From the NCBI RefSeq assembly GCF_013085465.1, contig NZ_CP049838.1, forward strand, positions 7,006,001 through 7,070,000: a DNA stretch of 64,000 nt, given 5' to 3'. Each line of letters starts with the position of its first letter. Positions within the stretch are counted from its first letter, which is position 1. Source of the DNA: Streptomyces asoensis. GTDB lineage: Bacteria > Actinomycetota > Actinomycetes > Streptomycetales > Streptomycetaceae. The position numbers were made by a program, and so were the translations under genes. The notes under the pieces were generated by a model. That model was given only the letters and a program-made list of their open reading frames with translations, ran no database searches and had not been told where the DNA came from. This document shows positions 1 to 64,000 of the stretch, piece after piece.

Positions 1-1
1 C

Positions 2-643
2 AAGGTCCGGCTGCTCCCGCCCGTCCTGCCCAACAAGGTCGTGGCCTTCGGCCGCAACTACGCCGAACACGCGCGCGAGCTGGGCAACGAGGTGCCGGAC
101 GCCCCGTTCGCCTTCTTCAAGCCGTCCACCTCGGTGATCGGCCCCGGCGACGCCATCCAGTACCCGGCCTTCTCCGAGGAGGTCCATCACGAGGCCGAGC
201 TCGCCGTGGTCATCGGCCGGCTCTGCCGCGAGGTCCCCCGCGAGCGCGTCAAGGACGTGATCTTCGGCTACACCTGCGCGAACGACGTCACCGCCCGCGA
301 CGTCCAGAAGCGCGAGAAACAGTGGGCCCGGGCCAAGGGCTTCGACACCTCGTGCCCGCTGGGCCCCTGGGTGGAGACCGGCCTGGACCTCGAGACCGCG
401 GGCGACCTCACCGTCCAGTTGACGGTCAACGGGCAGCAACGGCAGCTCGGCCGCACCAGCGAGATGATCCACTCGATCGAGGATCTGATCGTCAACATCA
501 CCGAGGCCATGACGCTGCTCCCCGGCGACGTGATCCTCACGGGCACCCCGGCAGGGGTAGGCCCCCTGGTCGTCGGCGACGAGGTCGCCGTCACCATCGA
601 AGGCATCGGCACTCTCACCAACAAGGTTGTCAAGCGTGGCTAG
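2..643 (+). CDS. Fumarylacetoacetate hydrolase family protein (5' end missing)
   Basis: The frame is open from the left edge and 213 residues are visible, so the start and an N-terminal piece lie outside the window. The family (FAH / 2-hydroxyhepta-2,4-diene-1,7-dioate isomerase) hydrolyses or isomerises C-C bonds in 1,3-diketo acids using a divalent metal. The visible part has the core family features: a metal-ligand stretch [11 protein letters not shown], the CANDVTARD segment and the C-terminal LTGTPAGVG turn. The exact substrate cannot be read from sequence. The gene ends inside the start region of gltX (8-bp overlap with the chosen GTG), so the two are probably co-transcribed and translationally coupled. 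Confidence 0.85.
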
Positions 644-2120
644 CGCACCCGGCTCCCCCGTACGCGTCCGTTTCTGTCCCTCGCCCACCGGTAACCCCCA
701 CGTGGGCCTGGTCCGCACCGCCCTGTTCAACTGGGCGTTCGCCAAGCACCACCAGGGCACGCTGGTCTTCCGCATCGAGGACACCGACGCGGCCCGTGAC
801 TCCGAGGAGTCCTACAACCAGCTCCTGGACTCGCTGCGCTGGCTGGGCTTCGACTGGGACGAGGGCCCCGAGGTCGGCGGCCCGCACGCGCCGTACCGCC
901 AGTCGCAGCGCATGGACCTCTACGCCGACGTCGCCCGCAAGCTCCTCGACGCCGGCCACGCCTACCACTGCTACTGCTCCCAGGAGGAGCTGGACACCCG
1001 CCGCGACGCCGCCCGCGCCGCCGGCCGGCCCTCCGGCTACGACGGCCACTGCCGCGACCTCACCGAGGCGCAGGTGGCGGAGTACCGGGCCCAGGGCCGC
1101 ACCCCGATCGTCCGCTTCCGCATGCCCGACGAGACGATCACCTTCACGGACCTGGTCCGCGGCGAGCTGACGTTCACCCCGGAGAACGTGCCCGACTTCG
1201 GCATCGTCCGCGCGAACGGCGCCCCGCTGTACACGCTGGTCAACCCGGTGGACGACGCACTGATGGAGATCACGCACGTCCTGCGCGGTGAGGACCTGCT
1301 CTCCTCGACCCCCCGCCAGATCGCCCTCTACAAGGCGCTGACCGAACTGGGCATCGCCCAGGGGACCCCGCACTTCGGTCACCTGCCGTACGTGATGGGC
1401 GAGGGCAACAAGAAGCTGTCGAAGCGGGACCCGGAGTCCTCGCTCAACCTCTACCGCGAGCGCGGCTTCCTCCCCGAGGGCCTGCTCAACTACCTCTCGC
1501 TGCTCGGCTGGTCGCTCTCGGCCGACCAGGACATCTTCACGATGGCCGAGATGACCGCGGCCTTCGACATCGCGGACGTCAACCCCAACCCGGCGCGCTT
1601 CGACCTGAAGAAGTGCGAGGCGATCAACGCCGACCACATCCGGCTGCTGGACGTGAAGGACTTCACGGAGCGCTGCCGCCCGTGGCTGAAGGCCCCCTTC
1701 GCCGCCTGGGCCCCGGAGGACTTCGACGAGACCAAGTGGCAGGCGATCGCCCCGCACGCCCAGACCCGTCTGAAGGTGCTGTCGGAGATCACCGACAACG
1801 TCGACTTCCTCTTCCTCCCGGAGCCGGTCTTCGACGAGGCCAGCTGGACGAAGGCGATGAAGGAGGGCAGCGACGCACTGCTCACGACGGCCCGCGAGAA
1901 GCTGGCGGCGGCCGACTGGACCTCGGCCGAGTCCCTGAAGGAGGCCGTTCTGGCCGCCGGCGAGGCGCACGGCCTCAAGCTCGGCAAGGCCCAGGCGCCG
2001 GTCCGCGTCGCCGTCACCGGCCGCACGGTCGGCCTGCCGCTCTTCGAGTCCCTGGAGATCCTGGGCAAGGAGAAGACGCTGGCCCGCGTCGACGCGGCCC
2101 TGGCGAAGCTCGCCGCGTAG
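636..2120 (+). CDS. gltX: Glutamyl-tRNA synthetase
   Basis: Class I aminoacyl-tRNA synthetase of 494 aa that charges tRNA-Glu with glutamate in the cytoplasm. The HIGH-type signature [10 protein letters not shown] sits near residues 15-24 and the KMSKS-type loop KKLSKR near 258-263. The GTG at 636 is preferred because it gives a short N-terminus ([11 protein letters not shown]); a TTG at 627 would add three residues. Most actinobacteria lack GlnRS and rely on GatCAB, in which case this enzyme would also mischarge tRNA-Gln. That fits the Gln/Glu tRNA cluster about 0.9 kb downstream, but it is inference. A strong hairpin follows the stop. Confidence 0.96.
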
Positions 2121-2134
2121 CCTCAGCCGCGCCC

Positions 2135-2170
2135 GAGGGGCGGCGCCCGGTGTCCCGGGTGCCGCCCCTT
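2135..2170 (+). terminator. Hairpin terminator after gltX
   Basis: A nearly perfect stem of about 15 bp (AGGGGCGGC with GCCGCCCCT, continued by GCCCGG/CCGGGT) with a four-base loop lies 14 bases after the gltX stop. There is no U-tract, as is usual for Streptomyces. Confidence 0.65.
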
Positions 2171-2216
2171 CGGCATCTCCCGGACAGGGCGACCGCCTCC
2201 GCGTTACCGTTGGATC

Positions 2217-2945
2217 ATGAGCATCCTCGCCGTGGTCTGGGACGTGGACGACACCCTCTTCGACTACACGACCGCCGACCGTGAGGGCATGCGGTCCTAT
2301 CTGACGGCCGAGGGGCTGCTCGACCGGTTCGGTACCGCGGAGGAGGGGCTCGCGCGGTGGCGGGAGGTCACCGAAGAGCACTGGGCCCGGTTCTCGGCGG
2401 GCGGGATCACCTTCGAGGACCAGCGCCGGGACCGGGTACGGGCGTTCCTGGACCGAGAGATGGCCGACGCGGAGGCCGACGACTGGCTCCTGCGGTACCA
2501 CGCGCACTACGAGGCGGCCTGGTCGCTCTTCCCGGACGTCCTGCCCGTGCTCGACGGCCTCGCCGCCAGCCACCGCCACGCCGTGCTCTCCAACTCCAGC
2601 ATCCACGTCCAGGACCACAAGCTGCGCGCCCTCGGCGTCCACGACCGCTTCGAGGTCATCCTGTGCGCGGCGGAACTGGGCGTCTCCAAGCCGGAGGCCG
2701 GCGCCTTCCTCGCGGCCTGCGAGGCCCTGTCGCTGGCCCCGCACCAGGTGGCCTACGTCGGTGACCATCCGGAGATCGACGGACGGGGCGCCGCCGACGC
2801 CGGGCTGCTCTCCGTGTGGATCGATCGCTACGGCACGGCCACTGTCGAGCTCCCGTCCGGACGCCACCGGATCGTCTCGCTCGCCGAACTGCCCGCGATC
2901 CTCGGCCCCGATACCCGTTTTGGAGCCCGGTCCACCTTCGGGTAA
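2217..2945 (+). CDS. HAD-superfamily hydrolase
   Basis: A 242-aa haloacid dehalogenase-type phosphatase. Motif I is DVDDT near residues 9-13 (nucleophile and general acid Asp pair), followed by a helical cap region of about residues 15-100. Motif II is the Ser in VLSNSS, motif III the Lys in GVSKPEA, and motif IV the acidic GDHPEID loop. All catalytic positions are present, so the protein should be an active small-molecule phosphatase, probably acting on a phosphorylated metabolite; the substrate cannot be inferred. The ATG at 2217 follows a gap of about 45 bases after the gltX terminator. The last codons overlap the -10 element of a likely tRNA promoter. Confidence 0.9.
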   Translation: MSILAVVWDVDDTLFDYTTADREGMRSYLTAEGLLDRFGTAEEGLARWREVTEEHWARFSAGGITFEDQRRDRVRAFLDREMADAEADDWLLRYHAHYEAAWSLFPDVLPVLDGLAASHRHAVLSNSSIHVQDHKLRALGVHDRFEVILCAAELGVSKPEAGAFLAACEALSLAPHQVAYVGDHPEIDGRGAADAGLLSVWIDRYGTATVELPSGRHRIVSLAELPAILGPDTRFGARSTFG

Positions 2946-2948
2946 TGT
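2920..2948 (+). promoter_or_regulatory. Probable promoter of the tRNA cluster
   Basis: TTGGAG (2920-2925) and TAATGT (2943-2948) are separated by exactly 17 bp, a sigma-70/HrdB-like arrangement. The -10 covers the stop codon of the HAD gene. It is about 90 bp upstream of the first tRNA and is the only good match before it. Confidence 0.5.
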
Positions 2949-3038
2949 TCTTCCTGCGCCGCCGGGGAGCGGGCCGAAAGGCCGGAAAACCGGAGGAGCA
3001 ACGCTAGAACAAGAACCCCTACGGGGCTTGCGTTCCAG

Positions 3039-3110
3039 TGGCCTATGGTGTAATTGGCAGCACGACTGATTCTGGTTCAGTTAGTCTTGGTTCGAGTCCA
3101 GGTAGGCCAG
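3039..3110 (+). tRNA. tRNA-Gln (CUG), copy 1
   Basis: A complete 72-nt cloverleaf. The acceptor TGGCCTA pairs with TAGGCCA, the anticodon stem ACTGA pairs with TCAGT, and the anticodon CTG is at 3072-3074. The T-arm contains GGTTCGAGTCC and the discriminator is G. The CCA end is not encoded. Confidence 0.95.
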
Positions 3111-3152
3111 CTCGCAGAGCTTATCTGCGCCTGTGGAGATCTACTCCACGAA

Positions 3153-3225
3153 GCCCCCGTTGTGTAGCGGCCTAGCACGCTGCCCTCTCAAGGCAGTAGC
3201 GCCGGTTCGAATCCGGTCGGGGGTA
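3153..3225 (+). tRNA. tRNA-Glu (CUC), copy 1
   Basis: A 73-nt cloverleaf. The acceptor GCCCCCG pairs with CGGGGGT (G-U at the first pair). The anticodon stem is CTGCC/GGCAG with anticodon CTC at 3187-3189, and the T-loop is TTCGAAT. It differs from the other two Glu copies by a compensated base pair in the anticodon stem. Confidence 0.95.
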
Positions 3226-3287
3226 CAGATCCTTCCCGCGAGGAGAGCTCGGGTAGCTCCCTCTCACCTCGATGCAGGATCGCTAGG

Positions 3288-3360
3288 GCCCCCGTTGTGT
3301 AGCGGCCTAGCACGCCGCCCTCTCAAGGCGGTAGCGCCGGTTCGAATCCGGTCGGGGGTA
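3288..3360 (+). tRNA. tRNA-Glu (CUC), copy 2
   Basis: A 73-nt cloverleaf with the same acceptor, D and T arms as copy 1 but anticodon stem CCGCC/GGCGG. The anticodon CTC is at 3322-3324. Confidence 0.95.
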
Positions 3361-3380
3361 CGCTTTTCATTGAATCACCT

Positions 3381-3452
3381 TGGTCTATGGTGTAATTGGC
3401 AACACTACGGTTTCTGGTACCGTCATTCTAGGTTCGAGTCCTGGTAGACCAG
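3381..3452 (+). tRNA. tRNA-Gln (CUG), copy 2
   Basis: A 72-nt cloverleaf. The acceptor TGGTCTA pairs with TAGACCA, the anticodon stem ACGGT pairs with ACCGT, and the anticodon CTG is at 3414-3416. It reads the same codon as copy 1, but its acceptor, anticodon and T stems differ by compensated changes. Confidence 0.95.
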
Positions 3453-3480
3453 CTCTGATCTGCGGAAACGCATGATTTAG

Positions 3481-3553
3481 GCCCCCGTTGTGTAGCGGCC
3501 TAGCACGCCGCCCTCTCAAGGCGGTAGCGCCGGTTCGAATCCGGTCGGGGGTA
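3481..3553 (+). tRNA. tRNA-Glu (CUC), copy 3
   Basis: A 73-nt cloverleaf with the same anticodon stem (CCGCC/GGCGG) and arms as copy 2. The anticodon CTC is at 3515-3517. It is the last tRNA of the cluster, followed after 7 bases by a terminator. Confidence 0.95.
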
Positions 3554-3560
3554 CGTGATC

Positions 3561-3592
3561 GGAAAGCCCCTCGCTTCGGCGGGGGGCTTTCC
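3561..3592 (+). terminator. Terminator of the tRNA cluster
   Basis: GGAAAGCCCC and a GC extension pair across a TTCG loop with GGGGCTTTCC. It is a compact perfect-type hairpin directly after the fifth tRNA and just before the 3' end of the opposing MerR gene, so it may serve both strands. Confidence 0.75.
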
Positions 3593-3623
3593 GCGTATCC
3601 GGACTCTTCTGGTGTGTCCGGCC

Positions 3624-4268
3624 TCATTCGAAGCCGTACCGCCGCGCCGACTCCTCCTCCTGCGCCAGCCGGTGCAGCGCCTGCATCATCGGCTCGACGA
3701 GGATCGCGCCCAGCACCGCCGCCTCGATCCGCTCCGGTTCCGACTCCCGGGTCTCCACGAAGTCCAGGTCCAGCACGGCGGCCCGGTGCATCAACCGGGC
3801 GTAGGACACGAGAAGTTCGGCGTTCCAGTCGTAGCCGAGCCGGCGCAGCGCGGCCACCGCCACCACCAGCGAGCGGTAGGCGGGGGAGATGGTCGTCAGC
3901 AGCCGGGCGTTCGACCAGCCCAGGGTGCCCAGCAGTTCGTCCGCCTCCAGGTGGGCGGCGCGCACGTACTCGTCCTCCGCGTCCGGCTCGGGGACCTGCG
4001 GCAGCGCCCACAGGGCCGCGCCGAGCCGGATCGTGCGGCCCAGGGACTCGTCGTCGACGTGGCCGAGCACATCGCGGACCGTGGCCACCGGCAGCCCGCC
4101 CACCTGGATCATCGCCCGCACCAGACGCAGCCGGCGCAGATGCTCGTCGTCGTACTCGGCGGTCCTGGCGTTCACCTGGCGGCCGGGCGGCACGAGCCCC
4201 TCGCGCAGGTAGTACTTGATCGTCGCGGTGGACACACCGCTGCGTTCGCTCAGTTCGGCCAGCCGCAT
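3624..4268 (-). CDS. MerR family transcriptional regulator
   Basis: A 214-aa protein. The N-terminal MerR winged helix-turn-helix (about residues 1-70) is clear: MRLAELSERSGVSTATIKYY followed by the REGLVPPG wing. The rest is an effector domain with no obvious metal-binding cysteines, so a small organic ligand or protein partner is more likely than a metal. It is transcribed away from the DUF4188 gene with only 38 bp between the starts. That gap holds an 8-5-8 palindrome of the kind MerR proteins use between -35 and -10, so it probably controls itself and its neighbour. Confidence 0.9.
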   Translation of the reverse strand: MRLAELSERSGVSTATIKYYLREGLVPPGRQVNARTAEYDDEHLRRLRLVRAMIQVGGLPVATVRDVLGHVDDESLGRTIRLGAALWALPQVPEPDAEDEYVRAAHLEADELLGTLGWSNARLLTTISPAYRSLVVAVAALRRLGYDWNAELLVSYARLMHRAAVLDLDFVETRESEPERIEAAVLGAILVEPMMQALHRLAQEEESARRYGFE

Positions 4269-4283
4269 GCCTTGTGCCCTTCA

Positions 4284-4304
4284 TTGGTTAGCGGCACTAT
4301 CCAA
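4284..4304. promoter_or_regulatory. Candidate MerR operator
   Basis: TTGGTTAG - 5 bp - CTATCCAA is an inverted repeat with 7 of 8 pairs matching. It lies between the divergent MerR and DUF4188 starts and ends 2 bp before the ATG of the latter. Confidence 0.55.
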
Positions 4305-4306
4305 GC

Positions 4307-4801
4307 ATGCCCTTCACAGCCAACCGCACCACCGCGGACGCCCGGGGAGACGTGGTCGTCCTGCTGATCGGGATGCGCGTCAACCACTTCTGGGCCGTGC
4401 ACCAGTGGGTGCCGGTCATGCTGGCGATGTTCCGCATGCTGGCGGAGCTGAAGAAGGATCCGGGCCGCGGTCTGCTCTCCCGGGTGCTCCTGACGGCCTC
4501 GCCGCGGACGTACTACGTCGTCCAGTACTGGGAGTCGAAGGAGAAGCTGTACGCCTACGCGAGCGCGCCCGACGCGTTCCACCACGAGGCGTGGGCGAAA
4601 ATCAACCGCATGGAGCGGGGCGGGAAGATGCGGGGGCACGTGGGGATCTGGCACGAGACGTATGTCGTGCCGGAGGGGTCGTACGAGGCGATCTACGGGG
4701 ATATGCCGGCGTTCGGCCTCGCGGCCGCTCATGGGCAGGTGCCGTTGGAGCGGCGGGGGCGGTATGCGAAGGACCGATTCTCGTATCGGTCCGCGCCGTG
4801 A
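4307..4801 (+). CDS. DUF4188 domain protein
   Basis: A 164-aa protein resembling the DUF4188 family, which has a ferredoxin-like/monooxygenase-like (ABM) fold. Visible hallmarks are the N-terminal VVVLLIGMRVNHFW and the segment YYVVQYWESKEKLYAYA followed by HHEAWAKIN. The family has no well-established reaction. It is divergently arranged with a MerR regulator, which suggests induction by a small molecule. The probable -10 is so close to the ATG that the mRNA may be leaderless. A dispersed repeat follows the stop. Confidence 0.75.
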   Translation: MPFTANRTTADARGDVVVLLIGMRVNHFWAVHQWVPVMLAMFRMLAELKKDPGRGLLSRVLLTASPRTYYVVQYWESKEKLYAYASAPDAFHHEAWAKINRMERGGKMRGHVGIWHETYVVPEGSYEAIYGDMPAFGLAAAHGQVPLERRGRYAKDRFSYRSAP

Positions 4802-4831
4802 GGGCTTCTGCCGTGTGTCGGGTGCGGTCCG

Positions 4832-4892
4832 TCGTGGCTTGTCGCGCCCGCGCGGCGGAGCCGCACATCGGCACAGCCCCGCGCCCCTGGGG
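4832..4892. repeat. Dispersed Streptomyces intergenic repeat
   Basis: The stretch from GGCTTGTCGCGCCC through the palindrome GCGGCGGAGCCGC to CAGCCCCGCGCCCC matches, from memory, a family of short GC-rich sequences scattered in intergenic regions of Streptomyces genomes. It sits between the DUF4188 and ndgR genes, downstream of both, and could act as a transcription barrier. Confidence 0.5.
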
Positions 4893-4955
4893 TGAGTGAC
4901 CTTGCCGTACGGGAAAGGGCCGCCGCGGCGTTGAGGCTGCCCTTTCCTCCTGGCG

Positions 4956-5672
4956 TCAGCCGGTGCGGCGCAGGGCCTCGGAGAGGCGGCCCGCCGCGTC
5001 GATGACCGCCTGGGCGTGCATGCGGCCGGGGTGGCGGGTCAGGCGCTCGATGGGGCCCGAGACGGAGACGGCGGCCACCACGCGGTTGGAGGGGCCGCGG
5101 ACGGGAGCCGACACGGACGCGACGCCCGGCTCGCGCTCACCGATGGACTGGGCCCAGCCGCGGCGCCGTACGCCCGACAGGGCCGTCGCCGTGAAGCGGG
5201 CGCCCTGGAGGCCGCGGTGCAGACGCTCGGGTTCCTCCCAGGCCATGAGGATCTGGGCCGAGGAACCGGCCTTCATCGTCAGCGTGGAACCGACCGGGAC
5301 CGTGTCCCGAAGGCCGGACAGGCGTTCCGCCGCGGCCACGCAGATGCGCATGTCGCCCTGGCGGCGGTAGAGCTGCGCGCTCTCGCCCGTGATGTCACGC
5401 AGATGCGTCAGCACCGGGCCGGCGGTGGCGAGGAGGCGGTCCTCGCCGGCGGCCGCGGCCAGCTCGGCCAGGCGCGGGCCGAGGATGAAACGGCCCTGCA
5501 TGTCGCGCGCCACCATACGGTGGTGTTCCAAAGCCACGGCCAGTCGGTGAGCCGTGGGTCGAGCGAGTCCGGTGGCAGCGACCAAGCCTGCGAGGGTGGC
5601 CGGACCGGACTCCAGGGCGCTCAGGACAAGGGCTGCCTTGTCCAGAACGCCGACGCCGCTACTGTTGTCCAT
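4956..5672 (-). CDS. ndgR: IclR-family regulator NdgR
   Basis: A 238-aa IclR-type regulator. The N-terminal winged helix covers roughly residues 8-65, with the helix-turn-helix in ATLAGLVAATGLARPTAHRL, and the C-terminal effector domain covers about 80-235. The ATG at 5672 is chosen because it gives the usual family length; longer in-frame extensions run into leuC's upstream region. It lies directly upstream of and divergent from leuCD. This is the arrangement of NdgR in S. coelicolor, described as an amino-acid-responsive regulator of leucine and other amino-acid genes. The name rests on length, sequence type and position. Confidence 0.85.
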   Translation of the reverse strand: MDNSSGVGVLDKAALVLSALESGPATLAGLVAATGLARPTAHRLAVALEHHRMVARDMQGRFILGPRLAELAAAAGEDRLLATAGPVLTHLRDITGESAQLYRRQGDMRICVAAAERLSGLRDTVPVGSTLTMKAGSSAQILMAWEEPERLHRGLQGARFTATALSGVRRRGWAQSIGEREPGVASVSAPVRGPSNRVVAAVSVSGPIERLTRHPGRMHAQAVIDAAGRLSEALRRTG

Positions 5673-5686
5673 GCAACGATACTCCC

Positions 5687-5726
5687 GTCTCACTCTGTGA
5701 AACGCAAGTTCATTTTTCCGTGAGAC
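5687..5726. promoter_or_regulatory. Candidate NdgR/leuC regulatory region
   Basis: Two nested inverted repeats lie in the ndgR-leuC gap. GTCTCAC (5687-5693) faces GTGAGAC (5720-5726), and inside them TGAAAC (5698-5703) faces GTTCA (5708-5712). IclR proteins bind short palindromes of this kind. The position next to the ndgR start fits autoregulation. Confidence 0.35.
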
Positions 5727-5861
5727 GCGCAACCCTTGGACGCATGGTGGCCCGCGGACCAACGGGCCTGGCGGCGGGTGCCCGGGAACAGGGGCAACGG
5801 GCGTCGCCTCCACAAGATCTCTAGTTGGGCCGGTGCGTCATTGCCGGCCGGAGGGAAAGCG

Positions 5862-7292
5862 ATGGGTAGGACACTCGCGGAGAAGGTCTGGGACGACCAC
5901 GTCGTCCGGCGCGCCGAGGGCGAGCCCGACCTCCTCTTCATCGATCTGCACCTCCTGCACGAGGTGACCAGCCCGCAGGCCTTCGACGGGCTGCGGCAGA
6001 ACGGCCGCCCGGTGCGCCGTCTCGACCTCACCATCGCGACCGAGGACCACAACACCCCGACCCTCGACATCGACAAGCCGATCGCCGACCCGGTCTCGCG
6101 CGCCCAGCTGGAGACGCTGCGCAAGAACTGCGCCGATTTCGGCGTGCGGCTGCATCCGCTCGGCGATGTCGAGCAGGGCGTCGTGCACGTCGTCGGCCCG
6201 CAGCTGGGTCTGACCCAGCCCGGCACCACCGTCGTCTGCGGCGACTCCCACACCTCCACGCACGGCGCGTTCGGCGCGCTGGCGTTCGGCATCGGCACCT
6301 CGCAGGTCGAGCACGTGCTGGCCACCCAGACGCTGCCGCTGGCCCGCCCCAAGACCATGGCGATCACGGTCGAGGGTGAGCTGGCCGACGGCGTGACCGC
6401 CAAGGACCTGATCCTGGCGATCATCGCCAAGATCGGTACCGGCGGCGGCCAGGGCTACATTCTGGAGTACCGGGGCTCCGCCATCGAGAAGCTCTCGATG
6501 GAGGCCCGGATGACCATCTGCAACATGTCGATCGAGGCCGGCGCCCGCGCGGGCATGATCGCCCCCGACGAGACCACCTTCGCGTACATCGAGGGCCGCG
6601 ACCACGCCCCCGAAGGCGCGGACTGGGACGCGGCGGTCGAGTACTGGAAGACGCTGAAGACGGACGAGGACGCCGAGTTCGACGCCGAGGTCGTCATCGA
6701 CGGTGCCGCGCTGTCGCCGTTCGTCACCTGGGGCACCAACCCCGGTCAGGGCGCGCCGCTTTCGGCCGCCGTCCCCGACCCTGCTTCGTACGAAGACGCT
6801 TCGGAGCGCCACGCCGCCGAAAAGGCCCTGGAATACATGGGGTTGGAGGCCGGGCAGCCGCTGCGCTCCATCAACGTGGACACCGTCTTCGTAGGTTCGT
6901 GCACCAACGGTCGGATCGAGGACCTGCGGGCCGCCGCCGCCATCGTCGAGGGCCGCAAAGTCGCCGACGGCGTACGGATGCTGGTCGTCCCCGGCTCGGT
7001 GCGGGTCGGTCTCCAGGCCGTCTCCGAGGGTCTGGACGTCGTCTTCAAGGAGGCCGGCGCCGAATGGCGGCACGCGGGCTGCTCGATGTGCCTCGGCATG
7101 AACCCCGACCAGCTGGCGCCGGGTGAGCGCTCCGCGTCCACCTCCAACCGCAACTTCGAGGGCCGGCAGGGCAAGGGCGGTCGTACGCACCTGGTGTCGC
7201 CGCAGGTCGCGGCCGCCACGGCCGTCCTGGGCCACCTGGCCTCCCCGGCCGACCTGTCCGACGCCGAGACCCGTACGCCCGCTGGAGTCTGA
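5862..7292 (+). CDS. leuC: 3-isopropylmalate dehydratase, large subunit
   Basis: A 476-aa aconitase-family subunit that, with LeuD, isomerises 2-isopropylmalate to 3-isopropylmalate in leucine synthesis. The three cluster-binding cysteines are visible: one in FVGSCTNGR near residue 347 and two in GCSMCLG near 407 and 410, ligating a [4Fe-4S] cluster. The active-site segment [12 protein letters not shown] is intact. The ATG at 5862 has a strong ribosome site (GGAGGGAAAG) and fits the conserved N-terminus [11 protein letters not shown]. LeuD follows after 6 bp. The divergent ndgR gene is the expected regulator. Confidence 0.97.
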
Positions 7293-7298
7293 TCAGTC

Positions 7299-7892
7299 AT
7301 GGAAGCATTCATCTCGCACACCGGCCGGGCCGTCCCGCTGCGTCGCTCCAACGTCGATACCGACCAGATCATCCCTGCTCACTGGCTCAAGAAGGTCACG
7401 CGGGACGGGTTCGAGGACGGGCTGTTCGAGGCCTGGCGCAAGGACGAGACCTTCGTCCTCAACCGCCCCGAGCGGCAGGGCGCGAGCGTTCTGGTCGCCG
7501 GCCCCGACTTCGGCACCGGTTCCTCCCGTGAGCACGCCGTCTGGGCACTCCAGAACTACGGCTTCAAGACCGTGATCTCGTCCCGCTTCGCCGACATCTT
7601 CCGGGGTAACTCGCTGAAGAACGGCCTGCTCACGGTGGTTCTGGAGCAGAAGATCGTGGACGCGCTGTGGGAACTCACCGAGAAGGACCCGCAGGCCGAG
7701 ATCACGGTGGACCTCGAGGCGCGTGAGGTGCGGGCCGAGGGCGTCACCGCCTCCTTCGAGCTGGACGAGAACTCCCGCTGGCGGCTGCTGAACGGGCTGG
7801 ACGACATCTCCATCACCCTCCAGAACGAGGGCGACATCGCCACCTACGAGGCCAAGCGCCCGACGTACAAGCCGAGGACGCTCCAGCTCTGA
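7299..7892 (+). CDS. leuD: 3-isopropylmalate dehydratase, small subunit
   Basis: A 197-aa aconitase swivel-domain protein, the usual LeuD length. It carries substrate-recognition loops of the LeuC-LeuD heterodimer, including the N-terminal [14 protein letters not shown] and the [11 protein letters not shown] segment. It begins 6 bp after leuC and is followed by a perfect 16-bp hairpin, so leuCD is a two-gene operon. Confidence 0.97.
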
Positions 7893-7948
7893 CCCCGGGG
7901 CCCGAGAAGGCCCTGAGCAGGTCGAGTTTCGGCCACCGCGACACCCCC

Positions 7949-7983
7949 GCCGTACCCCCGATCGGTCCGATCGGGGGTACGGC
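7949..7983 (+). terminator. leuCD terminator
   Basis: A perfect 16-bp stem (GCCGTACCCCCGATCG at 7949-7964 with its complement at 7968-7983) around a 3-nt loop lies 57 bases after leuD. Confidence 0.8.
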
Positions 7984-8167
7984 TGTGTCTGCACCCGTTC
8001 GGCCCCGTGAATCTTCGCCCTTCCTCCCAACTTCCCACGTTAGAGGGGTTGTTGCCGGGGTACGCGCCTTGTGCGGAAGCGACCGCCGGAAGTGCCGGGG
8101 CGGCCGTTTGAGGCGGCAGTTGCCCCCTGGGCGGGCGACAACTCGCCCCAGATGGCACAATCTGTGC

Positions 8168-8398
8168 ATGGAACACGACGGCCAACTCGAGCTCTATACG
8201 GCGGTCGCGAACCAGCTCAAGGAAGCGCACACAAGAGTGCGTGCACTGCAAGTCCCGGAGGGCGTACGGATGGCGCTGACCCGGAAGCTGCTGGTCATTA
8301 CGGCCGCGGCCAAGCACGATCTCGCCGATGCGACAAGGCGTCTGGAGCGGTTCATGGCGGACCTCGACGAGGGGCGAATGCCCGAAGGGGAGCGTTGA
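8168..8398 (+). CDS. Conserved small hypothetical protein
   Basis: A 76-aa hydrophilic protein predicted to be mostly alpha-helical, with no cysteines, signal peptide or membrane segment. No function is recognised. The ATG at 8168 is the start giving the compact MEHDGQLELY form; the frame stays open upstream but that part looks non-coding. It stands alone between leuCD and hupS, and I recall small proteins at this position in other Streptomyces, so it is probably real. Confidence 0.65.
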   Translation: MEHDGQLELYTAVANQLKEAHTRVRALQVPEGVRMALTRKLLVITAAAKHDLADATRRLERFMADLDEGRMPEGER

Positions 8399-8536
8399 TC
8401 GTCTCCGGAGCAGCCGATTTCGTTGCGGCACAAGGGTGATTAGCCCGTTTCGTGTTTGATTTGCGGTATATATCTGCCTAACGTGCGAAAAAGCTTGAAC
8501 AGTTTCGTTCCGGCTAATGTCTCCGAAGGGGAAGAC

Positions 8537-9211
8537 GTGAACAAGGCGCAGCTCGTAGAAGCGATTGCCGACAAGGTGGGCGGCCGCCAGCAGGCCGCCG
8601 AGGCGGTCGACGCGGTCCTGGACGCCATCGTCCGCGCGACGGTCGCGGGGGACCGGGTCTCGGTCACCGGCTTCGGTTCGTTCGAGAAGGTCGACCGGCC
8701 GGCCCGCTACGCTCGCAACCCCCAGACGGGCGAGCGGGTTCGGGTCAAGAAGACGTCCGTGCCGCGATTCCGCGCGGGACAGGGCTTCAAGGACCTGGTC
8801 AGCGGCTCGAAGAAGCTCCCGCGCGGTGGCGAGGTCGCCGTGAAGAAGGCCCCCAAGGGCAGCCTGACCGGCGGCGCTTCCGCCACGGTCAAGAAGGCCG
8901 CCGCGAAGAAGGCCGCCCCGGCGAAGCGGGCGTCGGCCGCCGCGAAGAAGACCACGGCCACCGCCAAGAAGACGACGGCCGCCGCGAAGAAGACCACGGC
9001 CACCGCCAAGAAGACCACCGCGAAGAAGGCCACCAGCAAGACGACCGCGGCCGCGAAGAAGACCACCACCGCGAAGTCCGCCGCCGCCAAGAAGACGACG
9101 GCCAAGAAGGCCCCGGCCGCGAAGAAGGCGACGGCGACGACCAAGGCCCCCGCCAAGAAGTCGACCGCGCGCAAGACCACCGCCAAGAAGACCACCGCCC
9201 GCAAGGCGTAG
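8537..9211 (+). CDS. hupS: Histone-like DNA-binding protein HupS (HU with lysine-rich tail)
   Basis: A 224-aa nucleoid protein with two parts. Residues 1-92 form a standard HU domain (MNKAQLVEAIADKVG, with the DNA-clamp arm near GFGSFE through RNPQTGERV). About 130 residues of Lys/Ala/Thr-rich tail follow, with repeated KKTTA- and AAKK-type units like eukaryotic linker histone. The GTG at 8537 with GAAGGGGAAG upstream fixes the start. This two-domain form is typical of actinobacterial Hup/HupS; the Streptomyces version has a reported role in spore nucleoid compaction. The low-complexity tail is prone to repeat-number change. Confidence 0.92.
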   Translation: MNKAQLVEAIADKVGGRQQAAEAVDAVLDAIVRATVAGDRVSVTGFGSFEKVDRPARYARNPQTGERVRVKKTSVPRFRAGQGFKDLVSGSKKLPRGGEVAVKKAPKGSLTGGASATVKKAAAKKAAPAKRASAAAKKTTATAKKTTAAAKKTTATAKKTTAKKATSKTTAAAKKTTTAKSAAAKKTTAKKAPAAKKATATTKAPAKKSTARKTTAKKTTARKA

Positions 9212-9233
9212 GACAGCAGGGGCACTCACGCGC

Positions 9234-9265
9234 CGGGCCGGACTCCCTCTCGGAAGTCCGGCCCG
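9234..9265. terminator. hupS terminator
   Basis: A perfect 11-bp stem (CGGGCCGGACT with AGTCCGGCCCG) and a 10-nt loop lie 22 bases after the hupS stop. Confidence 0.7.
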
Positions 9266-9274
9266 CGGCGTTAC

Positions 9275-9307
9275 GGGCGAATGCCGGGCGAATGCCGGGC
9301 GAATGCC
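9275..9307. repeat. Three tandem 11-bp repeats
   Basis: GGGCGAATGCC is repeated exactly three times (9275-9285, 9286-9296, 9297-9307). The array lies between the hupS terminator and the 3' end of the convergent 67-aa gene. Confidence 0.9.
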
Positions 9308-9337
9308 GGGAGGGCGCTCTGCGAGGAGCCCGAGCCC

Positions 9338-9541
9338 TCAGAAGGTGTACAGCGTCACCAGGGTGATCCGGGGACTGTCCTTCGGCCCCTCCACCTCGAT
9401 CCGCACCCGCTGTCCGGGCCGCAGCAGCCGCAGCCCGCCCGCGTCGAACGCCGGCGCGTCGAAGGGCACCGGGGTGCCGTCGTCCAGCAGCACCTGTCCG
9501 CTGCGGGTGTCGGGGTCGTACGTGTATGCGGTCGCCTGCAT
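9338..9541 (-). CDS. Small OB-fold (cold-shock-like) protein
   Basis: A 67-aa protein whose segments GQVLLDDGTPVPF and LRPGQRVRIEVEG resemble the beta-strands of a cold-shock/S1-type OB fold. The canonical aromatic RNP motifs are not obvious, so nucleic-acid binding is only possible. It starts 9 bp after the cofC stop on the same strand and is probably co-transcribed with it. The fold call is inference from pattern. Confidence 0.65.
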   Translation of the reverse strand: MQATAYTYDPDTRSGQVLLDDGTPVPFDAPAFDAGGLRLLRPGQRVRIEVEGPKDSPRITLVTLYTF

Positions 9542-9550
9542 GGCGGCAGC

Positions 9551-10189
9551 CTACTGCCCCGGAATCAACAGATGCGCCGCCGCGGCCGCCGTCCGGGGAC
9601 CCACCCCCAGGGACAGTGCCGCGCGCAGATCCTCGCCGGTGTCCACGTCCTGGCGAACGGAATCCACCCCCTCCGGGCGGAGTTCCACGGCCCCGGAGGA
9701 GCGGTGCCGGGCGCGGGAATCCGTGCCGAATGCGGGAAGCAATTCACGGCCGGCGGCGACGGCGAGAAGCGTGGTGCCGATCGCGGCCGCGTCCGGGAGA
9801 AAAGAGCGCGGGAATTCCCCGGCCGCGTCCAGTACCCGGGCCAATTCCGACGGGCGCAGGGCCGGCAGATCGGCGTTGAGGGCCGCGAGCGGGGAATCGG
9901 GACGGAAGGCGCGTACGGCGGCGGCCCCGTGGGTCAGGGCGGCGTTGAGGCCCCCGCGCGGCTCGTCGGTGACGATCCGGGCGCCCAGGGCCGCCAGGAC
10001 CCGCCCGGCCAGGGCGTCGTCCGTGACTACTGCCACATCCCGCACCGCAGGGGAGGCCAGCGCGGCCGCCACGGTGTCCTCGGCGAAGGCGAGGGCGAGG
10101 CCCGGGCGCAGCCCGTCGGTGGCGGTGTCCGCGAGCCTGCTCTTGGCCAGCGCCAAGGGCTTCAGGGGTATGACCAAGGTCCACTGCAC
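9551..10189 (-). CDS. cofC: Phospholactate/phosphoenolpyruvate guanylyltransferase (F420 synthesis)
   Basis: A 212-aa nucleotidyltransferase-fold enzyme of the CofC family. It activates a three-carbon phospho-acid with GTP to start assembly of coenzyme F420. In archaea the substrate is 2-phospho-L-lactate; in mycobacteria the orthologue FbiD uses phosphoenolpyruvate, the more likely substrate here. Visible features are the N-terminal IPLKPLALAKSRL (GTP-binding loop) and DEPRGGLNAAL followed by NADLPAL (metal-site Asp). No other F420 synthesis gene is in the window, but an LLM-class flavin/F420-type oxidoreductase lies at 44.3 kb. Divergent from plsC. Confidence 0.85.
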   Translation of the reverse strand: MQWTLVIPLKPLALAKSRLADTATDGLRPGLALAFAEDTVAAALASPAVRDVAVVTDDALAGRVLAALGARIVTDEPRGGLNAALTHGAAAVRAFRPDSPLAALNADLPALRPSELARVLDAAGEFPRSFLPDAAAIGTTLLAVAAGRELLPAFGTDSRARHRSSGAVELRPEGVDSVRQDVDTGEDLRAALSLGVGPRTAAAAAHLLIPGQ

Positions 10190-10353
10190 CGGCGTACCGT
10201 CCCTCTCGTGTCGCGGCCATTGTCACCCGGCCCATCCGTCGGCCGGACGCGCGGGCGTACCGTGTTCTCGACAGACCGGCGGCCCGGGGCGACACTTGTC
10301 CGGCCCCCAGGCCCCGGAGCAGGCCATGGGAAGTCCTAGAGGAAGGTGTCCGC

Positions 10354-11253
10354 GTGCCCCGCCGCAGAATCGGCTTCTGGTACCGCTTCGCTGCGGTCCT
10401 CTGCAAACCCTGGCTGGTGGTTCTGATCAAGCGGGACTGGCGCGGAATGGAGCATATTCCGGCCGACGGCGGTTTTATCACCGCGGTGAACCACAATTCG
10501 CATGTCGATCCCTTCGCCTACGCGCACTTCCAGTACAACAGCGGACGCGTGCCGCGATTCCTGGCGAAGAGCGGTCTTTTCAAGGAGGGATTCGTCGGCG
10601 CCGCGATGCGCGGCACCGGGCAGATCCCCGTCTACCGCGAGAGCACGGACGCGCTGAGCGCCTTCCGGGCCGCGATCGACGCCGTGGAGCGCGGCGAGTG
10701 CGTCGCGTTCTATCCCGAGGGCACCCTGACCCGCGACCCCGACGGCTGGCCGATGACCGCCAAGACCGGTGCCGCGCGCGTCGCCCTCCAGACCAAGTGC
10801 CCGGTGATCCCCGTCGCCCAGTGGGGCGCCAACGAACTGCTGCCGCCGTACGCCAGGAAGCCCAACCTCCTTCCGCGCAAGACCCACCACGTGCTCGCGG
10901 GCCCGCCCGTGGACCTCACGCGGTTCTACGGCCGGGAGATGACCCCGGAGCTCCTCAAGGAGGCGACGGAGGTCATCATGGCGGCCGTCACCGCCCAGCT
11001 GGAGGAGATCCGCGGCGAGAAGGCGCCCGAGATGCCCTACGACCCGCGCCGCGAGCGGATCGAGCAGCGCCGCCGCACCCGGGCGCAGACCGGTGCGGTA
11101 TCCGGCGCGGAGGCCCGTGTGGAATCCGGTGCCGAGACCGCTGCGGAGATCGACGGCGCGGCGTCCGGACGCGCGCAGACCAGCCACGCGCAGACCAGCC
11201 ACGCGCAGACCAGCCACGCGCAGACCAGTCACGAGGGGGAGAACAGCAAGTGA
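10354..11253 (+). CDS. plsC: 1-acylglycerol-3-phosphate acyltransferase (PlsC family)
   Basis: A 299-aa acyltransferase that moves an acyl chain to lysophosphatidic acid (or a related lysolipid) at the membrane. The catalytic HX4D motif is NHNSHVD near residues 47-53 and the phosphate-binding motif is YPEGTLTRD near 127-135. The last 60 residues are not part of the domain: they are charged, then carry four copies of a 5-residue unit (AQTSH) encoded by a 15-bp tandem repeat. Its TGA overlaps the GTG of gpsA (GTGA), coupling two early steps of phospholipid synthesis. Confidence 0.9.
   Translation: MPRRRIGFWYRFAAVLCKPWLVVLIKRDWRGMEHIPADGGFITAVNHNSHVDPFAYAHFQYNSGRVPRFLAKSGLFKEGFVGAAMRGTGQIPVYRESTDALSAFRAAIDAVERGECVAFYPEGTLTRDPDGWPMTAKTGAARVALQTKCPVIPVAQWGANELLPPYARKPNLLPRKTHHVLAGPPVDLTRFYGREMTPELLKEATEVIMAAVTAQLEEIRGEKAPEMPYDPRRERIEQRRRTRAQTGAVSGAEARVESGAETAAEIDGAASGRAQTSHAQTSHAQTSHAQTSHEGENSK
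11173..11232 (+). repeat. Four tandem 15-bp repeats inside plsC
   Basis: GCGCAGACCAGCCAC occurs four times in tandem; the last copy has one T for C. It is in frame and encodes the AQTSH repeats of the acyltransferase tail. Confidence 0.95.
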
Positions 11254-12260
11254 GCAAGTCCGTGAAGGCGGCCGTCTTCGGTACCGGATCATGGGGGACC
11301 GCCTTCGGCACGGTCCTCGCCGACGCGGGCTGCGAGGTGACGCTGTGGGCACGCCGCCCCGAGCTCGTCGACGCGGTCAACTCCACGCGCACCAACCCCG
11401 ACTACCTCCCGGGCGTCGAACTCCCGCGCAACCTGCGCGCCACCGCCGACGCGGCCGAGGCCGCCCGGGACGCCGACTTCACCGTCCTCGCGGTCCCCTC
11501 GCAGACCCTGCGCGCCAACCTCGCCGACTGGACGCCGCTGCTCGCCCCGAACACCGTCCTGGTGTCGCTGATGAAGGGTGTCGAACTCGGTACGACCATG
11601 CGGATGAGCGAGGTCATCGACGACGTCGCCAAGGTGGGCCCGGGCCGGATCGCCGTCGTCACCGGGCCCAACCTCGCGAAGGAGATCGCCTCCCGGATGC
11701 CCGCCGCGGCCGTGGTCGCCTGCACCGACGAGGCCGTCGCCCAGAGGCTCCAGGCCGCTTCCCACACGCCGTACTTCCGCCCGTACACCAACACCGACGT
11801 GGTGGGCTGCGAGCTGGGCGGCGCGGTCAAGAACGTGATCGGCCTCGCGGTCGGCATCGCGGACGGCATGGGCCTCGGCGACAACGCCAAGGGTTCGCTG
11901 ATCACGCGCGGCCTCGCGGAGACCACCCGGCTGGGCCTGGCGATGGGCGCGGACCCGCTGACCTTCGCCGGACTCGCCGGGCTCGGCGACCTGGTGGCGA
12001 CCTGCTCCTCGCCGCTCTCCCGCAACCACACCTTCGGCACCAACCTCGGCAAGGGCATGACCCTCCAGGAGACCATCGCGGTCACCCGGCAGACCGCCGA
12101 GGGCGTCAAGTCCTGTGAGTCGGTGCTGGATCTGGCCCGCCGGCACGGAGTCGACATGCCCATCACCGAGACGGTCGTCGGCATCGTCCACGAGGGCAAG
12201 CCTCCGGTGGTCGCCCTCAAGGAGCTGATGTCGCGCAGCGCGAAGCCCGAGCGACGCTGA
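11250..12260 (+). CDS. gpsA: Glycerol-3-phosphate dehydrogenase [NAD(P)+]
   Basis: A 336-aa cytoplasmic enzyme that reduces dihydroxyacetone phosphate to sn-glycerol-3-phosphate, the backbone for phospholipids. The Rossmann nucleotide site is AVFGTGSWGTAFG near residues 7-19, and the catalytic Lys region is ELGGAVKNVIGLAVG. The GTG at 11250 overlaps the plsC stop and gives the expected length; the frame is open far upstream, but that part is out-of-frame shadow of plsC and cofC. Its product feeds the acyltransferase step encoded just upstream. Confidence 0.96.
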   Translation: MSKSVKAAVFGTGSWGTAFGTVLADAGCEVTLWARRPELVDAVNSTRTNPDYLPGVELPRNLRATADAAEAARDADFTVLAVPSQTLRANLADWTPLLAPNTVLVSLMKGVELGTTMRMSEVIDDVAKVGPGRIAVVTGPNLAKEIASRMPAAAVVACTDEAVAQRLQAASHTPYFRPYTNTDVVGCELGGAVKNVIGLAVGIADGMGLGDNAKGSLITRGLAETTRLGLAMGADPLTFAGLAGLGDLVATCSSPLSRNHTFGTNLGKGMTLQETIAVTRQTAEGVKSCESVLDLARRHGVDMPITETVVGIVHEGKPPVVALKELMSRSAKPERR

Positions 12261-12319
12261 GCGAACCCGGTGGGCGGACGCTGACTCCCGGCCCTACCAC
12301 CGGGTACTCTCAAGCCGAT

Positions 12320-13477
12320 ATGAGCACCGAGAACCTCCCCCAGAGCCCTCAGCAGCCCGTCCGCAAGCCGCGGGTGGCCGTTGTCTTCGGCGGTCGCAGC
12401 TCCGAGCACGGGATCTCCGTGGTCACGGCCGGCGCGGTCCTGCGGGCCATCGACCGGACCAAGTACGAGGTCCTGCCGATCGGCATCACGCGCGAGGGCC
12501 GCTGGTTCCTCACCGCCGACGCACCCGAGCGCATGGCGATCACCGACCGCCGTACGCCCGACGTGGACGAACTCGCCGAGTCGCGGGACGGCGGCGTGGT
12601 GCTCCCCGTCGACCCCGCCAACCGCGAAGTCGTCTACTACGAGCCGGGATCGGTACCGAAGGCACTCGGCGAGGTCGACGTCGTCTTCCCGGTCCTGCAC
12701 GGCCCGTACGGCGAGGACGGCACCCTTCAGGGTCTGCTGGAGCTCTCCGGCGTCCCGTACGTGGGCGCGGGTGTGCTCGCCTCGGCCGTGGGCCAGGACA
12801 AGGAGTACATGAAGCGGGTGTTCACCTCCTTCGGGCTCAAGGTCGGCCCGTACGTGGTGATCCGGCCGCGCGAGTGGGCGCAGGAGGAGGCGGCCGCCCG
12901 CAAGAAGATCATCGACTTCGCCGGCGAGCACGGCTGGCCGCTCTTCGTGAAGCCCGCGCGCGCGGGCTCGTCCATCGGCATCACCAAGGTCGACGACCTG
13001 TCCGGGCTCGACGAGGCGATCGCCGAGGCCCAGCGTCACGACCCGAAGATCCTGGTCGAGGCGGCGCTGCGGGGCCGCGAGATCGAGTGCGGTGTCCTGG
13101 AGTTCGAGGACGGCCCCCGCGCCTCCGTCCCGGCCGAGATCCCGCCGCCGGACGCGCACGCGTACTACGACTTCGACGCCAAGTACATCGACTCGACCCC
13201 GGGGATCGTCCCGGCGCCGCTGACGGACGAGGAGACGGCGGAGGTCCGCAGGCTCGCGGTCGAGGCCTTCGAGGCGGCGTCCTGCGAGGGCCTGGTCCGG
13301 GCGGACTTCTTCCTCACGGACGAGGGCGAGTTCGTCATCAACGAGATCAACACGATGCCCGGATTCACCCCGATCTCGATGTACCCCCAGATGTGGCAGG
13401 CGACCGGAATCGGCTACCCCGAGCTGGTGGACCGCCTCGTCCAGGCGGCCCTGCGCAGGTCCACGGGACTGCGCTGA
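12320..13477 (+). CDS. ddl: D-alanine--D-alanine ligase
   Basis: A 385-aa ATP-grasp ligase making the D-Ala-D-Ala dipeptide for peptidoglycan precursors in the cytoplasm. N-terminal VVFGGRSSEHGIS, the HGPYGEDGTLQG loop, the ATP-grasp segment LFVKPARAGSSIG and the C-terminal EINTMPGFTPISMYP are all intact. The last is the metal-binding Glu-x-Asn and substrate loop. The tyrosine and serine typical of D-Ala-D-Ala (not D-Lac) ligases appear to be in place, so nothing suggests a glycopeptide-resistance ligase. It follows gpsA after 59 bp on the same strand. Confidence 0.95.
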   Translation: MSTENLPQSPQQPVRKPRVAVVFGGRSSEHGISVVTAGAVLRAIDRTKYEVLPIGITREGRWFLTADAPERMAITDRRTPDVDELAESRDGGVVLPVDPANREVVYYEPGSVPKALGEVDVVFPVLHGPYGEDGTLQGLLELSGVPYVGAGVLASAVGQDKEYMKRVFTSFGLKVGPYVVIRPREWAQEEAAARKKIIDFAGEHGWPLFVKPARAGSSIGITKVDDLSGLDEAIAEAQRHDPKILVEAALRGREIECGVLEFEDGPRASVPAEIPPPDAHAYYDFDAKYIDSTPGIVPAPLTDEETAEVRRLAVEAFEAASCEGLVRADFFLTDEGEFVINEINTMPGFTPISMYPQMWQATGIGYPELVDRLVQAALRRSTGLR

Positions 13478-13501
13478 CCCGGGCTCGATCCAGGACCCGT
13501 C

Positions 13502-13984
13502 CTAGTCGGCGATCCCTTCGGGGATCGCCTTCTTGACGGAGGGCGCCAGGTCGACGAGCGGCGCCATGCCGTCTCCCGTGCGGTCCTTCGGGATCGTCAC
13601 TTCGACGTACGCCCTGCGCAGGGTGGTGGTGAACCGGAACGCCCCGCCGTCCTGCTCTTCCAGCAGCCACCCCACGCCGTCCACCTCGACCCCGTCCGCG
13701 TTCTCGTCGCTCATCTTGTCGGGTCGTTCGACACCGCAGCGCAGTATGATCGCCGGGTTCCCCCAGCCCGCGGTCAGCGCGGACGCGGGTGAGGGATCCC
13801 CGCGGCCGAGGTCGTCCACGGTGGACGGCAGCGCCTCGTCCAGGTTTCGGCACAGCTTGGTGACCGATGCCGAGGGGCTGGGAACCGCCGCCGACGTGTC
13901 ACCGTCTGCTGAGGAGCAGCCCACCGCAGCGAGCAGGAGGGCGAGCGAGGGCAGGCCGACGGGCCGGTGACGGAAAAGGTTCAC
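13502..13984 (-). CDS. DUF3515 lipoprotein
   Basis: A 160-aa protein with a lipoprotein signal peptide: a basic start, a hydrophobic run (LPSLALLLAAV) and a lipobox ending at the cysteine of AVGCSS near residue 23. It should be lipid-anchored outside the membrane. The body matches the actinobacterial DUF3515 family, with CRNLDEALP and two further cysteines possibly forming a disulfide. No function is established. It converges with ddl, and its last codons contain a hairpin that may terminate ddl transcription. Confidence 0.8.
   Translation of the reverse strand: MNLFRHRPVGLPSLALLLAAVGCSSADGDTSAAVPSPSASVTKLCRNLDEALPSTVDDLGRGDPSPASALTAGWGNPAIILRCGVERPDKMSDENADGVEVDGVGWLLEEQDGGAFRFTTTLRRAYVEVTIPKDRTGDGMAPLVDLAPSVKKAIPEGIAD
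13508..13529. terminator. Possible ddl terminator inside the DUF3515 3' end
   Basis: A perfect 9-bp stem (GGCGATCCC/GGGATCGCC) closes on a TTCG tetraloop 31 bp past the ddl stop. It overlaps the last codons of the opposing gene. Confidence 0.5.
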
Positions 13985-14004
13985 CGGCCAAGGTTAGACG
14001 GGGG

Positions 14005-14238
14005 CTACAGATGCACGACCGGGCAGGTCAGGGTGCGGGTGATCCCGTCCACCTGCTGGACCTTGGCGACCACCATGCGGCCGAGGTCGTCCACCGTGTC
14101 GGCCTGGGCCCGCACGATCACGTCATAGGGTCCCGTCACGTCCTCGGCCTGGACGACGCCAGGGATTTTGCCGATCTCCTCGGCGACGGTCGACGCTTTG
14201 CCGACCTCCGTCTGGATCAGGATGTACGCCTGTACCAC
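14005..14238 (-). CDS. Stand-alone Lrp/AsnC-type ligand-binding (RAM) domain protein
   Basis: A 77-aa protein consisting only of the alpha-beta effector domain of Lrp/AsnC regulators (AYILIQTEVGKAS, GPYDVIVRAQAD). There is no helix-turn-helix. The GTG start at 14238 is supported by a GGAGG ribosome site five bases upstream. Such demi-regulators form rings and bind amino acids, or act with full-length Lrp partners. It is followed by the DUF3515 gene 20 bp downstream on the same strand and is divergent from thiL. Confidence 0.82.
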   Translation of the reverse strand: MVQAYILIQTEVGKASTVAEEIGKIPGVVQAEDVTGPYDVIVRAQADTVDDLGRMVVAKVQQVDGITRTLTCPVVHL

Positions 14239-14444
14239 GGAACCTCCAGGGCGGCCACGAGGATCATGTGGGGAAAAGGAACGCCACGGTATCGCGTCGC
14301 CGCTTCCCGCGGGGAGACCTGCGGGAACCACGGCTTGCGCGCCGGGGTGCAGGCACGACAGAAGTTGACGGCTGACTCGACCGTATCGAGGACACTGGTT
14401 ACGCGCGACCGGGCACAGACAGGCACAGAAGGGGCGAAAGGGCA

Positions 14445-15410
14445 ATGAAGGGCACTGTTGGTGAGCTCGGGGAGTTCGGGCTCATCAGGGAGCTCACCTC
14501 CCGTCTCACCACCACCCCCGCGGTCCGGGTCGGGCCCGGCGACGACGCCGCGGTGGTCGCCGCGCCCGACCGCCGGGTCGTGGCCAGCACCGACATCCTG
14601 CTGGAGGGCCGGCACTTCCGCCGCGACTGGTCCACGGCCTACGACGTCGGCCGCAAGGCCGCCGCGCAGAACCTCGCCGACATCGCCGCCATGGGCGCGG
14701 TGCCGACGGCCCTGCTGCTCGGCCTCGTCGTGCCCGCCGAACTGCCGGTCACCTGGCCGTCCGAGATGATGGACGGACTGCGCGACGAGTGCCAGGTCGC
14801 CGGTGCCTCCGTGGTCGGCGGCGACGTCGTACGGGGCGACACGATCATGGTGTCGATCACCGCGCTCGGCGACCTGCGCAACCAGGAACCGGTCACCCGG
14901 GGCGGCGCCCAGCCCGGCGACCTCGTCGCGGTGACCGGCTGGCTGGGCTGGTCCGCCGCCGGGTACGCGGTCCTCTCCCGCGGCTTCCGCTCGCCGCGCG
15001 CCTTCGTCGAGGCCCACCGCCGCCCCGAGCCGCCGTACCACGCGGGTCCGGCGGCCGCCGCGCTCGGCGCGACGGCGATGTGCGACGTCAGCGACGGGCT
15101 CATCGCCGACCTCGGGCACATCGCCGAGGCCAGCAAGGTCCGGATCGACATCCGCTCCGGCGCCATCGACATCCCGACCCAGATGAACGACATCGGGCAG
15201 GCCGTCGGCGTCGACCCGATCCAGTGGGTGCTGACCGGGGGAGAGGATCACGCGATCGTGGCGACCTTCCCGTCGGACGTGAAGCTGCCCGCCCGCTGGA
15301 AGGTGATCGGCGAGGTGCTCAACCCGTCCGCCCTGCCCCAGGTGACGGTCGACGGGGCGCCCTGGACCAGCAAGGGCGGCTGGGACCACTTCGGGGACAT
15401 GGAGTCGTGA
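14445..15410 (+). CDS. thiL: Thiamine-monophosphate kinase
   Basis: A 321-aa ATP-dependent kinase that converts thiamine phosphate to thiamine diphosphate. The PurM/ThiL fold signatures are visible: [10 protein letters not shown] near residues 28-37 (metal and ATP site), the [17 protein letters not shown] segment, and GGDVVRGD. It ends GTGA over the thiD start, so thiL-thiD are coupled. No TPP riboswitch was recognised in the short leader. Confidence 0.95.
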
Positions 15411-16222
15411 GCGCGCTCGGGACTCCGCCCCGGGTGCTGACCGTCGCCGGCTCCGACTCCGGCGGCGGGGCCGGGATCCAGGCCGACCTGAAGACGATGC
15501 TCGCGCTCGGCGTGCACGGCATGAGCGTGGTCACGGCGGTCACCGCGCAGAACTCCCAAGGTGTGCAGGGGGCTTGGGAGCTGCCGGTGGAGGCGGTACG
15601 CGCCCAGTACCGCAGCGTCGTCGACGACATCGGCGTCCAGGCGGTGAAGACGGGCATGCTCGCATCCGCCGAACTGGTCGAGACGGTCGCCGAGTTGCTC
15701 GCGGGCACCGGCGCTCCCGTCGTCGTCGACCCGGTCGGGGTCTCCAAGCACGGGGACCCGCTGCTGGCCGCCTCCGCGCTGGACTCCGTACGGACGAAGC
15801 TGTTGCCGGTCGCCACCGTCGCCACCCCGAACCTCGACGAGGTGGCCCAACTGACGGGTGTGCGGGTCGAGTCGGAGGAGCAGTTGCGGGACGCGGCGGC
15901 CGCCGTGCTGGCGTACGGGCCGCGCTGGGCGCTGATCAAGGGCGGTCATCTCCCCGGTGCCGCCGTCGACCTGCTGACGGACGGCCGTGAGGAGCACTGG
16001 CTGCGGGCGCCGAGGTACGACAACCGGCACACGCACGGCACGGGCTGCACGCTCGCGTCCGCGATCGCGGCACAGCTGGCGAAGGGGAGCCCCGTACCGG
16101 AGGCGGTGGCGGCGGCCAAGCGTTACGTCACCGGGGCGATCGCCGCCGGGTTCGCACTCGGCGCCGGCATCGGTCCCGTGGACCACGGGTGGGATCTCAG
16201 CCGGGGTACGGCCGGAGCCTGA
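15407..16222 (+). CDS. thiD: Hydroxymethylpyrimidine/phosphomethylpyrimidine kinase
   Basis: A 271-aa ribokinase-fold kinase that phosphorylates HMP and HMP-phosphate for the pyrimidine half of thiamine. [18 protein letters not shown] near residues 13-30 and the anion-hole segment [13 protein letters not shown] near the C-terminus mark the family. The GTG at 15407 overlaps the thiL stop by 4 bp and sets the start. Its last 26 bp overlap the 3' end of the convergent monooxygenase gene. Confidence 0.95.
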
Positions 16223-17402
16223 TGTCGGTCGCCGCCTTCTCGGTGAGCCGCTTGAAGACGCCGGCCAGCAGACGCGAGCCGAGCAGCCGGTACATCCGGT
16301 CCCGGCTGCGGATGCGCCGCTCGGTCGGCGGGGCGAAGAACGGGCCGGCGTTGCCGGAGATCTTCTGGCAGCCCTTGGCGAAGGACCGGATCCTGCTCTC
16401 GTACTCGGCGAACGCCCTTCGGTGGTCGCCGCCCGCGAGGGCCAGCTCACCGGCCAGGACATAGGCGCCGACGATGGCCGCGCCCGTCCCCATGCCGCCC
16501 ATGGTCGCGCCGTACCCGGCGTCCCCCAGCAGGGCCACCCGGCCCTCGGCGAGGCGGTCGACGTGGATCTGCGCGATCGCGTCGAAGTACAGCCGGTCGG
16601 CGTCCGTGAGCGCCTCGAGCACCCTCGGCGCCTCCCAGCCCATCCCCGCGAACCGCTCGGCGAGGATCCGCTTCTGTGCGGCGATGTCCTGTCGGTCGTA
16701 GGCGAGTTGCTCCGACCGGAAGACCAGCAGCGCGCCGGCGCGGTCGGGGTCGCCGTCGTAGTTGCCCAGGGCGATCGCGCGACCGGGCTCGCTGTACAGC
16801 CGGCCGGTACGGTCCAGGCCCAGGTCGTTGGGGACCTCGAAGGCGGCCACGTAGTGATCGAAGAAGCGCAGGTAGCGGGACTCGTCGCCGAAGACCAGCC
16901 GGCGGGTGTTCGAGTGCAGGCCGTCGGCGCCGATCACGAGGTCGAAGCGGCGCGGGGCGTTCTCCTCGAAGGTCACGTCGACACCCGCGGCGGTGTCCGT
17001 GAGGGTGGCGATCGAGTCGCCGAAGACGTAGTCGACGTGGTCCCGGGTGCGCTCGTACATGATCTGCGCGAGGTCGCCGCGGAGGATCTCGACGTCACCG
17101 CTCATCATCTCGGCCGGCAGGTCCACGCGCGGCGAGCCGTCCTCGGCGACGACGATCTGGCGGCCCATGTGGGTCTGGCGGGCGTGGATCTCGTCCCAGA
17201 TGCCCATGGAGGTGAGGATCTCGCGGTGGACGTGTCCCCGGAAGTCCACGGCGAAGCCGCCCGCGCGCAGATCCGGGGACCGCTCGACGACGGTGACGCG
17301 GGCGCCGTACCGGACGAGGTGGAGCGCGAGCGCCGGACCGGCGACGCTCGCGCCGGAGATCAGGACGGACAGGTGGCTGAGGCTGCTGCGGGTCTTCGTC
17401 AT
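16197..17402 (-). CDS. FAD-dependent monooxygenase (PHBH/TetX-like group)
   Basis: A 401-aa class A flavoprotein. The FAD Rossmann motif is [14 protein letters not shown] near residues 17-30, the DG motif is [12 protein letters not shown], and the GD motif is [17 protein letters not shown]. These enzymes use NAD(P)H and O2 to hydroxylate aromatic or polyketide-like substrates, and some inactivate antibiotics (TetX, Rox). The substrate here cannot be named. It lies 90 bp downstream of an AfsR-like SARP on the same strand, with a six-copy 11-bp repeat just before its start. That makes it the most likely direct target of that regulator. It ends inside thiD. Confidence 0.88.
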
Positions 17403-17428
17403 GCGCAGGAGCCTCGCGGCGACCGCTG

Positions 17429-17494
17429 ACCGTCCCCTGACCGCCCGCCTACCGCCCGCCTACCGCCCGTCTGCCGCCCGTCTGCCGTCCCGCT
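17429..17494. repeat. Six tandem 11-bp repeats, candidate SARP operator
   Basis: Six degenerate 11-bp units run in phase from ACCGTCCCCTG through ACCGCCCGCCT (twice), ACCGCCCGTCT and GCCGCCCGTCT to GCCGTCCCGCT. The array occupies the gap between the SARP gene's stop and the monooxygenase start (27-92 bp upstream of its ATG). SARP proteins bind heptamer direct repeats with an 11-bp period, so this is a candidate operator; the binding itself is inference. Confidence 0.6.
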
Positions 17495-20400
17495 ACGGTT
17501 CGCCGACCGCCGCCGATCGCCGGCTGCGGCCCAGCGCGAAGGCCGTCTCGTACGCCTGCGGGGACAGCCTTCCGCGGACGTCGTTCACCGTGCGGACGAC
17601 ATCGGGGTCGCCGAGGAGGACCGTGCCCCGCAGACCGGCGGCGGCGCCCAGGAGCTCGGCCGCGCGCTCGGGTCGCGCGGCGACGGAGGCCAGGGCGTCG
17701 GCCAGATCGGCCAGCGCCAGGACGTCGAACGACTCCAGCGCCGGTGCACGGGCCTGCTCGAACCACTCACGGGCCGTCTCGACCTGCCCCTCCGCCGCGG
17801 CCGTGCGCCCCAGCCCGACGAGGAGCCGTACCGTCTCGCTCGTGCTGAACCAGGTGGCGGTGCACAGCTCCAGACCGCTCTCGTAGTGCACGCGCGCGTG
17901 GGCGGTGTCGCCGGACAGCCGGGCCACGTCGCCGAGGCCCCGCCGTGCGCCGGCCACCTTGTCGGGCACACCCGCCGTGCGGGCCAGGGCCGCGGAGCGG
18001 GTGAAGAGCGCGGCCGCCTCCTCGGCGGCACCCCGGTGCAGCAGCACGGCCGCGCGGGAGCGCAGCAGGTCCGCGATCTCCTCCGGCGCCTCCAGCTCCC
18101 GCACGTACGCCAGTCCCTCGTCCAGCAGCTCCAGCGCGCGCGTGTGGTCGCCGCGCCCGTCGGCGAACAGGGCCAGCGGATCGAGGCAGTTCGCCATGCC
18201 CCAGCGGTCGCCGGTGGCCCGGAAGCCCTCCAGCGAACGGGCGAAGGAGGCCTCCGCGGCGGTCGCGCGGCCGGAGTAGAGCTCCTGGTAGGCCAGGCCG
18301 AGGTCGAGCAGGGCGTGACCCCACGGCTCCTCACCGACCTGGACGCGGACATGCTCGTCCGCGGCGAGCAGGGGGCCGCCGGTGAGCGACCACACGATCA
18401 CGGTGAACGGCAGCCGCAGCGGCCGGTCCAGGGACCGCATCACGGCCACCGCGCTCGCGATGCGCGCCGCCTCGCCGGGGTCGTCGCCACGCCCCGCGAC
18501 GGTGTTCATCAGGCAGAGCGCGTACTCCTCGGTCGGCTCGCCGGGCGGCTCGTCGCCCACGGCCGCCAGCAGCGCGCGGGCCTGCGGCAGCTGCTCGCCG
18601 TGCAGCCCGCGCAGCCGCCGGAACCAGGTGAGTGTCGCCATGAGCCGCAGCGCGGCGGCGGGATCGGTGGCGGTCAGGAGGCCCATGGCCGCGTCCAGGT
18701 TGTCGTGCTCGGCGTCCAGCCGGGCCAGCCAGGGAAGCTGGTCCCGGCCGCGCAGATACGGTTCCGCCCGCTCGGCCAGCCGCAGGAAGTACCGGGCGTG
18801 TGCGTCCCGCAGGGCCGGCTCAGCGGCGCATCCCTCCGCGGCGAACACCCGGATCGTCTCCAGCATGCGGTACCGGCTCTCGGCCGTCGCCGGGCTCTCG
18901 GTCACCTCCAGGAAGGACTTCTCCACCAGCGAGGCCAGCAGGTCCTCCGGGTAGGGCAGCCCGCACACCGTCTCCACCGCGTCCAGCGTGGCACCCCCGG
19001 AGAACACCGTGAACCGGCGGGCCAGCTCCCGCTCCTCCTCGTCCAGCAGGTCCCAGCTCCACTCCACGACGGCGCGCAGGGTGCGGTGCCGGGGCGCCTT
19101 GGACCGGTCGCCGCGGGACAGCAGCCGGAACCGGTCGTCGAGCCGGTCGGCCAGCTCGTCCGGGGTCAGCGTGCGCAGCCGGGCCGCCGCCAGCTCGATC
19201 GCCAGCGGCAGCCCGTCGAGGGCCGCGCAGACGGCGGGCACGCGCGCGTGGCCCTCGAAACCGGGCCGCACGGCACGCGCGCGGTCCAGGAACAACCGCA
19301 GCGCGGGATCCGGCGGGAGCGGCGGCACCGGGACGAGCACCTCGCCGGTGATCCCGAGCGACTCCCGGCTGGTCGCCAGCACACGCACCCCGGGGCAGGA
19401 CGCGAGCAGCAGGGCCGACAGCCGGGCCGCGTCCTCGACCAGGTGCTCGCAGTTGTCGAGCACCAGCAGCAGCTCCCGGTCCTCCAGTACCGCCGACAGC
19501 CGGCCCGCACCGTCCCCGGCGGGCGTACGGAACCCTTCACGCACCCCGAGCGCCGCGAGCACGGCGTACGGGATCCGTGTGCCGTCGGCGAGCGGCGCCA
19601 GCTCGACGAAACACACGTCCTCAGGAGTCGCCGAGGAGGAGGGGAGGTGCGGCGCCTCGGTACGCGCGCGTGCCGCCTCGATCGCCAGCCGGGTCTTTCC
19701 GGCGCCGCCCGGCCCGGTGAGGGTGACGAGCCGCGCCTCGGACAGCGCCTCGGCGATGCAGGCCAGTTCGCTCTCGCGGCCGATGAAGCGGGTGAGCTGC
19801 ACGGGTACGGAGGACCGCCCGGGTCCGCCGCCCCGGAGGAGTTCCAGGTGGAGCGCGGCCAGCTCGGGCGACGGGTCGGCGCCCAGCTGGTCGGCGAGGG
19901 CATGCCGGGCCTCCTCGAACACCGTGAGCGCCTCGGCCGGCCGCCCGTCCGCGTGCAGGGCCCTCATCAGCTGCCCGTACAGCCGCTCGCTCAGCGGGTG
20001 CGCGGTCAGCAGGCCCCGCAGCTCGGGCACCAGGTCGGGCCCACCGCCGAGCAGGAGATCCGCATCGACCCGGTCCTGTACGGCGCTCAGCCGCAGTGCG
20101 TCGAGCCGGGCCCGCTCGGCGTGCGCGTCGGGGAGGTCGGGCAGCGCCGGGCCGCGCCAGAGGGCGAGGGCCTCGCGCAGCAGGGTGGCCGCCGTGGCAT
20201 GGTCCCCGGCGGCGAGAGCGGCCCGCCCCTGCCCGGTCAGCCGCTCGAAGCGGTGGAGGTCGACGGCGTCGGGCGGGACGGCCAGCCGGTAGCCGGCGGG
20301 AGTGGCCTCGATCTCCGCGTGCGGGGCCAGGCGGCGGCGCAGCCGGGAGACCTGGGACTGGAGCGCGTTGCCCGCTCCGGAGGGCGGCTCGGTGCCGTAC

Positions 20401-20549
20401 AGACCGTCGGTCAGGCGCGCCAAGGAGACGCCACGGCCGGCCTCGAGCAGCAGGAGGCTGAGCAGGGCGCGGGGACGGGGGCCGCCGGGGTCGACGGGGG
20501 TGCCGTCGTCGGCGCGGAGGTCGAGGGTGCCCAGGATGCCGAAGCGCAT
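17493..20549 (-). CDS. AfsR/SARP-family regulator (BTAD, NB-ARC ATPase, TPR)
   Basis: A 1018-aa multidomain activator. Residues 1-95 form an OmpR-type winged helix (MRFGILGTLDLRADDGTP), 95-240 the BTAD domain (AVDLHRFERL onward), then an NB-ARC STAND ATPase with P-loop GPGGAGKTR near 278. The C-terminal third is a TPR-like array. The ATG at 20549 is chosen over an upstream start that would add 33 low-complexity residues encoded by a 15-bp repeat. Architecture matches AfsR without a kinase partner nearby. SARPs normally activate secondary-metabolite genes, but no biosynthetic cluster is visible, only a monooxygenase downstream. Confidence 0.9.
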   Translation of the reverse strand: MRFGILGTLDLRADDGTPVDPGGPRPRALLSLLLLEAGRGVSLARLTDGLYGTEPPSGAGNALQSQVSRLRRRLAPHAEIEATPAGYRLAVPPDAVDLHRFERLTGQGRAALAAGDHATAATLLREALALWRGPALPDLPDAHAERARLDALRLSAVQDRVDADLLLGGGPDLVPELRGLLTAHPLSERLYGQLMRALHADGRPAEALTVFEEARHALADQLGADPSPELAALHLELLRGGGPGRSSVPVQLTRFIGRESELACIAEALSEARLVTLTGPGGAGKTRLAIEAARARTEAPHLPSSSATPEDVCFVELAPLADGTRIPYAVLAALGVREGFRTPAGDGAGRLSAVLEDRELLLVLDNCEHLVEDAARLSALLLASCPGVRVLATSRESLGITGEVLVPVPPLPPDPALRLFLDRARAVRPGFEGHARVPAVCAALDGLPLAIELAAARLRTLTPDELADRLDDRFRLLSRGDRSKAPRHRTLRAVVEWSWDLLDEEERELARRFTVFSGGATLDAVETVCGLPYPEDLLASLVEKSFLEVTESPATAESRYRMLETIRVFAAEGCAAEPALRDAHARYFLRLAERAEPYLRGRDQLPWLARLDAEHDNLDAAMGLLTATDPAAALRLMATLTWFRRLRGLHGEQLPQARALLAAVGDEPPGEPTEEYALCLMNTVAGRGDDPGEAARIASAVAVMRSLDRPLRLPFTVIVWSLTGGPLLAADEHVRVQVGEEPWGHALLDLGLAYQELYSGRATAAEASFARSLEGFRATGDRWGMANCLDPLALFADGRGDHTRALELLDEGLAYVRELEAPEEIADLLRSRAAVLLHRGAAEEAAALFTRSAALARTAGVPDKVAGARRGLGDVARLSGDTAHARVHYESGLELCTATWFSTSETVRLLVGLGRTAAAEGQVETAREWFEQARAPALESFDVLALADLADALASVAARPERAAELLGAAAGLRGTVLLGDPDVVRTVNDVRGRLSPQAYETAFALGRSRRSAAVGEP

Positions 20550-20585
20550 TCCCCGGAGTCTGGCAGGCGGCGGGAGCCCGGGCGC

Positions 20586-20630
20586 CCGGAACTTGGGCAC
20601 GGGGATCTTGGGCACCGGGATCTTGGGTGC
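20586..20630. repeat. Three tandem 15-bp repeats upstream of the SARP gene
   Basis: On the minus strand the units are GCACCCAAGATCCCG, GTGCCCAAGATCCCC and GTGCCCAAGTTCCGG. They begin 37 bp upstream of the SARP start codon. Confidence 0.85.
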
Positions 20631-20637
20631 AGCAGAA

Positions 20638-20663
20638 AGCCGGCCCACCTGGGTGGACCGGCT
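20638..20663 (-). terminator. Hairpin downstream of rpmB
   Basis: AGCCGGCCCACC pairs with GGTGGACCGGCT with one mismatch across a 2-nt gap. Read on the minus strand it is followed by a short TTTCT tract, as expected for a terminator of rpmB. Confidence 0.6.
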
Positions 20664-20701
20664 CTATGCAGCGAACCAGCAGTGGCCGCGCGCGTTGGGG
20701 G

Positions 20702-20736
20702 TCCCCCCGGCTCGAACGGAGTCGAGAGTGGGGGGA
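20702..20736. repeat. Dispersed palindromic intergenic element
   Basis: TCCCCCC (20702-20708) pairs with GGGGGGA (20730-20736), and inside it CTCGA (20711-20715) pairs with TCGAG (20722-20726). This resembles, from memory, a palindrome family scattered between genes in Streptomyces. It lies immediately after the rpmB stop and may also act as a terminator. Confidence 0.6.
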
Positions 20737-20742
20737 TATGCG

Positions 20743-20928
20743 TCAGCGCGAGACCTTGCCGGCCTTGATGCACGAGGTGCAAGCGTTCACGCGCTTCGGC
20801 GTCCCGCCGACCACGGTACGGACGCGCTGGATGTTGGGGTTCCAGCGACGGGACGTACGGCGGTGCGAGTGCGAGATGTTGTTGCCGAAGCTCGGCCCCT
20901 TGCCACAGACGTCGCAGTTGGCAGCCAC
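20743..20928 (-). CDS. rpmB: 50S ribosomal protein L28
   Basis: A 61-aa L28 of the zinc-binding (C+) type, with CxxC pairs in CDVCGKG (residues 5-8) and CTSCIKAG near the C-terminus. It is a structural component of the large ribosomal subunit. Streptomyces often carry additional C- copies controlled by zinc; this four-cysteine form is the housekeeping type. It is divergent from the DAK2-domain gene. Confidence 0.96.
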
Positions 20929-21206
20929 GGGTCACTCCAAAGACTTCAGATGCACTTACGGATGATCCCGGCATGCCGGGATCAGGATCTAGGATCTGAG
21001 TGGCGCTGCCAGGGGGATGGCCCGATGCGGATCGGGCAACCGGAGCAGCATACAACGACTGCGCCAGTGCAACGAAACTACCATGGCTGCTCAGGGCCCT
21101 GCCCCCCGCCCTGGTCGGCCTCCGCCCGCTCTGTCCGGCCCGCTTTCCGGCGGACACCGGCCCGGGGTCTACGCTGCGTCCAGTCCAGCAGCCCGAGGAG
21201 GCGCAG

Positions 21207-22934
21207 GTGGCGCAGGTGCCGCAGACATTCTTCGATGCTCTCGCGGTGCGCACCTGGTGCGGCCTGGCGCTCACGGCGCTGGGCCGGGCGCGCGAGGAGA
21301 TCGACGCGATCAACGTCTATCCCGTCGCGGACGGGGACACCGGCACCAACCTGTATCTGACCGTCGAGTCCGCGACGACCGCCGTCGAGGCGGTGTTCGC
21401 CGGGTACGCGGCCGGTTCCGGTGCCGGCTCCGCGCCCGCCGGGAAGCCCTCTCTCGCCGACGCCGCGCGCGCGATGGCGCACGGCGCGCTCATCGGGGCG
21501 CGCGGGAACTCGGGGACGATCCTCGCGCAGCTGCTGCGCGGCATGGCCCAGGTGCTCACCGCCGAGGGTGAGACCCCTCACACCGACGGGGACGGGCTGC
21601 GCCTGGCCCTCCGGCACGCGGCCGACTCCGCCCGCCAGGCCGTCGCCCACCCCGTCGAGGGCACCGTGCTGTCGGTCGCCTCGGCCGCCGCCGAAGCGGC
21701 GGAGGGAGCCGAGGGGGACTGCGGGACGGTCGCCCGGGCGGCCTACCGGGGGGCGTGCGCGGCGCTCGCCGCGACCCCGGGCCAGCTGGCCGTCCTGGAG
21801 CACGCCGGAGTGGTGGACGCGGGCGGCAGGGGGCTGGTCGCGGTCCTCGCGGCGCTGGTGGAGACGTTCACGGGGGAGGTGCCGGAGCTCTCCGGCGCCG
21901 TGTCGGCAGCCGCTGCCGCTGCCGCAGCCCACGGGCGCGTGGAAGCCGTGCACATGGCGGACTGCGCCGACGACGGGCCGGACGGTGCGGGCGGCGAGGA
22001 CGGCGAAGGCGGTCCCGCGTTCGAGGTGATCTATCTGCTGGAGGCCGAGGACACGGCCGTGGCGCGGCTGCGGCAGCGGCTGGACGCCCTGGGCGACTCG
22101 CTGGTCGTGGTCGGCGGCGACGGCCTGTGGAACGTGCACGTGCACGTGGACGACGCGGGCGCCGCCGTGGAGGCGGGCGTCGAGGCGGGCCGGCCGTACC
22201 GGATCCGCATCACCCACTTCGGCGCCGACGACGCGCACACGCGCGGTGGTGAGCGTCCGCCGCGCGAGCGCGTCCAGCGGGCGGTCGTCGCCGTCGTGCC
22301 CGGCGAGGGCCTGGCCGGGCTGTACACCGAGGCGGGCGCGACCACCGTGCTCGCGCGCCCCGGGGAGCCGCCCGCCAGTGGAGAGCTCGTCGAGGCCGTA
22401 CGACGGGCACACGCGCGTGAGGTCGTGCTGCTGCCCAACGACGCCGATCTGCGGCACACCGCCGCCGCGGCCGCCGAGCAGGCCCGCACGGAGGGCATCC
22501 GGGTGGCGCTGATCCCCACCCGGTCCGCGGTCCAGGGGATCGCGGCGCTGGCCGTGCACGAGCCGGACCGCCGCTTCGACGAGGACGTCGTCTCCATGAC
22601 CTCGGCGGCGGGCGCCACGCGTTACGCCGAGGTCACCGTCGCCGAGCGCCAGTCGTGGACCATGGCCGGCATCTGCCAGGCCGGTGACGTCCTCGGGCTG
22701 ATCGACGGCGACGTGGCCGTCATCGGCTCCGATGTCACCGCCGCCGCCGAGACCGTCCTGAACCGCATGCTGGCGGCGGGCGGCGAACTCGTCACCCTCG
22801 TGCTCGGTGACGAGGCGCCCGAAGGTGTCGCCGAGCACCTGGAGGCACGGGTGCGGGAGGCCTACCTCGCCGTGGACACGGTGGTGTACCGGGGAGGACG
22901 GCAGGGTGCGCTGGTGTTGATCGGGGTGGAGTAG
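21207..22934 (+). CDS. DAK2 domain protein (FakA/YloV-like)
   Basis: A 575-aa protein. The N-terminal DAK2 kinase domain covers about residues 10-210: NVYPVADGDTGTNLYLT carries the metal-binding Asp cluster and GARGNSGTILAQLLRG the nucleotide loop. A DegV/FakB-interacting type C-terminal region follows. FakA homologues phosphorylate fatty acids bound to FakB, but no FakB is in the window and FakA function is not established in Streptomyces. The GTG at 21207 has GAGGAG six bases upstream. The order rpmB - yloV-like - recG is also seen in Firmicutes, so this is old conserved context. Confidence 0.85.
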   Translation: MAQVPQTFFDALAVRTWCGLALTALGRAREEIDAINVYPVADGDTGTNLYLTVESATTAVEAVFAGYAAGSGAGSAPAGKPSLADAARAMAHGALIGARGNSGTILAQLLRGMAQVLTAEGETPHTDGDGLRLALRHAADSARQAVAHPVEGTVLSVASAAAEAAEGAEGDCGTVARAAYRGACAALAATPGQLAVLEHAGVVDAGGRGLVAVLAALVETFTGEVPELSGAVSAAAAAAAAHGRVEAVHMADCADDGPDGAGGEDGEGGPAFEVIYLLEAEDTAVARLRQRLDALGDSLVVVGGDGLWNVHVHVDDAGAAVEAGVEAGRPYRIRITHFGADDAHTRGGERPPRERVQRAVVAVVPGEGLAGLYTEAGATTVLARPGEPPASGELVEAVRRAHAREVVLLPNDADLRHTAAAAAEQARTEGIRVALIPTRSAVQGIAALAVHEPDRRFDEDVVSMTSAAGATRYAEVTVAERQSWTMAGICQAGDVLGLIDGDVAVIGSDVTAAAETVLNRMLAAGGELVTLVLGDEAPEGVAEHLEARVREAYLAVDTVVYRGGRQGALVLIGVE

Positions 22935-22992
22935 TCGGGGTGGAGTCAGGGGGTGAAGGGGGCGATGGGAGTGAAGGGGGCGTTGGGATCGT

Positions 22993-25986
22993 TCAACGAT
23001 CCTTCTGTTCCTCCGTCGCGTGCAGCAACTGCTCCGCCTCGGCCCGCCGCGCCCGCGCCGTCTCGTCCTCCGCCTCCTCGCCGCCGAGATCGGCAGCGGT
23101 GTCGGCATCGTCCTCGGCGTCGGCGTAAGCCCGCAGCACCGCACGCGCGCGTGCCGCCGCCGCCACGGGGCGTCCCAGGTCGGTCTCCAGCCAGCCCGCG
23201 GCCAGCTCCGCGCCGGTCCGGGCGTGCACGGCGTCCTCGCCCAGGGCGACGAACACCGCGACGGCCTCGGACATCTGGGAGAGCGCCTCGTCCAGGGTGG
23301 CCCGGATCGAGTCGTCGTCGGCGTCCTCGGCGGCGGAACGGGCGAGCAGGTCCCCGAACTGACGGTGGGTGTGGCCGAGTTCGGCAACGAGCCGCAGGCG
23401 CGCCTCGTCGTCGTCCGCCGCGTCGAACGCGTCCGCGCACTCCTCCACGGCACTCGTCATCAGGTCGCGTGCCGCGTCCGTCCCGTCCTCGGTGCGCAGG
23501 GCAAGCCACGCGCGGGCGCGCAGCGAGCGGACGAGCCCGTGGACGTTGCCGAGGCCGCGCCACAGCTCGCCCGCGCGCGCGTAGGCCTGGTCCGCCTCGG
23601 TGCGCAGACCGGCCTGGCCGAGCGACTCGGCGGCCAGGTGGGCGAGGGTCGCGTGGTCGTGCTGCTCGGGCCAGTGCCGGGCGATCTCGGCGGCCTGGAG
23701 CCTGCGTTCGGCGGCGTCCCGGTGTTCCCCGAGCTCGCTCAGACAGTCACCCAGCCACCACTGCGTCTGGACGACCGCGCCGTCGCCGTGCGTCTCGGCG
23801 GTCAGCTCCGCCAGCGCGGACTCCAGCACCTCCGCGGCCTCGGCCCAGCGGCCCTGCCGCACCAGGAACCCGCCGAGCTGGTGCCGCGCCCACGCGCCGA
23901 GCGTGGGGCCCGCACCCGCCTCGTCCGCCCAGTGCGCCGCCTCCAGGGCGTGCTCCGCGGCCTCTTCGGCCTCTCCCCGGCCTCCGACGACCTCGGCGAG
24001 CTGGAGGTGCAGCTGGGCCCGCCCGACCGCCTCCAGATACGGTCCGCCGTGCTCCAGGGCCGCTCGCAGGGCCCGCTCCGCCTCCCTCATGTCGCCCAGC
24101 TGATGGGCGAGACCGGCCAGCCGGGCCTCGTACTCCACGGCGAACCACGGCAGGCCCGTCTCGATGAACTCCGCCGCGGCCCGCGCGAACAGCTCCGCGC
24201 CCGCCTCCGGGTTCCCGGAGTGCGTCGCCAGCTCCGCGAGCATCGCGTGCCCCTCGGCGACCCGGGCGGCGAGCCGTACGTCGTTCCCCGCGCGCCCGTC
24301 GACGAGCGCCAGAAGCTCCCGTACCGCCGCCTCCGCCTCCGCCAGAACCGCCTCGTCGACCACCTCCCCCTCGGCCTCGTGGACGCGCCGCATCAGGATC
24401 CGCGCCCGGCCCATCAGCACACCCGCCGCCTGCGGCACCTCCGTGTCGCCCTCGGCGTACAGCGCGAGCACCCGGTCGTACGGCTCGGCGACCGCCGCGA
24501 GCGCCTCGTCGATCTCGCCGGCCAGCGCACGGACGTACGCCGCACGTGCGCGTGCCGCCAGGGCCTCGCCGGGGTCGCCCGCCTGCGCGTACAGCTCGGC
24601 GGCGTGCTCGAACGCTTCGGCGCCCTCCGGGCCGAGACCTATCGCCTCGTGGTCGGCGATCTCCGCGCGGTCACGCGCCTCCAGCTCGACGCCCTCCACC
24701 TCCTCGGCCAGCCGCGCCACCCGCGCCCACGCCTCGACGGCATGCGGCTGGAGCGTGTCGGACAGCCGCTGGGCCTCGGCGAGCAGGACCGCCAGGTCCG
24801 GTTCGACGGCCTCCTGGACCGCGGCCGGAGCCGGAGCTGTGGCCCCGGGCGCCGCCGCCGCGGCGGCGGGGCGAGCCGCCCGTACCCCCAGCGGCAGCCG
24901 CTCCACCAGGGGCCGCTGTGCCATACGCGCGCGTGCCCGCCCGCTGACGTACGACGTGCCGTTGCGCTCGTCGAAGCGCGCGGCCAGCGCGAGGGCCTCC
25001 GCGCGCGCGTGCCCCGCGAGTTCCACCGCCGTCCACTCCCGCCCGGCCGGCCCCGGCACCCGCTGACCGGCGAGACCCAGCTCGGACAGACGCTCCATGA
25101 GCAACACCACCACGCTCAGGAACTCCAGCTTGCTGTGCGGATGCCCCTCGTCCGTGAAGTACGCCGGCCGCTCCGCGAGCAGCTCCAGGCCCCGCGCCTC
25201 GTTGCCGGTCAGTGCGCAGAACTCGACGTGGTCGGCGTAGGCGCCCCGCATGCTCTCCATGGACCGCACCAGCCGGAAGCCCCGCAGATGGTGGGCGCGG
25301 GCCTCCTCCACGCGGCTCAGCCGCAGCAACGGAAGCAGGGACGACGCGAGCACCGTGTGCGGCTCGTGCGCGCACGTGTACTCGCCCTCCAGGACCGGCG
25401 CCCACACCGCGAGCGCCTCCGCGTCCCGGCCCCGCTCCGCCTGCCACCAGCCCTGCCCGTGCAGCTCGCACGCGTGACAGTCGGCCATGGTGTCCCGGTC
25501 CGCGGCCAGCCACGCGGTGAACGCCCGCTCCGCCCGCTCCACGTCGCCCACGTGCGCGGCCACGCTGAACTCGGCGCTGCGCACCGCCCGCGCGGAGTGC
25601 CCGGCGAGCCGGTAGCGGTGCTCCATCTCGCCGAGCCACTTCTCCACCGACGCCAGCGGCACGTGCGGCTGGTCGAGCATGCCGGCCGACATCCACTTGA
25701 AGACCCAGTGCAGCGAGTGCGTCTCGTACTCGTCGAAGTCCTCGGGCCGCTCGTCCCACATGCGCAGCAGCCGCGCGAACGGGACGAACATCTTCGCCTT
25801 CTCGGAGCTGTAGTTGTAGACCTTCAGCTGGTGCCCGAGCGCCTCGATCACGGCGAGCGGGATGTCGAGCCTCTCGGCCTCCAGCAGCAGCTGTTCCGCG
25901 CGCGCGTTGCGGGCCGGGCCCTCCGGCTGCTCGCCGTTCTCCGCCATCGCCCGGCGAAGGGAGTCGAAGTCCGTGATCTCGCTCAT
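22993..25986 (-). CDS. Large tetratricopeptide-repeat protein
   Basis: A 997-aa, acidic, almost wholly alpha-helical soluble protein with no signal peptide or membrane segment. Repeated A/L-rich helix pairs (for example HALEAAHWADEAGAG and AEQARAEAL-type stretches) run from about residue 80 to 960 and look like degenerate TPRs, broken by an Ala/Pro-rich linker near residues 365-400. No catalytic domain is recognised. Its ATG overlaps the stop of the HSP90-like gene (TGATG), so the two proteins are made together. That suggests a partner or co-chaperone role for the HSP90-like ATPase. Confidence 0.85.
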   Translation of the reverse strand: MSEITDFDSLRRAMAENGEQPEGPARNARAEQLLLEAERLDIPLAVIEALGHQLKVYNYSSEKAKMFVPFARLLRMWDERPEDFDEYETHSLHWVFKWMSAGMLDQPHVPLASVEKWLGEMEHRYRLAGHSARAVRSAEFSVAAHVGDVERAERAFTAWLAADRDTMADCHACELHGQGWWQAERGRDAEALAVWAPVLEGEYTCAHEPHTVLASSLLPLLRLSRVEEARAHHLRGFRLVRSMESMRGAYADHVEFCALTGNEARGLELLAERPAYFTDEGHPHSKLEFLSVVVLLMERLSELGLAGQRVPGPAGREWTAVELAGHARAEALALAARFDERNGTSYVSGRARARMAQRPLVERLPLGVRAARPAAAAAAPGATAPAPAAVQEAVEPDLAVLLAEAQRLSDTLQPHAVEAWARVARLAEEVEGVELEARDRAEIADHEAIGLGPEGAEAFEHAAELYAQAGDPGEALAARARAAYVRALAGEIDEALAAVAEPYDRVLALYAEGDTEVPQAAGVLMGRARILMRRVHEAEGEVVDEAVLAEAEAAVRELLALVDGRAGNDVRLAARVAEGHAMLAELATHSGNPEAGAELFARAAAEFIETGLPWFAVEYEARLAGLAHQLGDMREAERALRAALEHGGPYLEAVGRAQLHLQLAEVVGGRGEAEEAAEHALEAAHWADEAGAGPTLGAWARHQLGGFLVRQGRWAEAAEVLESALAELTAETHGDGAVVQTQWWLGDCLSELGEHRDAAERRLQAAEIARHWPEQHDHATLAHLAAESLGQAGLRTEADQAYARAGELWRGLGNVHGLVRSLRARAWLALRTEDGTDAARDLMTSAVEECADAFDAADDDEARLRLVAELGHTHRQFGDLLARSAAEDADDDSIRATLDEALSQMSEAVAVFVALGEDAVHARTGAELAAGWLETDLGRPVAAAARARAVLRAYADAEDDADTAADLGGEEAEDETARARRAEAEQLLHATEEQKDR

Positions 25987-27842
25987 CAGTGACCGCCCTG
26001 TTCCTCTGTCGGCTCCCCGTGTGCCGACTCCCCGTGCGTGGCCCATTCCAGGAGGCCTATGAACGCCCGGTTCAGCAGCGCCGAGTCCGCGGGCCGCAGC
26101 GGGCGCTGCGCCATCAGCAGCGCCTGCCCGTACAGCGACTCCGTGGCGGTGCCGATCAGCTCGGGATCGTTCAACGAACTGATCCGCCGTATCAGCGGGT
26201 TGAGATGGTTGAGCACCAGACGCGCGCGCGGCGCGCTCCCGCGCAGCGAGCCCAGAATGCCCGCCCACAGGTCGTCGGCCTGCGCCTCGGCCTGCGCGCG
26301 TGCCTGCTCGTGCCGGGCCCCCCGGTCGTCGAGATGCAGCGCGGGCACCGACAACGGGAGAAAGGCCCGCAGGACGACATCGCAGCCCAGCGGGTCGAGC
26401 TTCGCCCGCGCGGCCGCCAGGAAGCCCGCCAGCGCCAGCTCGTCGGCCGCGGCGACGGTGTCCAGGTGGGCGGTCACGGTGTCCGCGTCCAGCTCGGCGA
26501 CCACCGTCCCCGGCCGCACCGACGGCAGCGCCTCGACCAGCTCGCTGTCGTACGTGTAACCGCCGTTGACCACCCCGATGCCCTGCGCGGACGCGATGGG
26601 CGCGACCTGCCGGTACTCCTCCACGGTCCGCGTGAAGTGCACCACCGGGTGCCGCTGCGCGAACTCCTCCAGCGACAGCCGGCCGTCGGTCGTCTCGAAG
26701 GGCAGCCACGGCAGCATCGTGCGCAGCATCTCCTCGTCGTGCCGCGCCAGGGACTTCACGCCCAGGTGGTGCACCTCCAGGAAGGCCGCCAGCCGTTGCG
26801 GATCACCGGCGGCCAGGCCCGTCAGCCACGACCGGATCCTTTCGCCCAGCGCCTCCCGTACCGCCGCCAGCGTCTCGTCCTCGTACAGCGACTCCCGTGA
26901 GGCCGTCGGCCGCAGACTGTCGGTGTCCAGGACACAGCGCACGAAGAACGCCCAGTCGGGCAGCAGCTGTTCGCCCCGCTCGGTCAGCAGCATCCCCTTG
27001 AGGTGCACCCGGTGACCGGCACGCTGCGCCGGGCTGACCGCCGACGGCAGCACGTACGCCACCCCGCGGACCCCCGCCACCGGCAGGTCCAGCTCGACCG
27101 AGTCCAACGGCGTGAACCCGAACAGCTCGTGACAGTGCCGGGCCAGCGCCACCCGCCGGTTGGCGGGGGAGGCGTAGGACCGGTTCCAGGGCGCCGGCAG
27201 ATCGGTGACCGCCTCGTCGCCGACCCGGACGTCGTACGGCAGCAGCGACCCGAAGTCCCGGGCCAGCGCCAGCACCCGCGGCTCCGTGAGCCACTCGCCG
27301 GCACCGGCCCGCGCCACCAGATGCACGGTGGTGCCCGGCTCGGGGCGCTCCTCGTGGGGCAGCGTCCGCACCGTGTAGGAGCCGTCGTCGCGCGCCGTCC
27401 ACTCCACGGGCGGCGCGTCCGGCGTGCGGGCGCTGCGGCTGACCACGCGGATCCGTTCGGCCACCACGAAACAGGCCAGCAGCCCGATGCCGAACTGCCC
27501 GAGGAAGTCCGAACGGACCTCCTGGAGCCCCTCGGCGCGCTTGGAGCTGCGCCCGATCGTCGCCAGCAGGTCGTGCACGTCGGCCTCGGTGAGCCCGACG
27601 CCGGAGTCCTCCACCCGCAGGCCGCCGTCCGCCGCGAACAGCCGCACGCGCGCCGGGGCGTCGGGCTCCTCGGCCCGCCGGGCGGTGATCGCGTCCACGG
27701 CGTTCTGAAGCAGTTCGCGCAGGTAGACCTTGGGACTGGAATAGAGGTGATGGGACAGCAGGTCCACCAGACCACGCAGGTCGACCTGGAACGTGTGAGG
27801 CTGCTGGGATGCCTGGGATGACTGTGAGGTCTGGGAGTCCAT
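25986..27842 (-). CDS. HSP90-family (HtpG-like) ATPase
   Basis: A 618-aa protein with the N-terminal GHKL/Bergerat ATP site intact: LRELLQNAVDAI near residues 41-52 (catalytic Glu43, Mg-binding Asn47), VEDSGVGLTEADV near 77-89, and FLGQFGIGLLACF near 113-125. The middle domain is recognisable; the C-terminal third is divergent from HtpG, so dimerisation is uncertain. The ATG at 27842 gives a Gln/Ser-rich lead of about 15 residues before the conserved domain. It is the first gene of a two-gene unit with a large TPR protein, an unusual bacterial pairing that recalls eukaryotic Hsp90-TPR co-chaperones. It is divergent from recG. Confidence 0.9.
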   Translation of the reverse strand: MDSQTSQSSQASQQPHTFQVDLRGLVDLLSHHLYSSPKVYLRELLQNAVDAITARRAEEPDAPARVRLFAADGGLRVEDSGVGLTEADVHDLLATIGRSSKRAEGLQEVRSDFLGQFGIGLLACFVVAERIRVVSRSARTPDAPPVEWTARDDGSYTVRTLPHEERPEPGTTVHLVARAGAGEWLTEPRVLALARDFGSLLPYDVRVGDEAVTDLPAPWNRSYASPANRRVALARHCHELFGFTPLDSVELDLPVAGVRGVAYVLPSAVSPAQRAGHRVHLKGMLLTERGEQLLPDWAFFVRCVLDTDSLRPTASRESLYEDETLAAVREALGERIRSWLTGLAAGDPQRLAAFLEVHHLGVKSLARHDEEMLRTMLPWLPFETTDGRLSLEEFAQRHPVVHFTRTVEEYRQVAPIASAQGIGVVNGGYTYDSELVEALPSVRPGTVVAELDADTVTAHLDTVAAADELALAGFLAAARAKLDPLGCDVVLRAFLPLSVPALHLDDRGARHEQARAQAEAQADDLWAGILGSLRGSAPRARLVLNHLNPLIRRISSLNDPELIGTATESLYGQALLMAQRPLRPADSALLNRAFIGLLEWATHGESAHGEPTEEQGGH

Positions 27843-28009
27843 CGCTGCTGCGCCGCGGGCTGGGGGAGGAGCACGGCGCGGGGTCGGGCGGTCCCGGTGG
27901 GGCGGTGACCGCGGATGATGGCCGGAGCGCGTCATCCTAGAGCCCGAACGAGCCGCCTGACCAGGGGTTTCGGGACACATATACGGCAATGTCAGTGGTG
28001 TGGTGTGCA

Positions 28010-30244
28010 ATGGATCTCGTGCCCGCACTGAAAGAACCACTGGAACAGCCACTGAAGTCAGTGCTCGGCCCCGCCACCGCGAAGGTGATGGCCGAGCACC
28101 TCGGCCTGCACACCGTCGGCGACCTCCTGCACCACTACCCCCGCAGATACGAGGAGCGCGGCCAGCTCACCCACCTCGCCGACCTCCCCATGGACGAGCA
28201 CGTCACCGTGGTCGCCCAGGTCGCCGACGCCCGTCTGCACAGCTTCGCCTCGGCCAAGGCCCCCCGGGGCAAGGGGCAGCGCCTGGAGGTGACCATCACC
28301 GACGGCAGCGGCCGGCTCCAGCTGGTCTTCTTCGGCAGCGGCGTCCACAAACCCCACAAGGAGCTCCTGCCGGGCACGCGCGCGATGTTCTCGGGCAAGG
28401 TCTCGGTCTTCAACCGCCGCCTCCAGCTGGCCCATCCGGCCTACGAACTGCTGCGGGCCGACACCGACGAGTCGGTGGAGACCTGGGCCGGCGCCCTCAT
28501 CCCGCTCTACCCCGCCACCGCGAAACTGGAGTCCTGGAAGATCGGCAAGGCGATCCAGACCGTCCTGCCCACCGCGCAGGAGGCACTCGACCCCCTCCCG
28601 GACTCGCTGCGTGACGGCCGCGGCCTGGTCTCCCTCCCCGAGGCCCTCCTGAAGATCCACCGCCCCCACACCAAGGCGGACATCGCCGACGCCCGCGCCC
28701 GGCTGAAGTGGGACGAGGCGTTCGTCCTCCAGGTCGCCCTCGCCCGCCGCCGCCACGCCGACGCCCAACTCCCGGCCGTCCCCCGCGTACCGGCCGCCGA
28801 CGGCCTGCTGACCTCCTTCGACGCCCGTCTCCCCTTCACCCTCACCGAAGGCCAGCAGAAGGTCTCGAAGGAGATCTTCGACGACCTGGCGACGGACCAT
28901 CCGATGCACCGGCTGCTCCAGGGAGAGGTGGGTTCGGGCAAGACCTTGGTCGCCCTCCGCGCCATGCTCGCCGTGGTCGACGCCGGCGGGCAGGCCGCCA
29001 TGCTCGCCCCCACCGAGGTCCTCGCCCAGCAGCACCACCGCTCCGTCGTCGAGATGATGGGCGAGCTGGCCGAGGGCGGGATGCTGGGCGGGTCCGAGCG
29101 GGCCACCAAGGTCGTGGTGCTGACCGGGTCCATGGGCACGGCCGCCCGCAGGCAGGCACTGCTCGACCTCGTCACCGGAGAGGCCGGCATCGTGATCGGC
29201 ACGCACGCGCTGATCGAGGACAAGGTCCGCTTCCACGACCTCGGGCTGGTAGTCGTCGACGAACAGCACCGCTTCGGAGTCGAACAACGCGACGCTCTGC
29301 GCAGCAAGGGCAAGCAGCCCCCGCACCTGCTCGTCATGACGGCCACGCCGATCCCGCGCACCGTCGCCATGACCGTCTTCGGCGATCTGGAGACGTCCGT
29401 CCTCGACCAGCTCCCGGCCGGCCGCTCGCCCATCGCCAGCCATGTCGTCCCGGCCGCCGACAAGCCGCACTTCCTGGCCCGCGCCTGGGAACGGGTCCGC
29501 GAGGAGGTCGGCAACGGCCATCAGGCGTACGTCGTCTGCCCGCGCATCGGCGACGACGCCGACGAGGCGGCCGACGCGAAGAAGGCCGGCAGGACCAAGA
29601 AGAAGTCCCCCGAGGACGAGGCGGAGAAGCGGCCGCCGCTCGCCGTCCTGGACATCGCAGAGCAGCTCGCCAAGGGCCCCCTGCACGGCCTCGGGGTCGA
29701 GGTCCTGCACGGCCGCATGCCCCCCGACGACAAGGACGCGGTCATGCGCCGCTTCGCCGCGGGCGACACCGACGTCCTGGTCGCCACGACCGTCATCGAG
29801 GTCGGCGTCAACGTCCCGAACGCCACCGCGATGGTGATCATGGACGCCGATCGCTTCGGCGTCTCCCAGCTGCACCAGCTGCGCGGTCGCGTCGGCCGGG
29901 GCTCGGCGCCCGGTCTGTGCCTCCTGGTCTCCGAGATGCCGGAGGCGAGCGCGGCCCGCCGGCGCCTCGACGCCGTCGCCGCCACCCTCGACGGCTTCGA
30001 ACTCTCCCGGATCGACCTCGAACAGCGCCGCGAGGGCGACGTCCTGGGCCAGGCCCAGTCCGGCGCCCGCTCCAGCCTGCGCGTACTCGCGGTCATCGAG
30101 GACGAGGAGGTCATCGCGGAGGCGCGCGAGGAGGCGGCCCGGCTGGTCGCCGCCGACCCCGAGCTGGAGACCCTGCCCGGCCTGCGCACGGCCCTGGACG
30201 CCCTCCTCGACGAAGAGCGGGAGCAGTACCTGGACAAGGGCTGA
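28010..30244 (+). CDS. recG: ATP-dependent DNA helicase RecG
   Basis: A 744-aa helicase that reverses stalled forks and processes Holliday junctions. The N-terminal wedge/OB domain covers about residues 10-250. Helicase domain 1 has Walker A GEVGSGKT and the DExH-type box VVDEQH, and domain 2 has the QLRGRVGRG motif. The ATG at 28010 (MDLVPALKEP) is preferred over a start 21 bp upstream. An insertion of lysine-rich sequence near residues 515-545 (DAKKAGRTKKKSPED) looks like a flexible loop. A terminator-like hairpin follows. Confidence 0.96.
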   Translation: MDLVPALKEPLEQPLKSVLGPATAKVMAEHLGLHTVGDLLHHYPRRYEERGQLTHLADLPMDEHVTVVAQVADARLHSFASAKAPRGKGQRLEVTITDGSGRLQLVFFGSGVHKPHKELLPGTRAMFSGKVSVFNRRLQLAHPAYELLRADTDESVETWAGALIPLYPATAKLESWKIGKAIQTVLPTAQEALDPLPDSLRDGRGLVSLPEALLKIHRPHTKADIADARARLKWDEAFVLQVALARRRHADAQLPAVPRVPAADGLLTSFDARLPFTLTEGQQKVSKEIFDDLATDHPMHRLLQGEVGSGKTLVALRAMLAVVDAGGQAAMLAPTEVLAQQHHRSVVEMMGELAEGGMLGGSERATKVVVLTGSMGTAARRQALLDLVTGEAGIVIGTHALIEDKVRFHDLGLVVVDEQHRFGVEQRDALRSKGKQPPHLLVMTATPIPRTVAMTVFGDLETSVLDQLPAGRSPIASHVVPAADKPHFLARAWERVREEVGNGHQAYVVCPRIGDDADEAADAKKAGRTKKKSPEDEAEKRPPLAVLDIAEQLAKGPLHGLGVEVLHGRMPPDDKDAVMRRFAAGDTDVLVATTVIEVGVNVPNATAMVIMDADRFGVSQLHQLRGRVGRGSAPGLCLLVSEMPEASAARRRLDAVAATLDGFELSRIDLEQRREGDVLGQAQSGARSSLRVLAVIEDEEVIAEAREEAARLVAADPELETLPGLRTALDALLDEEREQYLDKG

Positions 30245-30248
30245 GGGA

Positions 30249-30272
30249 GGCCGCCCCGGACGCGGGGCGGCC
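30249..30272. terminator. Hairpin after recG
   Basis: A perfect 9-bp stem, GGCCGCCCC with GGGGCGGCC, and a 6-nt loop start 5 bases past the recG stop. Confidence 0.6.
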
Positions 30273-30397
30273 CCGGTGCGCGGCTCCGCCGCCGGGGTGC
30301 GGCGACCCACGGCCCGCGGCCGCTCCCGCCGGAGCGCACCCGCGCACCTCCGCCTGCCAGACTGGACGGGTACCCGCCCCCGAACAAGGACCCCGAG

Positions 30398-30982
30398 ATG
30401 ACCCGCGTGATCGCCGGCGCAGCCGGTGGACGTCGCCTGGCGGTCCCGCCAGGCACCGGCACCCGCCCCACCTCCGACCGCGCACGCGAGGGTCTCTTCT
30501 CCACCTGGCAGTCCCTGCTGGGCGGCCCCCTCGGCGGCGAACGCGTCCTCGACCTGTACGCGGGCTCCGGCGCCGTGGGCCTGGAGGCCCTCTCCCGGGG
30601 CGCGGGCCACACCCTCCTCGTCGAGGCCGACGCCCGGGCGGCCCGCACCGTCCGGGAGAACGTGAAGGCTCTCGGCCTGCCCGGCGCCGAGGTCAGGGCC
30701 GGCAAGGCCCAGCAGATCATCCAGACACCGCCGGCGGACCCGTACGACCTCGTCTTCCTCGATCCCCCGTACGCCGTCTCGAACGACGATCTTCGGGAGA
30801 TTCTGCTCACACTCCGCTCGGGGGGCTGGCTCGCGGCCGATGCTCTCGTCACCGTGGAGCGCAGCACCAGAGGCGGGGAGTTCCCCTGGCCGGACGGCTT
30901 CGAGGCACTTCGGGCCCGTCGCTACGGCGAGGGAACGTTTTGGTACGGTCGCGCCGCCTCTACGTGCGAAGACGCACGATGA
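30398..30982 (+). CDS. rsmD: 16S rRNA (guanine966-N2)-methyltransferase
   Basis: A 194-aa Rossmann-fold SAM methyltransferase modifying 16S rRNA near the decoding region. Signature segments are RVIAGAAGGRRL at the N-terminus, the SAM loop VLDLYAGSGAVGLEALSRGA near residues 49-68, and the catalytic FLDPPYAV near 122-129. The stop lies just before coaD; the pair rsmD-coaD is a common bacterial arrangement. Confidence 0.94.
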   Translation: MTRVIAGAAGGRRLAVPPGTGTRPTSDRAREGLFSTWQSLLGGPLGGERVLDLYAGSGAVGLEALSRGAGHTLLVEADARAARTVRENVKALGLPGAEVRAGKAQQIIQTPPADPYDLVFLDPPYAVSNDDLREILLTLRSGGWLAADALVTVERSTRGGEFPWPDGFEALRARRYGEGTFWYGRAASTCEDAR

Positions 30983-31008
30983 CCGGACTGGAGAGCGAGG
31001 GACCACAA

Positions 31009-31488
31009 GTGCGCCGTGCCGTCTGTCCCGGGTCGTTCGACCCGATCACCAACGGACACCTCGACATCATTTCCCGCGCTTCTCGTCTGTACGACGAGGT
31101 CTATGTCGCGGTCATGATCAACAAGGCCAAGAAGGGCCTGTTCGAGATCGACGAGCGGATCGACCTGATCCGCCAGGTCACCGCCGAGTACGGCAACGTC
31201 CGGGTCGAGGCCTTCCACGGCCTCCTCGTCGACTTCTGCAAGCAGCGCGACATCCCGGCCATCGTCAAGGGCCTGCGGGCGGTCAGCGACTTCGACTACG
31301 AGCTCCAGATGGCCCAGATGAACAACGGCCTGTCGGGCGTCGAGACGCTGTTCGTGCCCACCAACCCCACGTACAGCTTCCTCTCCTCCTCCCTGGTCAA
31401 GGAGGTCGCCACCTGGGGTGGCGACGTCTCCCACCTGGTGCCGCCGCTGGTCCTGGAAGCACTGGGCGAACGGCTCAGGAAGGACTGA
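31009..31488 (+). CDS. coaD: Phosphopantetheine adenylyltransferase
   Basis: A 159-aa enzyme for the fourth step of coenzyme A synthesis, joining AMP from ATP to 4'-phosphopantetheine. The nucleotidyltransferase signature GSFDPITNGHLDII is near residues 8-21 and the second motif SSSLVKEVA near 127-135. The GTG at 31009 with GAGGG upstream gives the typical N-terminus MRRAVCPGS; an ATG at 30979 overlapping the rsmD stop is the alternative. It is coupled to rsmD. Confidence 0.96.
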   Translation: MRRAVCPGSFDPITNGHLDIISRASRLYDEVYVAVMINKAKKGLFEIDERIDLIRQVTAEYGNVRVEAFHGLLVDFCKQRDIPAIVKGLRAVSDFDYELQMAQMNNGLSGVETLFVPTNPTYSFLSSSLVKEVATWGGDVSHLVPPLVLEALGERLRKD

Positions 31489-31598
31489 CCCCGGGACCGG
31501 TCCGCTGACGGCTCGTCACCCGGTGTCCGGCGGACACCTCATGGCCGTACAGTCGTCCCGTCCGTCTCCAACACAGCGCAGAGAGTGGCGAGCAACCG

Positions 31599-32660
31599 GT
31601 GGACGTGCAGAAGAAGCTCGACGAGATCGTCACGGCGGTCTCCAGTGCCCGGTCGATGCCGATGTCGGCCTCGTGCGTGGTCAACCGCGCGGACCTGCTC
31701 GCCCTGCTGGAAGAGGTGCGCGCGGCCCTTCCCGACTCCCTCGCCCAGGCCGAGGAGCTGATCGGCGGCCGTGAGCAGATGGTGGAGCAGGCCCGCCAGG
31801 AGGCCGAGCGGATCATCTCCACCGCGCACGCCGAGCGCGGCTCCCTGATCTCCGACACCGAGATCGCCCGCCGCTCCCGGTCCGAGGCGGACCGCATCCT
31901 CGACGAGGCCCGCAAGGAGGCCGAGGAGGTCCGCGCCGAGGCCGACGACTACGTCGACTCCAAGCTCGCGAACTTCGAGGTCGTCCTCACCAAGACGCTC
32001 GGTTCCGTCGGCCGCGGCCGCGAGAAGCTCCTCGGCACCGGACCCGGCACCGACGAGAACGGCTACGAGGACGAGGACGCCCCCGAGCGCAGCCACGACC
32101 CCGAGACCCTGCGCCGCGACGCCGACGCCTACGTCGACACCAAGCTGGGCGCCTTCGAGGCGGTCCTCGCCAAGACCCTGGACGCGGTCGGCCGCGGCCG
32201 CCAGAAGCTGCACGGCCGTATCGCCTCGGACGACCTCGGCGCCCTCTCCGACGACGCCACGACGTTCCAGCACTCCTCCGACGCCGACTACCTCGCCGAC
32301 CTGACCGCCCTCGCGGAGCAGGACGCCGCGGCGGCGCAGCCCGTCCAGCAGTCGTACGACCAGCAGGAACCGCAGCCGGCGTACGGCTACCAGCAGCAGG
32401 CGGACCCCTACGGCGGCTACCAGCAGCAACCGCAGCAGGGCTACGGCCAGCAGGACGCGTACGGCTACCAGCAGCAGGCCGACCCGTACGCGTACCAGGG
32501 CTACGACACCCAGCAGGCCCCCTACGACCCGAACCAGGCCGTGCAGCAGCCCCAGCAGCAGGTCCAGCAGGGATACGCCCTCGACGAGACCAGCCTCTTC
32601 GACACCGGCATGATCAGTGCCGAGCAGCTGCGCGCCTACGAGCAGGAACGCGGCCTGTAG
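31599..32660 (+). CDS. DivIVA-like / cell division initiation coiled-coil protein with Q/Y-rich tail
   Basis: A 353-aa cytoplasmic protein. Residues 1-200 are charged and helical, with a long coiled coil in the middle (EQMVEQARQEAERII, DRILDEARKEAEEVRAEAD). Two related blocks follow, each reading (A/D)YVD(S/T)KL..FE.VL.KTL..VGRGR.KL, an internal duplication near residues 110-135 and 174-200. The last 120 residues are a Gln/Tyr/Pro-rich low-complexity tail with repeated YQQQ-type units. Homologues are annotated as cell-division initiation or ATP synthase B-like proteins; the function is not established. It starts a probable transcription unit with DUF177 and rpmF. Confidence 0.82.
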   Translation: MDVQKKLDEIVTAVSSARSMPMSASCVVNRADLLALLEEVRAALPDSLAQAEELIGGREQMVEQARQEAERIISTAHAERGSLISDTEIARRSRSEADRILDEARKEAEEVRAEADDYVDSKLANFEVVLTKTLGSVGRGREKLLGTGPGTDENGYEDEDAPERSHDPETLRRDADAYVDTKLGAFEAVLAKTLDAVGRGRQKLHGRIASDDLGALSDDATTFQHSSDADYLADLTALAEQDAAAAQPVQQSYDQQEPQPAYGYQQQADPYGGYQQQPQQGYGQQDAYGYQQQADPYAYQGYDTQQAPYDPNQAVQQPQQQVQQGYALDETSLFDTGMISAEQLRAYEQERGL

Positions 32661-32824
32661 CACCGGGTGCAGCACCGGGTCGGTCCGGGAAAAGGCCCCG
32701 GATTGGGCTGTGGGCGAATGCTCCAGTATCCTGGCTCTTCGGTCGCGTGTACGTCCGCGATCACAGCTGCCCGCAACACCGTAGTAGGGCAGCGTCCCCC
32801 GAGCTCAGAAGATCGAAAGCAGGA

Positions 32825-33478
32825 ATGGCCCTGAACGCCCGCCTCGACCACCGCAAGCCTCTCGTGTTCGACACGCACGAGCTGGGGCGGCGTCCTGGTG
32901 CGCTACAGCGCCTGACCCGCGAGTTCGACGCTCCCCAGGATCTCGGGATCCAGGGAGTGATCGGAGTGCCGGAAGGCGCCCCGGTGGAGCTCGAGCTCCG
33001 ACTCGAGTCGGTCATGGAAGGTGTGCTCGTCACAGGCACCGCCCGTGCACAGGCCGAGGGGGAGTGCGTAAGGTGTCTGGAGCCGCTGGAGCTGGAGCTC
33101 GAAGCGGACTTCCAGGAGATGTTCTCGTACCCTGACGCCGACGACCGGGGCCGCCCCAAAGCGGAGCCGGTCGACGACGCCGAGGAAGACGAGGACAGGC
33201 TCTTCATCGAGGACGGCTTGTTCGACCTCGAACCCGTGCTGCGTGATGCGGTGGTGCTCGCACTGCCGATGCAGCCGGTGTGCCAGGACGACTGTCTGGG
33301 CCTGTGCTCCGAGTGCGGAGCGCGGCTCACGGACGACCCGGACCACCACCACGACGCCACCGACATCCGTTGGGCGGCATTGCAGGGACTCGCCGGTTCA
33401 CTCGAAGACGGCGAGAAGGACGAGATGAGTGGCGAAGCGCCTCGATCGGCGCGCGCCAACGAGAAGCAGGAGAAGTAG
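32825..33478 (+). CDS. DUF177 (YceD) family protein
   Basis: A 217-aa YceD-type protein, the usual partner upstream of rpmF. Conserved cysteines in CVRCLE and [13 protein letters not shown] could bind zinc. In plants and E. coli YceD homologues are linked to 23S rRNA or ribosome assembly, and the fixed position next to L32 supports a ribosome-related role. The ATG at 32825 fits the conserved start [13 protein letters not shown]. It ends 2 bp before the rpmF start codon. Confidence 0.9.
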
Positions 33479-33480
33479 CC

Positions 33481-33654
33481 GTGGCTGTTCCGAAGCGGAA
33501 GATGTCGCGCAGCAACACGCGCCACCGCCGGTCGCAGTGGAAGGCTGCGGTCCCCACCCTGGTTGCGTGCGAGCGCTGCCACGAGCCCAAGCTGCAGCAC
33601 ATCGCGTGCCCGTCTTGCGGCACCTACAACAAGCGCCAGGTCCTCGAGGTCTGA
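33481..33654 (+). CDS. rpmF: 50S ribosomal protein L32
   Basis: A 57-aa large-subunit protein with the L32 signature [19 protein letters not shown] and a zinc ribbon (CERC and CPSC). The GTG at 33481 lies two bases after the DUF177 stop, so translation is likely coupled. It is followed after 19 bp by rnc. Confidence 0.96.
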
Positions 33655-33673
33655 GCGGCTGGTGAGAGGCTCC

Positions 33674-34498
33674 ATGTCTGACGCCAAGGCGGACACGACC
33701 GCCAAGAAAAAGGCGGAGAACACGGCCTCGTCCCACACGCTTCTGGAAGGGCGGCTCGGCTATCAGCTCGAGTCCGCCCTTCTGGTGCGTGCGCTGACCC
33801 ACCGTTCCTTCGCATACGAGAACGGCGGTCTGCCGACGAACGAGCGGCTGGAGTTCCTCGGGGACTCCGTGCTCGGCCTCGTCGTCACGGACACGCTGTA
33901 CCGCACCCACCCCGACCTGCCCGAAGGCCAGCTGGCCAAGTTGCGGGCCGCGGTGGTCAACTCGCGTGCGCTGGCGGAGGTCGGTCGTGGCCTCGACCTG
34001 GGTTCCTTCATCCGGCTCGGCCGGGGTGAAGAGGGCACGGGCGGCCGGGACAAGGCGTCCATCCTCGCCGACACCCTCGAAGCGGTGATCGGTGCGGTCT
34101 ATCTCGATCAGGGCCTCGACGCGGCCTCCGAACTGGTGCACCGCCTGTTCGACCCGCTGATCGAGAAGTCCTCGAACCTCGGTGCCGGCCTGGACTGGAA
34201 GACCAGTCTCCAGGAGCTCACCGCGACCGAAGGCCTCGGTGTCCCCGAGTACCTGGTCACGGAGACCGGCCCCGACCACGAGAAGACCTTCACTGCTGCT
34301 GCCCGCGTCGGAGGCGTCTCGTACGGCACCGGCACCGGCCGCAGCAAGAAGGAGGCGGAGCAGCAGGCCGCCGAGTCCGCATGGCGGTCCATCCGGGCCG
34401 CGGCGGACGAGCGTGCCAAGGCGGCGAAAGCCGTCGAGGTCGTCGAGGCCGTCCAGGCCGCCGACGGCAGCCCGGACCCTGAGTCCGCCTCCGCCTGA
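33674..34498 (+). CDS. rnc: Ribonuclease III
   Basis: A 274-aa double-strand-specific endonuclease for rRNA and mRNA processing. The catalytic signature [13 protein letters not shown] sits near residues 55-67 in the RNase III domain (about 25-160), followed by a double-stranded RNA-binding domain (about 175-245) and a short Ala-rich tail. The orthologue in S. coelicolor is AbsB, a global regulator of antibiotic production, so this gene may influence secondary metabolism. It lies in the conserved rpmF-rnc-mutM order. Confidence 0.96.
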
Positions 34499-34580
34499 CA
34501 AACAGCAGAAAAGTAGAACAGCAGTACGAGACGAGCGCCCGCCCCCCGTTGGGAGGCGGGCGCTCCGTACGGGGGATCCC

Positions 34581-35441
34581 ATGCCCGAGTTGCCCGAGGT
34601 CGAGGTCGTCCGGCGCGGTCTGGAGCGGTGGGTCGCCCATCGCACGGTCGCCGAGGCCGAGGTGCTGCATCCGCGTGCCGTACGCCGTCATATCGCCGGC
34701 TCCGACGACTTCGCGCACCGGCTCAAGGGCCACCGCATCGGCACCCCCGGTCGCCGGGGCAAGTATCTGTGGCTGCCGCTGACGGACACGCACCAGGCGG
34801 TCCTCGCCCACCTCGGTATGAGCGGACAGCTCCTGGTCCAGCCGCACGAGGCCCCCGACGAGAAGCATCTGCGCGTCCGGGTGCGCTTCGCGGACGCGGT
34901 GAACACCGAACTGCGCTTCGTCGACCAGCGCACTTTCGGCGGGCTGTCGCTGCACGACACCACCTCCGACGGCCTTCCGGACGTCATCGCGCACATCGCC
35001 CGTGACCCCCTCGACCCGCTGTTCGACGACGAGGCGTTCCATCAGGCCCTGCGGCGCAAGCGCACCACCATCAAGCGCGCCCTGCTCGACCAGTCGCTGA
35101 TCAGCGGGGTCGGCAACATCTACGCGGACGAGGCGCTGTGGCGCGCCCGTCTGCACTACGACCGTCCGACCGCGAACTTCACGCGCCCCCGCACGCTCGA
35201 ACTCCTGGGCCATGTCCGCGACGTGATGAACGCGGCCCTGGCCGTGGGCGGCACCAGTTTCGACAGCCTGTACGTCAACGTCAACGGCGAGTCGGGCTAC
35301 TTCGACCGGTCCCTGGACGCGTACGGCCGCGAGGGCCTGCCGTGCAGGCGGTGTGCCACGCCGATGGTCCGGCGCCCGTGGATGAACCGGTCCAGCTACT
35401 TCTGCCCGAAGTGTCAGAAGGTGCCGCGCGTCCCGTCGTAG
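34581..35441 (+). CDS. mutM: Formamidopyrimidine-DNA glycosylase
   Basis: A 286-aa base-excision repair enzyme removing 8-oxoguanine and ring-opened purines. The catalytic N-terminus PELPEVE (Pro2 nucleophile, Glu3) is intact, the conserved Lys lies in the LGMSGQL region, and the C-terminal zinc finger has CRRC and CPKC. Its last 28 bp overlap the convergent HxlR gene. Confidence 0.96.
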
Positions 35442-35815
35442 CGTTCGCGGGCGGCCAGTACGTCGCCCATGCGCCCCTCCACGCAGTGGATGAGGGACAG
35501 CAGCCGCTCGGCCACCTCGCGGCCCAGCGGCGTCAGTTCGTAGTCCACCCGGGGTGGGTTGGTCGGCTGGGCCTCACGGTGCACCAGGCCGTCGCGCTCC
35601 AGCGCGTGCAGCGTCTGGGACAGCATCTTCTCGCTGACGCCGTCGACCCGGCGGCGCAACTCGTTGAAGCGCAGCGAACCCTCGTACAACGCCCCGAGCG
35701 TGAGTCCGCCCCAGCGGCCCGTGACGTGCTCCAGCGTGCCGCGCGAGGGGCAGGCCTTGGCGAACACGTTGAACGGGAGGTCCTGGTCCTCCGCGCGCTC
35801 CTGGGTGATGTCCAT
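35414..35815 (-). CDS. HxlR family transcriptional regulator
   Basis: A 133-aa winged helix protein with the HxlR pattern: [20 protein letters not shown] as recognition region and [19 protein letters not shown] as wing. A cysteine at about residue 22 (AKACPSRG) is at the position used for redox or electrophile sensing in related YodB/HypR-type proteins. It is divergent from a WrbA-like flavodoxin gene and a palindrome lies between them, so it probably represses that quinone reductase until oxidative or quinone stress. Confidence 0.9.
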
Positions 35816-35854
35816 GCGAAAAGCGTACTCGAAGGCAGCGCTAGCTGACAGATT

Positions 35855-35875
35855 GCACTAGCCAAAAGTTAGTGC
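35855..35875. promoter_or_regulatory. Candidate HxlR operator
   Basis: GCACTAGC - 5 bp - GTTAGTGC is an 8-bp inverted repeat with one mismatch in the gap between the divergent HxlR and flavodoxin genes. Confidence 0.55.
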
Positions 35876-35921
35876 TTTCCTGTGGTTACCGCTTTCGACC
35901 TGCCTGTTCGAGGAGTGCCAT

Positions 35922-36509
35922 ATGTCCACGCCCGTTATCGCTGTCGCCTACCACTCCGGCTACGGCCACACCGCCGTCCTCGCCGAGGCTGTCCGTGCCG
36001 GGGCCGCCGACGCCGGTGCGGAGGTGCGTCTGATCAAGGTCGACGAGATCACCGAGGAGCAGTGGACGCTGCTCGACGGCTCGGACGCGATCGTGTTCGG
36101 CTCGCCGACCTACATGGGGACCGCGTCCGGCGCCTTCCACGCCTTCGCCGAGGCGACCTCGGCGCGCTGGGCCACCCAGGCGTGGAAGGACAAGCTCGCC
36201 GCCGGGTTCACCAACTCCGGCTCCAAGAGCGGCGACAAGCTGCACACGCTCCAGTTCTTCCAGATCCTCGCCGCGCAGCTCGGCATGCACTGGGTCAACC
36301 TCGGCCTGCTGCCCGGCTGGAACAGCAGCACCGCCTCCGAGCACGACCTCAACCGCCTGGGCGTCTTCCTGGGCGCGGCCGCTCAGACCAACGTCGACGA
36401 GGGCCCGGACGCCGTCCACAAGGCAGACGTGGCGACGGCGGAGCACCTGGGGCGGCGCGTCGCCGAGACCGCGAAGGTCTTCCTGGCCGGCCGCGCCCAG
36501 GCTGCTTGA
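35922..36509 (+). CDS. Flavodoxin-family NAD(P)H:quinone oxidoreductase (WrbA-like)
   Basis: A 195-aa flavodoxin-fold protein. The FMN phosphate loop is in VAYHSGYGHTAVLAEAV (residues 5-21) and the isoalloxazine loop in FGSPTYMGTASGAFHAF. Such proteins reduce quinones by two electrons, avoiding semiquinone radicals. The start ATG at 35922 has AGGAG upstream. The divergent HxlR regulator supports induction by quinone-type or thiol stress. Confidence 0.87.
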   Translation: MSTPVIAVAYHSGYGHTAVLAEAVRAGAADAGAEVRLIKVDEITEEQWTLLDGSDAIVFGSPTYMGTASGAFHAFAEATSARWATQAWKDKLAAGFTNSGSKSGDKLHTLQFFQILAAQLGMHWVNLGLLPGWNSSTASEHDLNRLGVFLGAAAQTNVDEGPDAVHKADVATAEHLGRRVAETAKVFLAGRAQAA

Positions 36510-36555
36510 TCGTTTCTGCGGGGTCCGTCACCCGCTGCTCGATCCCTTTTCGGCC

Positions 36556-37689
36556 CTAGTAGCCGAAGTCCTGCGTCCACCAGGGGCCGCCGGAGCCCAG
36601 GTGGACACCGACGCCCAGCGTCTTGAAGTCGCAGTTCAGGATGTTCGCCTTGTGGCCGGGGCTGTTCATCCAGGCCTCCATGACCGCGGCCGCGTCGGCC
36701 TGGCCACGGGCTATGTTCTCGCCGCCGAGGTCGGCTATCCCGGCCTTCGCCGCCCGGTCCCACGGGGTCGCCCCGTCCGGATCGGTGTGGTCGAAGAAGC
36801 CGCGCGCGGCCATGTCGTCGCTGAACTTCTCGGCGAGCTTCGACAGCGCGCTGTTGGCGGAGACGGCGCTGCACCCGACCTTGGCCCGCTCCTCGTTGAC
36901 CAGCTTCAGCACCTCGGCCGCGGCCTGCGCCTCGGCCGAGACCGTCACCGGGGACTCGGACTTCTCCGGCGCCTTGGTGGCCGTCTTCGACTTGGACGGA
37001 GTGGTCTTCGGTTCCTTCGAGGGTGTGGCCTGCGGCTTCTTGGTGGCCGTCTCGGTCGGCGACGCCGACGCGGTGGAGGTGGAGGGGGAAGGCGTCGGCG
37101 AGGCGGAGGGCGAGGTCGACCGGCCGGCGTCACGGCTGGTCGACGTACCACCGCGTTCGGTGTCGGCGGAGCCGGACGTGCCGCCCTGCTCGGAGGCCGA
37201 GTTGGTCGGGGAGTCGGCGGCCTGCACCTTGTCGCCCGAGCCGCTGCCGCCGCCGAGCTGGTAGTTGTCGAGGCCGGGCACCACGCCCGTGGCCACCGCG
37301 ACGGTGCCGATGGCGACGGCCGCGGAGACGCCCAGCAGGCCCGTCTTGACCGGCGTGGCGACCTTCCGCTTGCGGCGGCGGCCGGCCGTGGCCCGGTTCG
37401 AGCCCGGCCGCAGGTCACCGTCGTCGGGCCGGAAGCCGTCCATCGCGAAGACCGCGGTGTCGGCGTGGGCGTACTCGTCGCCGGTGGCGTACAGGTACTC
37501 CCGGCTTCTGGCGACGGAGTCGGCGTACGCCTCCGGGTTCAGATACGGCGCGATGCCCATCGTGGGGCGCTCGTCGGCGTACGGGTCCTGCGGGGTGTGA
37601 CTGTCCGCGTGCGAGCCGTGCGTCTGTGTGACCCCCGTGGCGCGGCTCGTGGCGGCGCTGCCGGCGGCGGAGCGTCGGTGGCGTCCCAT
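36556..37689 (-). CDS. CAP/SCP-domain surface protein
   Basis: A 377-aa protein with an unusual layout. About 120 cytoplasmic N-terminal residues (Arg-rich RRRKRK just before the membrane) are followed by one hydrophobic segment near 120-145. Next comes a Ser/Thr/Pro-rich linker of roughly 100 residues, then a CAP domain from about 255 to the end (LVNEERAKVGC, FFDHTDPDGATPWDRAAKAG, LGGENIARG, MNSPGHKANIL). It should be a type II membrane protein with the CAP domain outside. Bacterial CAP proteins have no firm reaction. The ATG at 37689 gives MGRHRRSAAG. Confidence 0.85.
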   Translation of the reverse strand: MGRHRRSAAGSAATSRATGVTQTHGSHADSHTPQDPYADERPTMGIAPYLNPEAYADSVARSREYLYATGDEYAHADTAVFAMDGFRPDDGDLRPGSNRATAGRRRKRKVATPVKTGLLGVSAAVAIGTVAVATGVVPGLDNYQLGGGSGSGDKVQAADSPTNSASEQGGTSGSADTERGGTSTSRDAGRSTSPSASPTPSPSTSTASASPTETATKKPQATPSKEPKTTPSKSKTATKAPEKSESPVTVSAEAQAAAEVLKLVNEERAKVGCSAVSANSALSKLAEKFSDDMAARGFFDHTDPDGATPWDRAAKAGIADLGGENIARGQADAAAVMEAWMNSPGHKANILNCDFKTLGVGVHLGSGGPWWTQDFGY

Positions 37690-37887
37690 GTCCTTGCCTT
37701 CCTCGTCCAAGCGGTGTTCCCGGCGGTCGCCCGAAGCGCTGGGGCGACGCGCGCCTCCTGCGCCCTCTGGTCGACCTGACTCACCCGATCGAGTGAGTTT
37801 CATATGAGAATCATTGGGTGGGGACGGTACCGCATGGCCCTGAGGGGGGAAGTGCTCCGAGCGACTTTGCCCGGTTAGGTTGCACCC

Positions 37888-38169
37888 ATGAACGAGGACG
37901 TACGGCTGGTCGCCTGGGTGCGCGGACGTGTCCAGGGCGTGGGTTTCCGCTGGTTCACGCGGGCCAAGGCGCTGGAGATCGGCGGCCTGAGTGGCTTTGC
38001 TCTCAATTTGGCCGACGGACGGGTCCAGATCGTCGCGGAGGGGGCCCGAGAGGGCTGCGAGGGACTGCTCGGGTGGCTCCTGGGTGACGACACGCCCGGG
38101 CGGGTGGACGGCGTCACCGAGATATGGGACACACCGCGCGGCGGCTACGACGGCTTCGCGATCCGCTGA
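37888..38169 (+). CDS. acyP: Acylphosphatase
   Basis: A 93-aa small ferredoxin-fold enzyme that hydrolyses acyl phosphates. The catalytic Arg and Asn are in the two signatures [16 protein letters not shown] (near residues 11-26) and [13 protein letters not shown] (near 34-46). The usual position is just before smc in Streptomyces. A 9-bp hairpin follows. Confidence 0.94.
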
Positions 38170-38548
38170 GGAATCCGCGCCGAACGGCCCGGGAGGGACG
38201 CCGGTACATGCCAACGGCACCTGCCCCAGCGAAAAGGGGCAGGTGGTTGCCAAGAATCGCTTGCAGTGGGAGGCTCCGCACGTCAGGATGATCGCCACGC
38301 CCCGAGGGCCCCGCAGGAGTCGCAGCGCCGCCGTTCAGGCCGCGCGCCACCGGGATGCCCGCCAATACGGGGCGTGATCGTGTTGACCGTCAAACTTTTT
38401 GGTGAGACGCTGAAAGCACCCCGCGCACCTCAGCTGTTTGGCATGGATGAACGGCAGCACCACCAAGATCCTGGCAAGCACCGCGGGTGCGAATCCCTCA
38501 CGACCCACACCGCTTCGGTCGGTCACTCATTGTGGAGGACCATCCATC
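38170..38548. other. 379-bp intergenic region before the 67-aa gene
   Basis: It holds a perfect 9-bp stem at 38219-38244 (ACCTGCCCC/GGGGCAGGT), a likely acyP terminator. It also has a TTGACC hexamer at 38383 without a clear -10, and a T-loop-like hairpin (GGG-TGCGAAT-CCC) at 38485-38497. The long leader of the downstream gene may be structured, but no known riboswitch was recognised. Confidence 0.5.
38219..38244 (+). terminator. acyP terminator
   Basis: A perfect 9-bp stem ACCTGCCCC/GGGGCAGGT with an 8-nt A-rich loop lies 50 bases after the acylphosphatase stop. Confidence 0.65.
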
Positions 38549-38752
38549 ATGGCAAAGGCGCTTCTCGGTTACGTCGGCGGCTCCGACCCGCGACTCCTCG
38601 CCGAGATGCGACGGCTCCAGCAGCGTGTACAAGACCTGGAATCCGAACTCGGACGCATCCAGGCCGAAAACGACGCGCTGACGGCTGCCGCTTCTCACGA
38701 ATCGCTTCTGGAGAGCATCGACGCACGCCAGGCGGAGCCTGCGCTCACCTGA
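38549..38752 (+). CDS. Small coiled-coil protein, conserved but unnamed
   Basis: A 67-aa protein beginning MAKALLGYVGGSDPRLLAEM, then a heptad-rich helix (RRLQQRVQDLESELGRIQAEND) that predicts a dimeric coiled coil, and an acidic tail. There is no signal peptide. The ATG at 38549 has GGAGG 11 bases upstream. It has its own terminator and long leader, so it is expressed alone. I recall similar small proteins in the same place in other Streptomyces but no function. Confidence 0.75.
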   Translation: MAKALLGYVGGSDPRLLAEMRRLQQRVQDLESELGRIQAENDALTAAASHESLLESIDARQAEPALT

Positions 38753-38835
38753 TCGCTGCACCGCTGCACAACGGCACACGCAGTGGTCGGGCGGCTCATC
38801 TCACCGCGTCGGACCGCTAAGTTGTCAGAGTTTGC

Positions 38836-38857
38836 AAGGGACGCTTCGGCGTCCCTT
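38836..38857 (+). terminator. Terminator with pyrimidine tail
   Basis: AAGGGACGC - TTCG - GCGTCCCTT is a perfect 9-bp stem followed by a long T/C-rich tract, one of the best rho-independent-like signals in the window. Confidence 0.8.
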
Positions 38858-39027
38858 CTTTCTTTCCCCCGCCCCGTCTTCCCGTCTTTCCCGCCGTCGT
38901 CCTGCCCGCTCTTTTGCTTCCCCCGCGCACCCTTTCAGTCTCTTAACGTTTGGTGTGCCCTGCGCGTTCACGGGTGAAACCGCGGGTTCATGGAGTGAGA
39001 CACCCCCGGAAGGTAGAGTCCAGCGCC

Positions 39028-42000
39028 GTGCACCTCAAGGCCCTGACCCTCCGGGGATTCAAGTCGTTCGCCTCGGCGACCACCCTCAGGTTCGAACCGG
39101 GGATCACGTGCGTCGTCGGACCGAACGGCTCGGGCAAGTCCAACGTCGTCGACGCGCTCAGCTGGGTCATGGGCGAGCAGGGCGCGAAGTCGCTGCGCGG
39201 CGGCAAGATGGAGGACGTCATCTTCGCCGGCACCACCGGCCGCCCCCCGCTGGGCCGCGCCGAGGTGTCCCTGACCATCGACAACTCCGACGGGGCGCTG
39301 CCCATCGAGTACGCCGAGGTCACCATCACGCGGATCATGTTCCGCAACGGCGGCAGCGAGTACCAGATCAACGGTGACACCTGCCGGCTCCTCGACATCC
39401 AGGACCTGTTGTCCGACTCCGGCATCGGCCGCGAGATGCACGTCATCGTCGGCCAGGGCCAGCTCGACTCCGTCCTGCACGCCGATCCCATGGGCCGCCG
39501 CGCCTTCATCGAGGAGGCCGCGGGCGTCCTCAAGCACCGCAAGCGCAAGGAGAAGGCGCTCAGGAAACTGGACGCGATGCAGGCCAACCTCGCGCGCGTG
39601 CAGGACCTGACCGACGAACTACGGCGTCAGCTCAAGCCCCTCGGCCGCCAGGCCGCCGTCGCCCGCCGCGCCGCCGTCATCCAGGCCGACCTGCGCGACG
39701 CCCGTCTGCGCCTCCTCGCCGACGATCTCGTACGGCTGCGCGAGGCCCTTCAGACCGAGGTCGCCGACGAGGCCGCCCTCAAGGAGCGCAAGGAAGCCGC
39801 CGAGCAGGAACTGCGCAAGGCCCTCCAGCGGGAGGCCCTCCTGGAGGACGAGGTCCGCCGGCTCGCACCGCGCCTCCAGCGCGCCCAGCAGACCTGGTAC
39901 GAGCTGTCCCAGCTCGCCGAACGCGTCCGCGGCACGATCTCGCTCGCCGACGCGCGCGTGAAGAGCGCCACCTCCGCGCCGCCCGAGGAGCGCCGCGGCC
40001 GCGATCCCGAGGACATGGAGCGCGAGGCCGCCCGCGTCCGCGAGCAGGAGGCCGAGCTGGAGGCCGCCCTCGAAGCGGCCCAGCACGCGCTCGACGACAC
40101 CGTCGCCCACCGCGCCGACCTGGAGCGGGAACTCGCCGTCGAGGAACGGCGGCTGAAGGACGTCGCCCGGGCCATCGCCGACCGCCGTGAGGGCCTGGTC
40201 CGGCTGAACGGCCAGGTCAACGCGGCCCGTTCGCGTGCCGCCTCCGCCCAGGCCGAGATCGACCGGCTCGCTGCCGCCCGCGACGAGGCCCAGGAGCGGG
40301 CCGTCACCGCGCAGGAGGAGTACGAGGAGCTCAAGGCGGAGGTCGACGGCCTCGACGCGGGTGACCAGGAGCTCGGGGAACAGCACGAGACGGCCAAACG
40401 GCGGCTCGTCGAGGCGGAGGCCGCTCTCACCGCCGCCCGCGAGGCGGTCACGGGGGCCGAACGCAGACGCGCCGCGACCCAGGCCCGCCACGAGACCCTG
40501 GCCATGGGCCTGCGCCGCAAGGACGGCACGGGCGCGCTGCTCGGCGCGCGGGACCGGCTGAGCGGACTGCTGGGTCCGGCGGCCGAACTGCTGACGGTGA
40601 GGCAGGGGTACGAGGTCCCGCTCGCGGCGGCCTTCGGGGCGGCGGCGGACGCCCTCGCCGTGACCACCCCGGCCGCGGCCGCCGAGGCGATCCGCTTCCT
40701 GCGCAAGCAGGACGGGGGCCGGGCCGCGCTGTTGCTGAGCGGCGCTCCGGACGACGTACCCCAGGAGCCGGGGGAGACCGAAGGACCGCGGTACGCCGCC
40801 GACCTCGTGCAAGGCCCCGACGATCTGCTGCCCGCCGTACGGCGTCTCCTGCGGGGGATCGTGGTCGTCAGCACGCTGGAGGACGCCGAGGAGGTCGTCT
40901 ACGCCAGGCCCGATCTCACCGCCGTCACCGCCGAGGGCGACCTGCTGGGGGCGCACTTCGCGCACGGTGGGTCCGCCGGCGCGCCCAGTCTGCTGGAGGT
41001 GCAGGCCTCCGTCGACGAGGCCGCGGCCGAGCTCGAGGAGCTGGCCGTGCGCTGCGAGGAGTTGACCGGGGCGCAGCACGCGGCGGGGGAGCGGCGCAAG
41101 GAGTGTGCCGCGCTCGTCGAGGAGGCGGGGGAGCGGCGGCGGGCCGCCGACCGGGAGAAGTCGGCCGTGGCCCAGCAACTCGGGCGGCTCGCGGGACAGG
41201 CGCGGGGCGCCGCCGGTGAGGCCGAGCGGTCCACGGCGGCCGCGGCGCGGGCGCAGGAGGCGCTGGACCGGGCCGTGGAAGAGGCCGAGGAACTGGCCGA
41301 ACGGCTGGCCGTCGCCGAGGAGATGCCGGTCGAGGAGGAGCCCGACACCTCCGCGCGCGACCGGCTCGCCGCGGACGGGGCCAACGCCCGGCAGACCGAG
41401 ATGGAGGCGCGGCTCCAGGTCCGTACGCACGAGGAGCGGGTGAAGGGGCTGGCCGGGCGGGCCGACTCGCTGGACCGGGCCGCGCGGGCGGAACGCGAGG
41501 CACGCGCGCGTGCCGAGCAGCGGCGGGCGCGGCTGCGGCACGAGGCCGCCGTGGCGGAGGCCGTCGCCTCCGGTGCGCGCGGGCTGCTCACGCACGTCGA
41601 GGTGTCCCTCGGGCGGGCCGAGGCGGAGCGGGTCGCCGCCGACGCCGCAAAGGCGCGGCGCGAGCAGGAACTGGCCGCCGCCCGCACCGCCGGGCGCGAT
41701 CTCAAGGCCGAGCTGGACAAGCTGACGGACTCGGTCCACCGGGGCGAGGTGCTCGGCGCCGAGAAGCGGATGCGGATCGAGCAGCTGGAGACCAAGGCGC
41801 TGGAGGAGCTGGGGGTGGAGCCGGCCGGGCTCGTCTCCGAGTACGGGCCCCACCAGCCGGTGCCGCCCTCGCCGCCCGCGGAGGGCGAGGTGCTGCCGGA
41901 GGACCCCGAGGACCCGCGCAACCAGCCGAGGCGTTTCCTGCGGGCCGAGCAGGAGAAGCGGCTGAGGGCGGCCGAACGCGCCTATCAGCAGCTCGGCAAG

Positions 42001-42585
42001 GTGAACCCGCTGGCCCTGGAGGAGTTCTCCGCGTTGGAGGAGCGGCACAAGTTCCTCAGCGAGCAGCTGGAGGACCTCAAGAAGACCCGTGCGGACCTCC
42101 TTCAAGTGGTGAAGGAGGTCGACGAGCGGGTCGAGCAGGTCTTCACCGAGGCGTTCCGGGACACCGCACGGCAGTTCGAGGGTGTGTTCAGCCGGCTCTT
42201 CCCGGGCGGCGAGGGACGGCTGATCCTGACCGACCCCGACAACATGCTCACCACGGGCGTCGACGTCGAGGCCCGGCCGCCCGGCAAGAAGGTCAAGCGG
42301 CTCAGCCTGCTCTCCGGTGGCGAGCGGTCGCTGACCGCCGTCGCCATGCTGGTGTCGATCTTCAAGGCCCGGCCCAGCCCGTTCTACGTCATGGACGAGG
42401 TCGAGGCCGCCCTCGACGACACCAACCTCCAGCGGCTGATCCGCATCATGCAGGAGCTCCAGGAGTCCTCGCAGCTGATCGTGATCACGCACCAGAAGCG
42501 CACGATGGAGGTCGCCGACGCGCTGTACGGCGTGTCCATGCAGGGCGACGGTGTGTCGAAGGTCATCAGCCAGCGCCTGCGCTGA
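39028..42585 (+). CDS. smc: Chromosome segregation protein SMC
   Basis: A 1185-aa SMC ATPase that compacts and helps separate chromosomes with ScpA/ScpB. The N-terminal head has Walker A GPNGSGKSNVVDAL near residues 31-44. Long coiled coils flank a hinge at roughly 500-650 (LLGPAAELLTVRQGYEVPLAAAFG starts it). The C-terminal head carries the signature LSGGERSLTA and Walker B FYVMDEVEAALDD. The GTG at 39028 gives the conserved MHLKALTLRGFKSFA start. It is expressed after a 275-bp gap containing a pyrimidine tract. No scp genes are in the window. Confidence 0.97.
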   Translation: MHLKALTLRGFKSFASATTLRFEPGITCVVGPNGSGKSNVVDALSWVMGEQGAKSLRGGKMEDVIFAGTTGRPPLGRAEVSLTIDNSDGALPIEYAEVTITRIMFRNGGSEYQINGDTCRLLDIQDLLSDSGIGREMHVIVGQGQLDSVLHADPMGRRAFIEEAAGVLKHRKRKEKALRKLDAMQANLARVQDLTDELRRQLKPLGRQAAVARRAAVIQADLRDARLRLLADDLVRLREALQTEVADEAALKERKEAAEQELRKALQREALLEDEVRRLAPRLQRAQQTWYELSQLAERVRGTISLADARVKSATSAPPEERRGRDPEDMEREAARVREQEAELEAALEAAQHALDDTVAHRADLERELAVEERRLKDVARAIADRREGLVRLNGQVNAARSRAASAQAEIDRLAAARDEAQERAVTAQEEYEELKAEVDGLDAGDQELGEQHETAKRRLVEAEAALTAAREAVTGAERRRAATQARHETLAMGLRRKDGTGALLGARDRLSGLLGPAAELLTVRQGYEVPLAAAFGAAADALAVTTPAAAAEAIRFLRKQDGGRAALLLSGAPDDVPQEPGETEGPRYAADLVQGPDDLLPAVRRLLRGIVVVSTLEDAEEVVYARPDLTAVTAEGDLLGAHFAHGGSAGAPSLLEVQASVDEAAAELEELAVRCEELTGAQHAAGERRKECAALVEEAGERRRAADREKSAVAQQLGRLAGQARGAAGEAERSTAAAARAQEALDRAVEEAEELAERLAVAEEMPVEEEPDTSARDRLAADGANARQTEMEARLQVRTHEERVKGLAGRADSLDRAARAEREARARAEQRRARLRHEAAVAEAVASGARGLLTHVEVSLGRAEAERVAADAAKARREQELAAARTAGRDLKAELDKLTDSVHRGEVLGAEKRMRIEQLETKALEELGVEPAGLVSEYGPHQPVPPSPPAEGEVLPEDPEDPRNQPRRFLRAEQEKRLRAAERAYQQLGKVNPLALEEFSALEERHKFLSEQLEDLKKTRADLLQVVKEVDERVEQVFTEAFRDTARQFEGVFSRLFPGGEGRLILTDPDNMLTTGVDVEARPPGKKVKRLSLLSGGERSLTAVAMLVSIFKARPSPFYVMDEVEAALDDTNLQRLIRIMQELQESSQLIVITHQKRTMEVADALYGVSMQGDGVSKVISQRLR

Positions 42586-42801
42586 GCGGCCCGGAGCGGG
42601 GTACCTGAAACCAAGCTCCGAGCGTTTCTTCAAGAGTTGAACACATGCTTCTCACGTGTGCGCTGAAAAGTCACAGTCGCACCCTCTTGACTTCGAAACT
42701 TGAAGGCATAGTCTCGGCACCGTTGCTTTTACCTTCAGGTACCACCTATCTGGAGGTGTTGATCCCGTCGGCGGCGTTGCCGACGGCCCGAGGAGTTGAA
42801 C

Positions 42802-44220
42802 GTGACCAGCACAGAGCAGGCACAAAAGTCAGGAGCCGGGACGGCTCACCCCGATCATCTCGGGCACGTCATCTTCATCGCGGCGGCGGCCGCGATGGGC
42901 GGCTTCCTCTTCGGCTACGACAGCTCCGTCATCAACGGCGCGGTCGAGGCCATCCGGGACCGTTACGACGTCGGCTCCGCGGCCCTGGCGCAGGTCATCG
43001 CCATCGCCCTGATCGGCTGCGCCATCGGCGCCGCGACCGCCGGCCGCATCGCCGACCGCATCGGCCGCATCCGGGTCATGCAGATCGCCGCCGTGCTGTT
43101 CATCGTCAGCGCCGTCGGCTCGGCCCTGCCCTTCGCGCTGTGGGACTTCGCCCTGTGGCGGGTCGTCGGCGGCTTCGCCATCGGCATGGCCTCCGTCATC
43201 GGCCCCGCCTACATCGCGGAGGTCGCCCCGCCCGCCTACCGCGGCCGCCTCGGGTCCTTCCAGCAGGCCGCGATCGTCATCGGCATCGCGATCTCGCAGC
43301 TGGTCAACTGGGGTCTGCTGAACGCCGCCGGCGGCGACCAGCGCGGCAAGCTCATGGGCCTGGAGGCCTGGCAGGTCATGCTGGGCGTCATGGTGGTCCC
43401 GGCCGTCCTCTACGGTCTGCTCTCCTTCGCCATCCCCGAGTCCCCGCGCTTCCTGATCTCCGTCGGCAAGCGCGAGCGGGCCCGTGACATCCTCGAAGAG
43501 GTCGAGGGCAAGAGCGTCGACCTGGACGCCCGCGTCGCCGAGATCGAGCACGCGATGAACAGTGAGCACAAGTCCACGTTCAAGGACCTGCTCGGCGGCT
43601 CCTTCTTCTTCAAGCCGATCGTCTGGGTCGGTATCGGCCTGTCGGTCTTCCAGCAGTTCGTCGGCATCAACGTCGCGTTCTACTACTCCTCGACGCTGTG
43701 GCAGTCGGTCGGCGTCGACCCGACGGACTCGTTCCTCTACTCCTTCACGACGTCGATCATCAACATCGTCGGCACCGTGATCGCGATGATCTTCGTGGAC
43801 CGCGTCGGCCGCAGGCCGCTCGCCCTCATCGGCTCCGTCGGCATGGTCGTCGGCCTCGCGCTGGAGGCCTGGGCGTTCTCCTACGATCTGGTCGACGGCA
43901 AGCTGCCCGCCACCCAGGGCTGGATCGCCCTGATCGCCGCCCACGTGTTCGTCCTCTTCTTCGCCCTGTCCTGGGGTGTGGTCGTCTGGGTCTTCCTCGG
44001 CGAGATGTTCCCCAACCGGATCCGGGCCGCCGCCCTCGGCGTGGCCGCGTCCGCGCAGTGGATCGCCAACTGGGCCATCACCGCGAGCTTCCCGTCGCTG
44101 GCCGACTGGAACCTCTCCGCGACCTATGTGATCTACACGGTCTTCGCCGCGCTCTCCATCCCGTTCGTCCTGAAGTACGTCAAGGAGACGAAGGGCAAGG
44201 CGCTGGAGGAGATGGGCTGA
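42802..44220 (+). CDS. glcP: MFS sugar porter, GlcP-type glucose permease
   Basis: A 472-aa, 12-transmembrane sugar:H+ symporter of the major facilitator family. Sugar-porter signatures are visible: GGFLFGYDSSVINGA in helix 1, the GRIADRIGR loop between helices 2 and 3, PESPRFLI in the central loop, and VDRVGRRPL between helices 8 and 9. The sequence closely resembles, from memory, glucose permease GlcP of S. coelicolor, also located after smc. The GTG at 42802 with AGGAG six bases upstream is preferred to the TTG at 42796. A strong shared terminator follows. Confidence 0.88.
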   Translation: MTSTEQAQKSGAGTAHPDHLGHVIFIAAAAAMGGFLFGYDSSVINGAVEAIRDRYDVGSAALAQVIAIALIGCAIGAATAGRIADRIGRIRVMQIAAVLFIVSAVGSALPFALWDFALWRVVGGFAIGMASVIGPAYIAEVAPPAYRGRLGSFQQAAIVIGIAISQLVNWGLLNAAGGDQRGKLMGLEAWQVMLGVMVVPAVLYGLLSFAIPESPRFLISVGKRERARDILEEVEGKSVDLDARVAEIEHAMNSEHKSTFKDLLGGSFFFKPIVWVGIGLSVFQQFVGINVAFYYSSTLWQSVGVDPTDSFLYSFTTSIINIVGTVIAMIFVDRVGRRPLALIGSVGMVVGLALEAWAFSYDLVDGKLPATQGWIALIAAHVFVLFFALSWGVVVWVFLGEMFPNRIRAAALGVAASAQWIANWAITASFPSLADWNLSATYVIYTVFAALSIPFVLKYVKETKGKALEEMG

Positions 44221-44293
44221 GCCTCGCGAAGAGGCCCCTGATCTCGAGGAGCCGGGCCACATCCCCGCTGCCCGCTCCTCGATACCCGTAGGA

Positions 44294-44332
44294 CGTGCTG
44301 CCCCGGCTCACCCGTTGAGCCGGGGCAGCACG
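44294..44332. terminator. Bidirectional terminator between glcP and the LLM gene
   Basis: A perfect 17-bp stem (44294-44310 with 44316-44332) closes on a 5-nt loop. It lies 74 bases after glcP and overlaps the last codons of the convergent gene, so it can stop transcription from both sides. Confidence 0.85.
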
Positions 44333-45279
44333 TTCTCGCAGAACAGCCGCAGTCCGCGCCACCCCTCCGCCGTCGGCATCCCGCCGGCCAGCGGATGCAG
44401 GACGAGGTTGTCGAGCCCCTGCGCCACGCACTCGTCCGGCGTGAGGATCCGGTAGACCCCCTCGTCACGGAGCTCCCGGACGCTGCCCGCCGCCGACCGC
44501 ACCGCCGAGCGGATCTCGCCGGACTGCCAGGAGGCGTACGTCCGGGCCTCGTGCAGGAAGTGTTCGCCGTACTCGGCCCACGCCCGGTCCGGATCCTCGG
44601 CGATGTGCAGCAGCGGGGTCTCGGCGGCCGGCATCATCGTCCAGCCCTCGGTCCCGTACTCCACCAGCCGCTCCTTGTAGTACGCCTCCAGCTCCGGAAG
44701 GTGCGCGCTGGGGAAGAAGGGCAGGCCGAGCCGGGCGGCCCGGCGGGCGGCGGCCTTCGAGGAGCCGCCGACCAGCAACAGGGGGTGCGGTTCGGAGGAC
44801 GGACGCGGGGTGACCCGCACGGTACGGCCCCGGTACTCGAACTCCTCGCCGGTCCAGGCCTTGAGCAGGGTGTCGAGAAGCTCGTCCTGGAGCCGTCCGC
44901 GCCGCTTCCAGTCCACCCCCGCCCGGGCGTACTCCTCGGGCCGGTACCCGATCCCGGCGACCGTGACCAGCCGGCCGCCGCTCAGCAGGTCGAGCACCGC
45001 GATGTCCTCGGCCAGCCGCAGCGGGTCGTGCAGCGGGCCGATCACCGCCGAGACCGTGACCGCGAGCCGCCGGGTCGCGCCGAGCACGGCGCCCGCGAAG
45101 GCGAACGGCGACGGCAGCCAGTTGTTCTCGGCTCCGTGATGCTCCTCGGTCTGCACGGTCGTGACCCCGCACTCGTCGGCGTACGCGGCCATCTCCAGAG
45201 CGGCCCGGTACCGCACACCGAGCTCGGCCGGGGTCGCGTCGGGAGCGACGAGGTTGAAACGGACGACGGTGACGGGCAT
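44308..45279 (-). CDS. LLM-class flavin-dependent oxidoreductase
   Basis: A 323-aa luciferase-like TIM-barrel protein. Characteristic stretches are EEHHGAENNWLPSPFAFAGAV, HDPLRLAEDIAVLDLLSGGRL and GYRPEEYARAGVDWKRR. It may use FMN or coenzyme F420; many Streptomyces LLM proteins use F420, whose synthesis gene cofC lies earlier in the window. The substrate is unknown. The ATG at 45279 gives the typical MPVTVVRFNLVAP start. Confidence 0.88.
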   Translation of the reverse strand: MPVTVVRFNLVAPDATPAELGVRYRAALEMAAYADECGVTTVQTEEHHGAENNWLPSPFAFAGAVLGATRRLAVTVSAVIGPLHDPLRLAEDIAVLDLLSGGRLVTVAGIGYRPEEYARAGVDWKRRGRLQDELLDTLLKAWTGEEFEYRGRTVRVTPRPSSEPHPLLLVGGSSKAAARRAARLGLPFFPSAHLPELEAYYKERLVEYGTEGWTMMPAAETPLLHIAEDPDRAWAEYGEHFLHEARTYASWQSGEIRSAVRSAAGSVRELRDEGVYRILTPDECVAQGLDNLVLHPLAGGMPTAEGWRGLRLFCENVLPRLNG

Positions 45280-45369
45280 GGGAGGCCCCCTTCGGCGGAT
45301 GCGGAGGACCGTAGCTGACGAGGCGTCAGATGGCCATGGGTCCGGACGGCCCGGCTCTACGCTCCGGCC

Positions 45370-45574
45370 ATGACCCGAGCCGTGGTGCCGACCGACCCTC
45401 AGGGCGAGGCCGAGCGGGGGGCGCGTCGCCCTCTGGCTCGACCCCGACGACCTGCGGTGGCTCGCCGAGCACTGCTGCTGTCCCGCGGACGCGCCCGCGG
45501 AGGTCGAGGACCGCTGTCTGCGTCTGCGCTTCCGGGCGAGGGTCGCGCTGCACAAGAGCGGGCCGACCGGCTGA
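45370..45574 (+). pseudogene. Small conserved gene split by a frameshift in a G-run
   Basis: The ATG at 45370 starts MTRAVVPTDPQGEAERG. From about 45419 the protein-like sequence continues one frame over as RVALWLDPDDLRWLAEHCCC, ending with ALHKSGPTG and TGA at 45572-45574. The two parts meet in a run of six G (45416-45421); five G would join them into a protein of about 67 aa. The second part resembles a small cysteine-bearing protein common in Streptomyces (from memory). It is a true frameshift, a sequencing error, or a slippage site. Unlike its neighbours, it has no intact frame. Confidence 0.6.
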
Positions 45575-45632
45575 CGCGCGGCCGGGTCGCCGCCCGCCCC
45601 GGCGGGGAGGGGTCACGCATACTGGACGCGTT

Positions 45633-46838
45633 ATGGAAATCGTCATCCTTGCTGTAGTCATCGCCGTGGTCGTGCTCGGTGTGCTCGGCGGGCTCGTGGT
45701 CGGCAGCCGACGGAAGAAGTCGCTGCCCCCGCCGCCCCCCACCGTGCCCGACATCACCGCCCCTCCGGCCGAGCCGCATGTCGGCGACGAGGCCGAGACG
45801 CCGCGCGACGAACCGCGCCGCACGATAGAGGAGGTGGATCTTCCCGACGGCGGCTCGACCGGCACCGCCGTCGAGGAACCGCCCGTTGTCGAGGTTCCCG
45901 AGCTCGAGATCCCGGAACCCACCGAGGGGCGGCTGATCCGCCTCCGCGCCCGTCTCTCCCGCTCGCAGAACGCCCTGGGCAAGGGCCTGCTCACGCTGCT
46001 CTCCCGCGAGCACCTCGACGAGGACACCTGGGAGGAGATCGAGGACACGCTGCTCACCGCCGACGTCGGCGTGCAGCCCACCCAGGAGCTGGTCGAACGG
46101 CTGCGCGAGCGCGTCAAGGTGCTCGGCACCCGCACCCCCGAGGAGCTGCGCAGCCTGCTGCGCGAGGAGCTGCTCAAGCTGGTCGGCACCGATGTCGACC
46201 GCACCGTGAAGACCGAGCCCGAGGAGCGCAAGCCGGGCATCGTGATGGTCGTCGGGGTCAACGGCACCGGCAAGACCACCACCACCGGCAAGCTCGCGCG
46301 CGTGCTCGTGGCCGACGGGCGGACCGTCGTCCTGGGCGCCGCCGACACCTTCCGCGCCGCCGCCGCCGACCAGCTCCAGACCTGGGGCGAGCGCGTCGGC
46401 GCGCACACCGTGCGGGGCCCCGAGGCGGGCGACCCCGCCTCCGTCGCGTTCGACGCGGTGAAGGAGGGCAAGGAGATGGGGGTGGACGTCGTCCTCATCG
46501 ACACCGCGGGCCGGCTGCACACCAAGACCGGGCTCATGGACGAGCTCGGCAAGGTCAAGCGGGTCGTCGAGAAGCACGCGCCGCTCGACGAGGTGCTGCT
46601 CGTCCTCGACGCCACCACCGGGCAGAACGGTCTCGTCCAGGCCCGTGTCTTCGCCGAGGTCGTGAACATCACCGGCATCGTCCTGACCAAGCTGGACGGC
46701 ACGGCGAAGGGCGGCATCGTGGTCGCGGTCCAGCGCGAGCTGGGCGTCCCGGTCAAGCTGATCGGACTCGGCGAGGGCGCGGACGACCTGGCGCCGTTCG
46801 AGCCGGAGGCCTTCGTGGATGCCCTTATCGGCGACTGA
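45633..46838 (+). CDS. ftsY: Signal recognition particle receptor FtsY
   Basis: A 401-aa SRP-GTPase that docks the Ffh-nascent chain complex at the membrane. The N-terminus is a membrane segment (VILAVVIAVVVLGVLGGLVV, residues 3-22), an actinobacterial feature, then an acidic linker to about 95. The NG domain follows with G1 GVNGTGKTTTT near 207, G2/G3 DTFRAAAADQL and DTAGRLHTK, and G4 TKLDGTAKGG. The ATG at 45633 includes the membrane anchor. Its partner Ffh is encoded at 54.2 kb. Confidence 0.96.
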   Translation: MEIVILAVVIAVVVLGVLGGLVVGSRRKKSLPPPPPTVPDITAPPAEPHVGDEAETPRDEPRRTIEEVDLPDGGSTGTAVEEPPVVEVPELEIPEPTEGRLIRLRARLSRSQNALGKGLLTLLSREHLDEDTWEEIEDTLLTADVGVQPTQELVERLRERVKVLGTRTPEELRSLLREELLKLVGTDVDRTVKTEPEERKPGIVMVVGVNGTGKTTTTGKLARVLVADGRTVVLGAADTFRAAAADQLQTWGERVGAHTVRGPEAGDPASVAFDAVKEGKEMGVDVVLIDTAGRLHTKTGLMDELGKVKRVVEKHAPLDEVLLVLDATTGQNGLVQARVFAEVVNITGIVLTKLDGTAKGGIVVAVQRELGVPVKLIGLGEGADDLAPFEPEAFVDALIGD

Positions 46839-46888
46839 GGGCCGTCGCCCGCGAGATCGGCGCCCGGTTCAGGCGCAGAAGAGAACGA

Positions 46889-46923
46889 AGCGCCCGCCCC
46901 CAGGTGCAGTGGGAGCGGGCGCT
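46889..46923 (+). terminator. ftsY terminator
   Basis: AGCGCCCGC pairs with GCGGGCGCT (9 bp) with a 17-nt loop, 50 bases after ftsY and close to the 3' end of the convergent gene. Confidence 0.6.
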
Positions 46924-46946
46924 CGGCTGTGTGCACGCCGTACGGC

Positions 46947-47603
46947 TCAGGCGCGCGACCGGTGGGCCAGGTAGGCCAGGGTGCCCAGCAGCAGGCGGGC
47001 CTCCGGTGGGCGGGTCGCCGAGTCCAGCGCGGGTGGGCGCAGCCAGCGCACCGGGCCGAGCCCGCCGCGATCGGAGGGTGGGGCCGTGATGTACGTGCCG
47101 GGGCCGAGACCGCGCAGGTCCAGGGCGGTCGGGTCGTCCCAGCCCATGCGATAGAGCAGGCCGGTCAGTTCGCCGGCGGCGCCGGGGGCGACGAAGAACT
47201 GGGTGCGGCCCTCCGGGGTGGCGGTGACCGGACCGAGGGGAAGACCCATGCGCTCCAGTCGGACCAAGGCGCGGCGGCCGGCGGGCTCGGCGACGTCGAT
47301 CACGTCGAACGCGCGCCCGACGGGCAGCATGACCGCGGCGCCCGGGAACTCCGACCAGGCCCTGCTCACGGCGTCGAGCGTGGCACCGGCGGGGACGCGG
47401 GGGGCGAACGCCAGGGGATGCGCGCCGGGTTCGCGGCAGTCGGAGCGCCCGCACGAGCAGACGCCCGCGGCGGCCCGCGCGCCGGGCACCGCGTCCCAGC
47501 CCCACAGTCCCGTGAACTCGGCGACGGCGGTGCACTCGGACGAGCGACCGCGCCTGCGCGCGCCGGAGCGGATCTCGCGAATGCCGCCGATCGTGAAGCC
47601 CAT
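46947..47603 (-). CDS. Primase/polymerase (prim-pol)-like domain protein
   Basis: A 218-aa protein similar to the bifunctional DNA primase/polymerase N-terminal family found on actinobacterial plasmids and chromosomes. It has the cysteine pair CSCGRSDCREPGAHP, then WSEFPGAAVMLPVGRAFDVIDV and the His/Asp-like core less clearly. The usual catalytic DxD is not evident (FDVIDV only), so catalysis is doubtful. There is no helicase or replication origin next to it. It lies between ftsY and nsdA and faces away from nsdA. Confidence 0.7.
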   Translation of the reverse strand: MGFTIGGIREIRSGARRRGRSSECTAVAEFTGLWGWDAVPGARAAAGVCSCGRSDCREPGAHPLAFAPRVPAGATLDAVSRAWSEFPGAAVMLPVGRAFDVIDVAEPAGRRALVRLERMGLPLGPVTATPEGRTQFFVAPGAAGELTGLLYRMGWDDPTALDLRGLGPGTYITAPPSDRGGLGPVRWLRPPALDSATRPPEARLLLGTLAYLAHRSRA

Positions 47604-48050
47604 GCCCCCTCCAACGGGTTCGACGCGCCGATGGTTACGCAGCGATCGTTCGTGGTGACTCTCTGTGCTTCTGCTTCCCGGCGACCGCTCGATCCAGGCA
47701 GCGCCTGGAAGCGCTCCGGGTGGTGTGCTGGGTCGTGCGCGCCCCTGAGTGCTTCGCTCCGCTCACTCCCGGCCGTCCTGTGTCAAGTGAATCGCGTACG
47801 AGCCACCGGGAGTTCATTCGAAGGGGTGGCGAATGGTGGCGTTTCCGGGATCCTCGTGGCCGGAGCCGTGATCGTAGGATTACTTTGAGTGTGCGGGTCC
47901 TGGAGGCACATGCGCTTGTGGGTATGCCGGAGGCAAGTCGGCTTTCCGTTCGAAGGGTGACAAGTCCCGTACGGCGGGCCGTATTTACCGGCATTCTGAT
48001 AAGGCTTGGCGCACTCAGTGACAAGTGGTCTCAGGGATGGGGGCGTTCCA
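47604..48050. other. 447-bp intergenic region upstream of nsdA
   Basis: No convincing gene lies here; a 129-codon minus-strand frame looks random in composition. Base composition is noticeably less GC-rich from 47860 to 48010 (GTAGGATTACTTTGAG and GTATTTACCGGCATTCTGATAAG), which probably marks the nsdA promoter region. TAGGAT at 47874 is a possible -10. No clear operator was found. Confidence 0.4.
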
Positions 48051-49535
48051 GTGAGCGGCAACGGCGGAAGCGGAAGTATCGCTGCGGGTGGGGACAAGCG
48101 CCCGAACGAGCTGCTCTCTTCGTGGTTCGTGCGCAGCGGCTGGTCGAAGGGTGAACTCGCCCGTCAAGTCAACCGCCGGGCCCGTCAGTTGGGTGCCAAC
48201 CACATCTCCACGGACACCTCGCGCGTGCGCCGCTGGCTGGACGGCGAGAACCCCCGCGAGCCCATCCCCAGGATCCTGTCCGAGCTGTTCTCCGAGCGGT
48301 TCGGCTGTGTCGTCTCCGTCGAGGACCTCGGGCTGCGCGCCGCGCGCCAGGCGCCCTCCGCGACCGGCGTCGACCTGCCGTGGACGGCCCCGCAGACGGT
48401 GGCCCAGCTCAGCGAGTTCTCGCGCAGCGACCTGATGCTGGCGCGGCGCGGCTTCCTCGGGACCTCGCTGGCCCTGTGCGCGGGCCCGTCCCTCATCGAG
48501 CCCATGCAGCGCTGGCTGGTCCCCTCGCCGCCCGCCCCGCTCGAGGAGCCGGACTCGATCCCGACCAGCCGGGCCCGCGGCCGGCTCTCCCGGCCCGAGC
48601 TGGACCTGCTGGAGTCCACCACCGTGATGTTCCGGCAGTGGGACGCCCAGTGCGGCGGCGGACTGCGCCGCAAGGCGGTCGTCGGGCAGCTGCACGAGGT
48701 GACGGATCTCCTCCAGGAGCCCCAGCCCGAGTCCACCGCGAGGAGGCTCTTCAAGGTCGCCGCCGAACTGGCGGAGCTCGCGGGCTGGATGAGCTACGAC
48801 GTCGGGCTCCAGCCCACCGCGCAGAAGTACTTCGTCCTCGCCCTGCACGCGGCGAAGGAGGCCGGCGACCGGCCGCTCGGCTCGTACGTGCTGTCCAGCA
48901 TGAGCCGCCAGATGATCCACCTCGGCCGGCCCGAGGACGCCCTGGAACTGATCCACCTCGCGCAGTACGGCAGCCGGGACTGCGCGAGCCCGCGCACCCA
49001 GTCCATGCTGTATGCGATGGAGGCCCGCGCCTACGCCAACATGGGGCAGCCCGGCCGGTGCAAGCGGGCGGTGCGGATGGCCGAGGACACCTTCGCCGAG
49101 TCGGACGAGTGGGACGAGCCGGACCCCGACTGGATCCGCTTCTTCTCCGAGGCCGAGCTCTACGGCGAGAACAGCCACTCGTTCCGCGACCTCGCCTATG
49201 TCGCCGGCCGCAGTCCCACCTACGCCTCGCTGGCCGAACCCCTGATGCGCAAGGCCGTGGAGCGGTTCGCGGGCGACCACGACCACCAGCGGTCGTATGT
49301 GCTGAACCTGATCGGCATGGCCACGGTGCACCTCCTCCAGCGCGAGCCCGAGCAGAGCGCCACCCTCGCCACCCAGGCCATGAAGGAGGCCAAGAAGGTG
49401 CGCTCCGAGCGCGTCAACACTCGTATCCGAAAGACCGTCGACAGCGCCGTACGCGATTTCGGGGATCTTTCCGAGGTCGTGGACCTGACCGAGCGGCTCA
49501 CCATCGAGCTTCCGGAGACGGCCGAAGCGGTCTGA
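48051..49535 (+). CDS. nsdA: NsdA-type negative regulator of differentiation
   Basis: A 494-aa cytoplasmic protein. The N-terminus (NELLSSWFVRSGWSKGELARQVNRRAR, then RVRRWLDGENPREPIP) looks like an Xre-type helix-turn-helix, and the rest is TPR-like helices. In S. coelicolor NsdA represses sporulation and antibiotic production; disruption raises actinorhodin (established for that species, assumed here). The GTG at 48051 gives MSGNGGSGS; the frame is open 45 bp upstream. The name rests on sequence type and position between ftsY and amtB. Confidence 0.85.
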   Translation: MSGNGGSGSIAAGGDKRPNELLSSWFVRSGWSKGELARQVNRRARQLGANHISTDTSRVRRWLDGENPREPIPRILSELFSERFGCVVSVEDLGLRAARQAPSATGVDLPWTAPQTVAQLSEFSRSDLMLARRGFLGTSLALCAGPSLIEPMQRWLVPSPPAPLEEPDSIPTSRARGRLSRPELDLLESTTVMFRQWDAQCGGGLRRKAVVGQLHEVTDLLQEPQPESTARRLFKVAAELAELAGWMSYDVGLQPTAQKYFVLALHAAKEAGDRPLGSYVLSSMSRQMIHLGRPEDALELIHLAQYGSRDCASPRTQSMLYAMEARAYANMGQPGRCKRAVRMAEDTFAESDEWDEPDPDWIRFFSEAELYGENSHSFRDLAYVAGRSPTYASLAEPLMRKAVERFAGDHDHQRSYVLNLIGMATVHLLQREPEQSATLATQAMKEAKKVRSERVNTRIRKTVDSAVRDFGDLSEVVDLTERLTIELPETAEAV

Positions 49536-49872
49536 TCCGGCTGATCCACAGAGTAAAACCCCGGAACTCCGGCCGCGGCCGGCCCTCCCGAACTGCCCGA
49601 CTCGGCTCCCCCATGCCAGGTCATTCGGAAGGCCGCCCGCGGCCGGTTTATTGCGTTCTTCGAAGGTTGCGCCACGATAACGATCCACTCGACGAACATC
49701 AGCCAGTTCATCGAGGCGTAACGCACGAGGCGCCTTCGTCACAGCGGCGAAACAACGAGGGGCTTCCACCGAAACCGCGCTGCGCGAATCTCATGGCGCA
49801 TAACCGGCCCACCCCTCACGACCCGCTCTGGCTTCGCCCGCACGGGGCCGTACCTACGACGAGGAGACGCCG
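49536..49872. other. 337-bp nsdA-amtB intergenic region
   Basis: It contains the GlnR-box-like array at 49738-49775 and an A/T-richer stretch just before it (49670-49720) that probably holds the amtB promoter. No gene is seen. The amtB ribosome site is GAGGAGA at 49860-49866. Confidence 0.6.
49738..49775 (+). promoter_or_regulatory. GlnR operator of amtB-glnK-glnD
   Basis: GTCAC (49738) - 6 bp - GAAAC (49749) - 6 bp - GGGCT (49760) - 6 bp - GAAAC (49771) reproduces the spacing of the actinobacterial GlnR box (gTnAc-n6-GaAAc-n6-GtnAC-n6-GaAAc), with only the third element poor. It lies about 98 bp before the amtB start. Confidence 0.6.
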
Positions 49873-51554
<1,682 letters not shown>

Positions 51555-51580
51555 CGGCAGAACAGAACAGGAGTCGCTGG

Positions 51581-54028
51581 GTGACGAGTACGGACGTGCG
51601 CAAGGATGCAGAGGACTCGGGACCCAGCGGCTACGCGGCGGCCCGGCTGCGCCTCCTCACCGAGGGGGCGCGGTCCGGGCCGCCGCGCCGTTCCGCCCTC
51701 GCGGAACTGACCGACGACTGGCTGTCGGGGCTCTTCACGGCCGGCACCGAGGACCTGAAGGGCGTGTCCCTGGTCGCCGTCGGCGGCTACGGCCGGGGCG
51801 AGCTGTCCCCGCGCAGCGACCTCGACCTCCTCCTGCTGCACGACGGCGCCGACCCCAAGGCGGTCGCCGCCCTCGCCGACCGGCTCTGGTACCCCGTGTG
51901 GGACCTGGGCCTCGCTCTGGACCACTCCGTCCGCACGCCGGCGGAGGCCCGCAAGACCGCCGGGGAGGACCTCAAGGTCCAGCTCGGCCTCCTCGACGGC
52001 CGCCACCTCGCAGGCGACCCCGGGCTGACGGCGGGACTGCGTACGGCCGTCCTCGCCGACTGGCGCAACCAGGCGCCCAAGCGCCTCCCCGAGCTCCAGG
52101 AACTCTGCGTCGAGCGCGCCGAACGCCAGGGCGAGCTCCAGTACCTGCTGGAGCCGGACCTGAAGGAGGCACGGGGCGGTCTGAGGGACGCCACCGCGCT
52201 GCGGGCCGTCGCCGCCTCCTGGCTGGCCGACGCGCCCCGCGAGGGCCTCGACGACGCCCGGCGCCGGCTCCTCGACGTGCGGGACGCCCTGCACCTGGCC
52301 ACCGGCCGCGCCACCGACCGCCTGGCCCTCCAGGAACAGGACCAGGTGGCCGCCGAACTGGGCCTGCTGGACGCCGACACGCTGCTGCGGCAGGTGTACG
52401 AGGCGGCCCGCGTCATTTCGTATGCGAGTGATGTCACCTGGCGCGAAGTGGGGCGCGTGCTGCGGTCACGCGCCGTGCGGCCGCGACTGCGCGCCATGCT
52501 CGGGGGCGGCAAGCCCGTCGCCGAGCGCTCTCCGCTGGCCGAAGGGGTGGTGGAGCAGGACGGCGAGGTGGTGCTCGCCCGTGCCGCACGCCCCGAACGC
52601 GACCCCGTGCTCCCCTTGCGCGCCGCGGCCGCCGCCGCGCAGGCCGGCCTCCCGCTCTCCCTGCACGCCGTACGGCGCCTCGCCGCCACCGTGCGCCCGC
52701 TGCCCACGCCCTGGCCCGCCGAGGCCCGTGAGCAGCTCGTGACCCTGCTCGGCTCGGGCCAGCCCACCATCGAGGTCTGGGAGGCGCTGGAGGCCGAGGG
52801 CCTGATCACGCGGCTGCTGCCGGACTGGGAGCGGGTGCGCTGCCGCCCGCAGCGCAACGCCGTGCACATCTGGACCGTCGACCGGCACCTCATCGAGACC
52901 GCCGTGCGCGCCTCCGAGTTCACCCGCCGGGTCAGCCGCCCCGACCTCCTCCTGGTCTCCGCCCTGCTGCACGACATCGGCAAGGGCTGGCCCGGCGACC
53001 ACTCGGTCGCGGGCGAGATCATCGCCAAGGACGTCGCCGCCCGGATCGGCTTCGACCGCGCCGAGGTCGCCGTCCTCTCCACGCTCGTACGGCATCACCT
53101 GCTGCTGATCGAGACGGCCACCCGGCGCGATCTGGAGGACCCGGCCACGGTCCGCTCGGTCGCCGAGGCGGTCGGCTCGCAGAGCACCCTGGAGCTGCTG
53201 CACGCGCTCACCGAGGCGGACGCGCTGGCCACCGGCCCCGCCGCCTGGTCGTCCTGGCGAGGTTCGCTCGTGGCGGACCTGGTCAAGCGGGTGGCGGCGG
53301 TGCTCGCCGGGGACGAGCCGGACGAGCCCGACGCCGCCGCGCCCACCGCGGAGCAGGAACGGCTCGCCATCGAGGCGGTCGCCACCCACAGCCCGGTGCT
53401 GGCCCTGCGCGCCCAGACCGAGCCCCCCACGGAGGACCGGCCGGCGGACGACCCCGAGCCGCTCGGCGTGGAACTGCTCATCGCCGTTCCCGACCAGGAG
53501 GGCGTACTGCCCGCGGTGGCCGGCGTCCTCGCCATGCACCGGCTGACGGTCCGCACCGCCGAGCTGCGCGCCCTGGACCTGCCGACCGGCGTCGAGGGCT
53601 CCGTCCTACTGCTGAACTGGCGGGTCGCCGCCGAGTACGGCTCCCTGCCCCAGGCGGCCCGGCTGCGCGCCGACCTCGTACGCGCCCTGGACGGCTCGCT
53701 GGACATCGCCGGACGGCTCGCGGAACGGGACGCCGCCTATCCCCGCCGACGGGGCGTGGTCGCGCCGCCGCCGCGTGTGACGGTTGCCTCGGCGGCCTCC
53801 CGGCACGCCACGGTCATCGAGGTACGCGCGCAGGACGCGCCGGGGCTGCTGCTCCGGATCGGCCGGGCCCTGGAGGACGAGGGACTGCGGGTCCGCAGCA
53901 TGCACGTCTCGACCCTCGGCGCGAACGCCGTGGACGCCTTCTACGTCACCGGAGCGGACGGCGCGCCCCTGCCCGGTGACGAGGCCGCCTCCGTCACCCG
54001 CAAGCTGGAGGAGACGCTGCGGGCGTGA
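51581..54028 (+). CDS. glnD: PII nucleotidyltransferase GlnD
   Basis: An 815-aa sensor of glutamine that modifies and demodifies GlnK. The nucleotidyltransferase domain has GGYGRGELSPRSDLDL near residues 68-83, the HD phosphodiesterase domain has LLHDIGKG near 460-468, and two ACT domains occupy about 630-700 and 745-815 (VIEVRAQDAPGLLLRIG). In actinomycetes it works as an adenylyltransferase. The GTG at 51581 lies 26 bp after glnK. Confidence 0.95.
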   Translation: MTSTDVRKDAEDSGPSGYAAARLRLLTEGARSGPPRRSALAELTDDWLSGLFTAGTEDLKGVSLVAVGGYGRGELSPRSDLDLLLLHDGADPKAVAALADRLWYPVWDLGLALDHSVRTPAEARKTAGEDLKVQLGLLDGRHLAGDPGLTAGLRTAVLADWRNQAPKRLPELQELCVERAERQGELQYLLEPDLKEARGGLRDATALRAVAASWLADAPREGLDDARRRLLDVRDALHLATGRATDRLALQEQDQVAAELGLLDADTLLRQVYEAARVISYASDVTWREVGRVLRSRAVRPRLRAMLGGGKPVAERSPLAEGVVEQDGEVVLARAARPERDPVLPLRAAAAAAQAGLPLSLHAVRRLAATVRPLPTPWPAEAREQLVTLLGSGQPTIEVWEALEAEGLITRLLPDWERVRCRPQRNAVHIWTVDRHLIETAVRASEFTRRVSRPDLLLVSALLHDIGKGWPGDHSVAGEIIAKDVAARIGFDRAEVAVLSTLVRHHLLLIETATRRDLEDPATVRSVAEAVGSQSTLELLHALTEADALATGPAAWSSWRGSLVADLVKRVAAVLAGDEPDEPDAAAPTAEQERLAIEAVATHSPVLALRAQTEPPTEDRPADDPEPLGVELLIAVPDQEGVLPAVAGVLAMHRLTVRTAELRALDLPTGVEGSVLLLNWRVAAEYGSLPQAARLRADLVRALDGSLDIAGRLAERDAAYPRRRGVVAPPPRVTVASAASRHATVIEVRAQDAPGLLLRIGRALEDEGLRVRSMHVSTLGANAVDAFYVTGADGAPLPGDEAASVTRKLEETLRA

Positions 54029-54150
54029 CCGTGTGCCGCGTGGCACGCGTCCCCGCCCGCTGAATACAGCAGGCGGGGACGAATGTCTTGCGCGGCCGGA
54101 TACTCTGGAAGACGCTCAGACTGCCCCCGACTCCGAGGACCGACGCCGCC

Positions 54151-55701
54151 GTGTTCGATACTCTCTCCGATCGCCTTTCAGCGACCTTCAAGAACTTGCG
54201 CGGCAAGGGGCGCTTGAGCGAAGCGGACATCGACGCCACGGCGCGCGAGATCCGCATCGCACTCCTCGAAGCGGACGTGGCCCTGCCGGTCGTCCGCACG
54301 TTCATCAAGAACGTCAAGGAACGCGCCCTCGGCTCCGATGTCTCCAAGGCGCTGAACCCCGCCCAGCAGGTCCTGAAGATCGTCAACGAGGAACTCGTCA
54401 CGATCCTCGGCGGCGAGACCCGGCGGCTGCGGTTCGCCAAGCAGCCGCCGACCGTGATCATGCTCGCCGGTCTCCAGGGTGCCGGTAAGACCACCCTCGC
54501 CGGCAAGCTCGGCCGCTGGCTGAAGGAGCAGGGCCACTCGCCGCTGCTCGTCGCCTGTGACCTCCAGCGCCCCAACGCCGTCAACCAGCTCAGCGTCGTC
54601 GCCGAGCGCGCCGGCGTGGCCGTGTACGCCCCGCAGCCCGGTAACGGGGTGGGCGACCCGGTCCAGGTCGCCAAGGACTCCATCGAGTTCGCCAAGACCA
54701 AGGTCCACGACATCGTGATCGTGGACACCGCCGGCCGCCTCGGTATCGACGCCGAGCTGATGCGGCAGGCCGCGGACATCCGCGACGCCGTCTCGCCCGA
54801 CGAGATCCTCTTCGTCGTCGACGCGATGATCGGTCAGGACGCCGTCAACACGGCCGAGGCCTTCCGCGACGGTGTCGGCTTCGACGGTGTCGTGCTGTCG
54901 AAGCTCGACGGTGACGCCCGCGGTGGTGCGGCCCTGTCGATCGCGTCGGTGACCGGCAAGCCGATCATGTTCGCGTCGAACGGCGAGAAGCTCGACGAGT
55001 TCGACGCCTTCCACCCTGACCGGATGGCCTCCCGCATCCTCGACATGGGTGACCTGCTCACCCTGATCGAGCAGGCGGAGAAGACGTTCAGCCAGGAAGA
55101 GGCCGAGAAAATGGCCTCCAAGCTGGCGTCCAAGAAGGGCCAGGACTTCACCCTGGACGACTTCCTGGCCCAGATGGAGCAGGTCAGGAAGATGGGCAGC
55201 ATCAGCAAGCTGCTCGGCATGCTGCCCGGCATGGGCCAGATCAAGGACCAGATCGCCAACCTCGACGAGCGTGACGTCGACCGCACGGCCGCGATCATCA
55301 AGTCGATGACCCCGGCCGAGCGCCACGAGCCGACGATCATCAACGGCTCACGCCGCGCCCGTATCGCCAAGGGTTCCGGCGTCGAGGTCAGCGCGGTGAA
55401 GGGCCTGGTCGAGCGGTTCTTCGAGGCCCGCAAGATGATGTCCCGGATGGCCCAGGGCGGCGGCATGCCCGGGATGCCGGGAATGCCGGGCATGGGCGGC
55501 GGCGCCGGCCGGCAGAAGAAGCAGCCGAAGCAGGCCAAGGGCAAGCAGCGCTCCGGCAACCCGATGAAGCGCAAGCAGCAGGAGCTGGAGGAGGCCCAGC
55601 GCCGCGAGGCCCAGGCCCAGGGCGGCAACGCGCTCGGGCTGCCGCAGCAGGGCGCCCAGGACTTCGAGCTGCCGGACGAGTTCAAGAAGTTCATGGGCTG
55701 A
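54151..55701 (+). CDS. ffh: Signal recognition particle protein Ffh
   Basis: A 516-aa SRP GTPase that binds signal sequences and 4.5S RNA. The N domain covers about residues 1-90, and the G domain has G1 GLQGAGKTT near 108-116, DTAGRLGID and SKLDGDARGG. The methionine-rich M domain runs from about 310, with KMMSRMAQGG and a tandem MPG repeat (about 436-447) before a basic tail. The GTG at 54151 gives the typical MFDTLSDRLSATFKNLRG. It works with FtsY. No SRP RNA gene was noticed nearby. Confidence 0.97.
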   Translation: MFDTLSDRLSATFKNLRGKGRLSEADIDATAREIRIALLEADVALPVVRTFIKNVKERALGSDVSKALNPAQQVLKIVNEELVTILGGETRRLRFAKQPPTVIMLAGLQGAGKTTLAGKLGRWLKEQGHSPLLVACDLQRPNAVNQLSVVAERAGVAVYAPQPGNGVGDPVQVAKDSIEFAKTKVHDIVIVDTAGRLGIDAELMRQAADIRDAVSPDEILFVVDAMIGQDAVNTAEAFRDGVGFDGVVLSKLDGDARGGAALSIASVTGKPIMFASNGEKLDEFDAFHPDRMASRILDMGDLLTLIEQAEKTFSQEEAEKMASKLASKKGQDFTLDDFLAQMEQVRKMGSISKLLGMLPGMGQIKDQIANLDERDVDRTAAIIKSMTPAERHEPTIINGSRRARIAKGSGVEVSAVKGLVERFFEARKMMSRMAQGGGMPGMPGMPGMGGGAGRQKKQPKQAKGKQRSGNPMKRKQQELEEAQRREAQAQGGNALGLPQQGAQDFELPDEFKKFMG

Positions 55702-55749
55702 CGCCTGTAGCACGTGGCTCGGCGCCGAGCCGAGCCCGTCCGTACACCA

Positions 55750-55787
55750 TGTGGGGCGCTCTTCCGTTCACGGAGGGGCGCCCCACA
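55750..55787. terminator. Terminator between ffh and the methyltransferase
   Basis: TGTGGGGCGC and TTCCG pair across a TTCA loop with CGGAGGGGCGCCCCACA, a stem of about 16 bp, 48 bases past ffh. It can serve both convergent genes. Confidence 0.75.
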
Positions 55788-55904
55788 CGGCGTACGGACG
55801 GGAAGCGGCTGCGCGCGGGCAGTCGGACGCGCACCGGCGCACGGGCGTCCCGCGGCCGGCGAAGGCCTACGGGGGAGGCGTGGTCCTCGGGGGACGCGGG
55901 AGCT

Positions 55905-56786
55905 TCAGGGAGTCCGCGCGATCAGGTACCGGAACACGTTCGGCATCCACACCGTCCCGTCCGGGCGCCGGTACGGGTGCAGCGCCTCGGTCAGTTCCTT
56001 GTCGACCTGCGCCTGGTCCGTCGCCGCGACCGCCGCGTCGAACAGCCCGGTGGACAGCAGGCCCTTGAGGGCGCTCTCCACGTCGGCGTACCCGAAGGGG
56101 CAGGCCACCCGCCCCGATCCGTCCGGCCTCAGACCGGCCCGCCCGGCGACCTCCTCCAGGTCGTCGCGCAGCGCCGGGCGCAGTCGGACCGCGCTGCCGC
56201 GCAGCGGCTCGGCCAGCTTGGTCGCGATCCGCAACACCGCGGATGTGGCGCAGCGTTCCGGCGGGCCCCAGCCGACGAGCACCACCGGCGCCCTGCGCGC
56301 GACGAGCGGGGTCGTGGCCGCGAGCAGACCACCGAGCCCGTCCGCGTCGCCCGCGCGACATCCGATCGGCTCGAACGCGGTCACCAGGTCGTACGCGCGC
56401 GTGCCCGGGCCGGCCGTGTCCTTCGGCAACCGGTCGGTGAGGCGGGTGCCGCCACCGTCCCCGCGCGCGCCCGCAGCCCGTTCCCCGGGCTCTCTCGGCA
56501 GCAGGCGTTCGCGCGCGAGGGCCAGCCGTTCGGGGGAGGAGGGTTCGACACCGGTGAGGCCCGCCGCGCCTCTGGAGGCCGCCATCAGCAGGGCGAGCCC
56601 CGAGCCGCAGCCGAGGGCGAGGAGCCTGGTGCCGGGCCCCACGTCCAGTCGCTCGTAGACGGCCTCGTAGAGCGGGACCAGCATCCGCTCCTGGATCTCC
56701 GACCAGTCACGCGCGCGTGCACCCGGGTCCGCGCGGGGCGTCGACCCCGCGAGTGGCAGGTGCTGCCGCACGAGCGTAGGTGTCAT
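55905..56786 (-). CDS. SAM-dependent methyltransferase
   Basis: A 293-aa class I methyltransferase. The SAM-binding motif I is RLLALGCGSGLALLMAA near residues 50-66, with the acidic GVEP following; later motifs are YDLVTAFEPIG and VVLVGWGPPE. The substrate is unknown. The ATG at 56786 (MTPTLVRQHLP) is preferred to one five codons upstream. It is divergent from the prolyl-tRNA synthetase gene. Confidence 0.82.
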   Translation of the reverse strand: MTPTLVRQHLPLAGSTPRADPGARARDWSEIQERMLVPLYEAVYERLDVGPGTRLLALGCGSGLALLMAASRGAAGLTGVEPSSPERLALARERLLPREPGERAAGARGDGGGTRLTDRLPKDTAGPGTRAYDLVTAFEPIGCRAGDADGLGGLLAATTPLVARRAPVVLVGWGPPERCATSAVLRIATKLAEPLRGSAVRLRPALRDDLEEVAGRAGLRPDGSGRVACPFGYADVESALKGLLSTGLFDAAVAATDQAQVDKELTEALHPYRRPDGTVWMPNVFRYLIARTP

Positions 56787-56985
56787 GGATAAGCGCCCCA
56801 ATCCGCCGAGAGTTGCCGCAGTAACCGATCAGGTGGCCCCCGTGCAGTGCGCGCGCACTTCCCCCGTATGCCAGGTAACTCCCCGTACGCGACGGCGTCC
56901 AGGGGTCTCGGGCCCCCGCTTGTGCGCCGGCTGTGCCTGTGGCGAGAATTCACATTCCGGCAACTTGGGGCCGTACCATCGCGCC

Positions 56986-58401
56986 ATGGCAAAGGCTCCC
57001 GTTCTCACCCCGCGGGCGGACGACTTCCCCCGCTGGTACCAGGATCTGATCAACAAGGCGGAACTGGCCGACAACGGACCGGTGCGCGGCACCATGGTGA
57101 TCCGACCGTACGGTTACGGACTGTGGGAGCGGATGCAGGCGGAGATGGACGCCCGCATCAAGGAGACGGGCACCGAGAACGCGTACTTCCCGCTGCTGAT
57201 CCCGCAGTCGTACCTCACGCGCGAGGCGGACCATGTCGAGGGATTCGCACCCGAGTTGGCCGTGGTGACGCACGGCGGCGGCAAGGAACTGGAGGAGCCG
57301 GCGGTCGTCCGGCCCACCTCCGAGACCATCGTCAACGAGTACTTCTCCAAGTGGGTGCAGAGCTACCGCGACCTGCCCCTGCTGATCAACCAGTGGGCCA
57401 ACGTGGTCCGTTGGGAGCTGCGGCCCCGCCTCTTCCTGCGGACGTCCGAGTTCCTCTGGCAGGAGGGGCACACCGCGCACGCCACGTACGAGGAGGCCCG
57501 CGACTTCGCCGCGCGCATCCAGCGCGAGGTCTACGGCGACTTCCTGGAGAACGTCCTCGCGATCGACTTCGTCTCCGGCCGCAAGACGGTCAAGGAGCGC
57601 TTCGCGGGCGCCGTCAACACCCTCACCCTCGAGAGCATGATGGGCGACGGCAAGGCCCTCCAGATGGTCACCAGCCATGAGCTGGGCCAGAACTTCGCCA
57701 AGGCCTTCAACACCCGGTACCTGTCGAAGGAGGGCACCCAGGAGCTGGTCTGGCAGACCTCCTGGGGTTCGACGACCCGCATGATCGGCGCCCTGGTGAT
57801 GACCCACGGCGACGACGACGGACTGCGGGTGCCGCCGCGGCTGGCGCAGATCCAGGTCGTCGTTCTCGCGATCAAGGGCGACGAGGCGGTTCTGGCCAAG
57901 GTCCGCGAGGTGGGCGACCGGCTGAAGGCGGCGGGGCTCCGCGTCCGGGTCGACGACCGCACCGAGGTCCCCTTCGGGCGGCGCGCGGTCGACTGGGAGC
58001 TCAAGGGCGTGCCCGTCCGCGTCGAGATCGGACCCCGTGACCTGGAGAACGGCACCGCGATGCTGGCCCGGCGCATCCCGGGAGGCAAGGAGCCGGTGGC
58101 GATCGACGCGCTCGAGGGCCTGTTGCCCGCCATCCTCGAAGAGGACCAGACGCTGCTGCTGAAGCAGTCCCGTGAGCGCCGCGAATCCCGCACGACGGAC
58201 GTCTCGACGATCGAGGAGGCGGCCGAGGCGGCCGTCGCCGGCGGCTGGGCGCGCATCCCGTGGGCGACCCTCGGCGAAGAGGGCGAGGCCAGGCTGGCCG
58301 AGCAGTCGCTGACCGTACGGTGTCTGATCGCGGAGGACGGGTCGGTGCCGGACGACGGGGACGCCCCCGGTAACCTCGCGATCGTCGCGCGCGCCTACTG
58401 A
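56986..58401 (+). CDS. proS: Prolyl-tRNA synthetase, short archaeal/eukaryal-type
   Basis: A 471-aa class II synthetase. Motif 2 lies in NVVRWELRPRLFLRTSEFLWQEGHTAH and motif 3 near the C-terminal third; an anticodon-binding domain (VVVLAIKGDEAVLAKVREV) and a C-terminal region ending in a tyrosine follow. It lacks the roughly 180-residue editing insertion of the usual bacterial ProRS, and its ordering matches the archaeal/eukaryal type. The C-terminal zinc-binding cysteines seem largely lost (only one Cys in TVRCLIAEDG). Many actinobacteria also carry a bacterial-type ProRS elsewhere, so this may be a second or resistance copy; that is inference. Confidence 0.9.
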   Translation: MAKAPVLTPRADDFPRWYQDLINKAELADNGPVRGTMVIRPYGYGLWERMQAEMDARIKETGTENAYFPLLIPQSYLTREADHVEGFAPELAVVTHGGGKELEEPAVVRPTSETIVNEYFSKWVQSYRDLPLLINQWANVVRWELRPRLFLRTSEFLWQEGHTAHATYEEARDFAARIQREVYGDFLENVLAIDFVSGRKTVKERFAGAVNTLTLESMMGDGKALQMVTSHELGQNFAKAFNTRYLSKEGTQELVWQTSWGSTTRMIGALVMTHGDDDGLRVPPRLAQIQVVVLAIKGDEAVLAKVREVGDRLKAAGLRVRVDDRTEVPFGRRAVDWELKGVPVRVEIGPRDLENGTAMLARRIPGGKEPVAIDALEGLLPAILEEDQTLLLKQSRERRESRTTDVSTIEEAAEAAVAGGWARIPWATLGEEGEARLAEQSLTVRCLIAEDGSVPDDGDAPGNLAIVARAY

Positions 58402-58662
58402 GACGGCGCCCTCCGCTCGTGAGAGCGACCGAAACGCCTCTTGCGCCCCTGCGGAACATCCCTACCCCGGCGCGCGGACCTCGTCTACGCGCCGGGTCGT
58501 ACGTGGGCCTACGCACCACCTTGGGGGGAGCTGTGAGGCTTCTCCGCAGATCAGCGCACCCGCCCTCGTCAGGACGCATCAGCGGCAACTGACGGGTACG
58601 TGCAAATTATTTGGGATGGCCCGGAATAGGAACACTGGGGCACCCCCGCTCGTTGTCATTAC

Positions 58663-59259
58663 GTGAGCACGACACAGACACCACCTGTTCTCGCCGCAGA
58701 GCTGGCAGAGGCGTGGGCCGACATTCAGCGGTACCACCCCGAGCTGCCGGATCTTGCCGCGCCAGAGTCCCTGATCGGGGAGTCGTCGTCCGCCTGCGGT
58801 CACGAGCTCTCCTTCGAGCGACTGCTTCACGAGGCAGTCCATGGCATCGCCGCAGCCCGCGGCGTGCGCGACACCTCCCGTGCCGGCCGCTACCACAACC
58901 GCAGATTCCTCGCGATCGCCGAGGAACTGGGCCTGGACCACCCCGAGGAGCCCCACCCCAGCAGCGGTTTCTCCCTGGTCACGCTCAACCCCGAGGCCAA
59001 GCGGCGCTACCGCCCGACGATCGAGCGCCTCCAGCGGGCCCTCAAGGCCCATCTGGCGGCCACCTCCTCCGACACCACCCGTTCCTTCCGCGGTCCGGCG
59101 GCCCGGCACGGCTCCTCCGGCGGCGGCGTCCGGGTCAAGGCCGTGTGCGACTGCGGCCGCAATGTGCGGGTCGTACCTTCGGTCCTGGCCCAGGCGCCGA
59201 TCGTGTGCGGGGGCTGCGGCAAGCCGTTCCGGATCCCGGAGATCGCGGGCGCGGCCTAG
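58663..59259 (+). CDS. Zincin-like (SprT-type) protein with C-terminal zinc ribbon
   Basis: A 198-aa protein. The central helix carries LLHEAVHGIAAARG near residues 54-67, an HExxH metal-binding motif. The C-terminus has a four-cysteine ribbon (CDCGRNVRV and CGGCGKPFRI). This combination resembles SprT-like metalloprotease domain proteins, but the third ligand is not certain and protease activity is unproven. The GTG at 58663 is the only good start. It lies alone before rpsP; similar genes appear, from memory, in the same place in other Streptomyces. Confidence 0.75.
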   Translation: MSTTQTPPVLAAELAEAWADIQRYHPELPDLAAPESLIGESSSACGHELSFERLLHEAVHGIAAARGVRDTSRAGRYHNRRFLAIAEELGLDHPEEPHPSSGFSLVTLNPEAKRRYRPTIERLQRALKAHLAATSSDTTRSFRGPAARHGSSGGGVRVKAVCDCGRNVRVVPSVLAQAPIVCGGCGKPFRIPEIAGAA

Positions 59260-59545
59260 GCACGTGCCGTCATGCACCGGCATCTCGTGGCTGCCGGTTC
59301 AGCGTGGTGCGGGGGGCCGTCGAAGGCGGCGCCCCGCAAGCGCCGGGCGTTTCTGCCGCATGCCCGGAAACCACCCGCGGCCGGAAGGGGCCCGCGCGGT
59401 GTGGCACAATGGCTAGCTGTACTCGACAGTCGCACAGGACCCCTCTCTCCTCCGGCTGACGCGTCCATCGGGCACTCGGGTACCGCAACCCCACGCGGCC
59501 ATCTCGCCGTGCCCAACCACGTCAAGACCAGGAGACACCACTTCC

Positions 59546-59965
59546 GTGGCAGTCAAGATCAAGCTGAAGCGTCTGGGCAAGATCCGCGCGCCTCACTACC
59601 GCATCGTCGTCGCCGACTCCCGCACCCGTCGTGACGGTCGTGCGATCGAGGAGATCGGCAAGTACCAGCCGACGTACCACCCGTCGATCATCGAGGTCGA
59701 CGCCGACCGCGTGGCGTACTGGCTGGGTGTCGGCGCGCAGCCGACCGAGCCCGTGCTCGCCATTCTGAAGAAGACCGGCGACTGGCAGAAGTTCAAGGGC
59801 GAGCCCGCCCCGGCGCCGCTGCTCGTCGCCGAGCCGAAGAAGGCTCGCCCGGTGTTCGAGGCCCTCGGTGGCGACGACTCGGGCAAGGGTGAGGCCATCA
59901 CCCAGAAGAAGAAGGCTGAGAAGAAGGACGAGGCTGCCGCCGAGTCCGAGTCGACCGAGGCCTGA
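59546..59965 (+). CDS. rpsP: 30S ribosomal protein S16
   Basis: A 139-aa small-subunit protein: [20 protein letters not shown] is the classic S16 start, and the core ends near residue 85. The rest is an Ala/Lys/Glu-rich tail typical of actinobacteria. Start GTG at 59546 follows an AGGAG-type site. It opens the rpsP-KH-rimM-trmD-rplS cluster. Confidence 0.97.
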
Positions 59966-59970
59966 GCAGC

Positions 59971-60210
59971 ATGCTCGAAGAGGCGCTTGAGCACCTCGTG
60001 AAGGGCATCGTCGACAACCCCGACGATGTGCAGGTCGCCTCGCGCAACCTGCGCCGCGGGCGCGTGCTCGAGGTCCGGGTCCACCCGGACGACCTCGGCA
60101 AGGTGATCGGCCGCAACGGCCGCACCGCACGCGCTCTGCGCACCGTCGTGGGCGCCATCGGCGGCCGTGGCGTCCGCGTCGACCTCGTCGACGTGGATCA
60201 CGTCCGCTGA
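59971..60210 (+). CDS. KH-domain RNA-binding protein (KhpA-like)
   Basis: A 79-aa protein that is a single type II KH domain, with the GxxG loop in VIGRNGRTARALRTVV. It lies between rpsP and rimM, as KhpA/YlqC does in Firmicutes and actinobacteria. It binds RNA, probably with a second KH/R3H partner, and is linked to translation and cell-size control in other bacteria. Confidence 0.93.
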   Translation: MLEEALEHLVKGIVDNPDDVQVASRNLRRGRVLEVRVHPDDLGKVIGRNGRTARALRTVVGAIGGRGVRVDLVDVDHVR

Positions 60211-60230
60211 CGCGTTTCGCAGCACCGGCT

Positions 60231-60266
60231 CGGGCCGGGGAGGGCCACTGGGCCGTCCCCGGCCCG
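60231..60266. terminator. Hairpin between the KH gene and rimM
   Basis: CGGGCCGGGG (60231-60240) pairs with CCCCGGCCCG (60257-60266), with a small inner stem GGCC/GGCC. It is a strong GC hairpin in a 105-bp gap and may attenuate or end the rpsP transcript before rimM. Confidence 0.55.
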
Positions 60267-60315
60267 TAGTCGTTACGGCAGTCGTGACGACAGGTACGAC
60301 AGGAGATCTTCAGAA

Positions 60316-60906
60316 GTGCAGCTCGTAGTCGCGCGGATCGGCCGCGCCCACGGCATCAAGGGCGAGGTCACCGTCGAGGTACGCACCGACGAGCCGGAAG
60401 CGCGGCTCGCGCCCGGCGCCGTCCTGGCCACGGACCCGGCCTCGACCGGCCCGCTGACCATCGAGACCGGCCGCGTCCACAGCGGTCGTCTCCTCCTGCG
60501 CTTCGAGGGGGTGCGGGACCGCACCGCCGCCGAAGCCCTGCGCAACACCCTCCTGATCGCCGAGGTCGACCCCGCGGAGCTGCCCGAGGAGGAGGACGAG
60601 TACTACGACCACCAGCTGATGGACCTGGACGTGGTCACCAAGGACGGCGCCGAGGTCGGCCGGATCACCGAGATCTCGCATCTGCCCTCCCAGGACCTCT
60701 TCATCGTCGAGCGGCCCGACGGCAGCGAGGTGATGATCCCCTTCGTCGAGTCGATCGTCACCGAGATCGACCTCGAGGAGCAGCGGGCCGTCATCGACCC
60801 GCCGCCCGGTCTGATCGACGACCAGGCCGAGATCGCGTCCTCGCGGGACGCGGCAGAGGACGAAGACGAGGGTGCGGGCGCGGGCGCGGACGGGGACCGG
60901 CCGTAA
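60316..60906 (+). CDS. rimM: 16S rRNA processing protein RimM
   Basis: A 196-aa assembly factor for the 30S head. N-terminal [21 protein letters not shown] and the C-terminal PRC-barrel ([29 protein letters not shown]) are intact, with an acidic tail. It binds S19. Its TAA overlaps the trmD ATG (TAATG), so the two are coupled. Confidence 0.96.
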
Positions 60907-61739
60907 TGCGCCTCGACGTTCTCACGATCTTCCCCGAGTACCTCGACCCGCTGAACGTCTCCCTCGTCGGCAAGGCACGCGCGCGTGGCCGGCTGGACGT
61001 CCAGGTGCACGACCTGCGGGAGTGGACGTACGACCGGCACAACACGGTCGACGACACCCCCTACGGCGGCGGACCCGGCATGGTCATGAAGACCGACCCC
61101 TGGGGCGACGCCCTCGACACCGTCCTGGCCGACGGCTACGAGCGGGGCTCGCACGCGCCCGCGATCGTCGTCCCGACGCCCAGCGGCCGGCCCTTCACCC
61201 AGGAACTCGCGGTCGAGCTCTCCGAGCGCCCCTGGCTGATCTTCACCCCGGCCCGCTACGAGGGCATCGACCGGCGGGTCATCGACGAGTACGCCACCCG
61301 GATCCCCGTCTACGAGGTCTCCATCGGCGACTACGTCCTGGCCGGCGGGGAAGCCGCCGTCCTGGTCGTCACCGAGGCCGTGGCACGGCTCCTGCCCGGC
61401 GTGCTCGGCAACGCCGAGTCCCACCGCGACGACTCCTTCGCGCCCGGCGCCATGGCCAACCTCCTGGAGGGCCCCGTCTTCACCAAGCCGCCCGCCTGGC
61501 GCGGCCGGGAGATCCCCGAGGTGCTGCTCAGCGGCCACCACGGCAGGATCGCCCGCTGGCGCCGCGACGAGGCCCTGCGGCGCACGACGGCCAACCGGCC
61601 CGACCTGATCGAGCGCTGCGAGCCGAAGACCTTCGACAAGAAGGACCGCGAGATGCTCTCCATCCTGGGCTGGATGCCCGACCCGGAGGGTGCGCCGTAC
61701 GGTCGATTTTGGCGCAGGACCGACGGCGTGGAAGAATAG
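60906..61739 (+). CDS. trmD: tRNA (guanine37-N1)-methyltransferase
   Basis: A 277-aa SPOUT enzyme adding m1G37 to tRNAs with a G at position 36, preventing frameshifts. The knotted SAM site is in VYEVSIGDYVLAGGEAAVLV near residues 137-156, with the catalytic-Asp segment RFWRRTD at the end. Start ATG overlaps the rimM stop. Confidence 0.97.
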   Translation: MRLDVLTIFPEYLDPLNVSLVGKARARGRLDVQVHDLREWTYDRHNTVDDTPYGGGPGMVMKTDPWGDALDTVLADGYERGSHAPAIVVPTPSGRPFTQELAVELSERPWLIFTPARYEGIDRRVIDEYATRIPVYEVSIGDYVLAGGEAAVLVVTEAVARLLPGVLGNAESHRDDSFAPGAMANLLEGPVFTKPPAWRGREIPEVLLSGHHGRIARWRRDEALRRTTANRPDLIERCEPKTFDKKDREMLSILGWMPDPEGAPYGRFWRRTDGVEE

Positions 61740-61876
61740 GTCGCTGTTGTGCGCCGTCCGGTGTGCGCCCCTGCCGCAGGGGGACACGACGCCCGCCTCG
61801 ACGGGCACACGGCACTCAATCCTCGAACATCTAGTTCCGTTGATGACCTGTGGCATCAGCGAAGAAAGCAGACGAA

Positions 61877-62227
61877 ATGTCTCACCTGCTCGACTCAGTC
61901 GACGCCGCGTCGCTGCGCAGCGACGTCCCGGCCTTCCGCCCGGGTGACACCGTCAACGTCCACGTCCGCGTCATCGAGGGCAACCGCTCCCGTGTGCAGC
62001 AGTTCAAGGGCGTAGTCATCCGCCGCCAGGGTGCCGGTGTCCGCGAGACCTTCACGGTCCGCAAGGTCTCCTTCTCCGTCGGCGTCGAGCGCACCTTCCC
62101 CGTGCACACCCCGATCGTCGAGAAGATCGAGCTCGTCACCCGCGGTGACGTGCGTCGCGCCAAGCTCTACTACCTGCGCGAGCTGCGCGGCAAGGCCGCG
62201 AAGATCAAGGAGAAGCGCGACAACTGA
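61877..62227 (+). CDS. rplS: 50S ribosomal protein L19
   Basis: A 116-aa large-subunit protein at the 30S-50S interface: [20 protein letters not shown] and [17 protein letters not shown] end are typical. The ATG at 61877 ([10 protein letters not shown]) is preferred over a start 27 bp upstream. A 137-bp leader separates it from trmD and could carry an autoregulatory structure. Confidence 0.97.
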
Positions 62228-62272
62228 GTGCCCTGAGGGGTTCATAGAGCGGCCGGATAGCATCTGGCCCCG

Positions 62273-63004
62273 ATGGACACCGAAGCTCAGCCGACGACGG
62301 AGCGCGACCGCTCCTCCCACCCTTCCGTTCCCGCGGACGTCTCCCAGGAGACCCCGGAGGCGGAAGGAGCGGAGGGACGGTCGCGTTTCGCGTTGGTGGG
62401 GCGGATCACGGAGTGGCTCCCGGGTGGCCGGATCAGTCTGACCCTGCTGATCTGCCTGCTGTTTTTGCTGGTCCTCAACGCTTTCGTGGCGCAACCATTC
62501 CAGATTCCCAGCGGATCCATGGAAAACGGATTGAGGATCGGTGACCGCGTTCTCGTAAATAAGTTGGCGTACCGTTTCGATGCCGAGCCGCGGCGCGGCG
62601 ATGTCGTGGTGTTCGACGGCACCGGGTACTTCGGGAACTTCGACTACATCAAGCGCGTCGTGGGTGTAGGGGGAGACCACGTGGTCTGCTGCGACAAGGA
62701 GGGGAGGATCAAGGTGAACGGCCGGTCGGTCGACGAGTCGACGTTCCTGTATCCCGGCGATCGTGCGTCCACGGTGGACTTCGACGTGGTCGTGCCCGAG
62801 GGCACCCTGTTCGTCCTCGGTGACCACCGCAGCCACTCCAGTGACTCCCGGGACCACCTCGGTTCACCGGGCGGCGGCATGATCCCCGTCGACCGTGTGA
62901 TCGGCCGCGCCGACTGGATCCTCTGGCCCTACGCGCACCTCACCCGCCTGTCCCGCCCGAGCGCCTACGCGCGAGTGCCCGGCGCGGAGGGTGCCCATGG
63001 GTAA
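62273..63004 (+). CDS. Type I signal peptidase (copy 1)
   Basis: A 243-aa membrane-anchored serine protease that removes signal peptides outside the membrane. One transmembrane helix (LTLLICLLFLLVLNAFV, near residues 59-75) follows a cytoplasmic N-terminus. Catalytic Ser is in IPSGSMENG near 82 and Lys in YIKRVVGVGGD near 126. The GDHRSHSSDSRDH box E is present. Streptomyces have several Sip enzymes in tandem after rplS. Its end overlaps the next sip gene by 8 bp. Confidence 0.94.
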   Translation: MDTEAQPTTERDRSSHPSVPADVSQETPEAEGAEGRSRFALVGRITEWLPGGRISLTLLICLLFLLVLNAFVAQPFQIPSGSMENGLRIGDRVLVNKLAYRFDAEPRRGDVVVFDGTGYFGNFDYIKRVVGVGGDHVVCCDKEGRIKVNGRSVDESTFLYPGDRASTVDFDVVVPEGTLFVLGDHRSHSSDSRDHLGSPGGGMIPVDRVIGRADWILWPYAHLTRLSRPSAYARVPGAEGAHG

Positions 63005-64000
63005 CCGCGGCAAGCCGCGCTCCATCCCCACCAGCGCCGCGGACAACCTGCTGCCCACCGGCGCCCGGCGCACCTCCAGCTCGGCCGGCGGTCGCACCCG
63101 CGCGGAGCGGCGCAAGCTCCAGCGCAAGGTCAAGCGCAAGCGCAGGCGCTCGGCCGTCCGGGAGATACCGCTGCTGGTCGGTGTCGCCGTCCTGATAGCC
63201 CTGGTTCTGAAGACCTTCCTCGTGCAGGCCTTCGTGATCCCGTCCGGCTCCATGGAGCAGACGATCCGGATCGGCGACCGGGTCCTGGTCGACAAGTTCA
63301 CCCCGTGGTTCGGCTCCAAGCCCGAGCGCGGGGACGTCGTCGTCTTCAAGGACCCCGGCGGCTGGCTCAACGACGAGCAGACCACCACCAAGAAGGAGGA
63401 CCCGGTCGTCGTCAAGCAGATCAAGGAAGGGCTCACCTTCATCGGTCTGCTGCCGTCCGACGACGAGAAGGACCTCATCAAGCGGGTCGTCGGGGTGGGT
63501 GGCGACCGCGTCGTGTGCTGTGACACGCAAGGACGGGTCACCGTCAACGGCGTTCCCCTGGAGGAGGGGGCGTATCTGTATCCCGGCAACGACCCCTCCA
63601 GCACGGCGTTCGACATCACCGTCCCCCAGGGGCGGCTGTGGGTGATGGGCGACCACCGGGCCAACTCCGCCGACTCCCGGGCCCACCAGAACACCGACTA
63701 CGGCGGCACCGTCTCGGAGGACGAGGTGGTGGGACGTGCCATGGTCATCGCCTGGCCGCTGGGGCACTGGGTCCGTCTCAAGGAACCGCAAACTTTCGCA
63801 TCCGTGACCGGCTCGGCCGCCACGGCGACTGCATCCGCCCAGCTGTCGCATAGGGTTGCCCCCGGCGATCCGAACGGATCGGTTCGACAACTCCCGAGCC
63901 CTGCGGAACTCCCGCTCGTTATGGGAGTGGTGGGCCTGCGTCGTACGTGGGGCAGGCAGCGGCACAGAGTGAGGAGTTGGCGTGGGGGATGTGGCGGTTG
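62997..64000 (+). CDS. Type I signal peptidase (copy 2), running off the right edge
   Basis: At least 334 residues, incomplete. A cytoplasmic lysine/arginine-rich N-terminus (about 50 residues) precedes one transmembrane helix (IPLLVGVAVLIALVLKTFLV). Catalytic Ser is in IPSGSMEQTIRIGD and Lys in LIKRVVGVGGD. It has an insertion of about 35 residues after the first box compared with copy 1. The ATG at 62997 overlaps copy 1's stop. The C-terminal part beyond about residue 270 is outside the protease core, and the frame is still open at 64000, overlapping the likely start of the next gene. Confidence 0.9.
   Translation, partial: MGNRGKPRSIPTSAADNLLPTGARRTSSSAGGRTRAERRKLQRKVKRKRRRSAVREIPLLVGVAVLIALVLKTFLVQAFVIPSGSMEQTIRIGDRVLVDKFTPWFGSKPERGDVVVFKDPGGWLNDEQTTTKKEDPVVVKQIKEGLTFIGLLPSDDEKDLIKRVVGVGGDRVVCCDTQGRVTVNGVPLEEGAYLYPGNDPSSTAFDITVPQGRLWVMGDHRANSADSRAHQNTDYGGTVSEDEVVGRAMVIAWPLGHWVRLKEPQTFASVTGSAATATASAQLSHRVAPGDPNGSVRQLPSPAELPLVMGVVGLRRTWGRQRHRVRSWRGGCGG
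63982..64000 (+). CDS. Probable start of a third gene (likely another signal peptidase), truncated
   Basis: GTG at 63982 with GAGGAG six bases upstream begins MGDVAV and then the window ends. The position and family context suggest the next sip gene. Only six codons are visible, so this is a tentative call. Confidence 0.35.

Follow-up and report, generated by a model that had tools for sequence, protein, structure and literature searches.

A bacterial Hsp90 family protein and its conserved gene partner: a possible dedicated chaperone pair

To our knowledge, bacterial Hsp90 is usually viewed as a chaperone that is helped by DnaK and has no dedicated co-chaperones. In an HTPG tree, the two copies of S. 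coelicolor fall in different groups and Actinobacteria are found in groups A and C; the accessible portion of this source mentions no partner for group C, and the term TPR is absent from its main text (PMC1525184). Another source states that hsp90B and hsp90C were ignored, and its accessible portion mentions no partner for hsp90C and contains neither the word TPR nor the word operon (PMC3708813). Our literature search, which extended little into subscription journals and preprints, found no description of a bacterial Hsp90/HtpG co-chaperone or of a bacterial Hsp90-TPR pair. Here we analyze a gene pair in a 64,000-nucleotide stretch of Streptomyces asoensis DNA (the window) that encodes a clear member of the 'HSP90 family protein' model NF010683 (PRK14083), hereafter Hsp90C, together with a partner protein. 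NF010683 is probably the HTPG group C, or hsp90C, of Chen 2006 and Press 2013.

The two proteins encoded by the pair

The features of the locus are listed in Table 1. The stop codon of the Hsp90C gene and the start codon of the partner gene have one base in common (TGATG), and the positions, the shared strand and this overlap agree with what had been read from the letters of the DNA. The source genome is a single contig of 10.04 Mb with one Hsp90C gene. It carries a second, separate Hsp90/HtpG-type gene, the product of which is 27-33% identical to Hsp90C over parts of its length and scores below the NF010683 cut-off.

Table 1 Features of the gene pair and its flanks in the window
Feature	Position	Strand	Basis or remark
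Flanking DAK2/FakA-like (YloV) gene	21000..22934	+	TIGR03599, 445 bits against a cut-off of 396
Partner protein, 997 aa: conserved core, linker and TPR superhelix	22993..25986	-	
Partner: TPR superhelix, residues 398-915	23242..24795	-	
Partner: conserved core, residues 1-365	24892..25986	-	HMM match; pLDDT
Partner: FDxRN(G) signature close to core end, residues 338-343	24958..24975	-	Residue conservation in 60 partners
Partner: third signature cysteine, C205	25372..25374	-	54/60
Partner: core signature D165...D169-C170-x-x-C173	25468..25494	-	Residue conservation in 60 partners
Hsp90 family protein (Hsp90C; NF010683/PRK14083 type), 618 aa	25986..27842	-	NF010683 score; AlphaFold2 model; Hsp90 fold over residues 20-605
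Hsp90C: C-terminal domain, residues 461-605 (approximate), and disordered, non-conserved tail 606-618	25989..26462	-	
Hsp90C: middle domain, residues 216-460 (approximate), catalytic-loop R316	26463..27197	-	R316 in 27/27; structural alignment to TRAP1
Hsp90C: N-terminal GHKL ATPase domain, residues 1-215 (boundary approximate)	27198..27842	-	E43, N47, D79, G83, G120 in 27/27
Flanking recG ORF	27989..30244	+	Start codon possibly a few codons downstream

The Hsp90C of the window scored 858.2 bits against NF010683, above the curated cut-off of 455, and 171.2 bits against the HtpG model NF003555, below the curated cut-off of 371. All 27 Hsp90C members in our comparison set matched NF010683 at E <= 1e-20, and among 14 named control genomes the model had matches in 6, above the cut-off in 2. 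The sequence-only reading had labeled the protein HtpG-type with an intact ATP site. R42, E43, N47, D79, G83, G120 and R316 are identical in 27/27 Hsp90C and 13/13 actinobacterial HtpG-type proteins, which bears out the intact site; the protein is thus an Hsp90 with its ATPase residues in place, but it belongs to NF010683 rather than to HtpG.

The N-terminal domain of Hsp90C has sequence matches to HtpG and TRAP1, and among the 60 PDB sequence matches listed all end at residue 397 or earlier. The AlphaFold2 model has a mean pLDDT of 87.5, with values below 50 in the tail, and in a structural comparison the predicted fold aligned to full-length TRAP1/HtpG over residues 20-605. The C-terminal third had been described as divergent from HtpG; this is correct for its sequence, yet the predicted fold is that of a whole Hsp90 up to residue 605. 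Prediction therefore makes Hsp90C a complete Hsp90 of N-M-C architecture. When the 27 family members were compared with the 13 actinobacterial HtpG-type proteins, 57 positions were conserved in Hsp90C but different in HtpG (27 in the N, 24 in the M and 6 in the C domain).

The partner gene encodes a helical core of about 350 residues with the pattern DxxxDCxxC...C...P and DxRN. An HMM built from 54 non-actinobacterial partners matched residues 13-354 of the window partner with an E value of 1.6e-67, and outside actinobacteria the partner gene usually consists of the core alone. The core is modeled with pLDDT values of 90-98 in 35 of the 36 ten-residue blocks up to residue 360. Among 60 partners, D165 is present in 59, D169 in 57, and C170 and C173 each in 54; near the end of the core, D339 is found in 54, R341 in 59 and N342 in all 60. 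The triad C170/C173/C205 is all or none, as the same 6 of the 60 partners lack all three cysteines, so the triad is not essential everywhere. In four gut clostridial loci (L177, L190, L191 and L194), the first partner copy has no triad, and further down there is another copy (the second or third) of 756-780 aa.

The extension that follows the core is predicted to fold as a TPR superhelix. When the full partner was compared with PDB structures, the matches were filled by this array and not by the core. The window partner scored 27.4 against Pfam TPR_12, for which the gathering score is 30.1, and the S. globosus homologue reached a Pfam TPR score of 42.1. No Pfam family was found in the window partner core, and weak TPR matches occurred in at most 6 of 21 cores. 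The partner had been taken for a helical-repeat or TPR protein; the part conserved across phyla is the Cys-signature core and not a canonical TPR array. For the core, we found no NCBIfam family, PDB sequence matches did not go below E 0.0015, and partner genes were annotated as hypothetical wherever labels were seen. The analysis thus marks out an as yet unnamed protein family.

Gene order and co-occurrence

We examined 80 Streptomyces genomes (G001-G080) out of 149 other genomes of the genus. Hsp90C was present in 50 of them, the core in the same 50 and in none of the other 30. This count leaves out G028, where a 142-aa Hsp90C fragment at a contig edge has no partner match; counted, it gives 50/51. 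The core lies directly downstream on the same strand in 57/57 counted Hsp90C loci, with gaps of -1 to 101 bp. Seven of the 50 pair-bearing genomes have a complete pair at two places, the split Hsp90C of G010 (two pieces) counts as one, and G080 has one extra, lone partner fragment. These counts are not independent because of shared ancestry; the objection weighs less against the recurrence of the pair at different sites and across phyla.

For the cross-phylum set, 80 loci were found by Hsp90C alone, of which 3 end at a contig edge and 77 are readable. The core is the first downstream ORF in 70/80 loci and the second in 1/80, that is in 71/77 readable loci from eight phyla (at least eight, as read from record titles, several of which are MAGs). 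The gap is at most 30 bp in 67/70 loci and zero or overlapping in 55/70, although it was measured from the most upstream start, so that overlap may be overstated. In the 6 readable loci without a downstream core, the partner is elsewhere in the genome in 4, upstream in 1 and convergent nearby in 1. Whole-genome searches, which covered 35 genomes from 36 of the 80 loci, found the core in 35/35, including 5 of the 6 exceptions. No fusion of Hsp90C with its partner was seen among the 80 cross-phylum and 78 actinobacterial loci; the Hsp90C frames, taken from the match, span 581-625 aa in the former and at most 672 aa in the latter. Among the 78 fetched actinobacterial loci, L097-L108 were picked by partner matches and are therefore not independent.

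Two further samples were searched by genome. In 199 Bacillota genomes, which include the centre genome picked for carrying the pair, Hsp90C was above the cut-off in 3; the core was found in the same 3, each time adjacent, and in 0/60 genomes with only a sub-cut-off HtpG-type match. In 246 Actinomycetota genomes, Hsp90C was above the cut-off in 8, and the core was found in those 8 and in G088 and G354; with only sub-cut-off matches, 1/21 genomes (G354) had the core. Two of the 10 partner-bearing genomes in this sample are therefore without Hsp90C above the cut-off. No partner was detected within about 1.5 kb of HtpG-type genes (14 stretches with 13 such genes). Hsp90C thus implies the partner very nearly always, and the partner implies Hsp90C mostly.

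Partner genes without an adjoining Hsp90C are uncommon; they were observed at L256:6802-10014 (-), L257:8957-10609 (+), L109:10018-13227 (+; the lone partner gene of G157) and L118:5848-8883 (+). The Actinomyces oris gene among these is on a plasmid and is preceded by a YbjN-domain gene and by another gene with weak YbjN similarity.

Chance does not explain the pair, which turns up again at further chromosomal sites and in more than one or two phyla. It is improbable, in our judgment, that the two are neighbors only through linkage or shared operon regulation and that their proteins make no contact. Their overlapping or abutting ORFs make co-expression likely, and the cassette recurs at different sites, as such linkage would have it; against it, the partner is still kept in the six loci that lack it downstream, and its presence follows that of Hsp90C rather than that of sub-cut-off HtpG-type genes. 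A mirror-tree comparison over 83 Hsp90C-partner pairs gave an r of 0.90 (best of 500 shuffles, 0.12), an agreement expected from co-inheritance alone, since shared inheritance gives the same result.

The partner could also be a dedicated client that Hsp90C folds or keeps active; the partner itself would then carry out the cellular function, for instance that of a scaffold or a sensor. Gene order and co-occurrence would look the same, 2-3 partner copies follow a single Hsp90C in 6/70 loci (2 copies in Listeria), and actinobacterial partners bear a large, scaffold-like TPR superhelix. However, orphan partners persist without Hsp90C, as a strict client should not unless it is decaying, and conservation falls on the core and not on the variable extension. 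We regard the client reading as rather unlikely.

The suggestion that the two genes form a dedicated Hsp90/partner unit had been tied to the question of whether they occur apart in most genomes; the Streptomyces and cross-phylum loci favor pairing, and gene order and co-occurrence across phyla strongly support the unit. A partner role of the core gene is well supported by these data, which favor a dedicated helper or adaptor. The arrangement had also been called unfamiliar in bacteria. It is not rare, as it recurs across phyla, and it is undescribed as far as we found.

Chromosomal sites and neighboring genes

In the window, the pair lies between DAK2 and the ORF which we, like the sequence-only reading, take to be recG. 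The gene recG was found in all 30 Streptomyces genomes without a pair at the DAK2-recG place. In 27 of these 30 the site is readable (the stretch ends inside recG in the other 3), and DAK2 immediately precedes a co-oriented recG in 27/27, with a gap of 8-656 bp. The pair is thus an insertion, as had been supposed from an adjacency of the two flanks in other Streptomyces; it is inverted and about 5 kb long. DAK2/recG flanks occur at 23 of the 78 fetched actinobacterial loci, and the other 55 have no such flanks within the fetched stretch; the pair therefore occupies differing chromosomal sites.

When the neighbors of 83 loci were clustered, only the Hsp90C and partner families recurred widely, and the next clusters covered at most 11 loci. 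Ten proteins from seven neighbor clusters were scanned; nine belong to ordinary families (ABC transporters, histidine kinases, AraC regulators) and one was unmatched. In 31 of the 78 actinobacterial loci, none of them at recG, and also at L120, the gene immediately upstream of Hsp90C belongs to a family of about 330 aa; examples are L084:8482-9468 (-), L073:8442-9479 (-) and L120:5926-6903 (+). It has no Pfam match (4 members), no NCBIfam match (2 members) and no relation to the partner core (hhalign probability 0.4%), and a weak relative is found in Undibacterium (L165:61-1011, E 3.6e-10). A universal third gene was rejected: among the clusters listed only two families cross phyla, and the 330-aa family is limited to the loci just given.

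Two loci come from records with unusual labels. L117 (NZ_LR134399.1) is called a Listeria plasmid; its fri-Hsp90C-partner locus has neighbors that look chromosomal and contains two partner copies followed by an SMI1/KNR4 gene. From gene order and numbering, its partner gene is presumably lmo0941. In the accessible part of one source, lmo0941 is a Listeria hypothetical gene of unknown function (PMC6901971). L121 (MT837560.1), an unverified 'bacteriophage' faecal scaffold, has an Hsp90C of 641 bits and an ORF grouped with the partner family by clustering; it is probably a bacterial contig.

GHKL and TPR modules are found in conflict systems, and a defence role had been listed among the possibilities for this locus. 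For the pair to be an anti-phage or other conflict system, with a GHKL ATPase and a TPR sensor, is highly improbable in light of the neighbors and of a PADLOC 2.0.0 search. The Hsp90C ATPase domain alone weakly matches TmtA and REase models, and a distant Hsp90-like gene sits beside a TIR gene in Pseudanabaena; yet the Hsp90C matches are short and confined to that domain, and none of 21 partner cores matched at E 0.01, nor did the full window partner. No third family recurs widely in the 83 loci, the scanned neighbors are mostly ordinary, and the site in the window is the DAK2-recG interval. The defence role is accordingly unsupported. The Pseudanabaena gene (L122:5932-8565), on a plasmid, encodes a different Hsp90-like protein. 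At 383 bits it falls short of the NF010683 cut-off, and its C-terminal part weakly matches TIR; TIR, TPR, VWA and AAA genes are nearby, and the locus is possibly another conflict system.

We found no support for a heat-shock role in the operator search of the window, where HspR/HAIR-like and CIRCE-like patterns had 0 matches with up to 3 mismatches allowed. No sigma-70-like promoter was seen in 22800-28100, which says little for Streptomyces.

A proposed co-chaperone role and its relation to known systems

We lean modestly toward the proposal that the locus encodes a two-component chaperone machine, in which an Hsp90C clamp works with a dedicated core co-chaperone or client adaptor that docks away from the tail. 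Hsp90C would be a complete, ATP-driven and probably dimeric clamp, and the partner core would bind it as its dedicated co-chaperone or client adaptor. The core is probably built around a metal- or disulphide-linked Cys site, where a metal is a guess from the cysteine pattern. The TPR superhelix that is usual on the actinobacterial core may hold a further client or a scaffold. The 2-3 partner copies beside some Hsp90C genes suit exchangeable adaptors.

The mode of docking may differ from that of eukaryotic TPR co-chaperones, on which the sequence-only reading had drawn. An EEVD ending is present in 0/158 Hsp90C tails (one is truncated where its contig ends), and the tails vary from clade to clade; docking through such a tail was therefore rejected as a candidate. 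With a Cys-signature helical core as the conserved part and an Hsp90 tail that is neither conserved nor EEVD-like, the eukaryotic TPR-style mechanism is unsupported, and the classical TPR-EEVD mode appears unlikely from these sequences. We propose that the core docks on the folded body of Hsp90C, and such docking would suit the 57 Hsp90C-specific conserved positions.

More tentatively, and with slightly more doubt than belief, we suggest that Hsp90C represents a second bacterial Hsp90 branch with an almost obligate dedicated Cys-site co-chaperone that arose separately from the TPR co-chaperones of eukaryotes and docks without EEVD. If so, the view that bacterial Hsp90 has no dedicated co-chaperone would hold only for HtpG. 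The company that the partner keeps with Hsp90C in many phyla suggests that there are bacterial Hsp90s to which a particular helper is dedicated. As this neglected branch of Hsp90 is almost never seen without the one partner gene, that gene offers a direct handle on the role of the branch, and Hsp90C with its partner would be a minimal two-protein system for asking how Hsp90 machines gain helpers.

Among known systems, HtpG (NF003555, hsp90A) is like Hsp90C in predicted fold and ATPase residues, but it differs at the Hsp90C-specific positions and has no adjoining partner at its 13 HtpG-type genes. LGN/Pins and other TPR superhelices share 17% identity with the partner over the common repeat fold, and we claim no relation to them. 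Eukaryotic Hsp90 with the TPR co-chaperones Hop, CHIP and FKBP51/52 likewise joins an Hsp90 to a helical-repeat partner and may be a functional analogue. Compared with that system by sequence, Hsp90C is without the EEVD tail, and the partner core, which has no family name, carries a Cys signature of its own.
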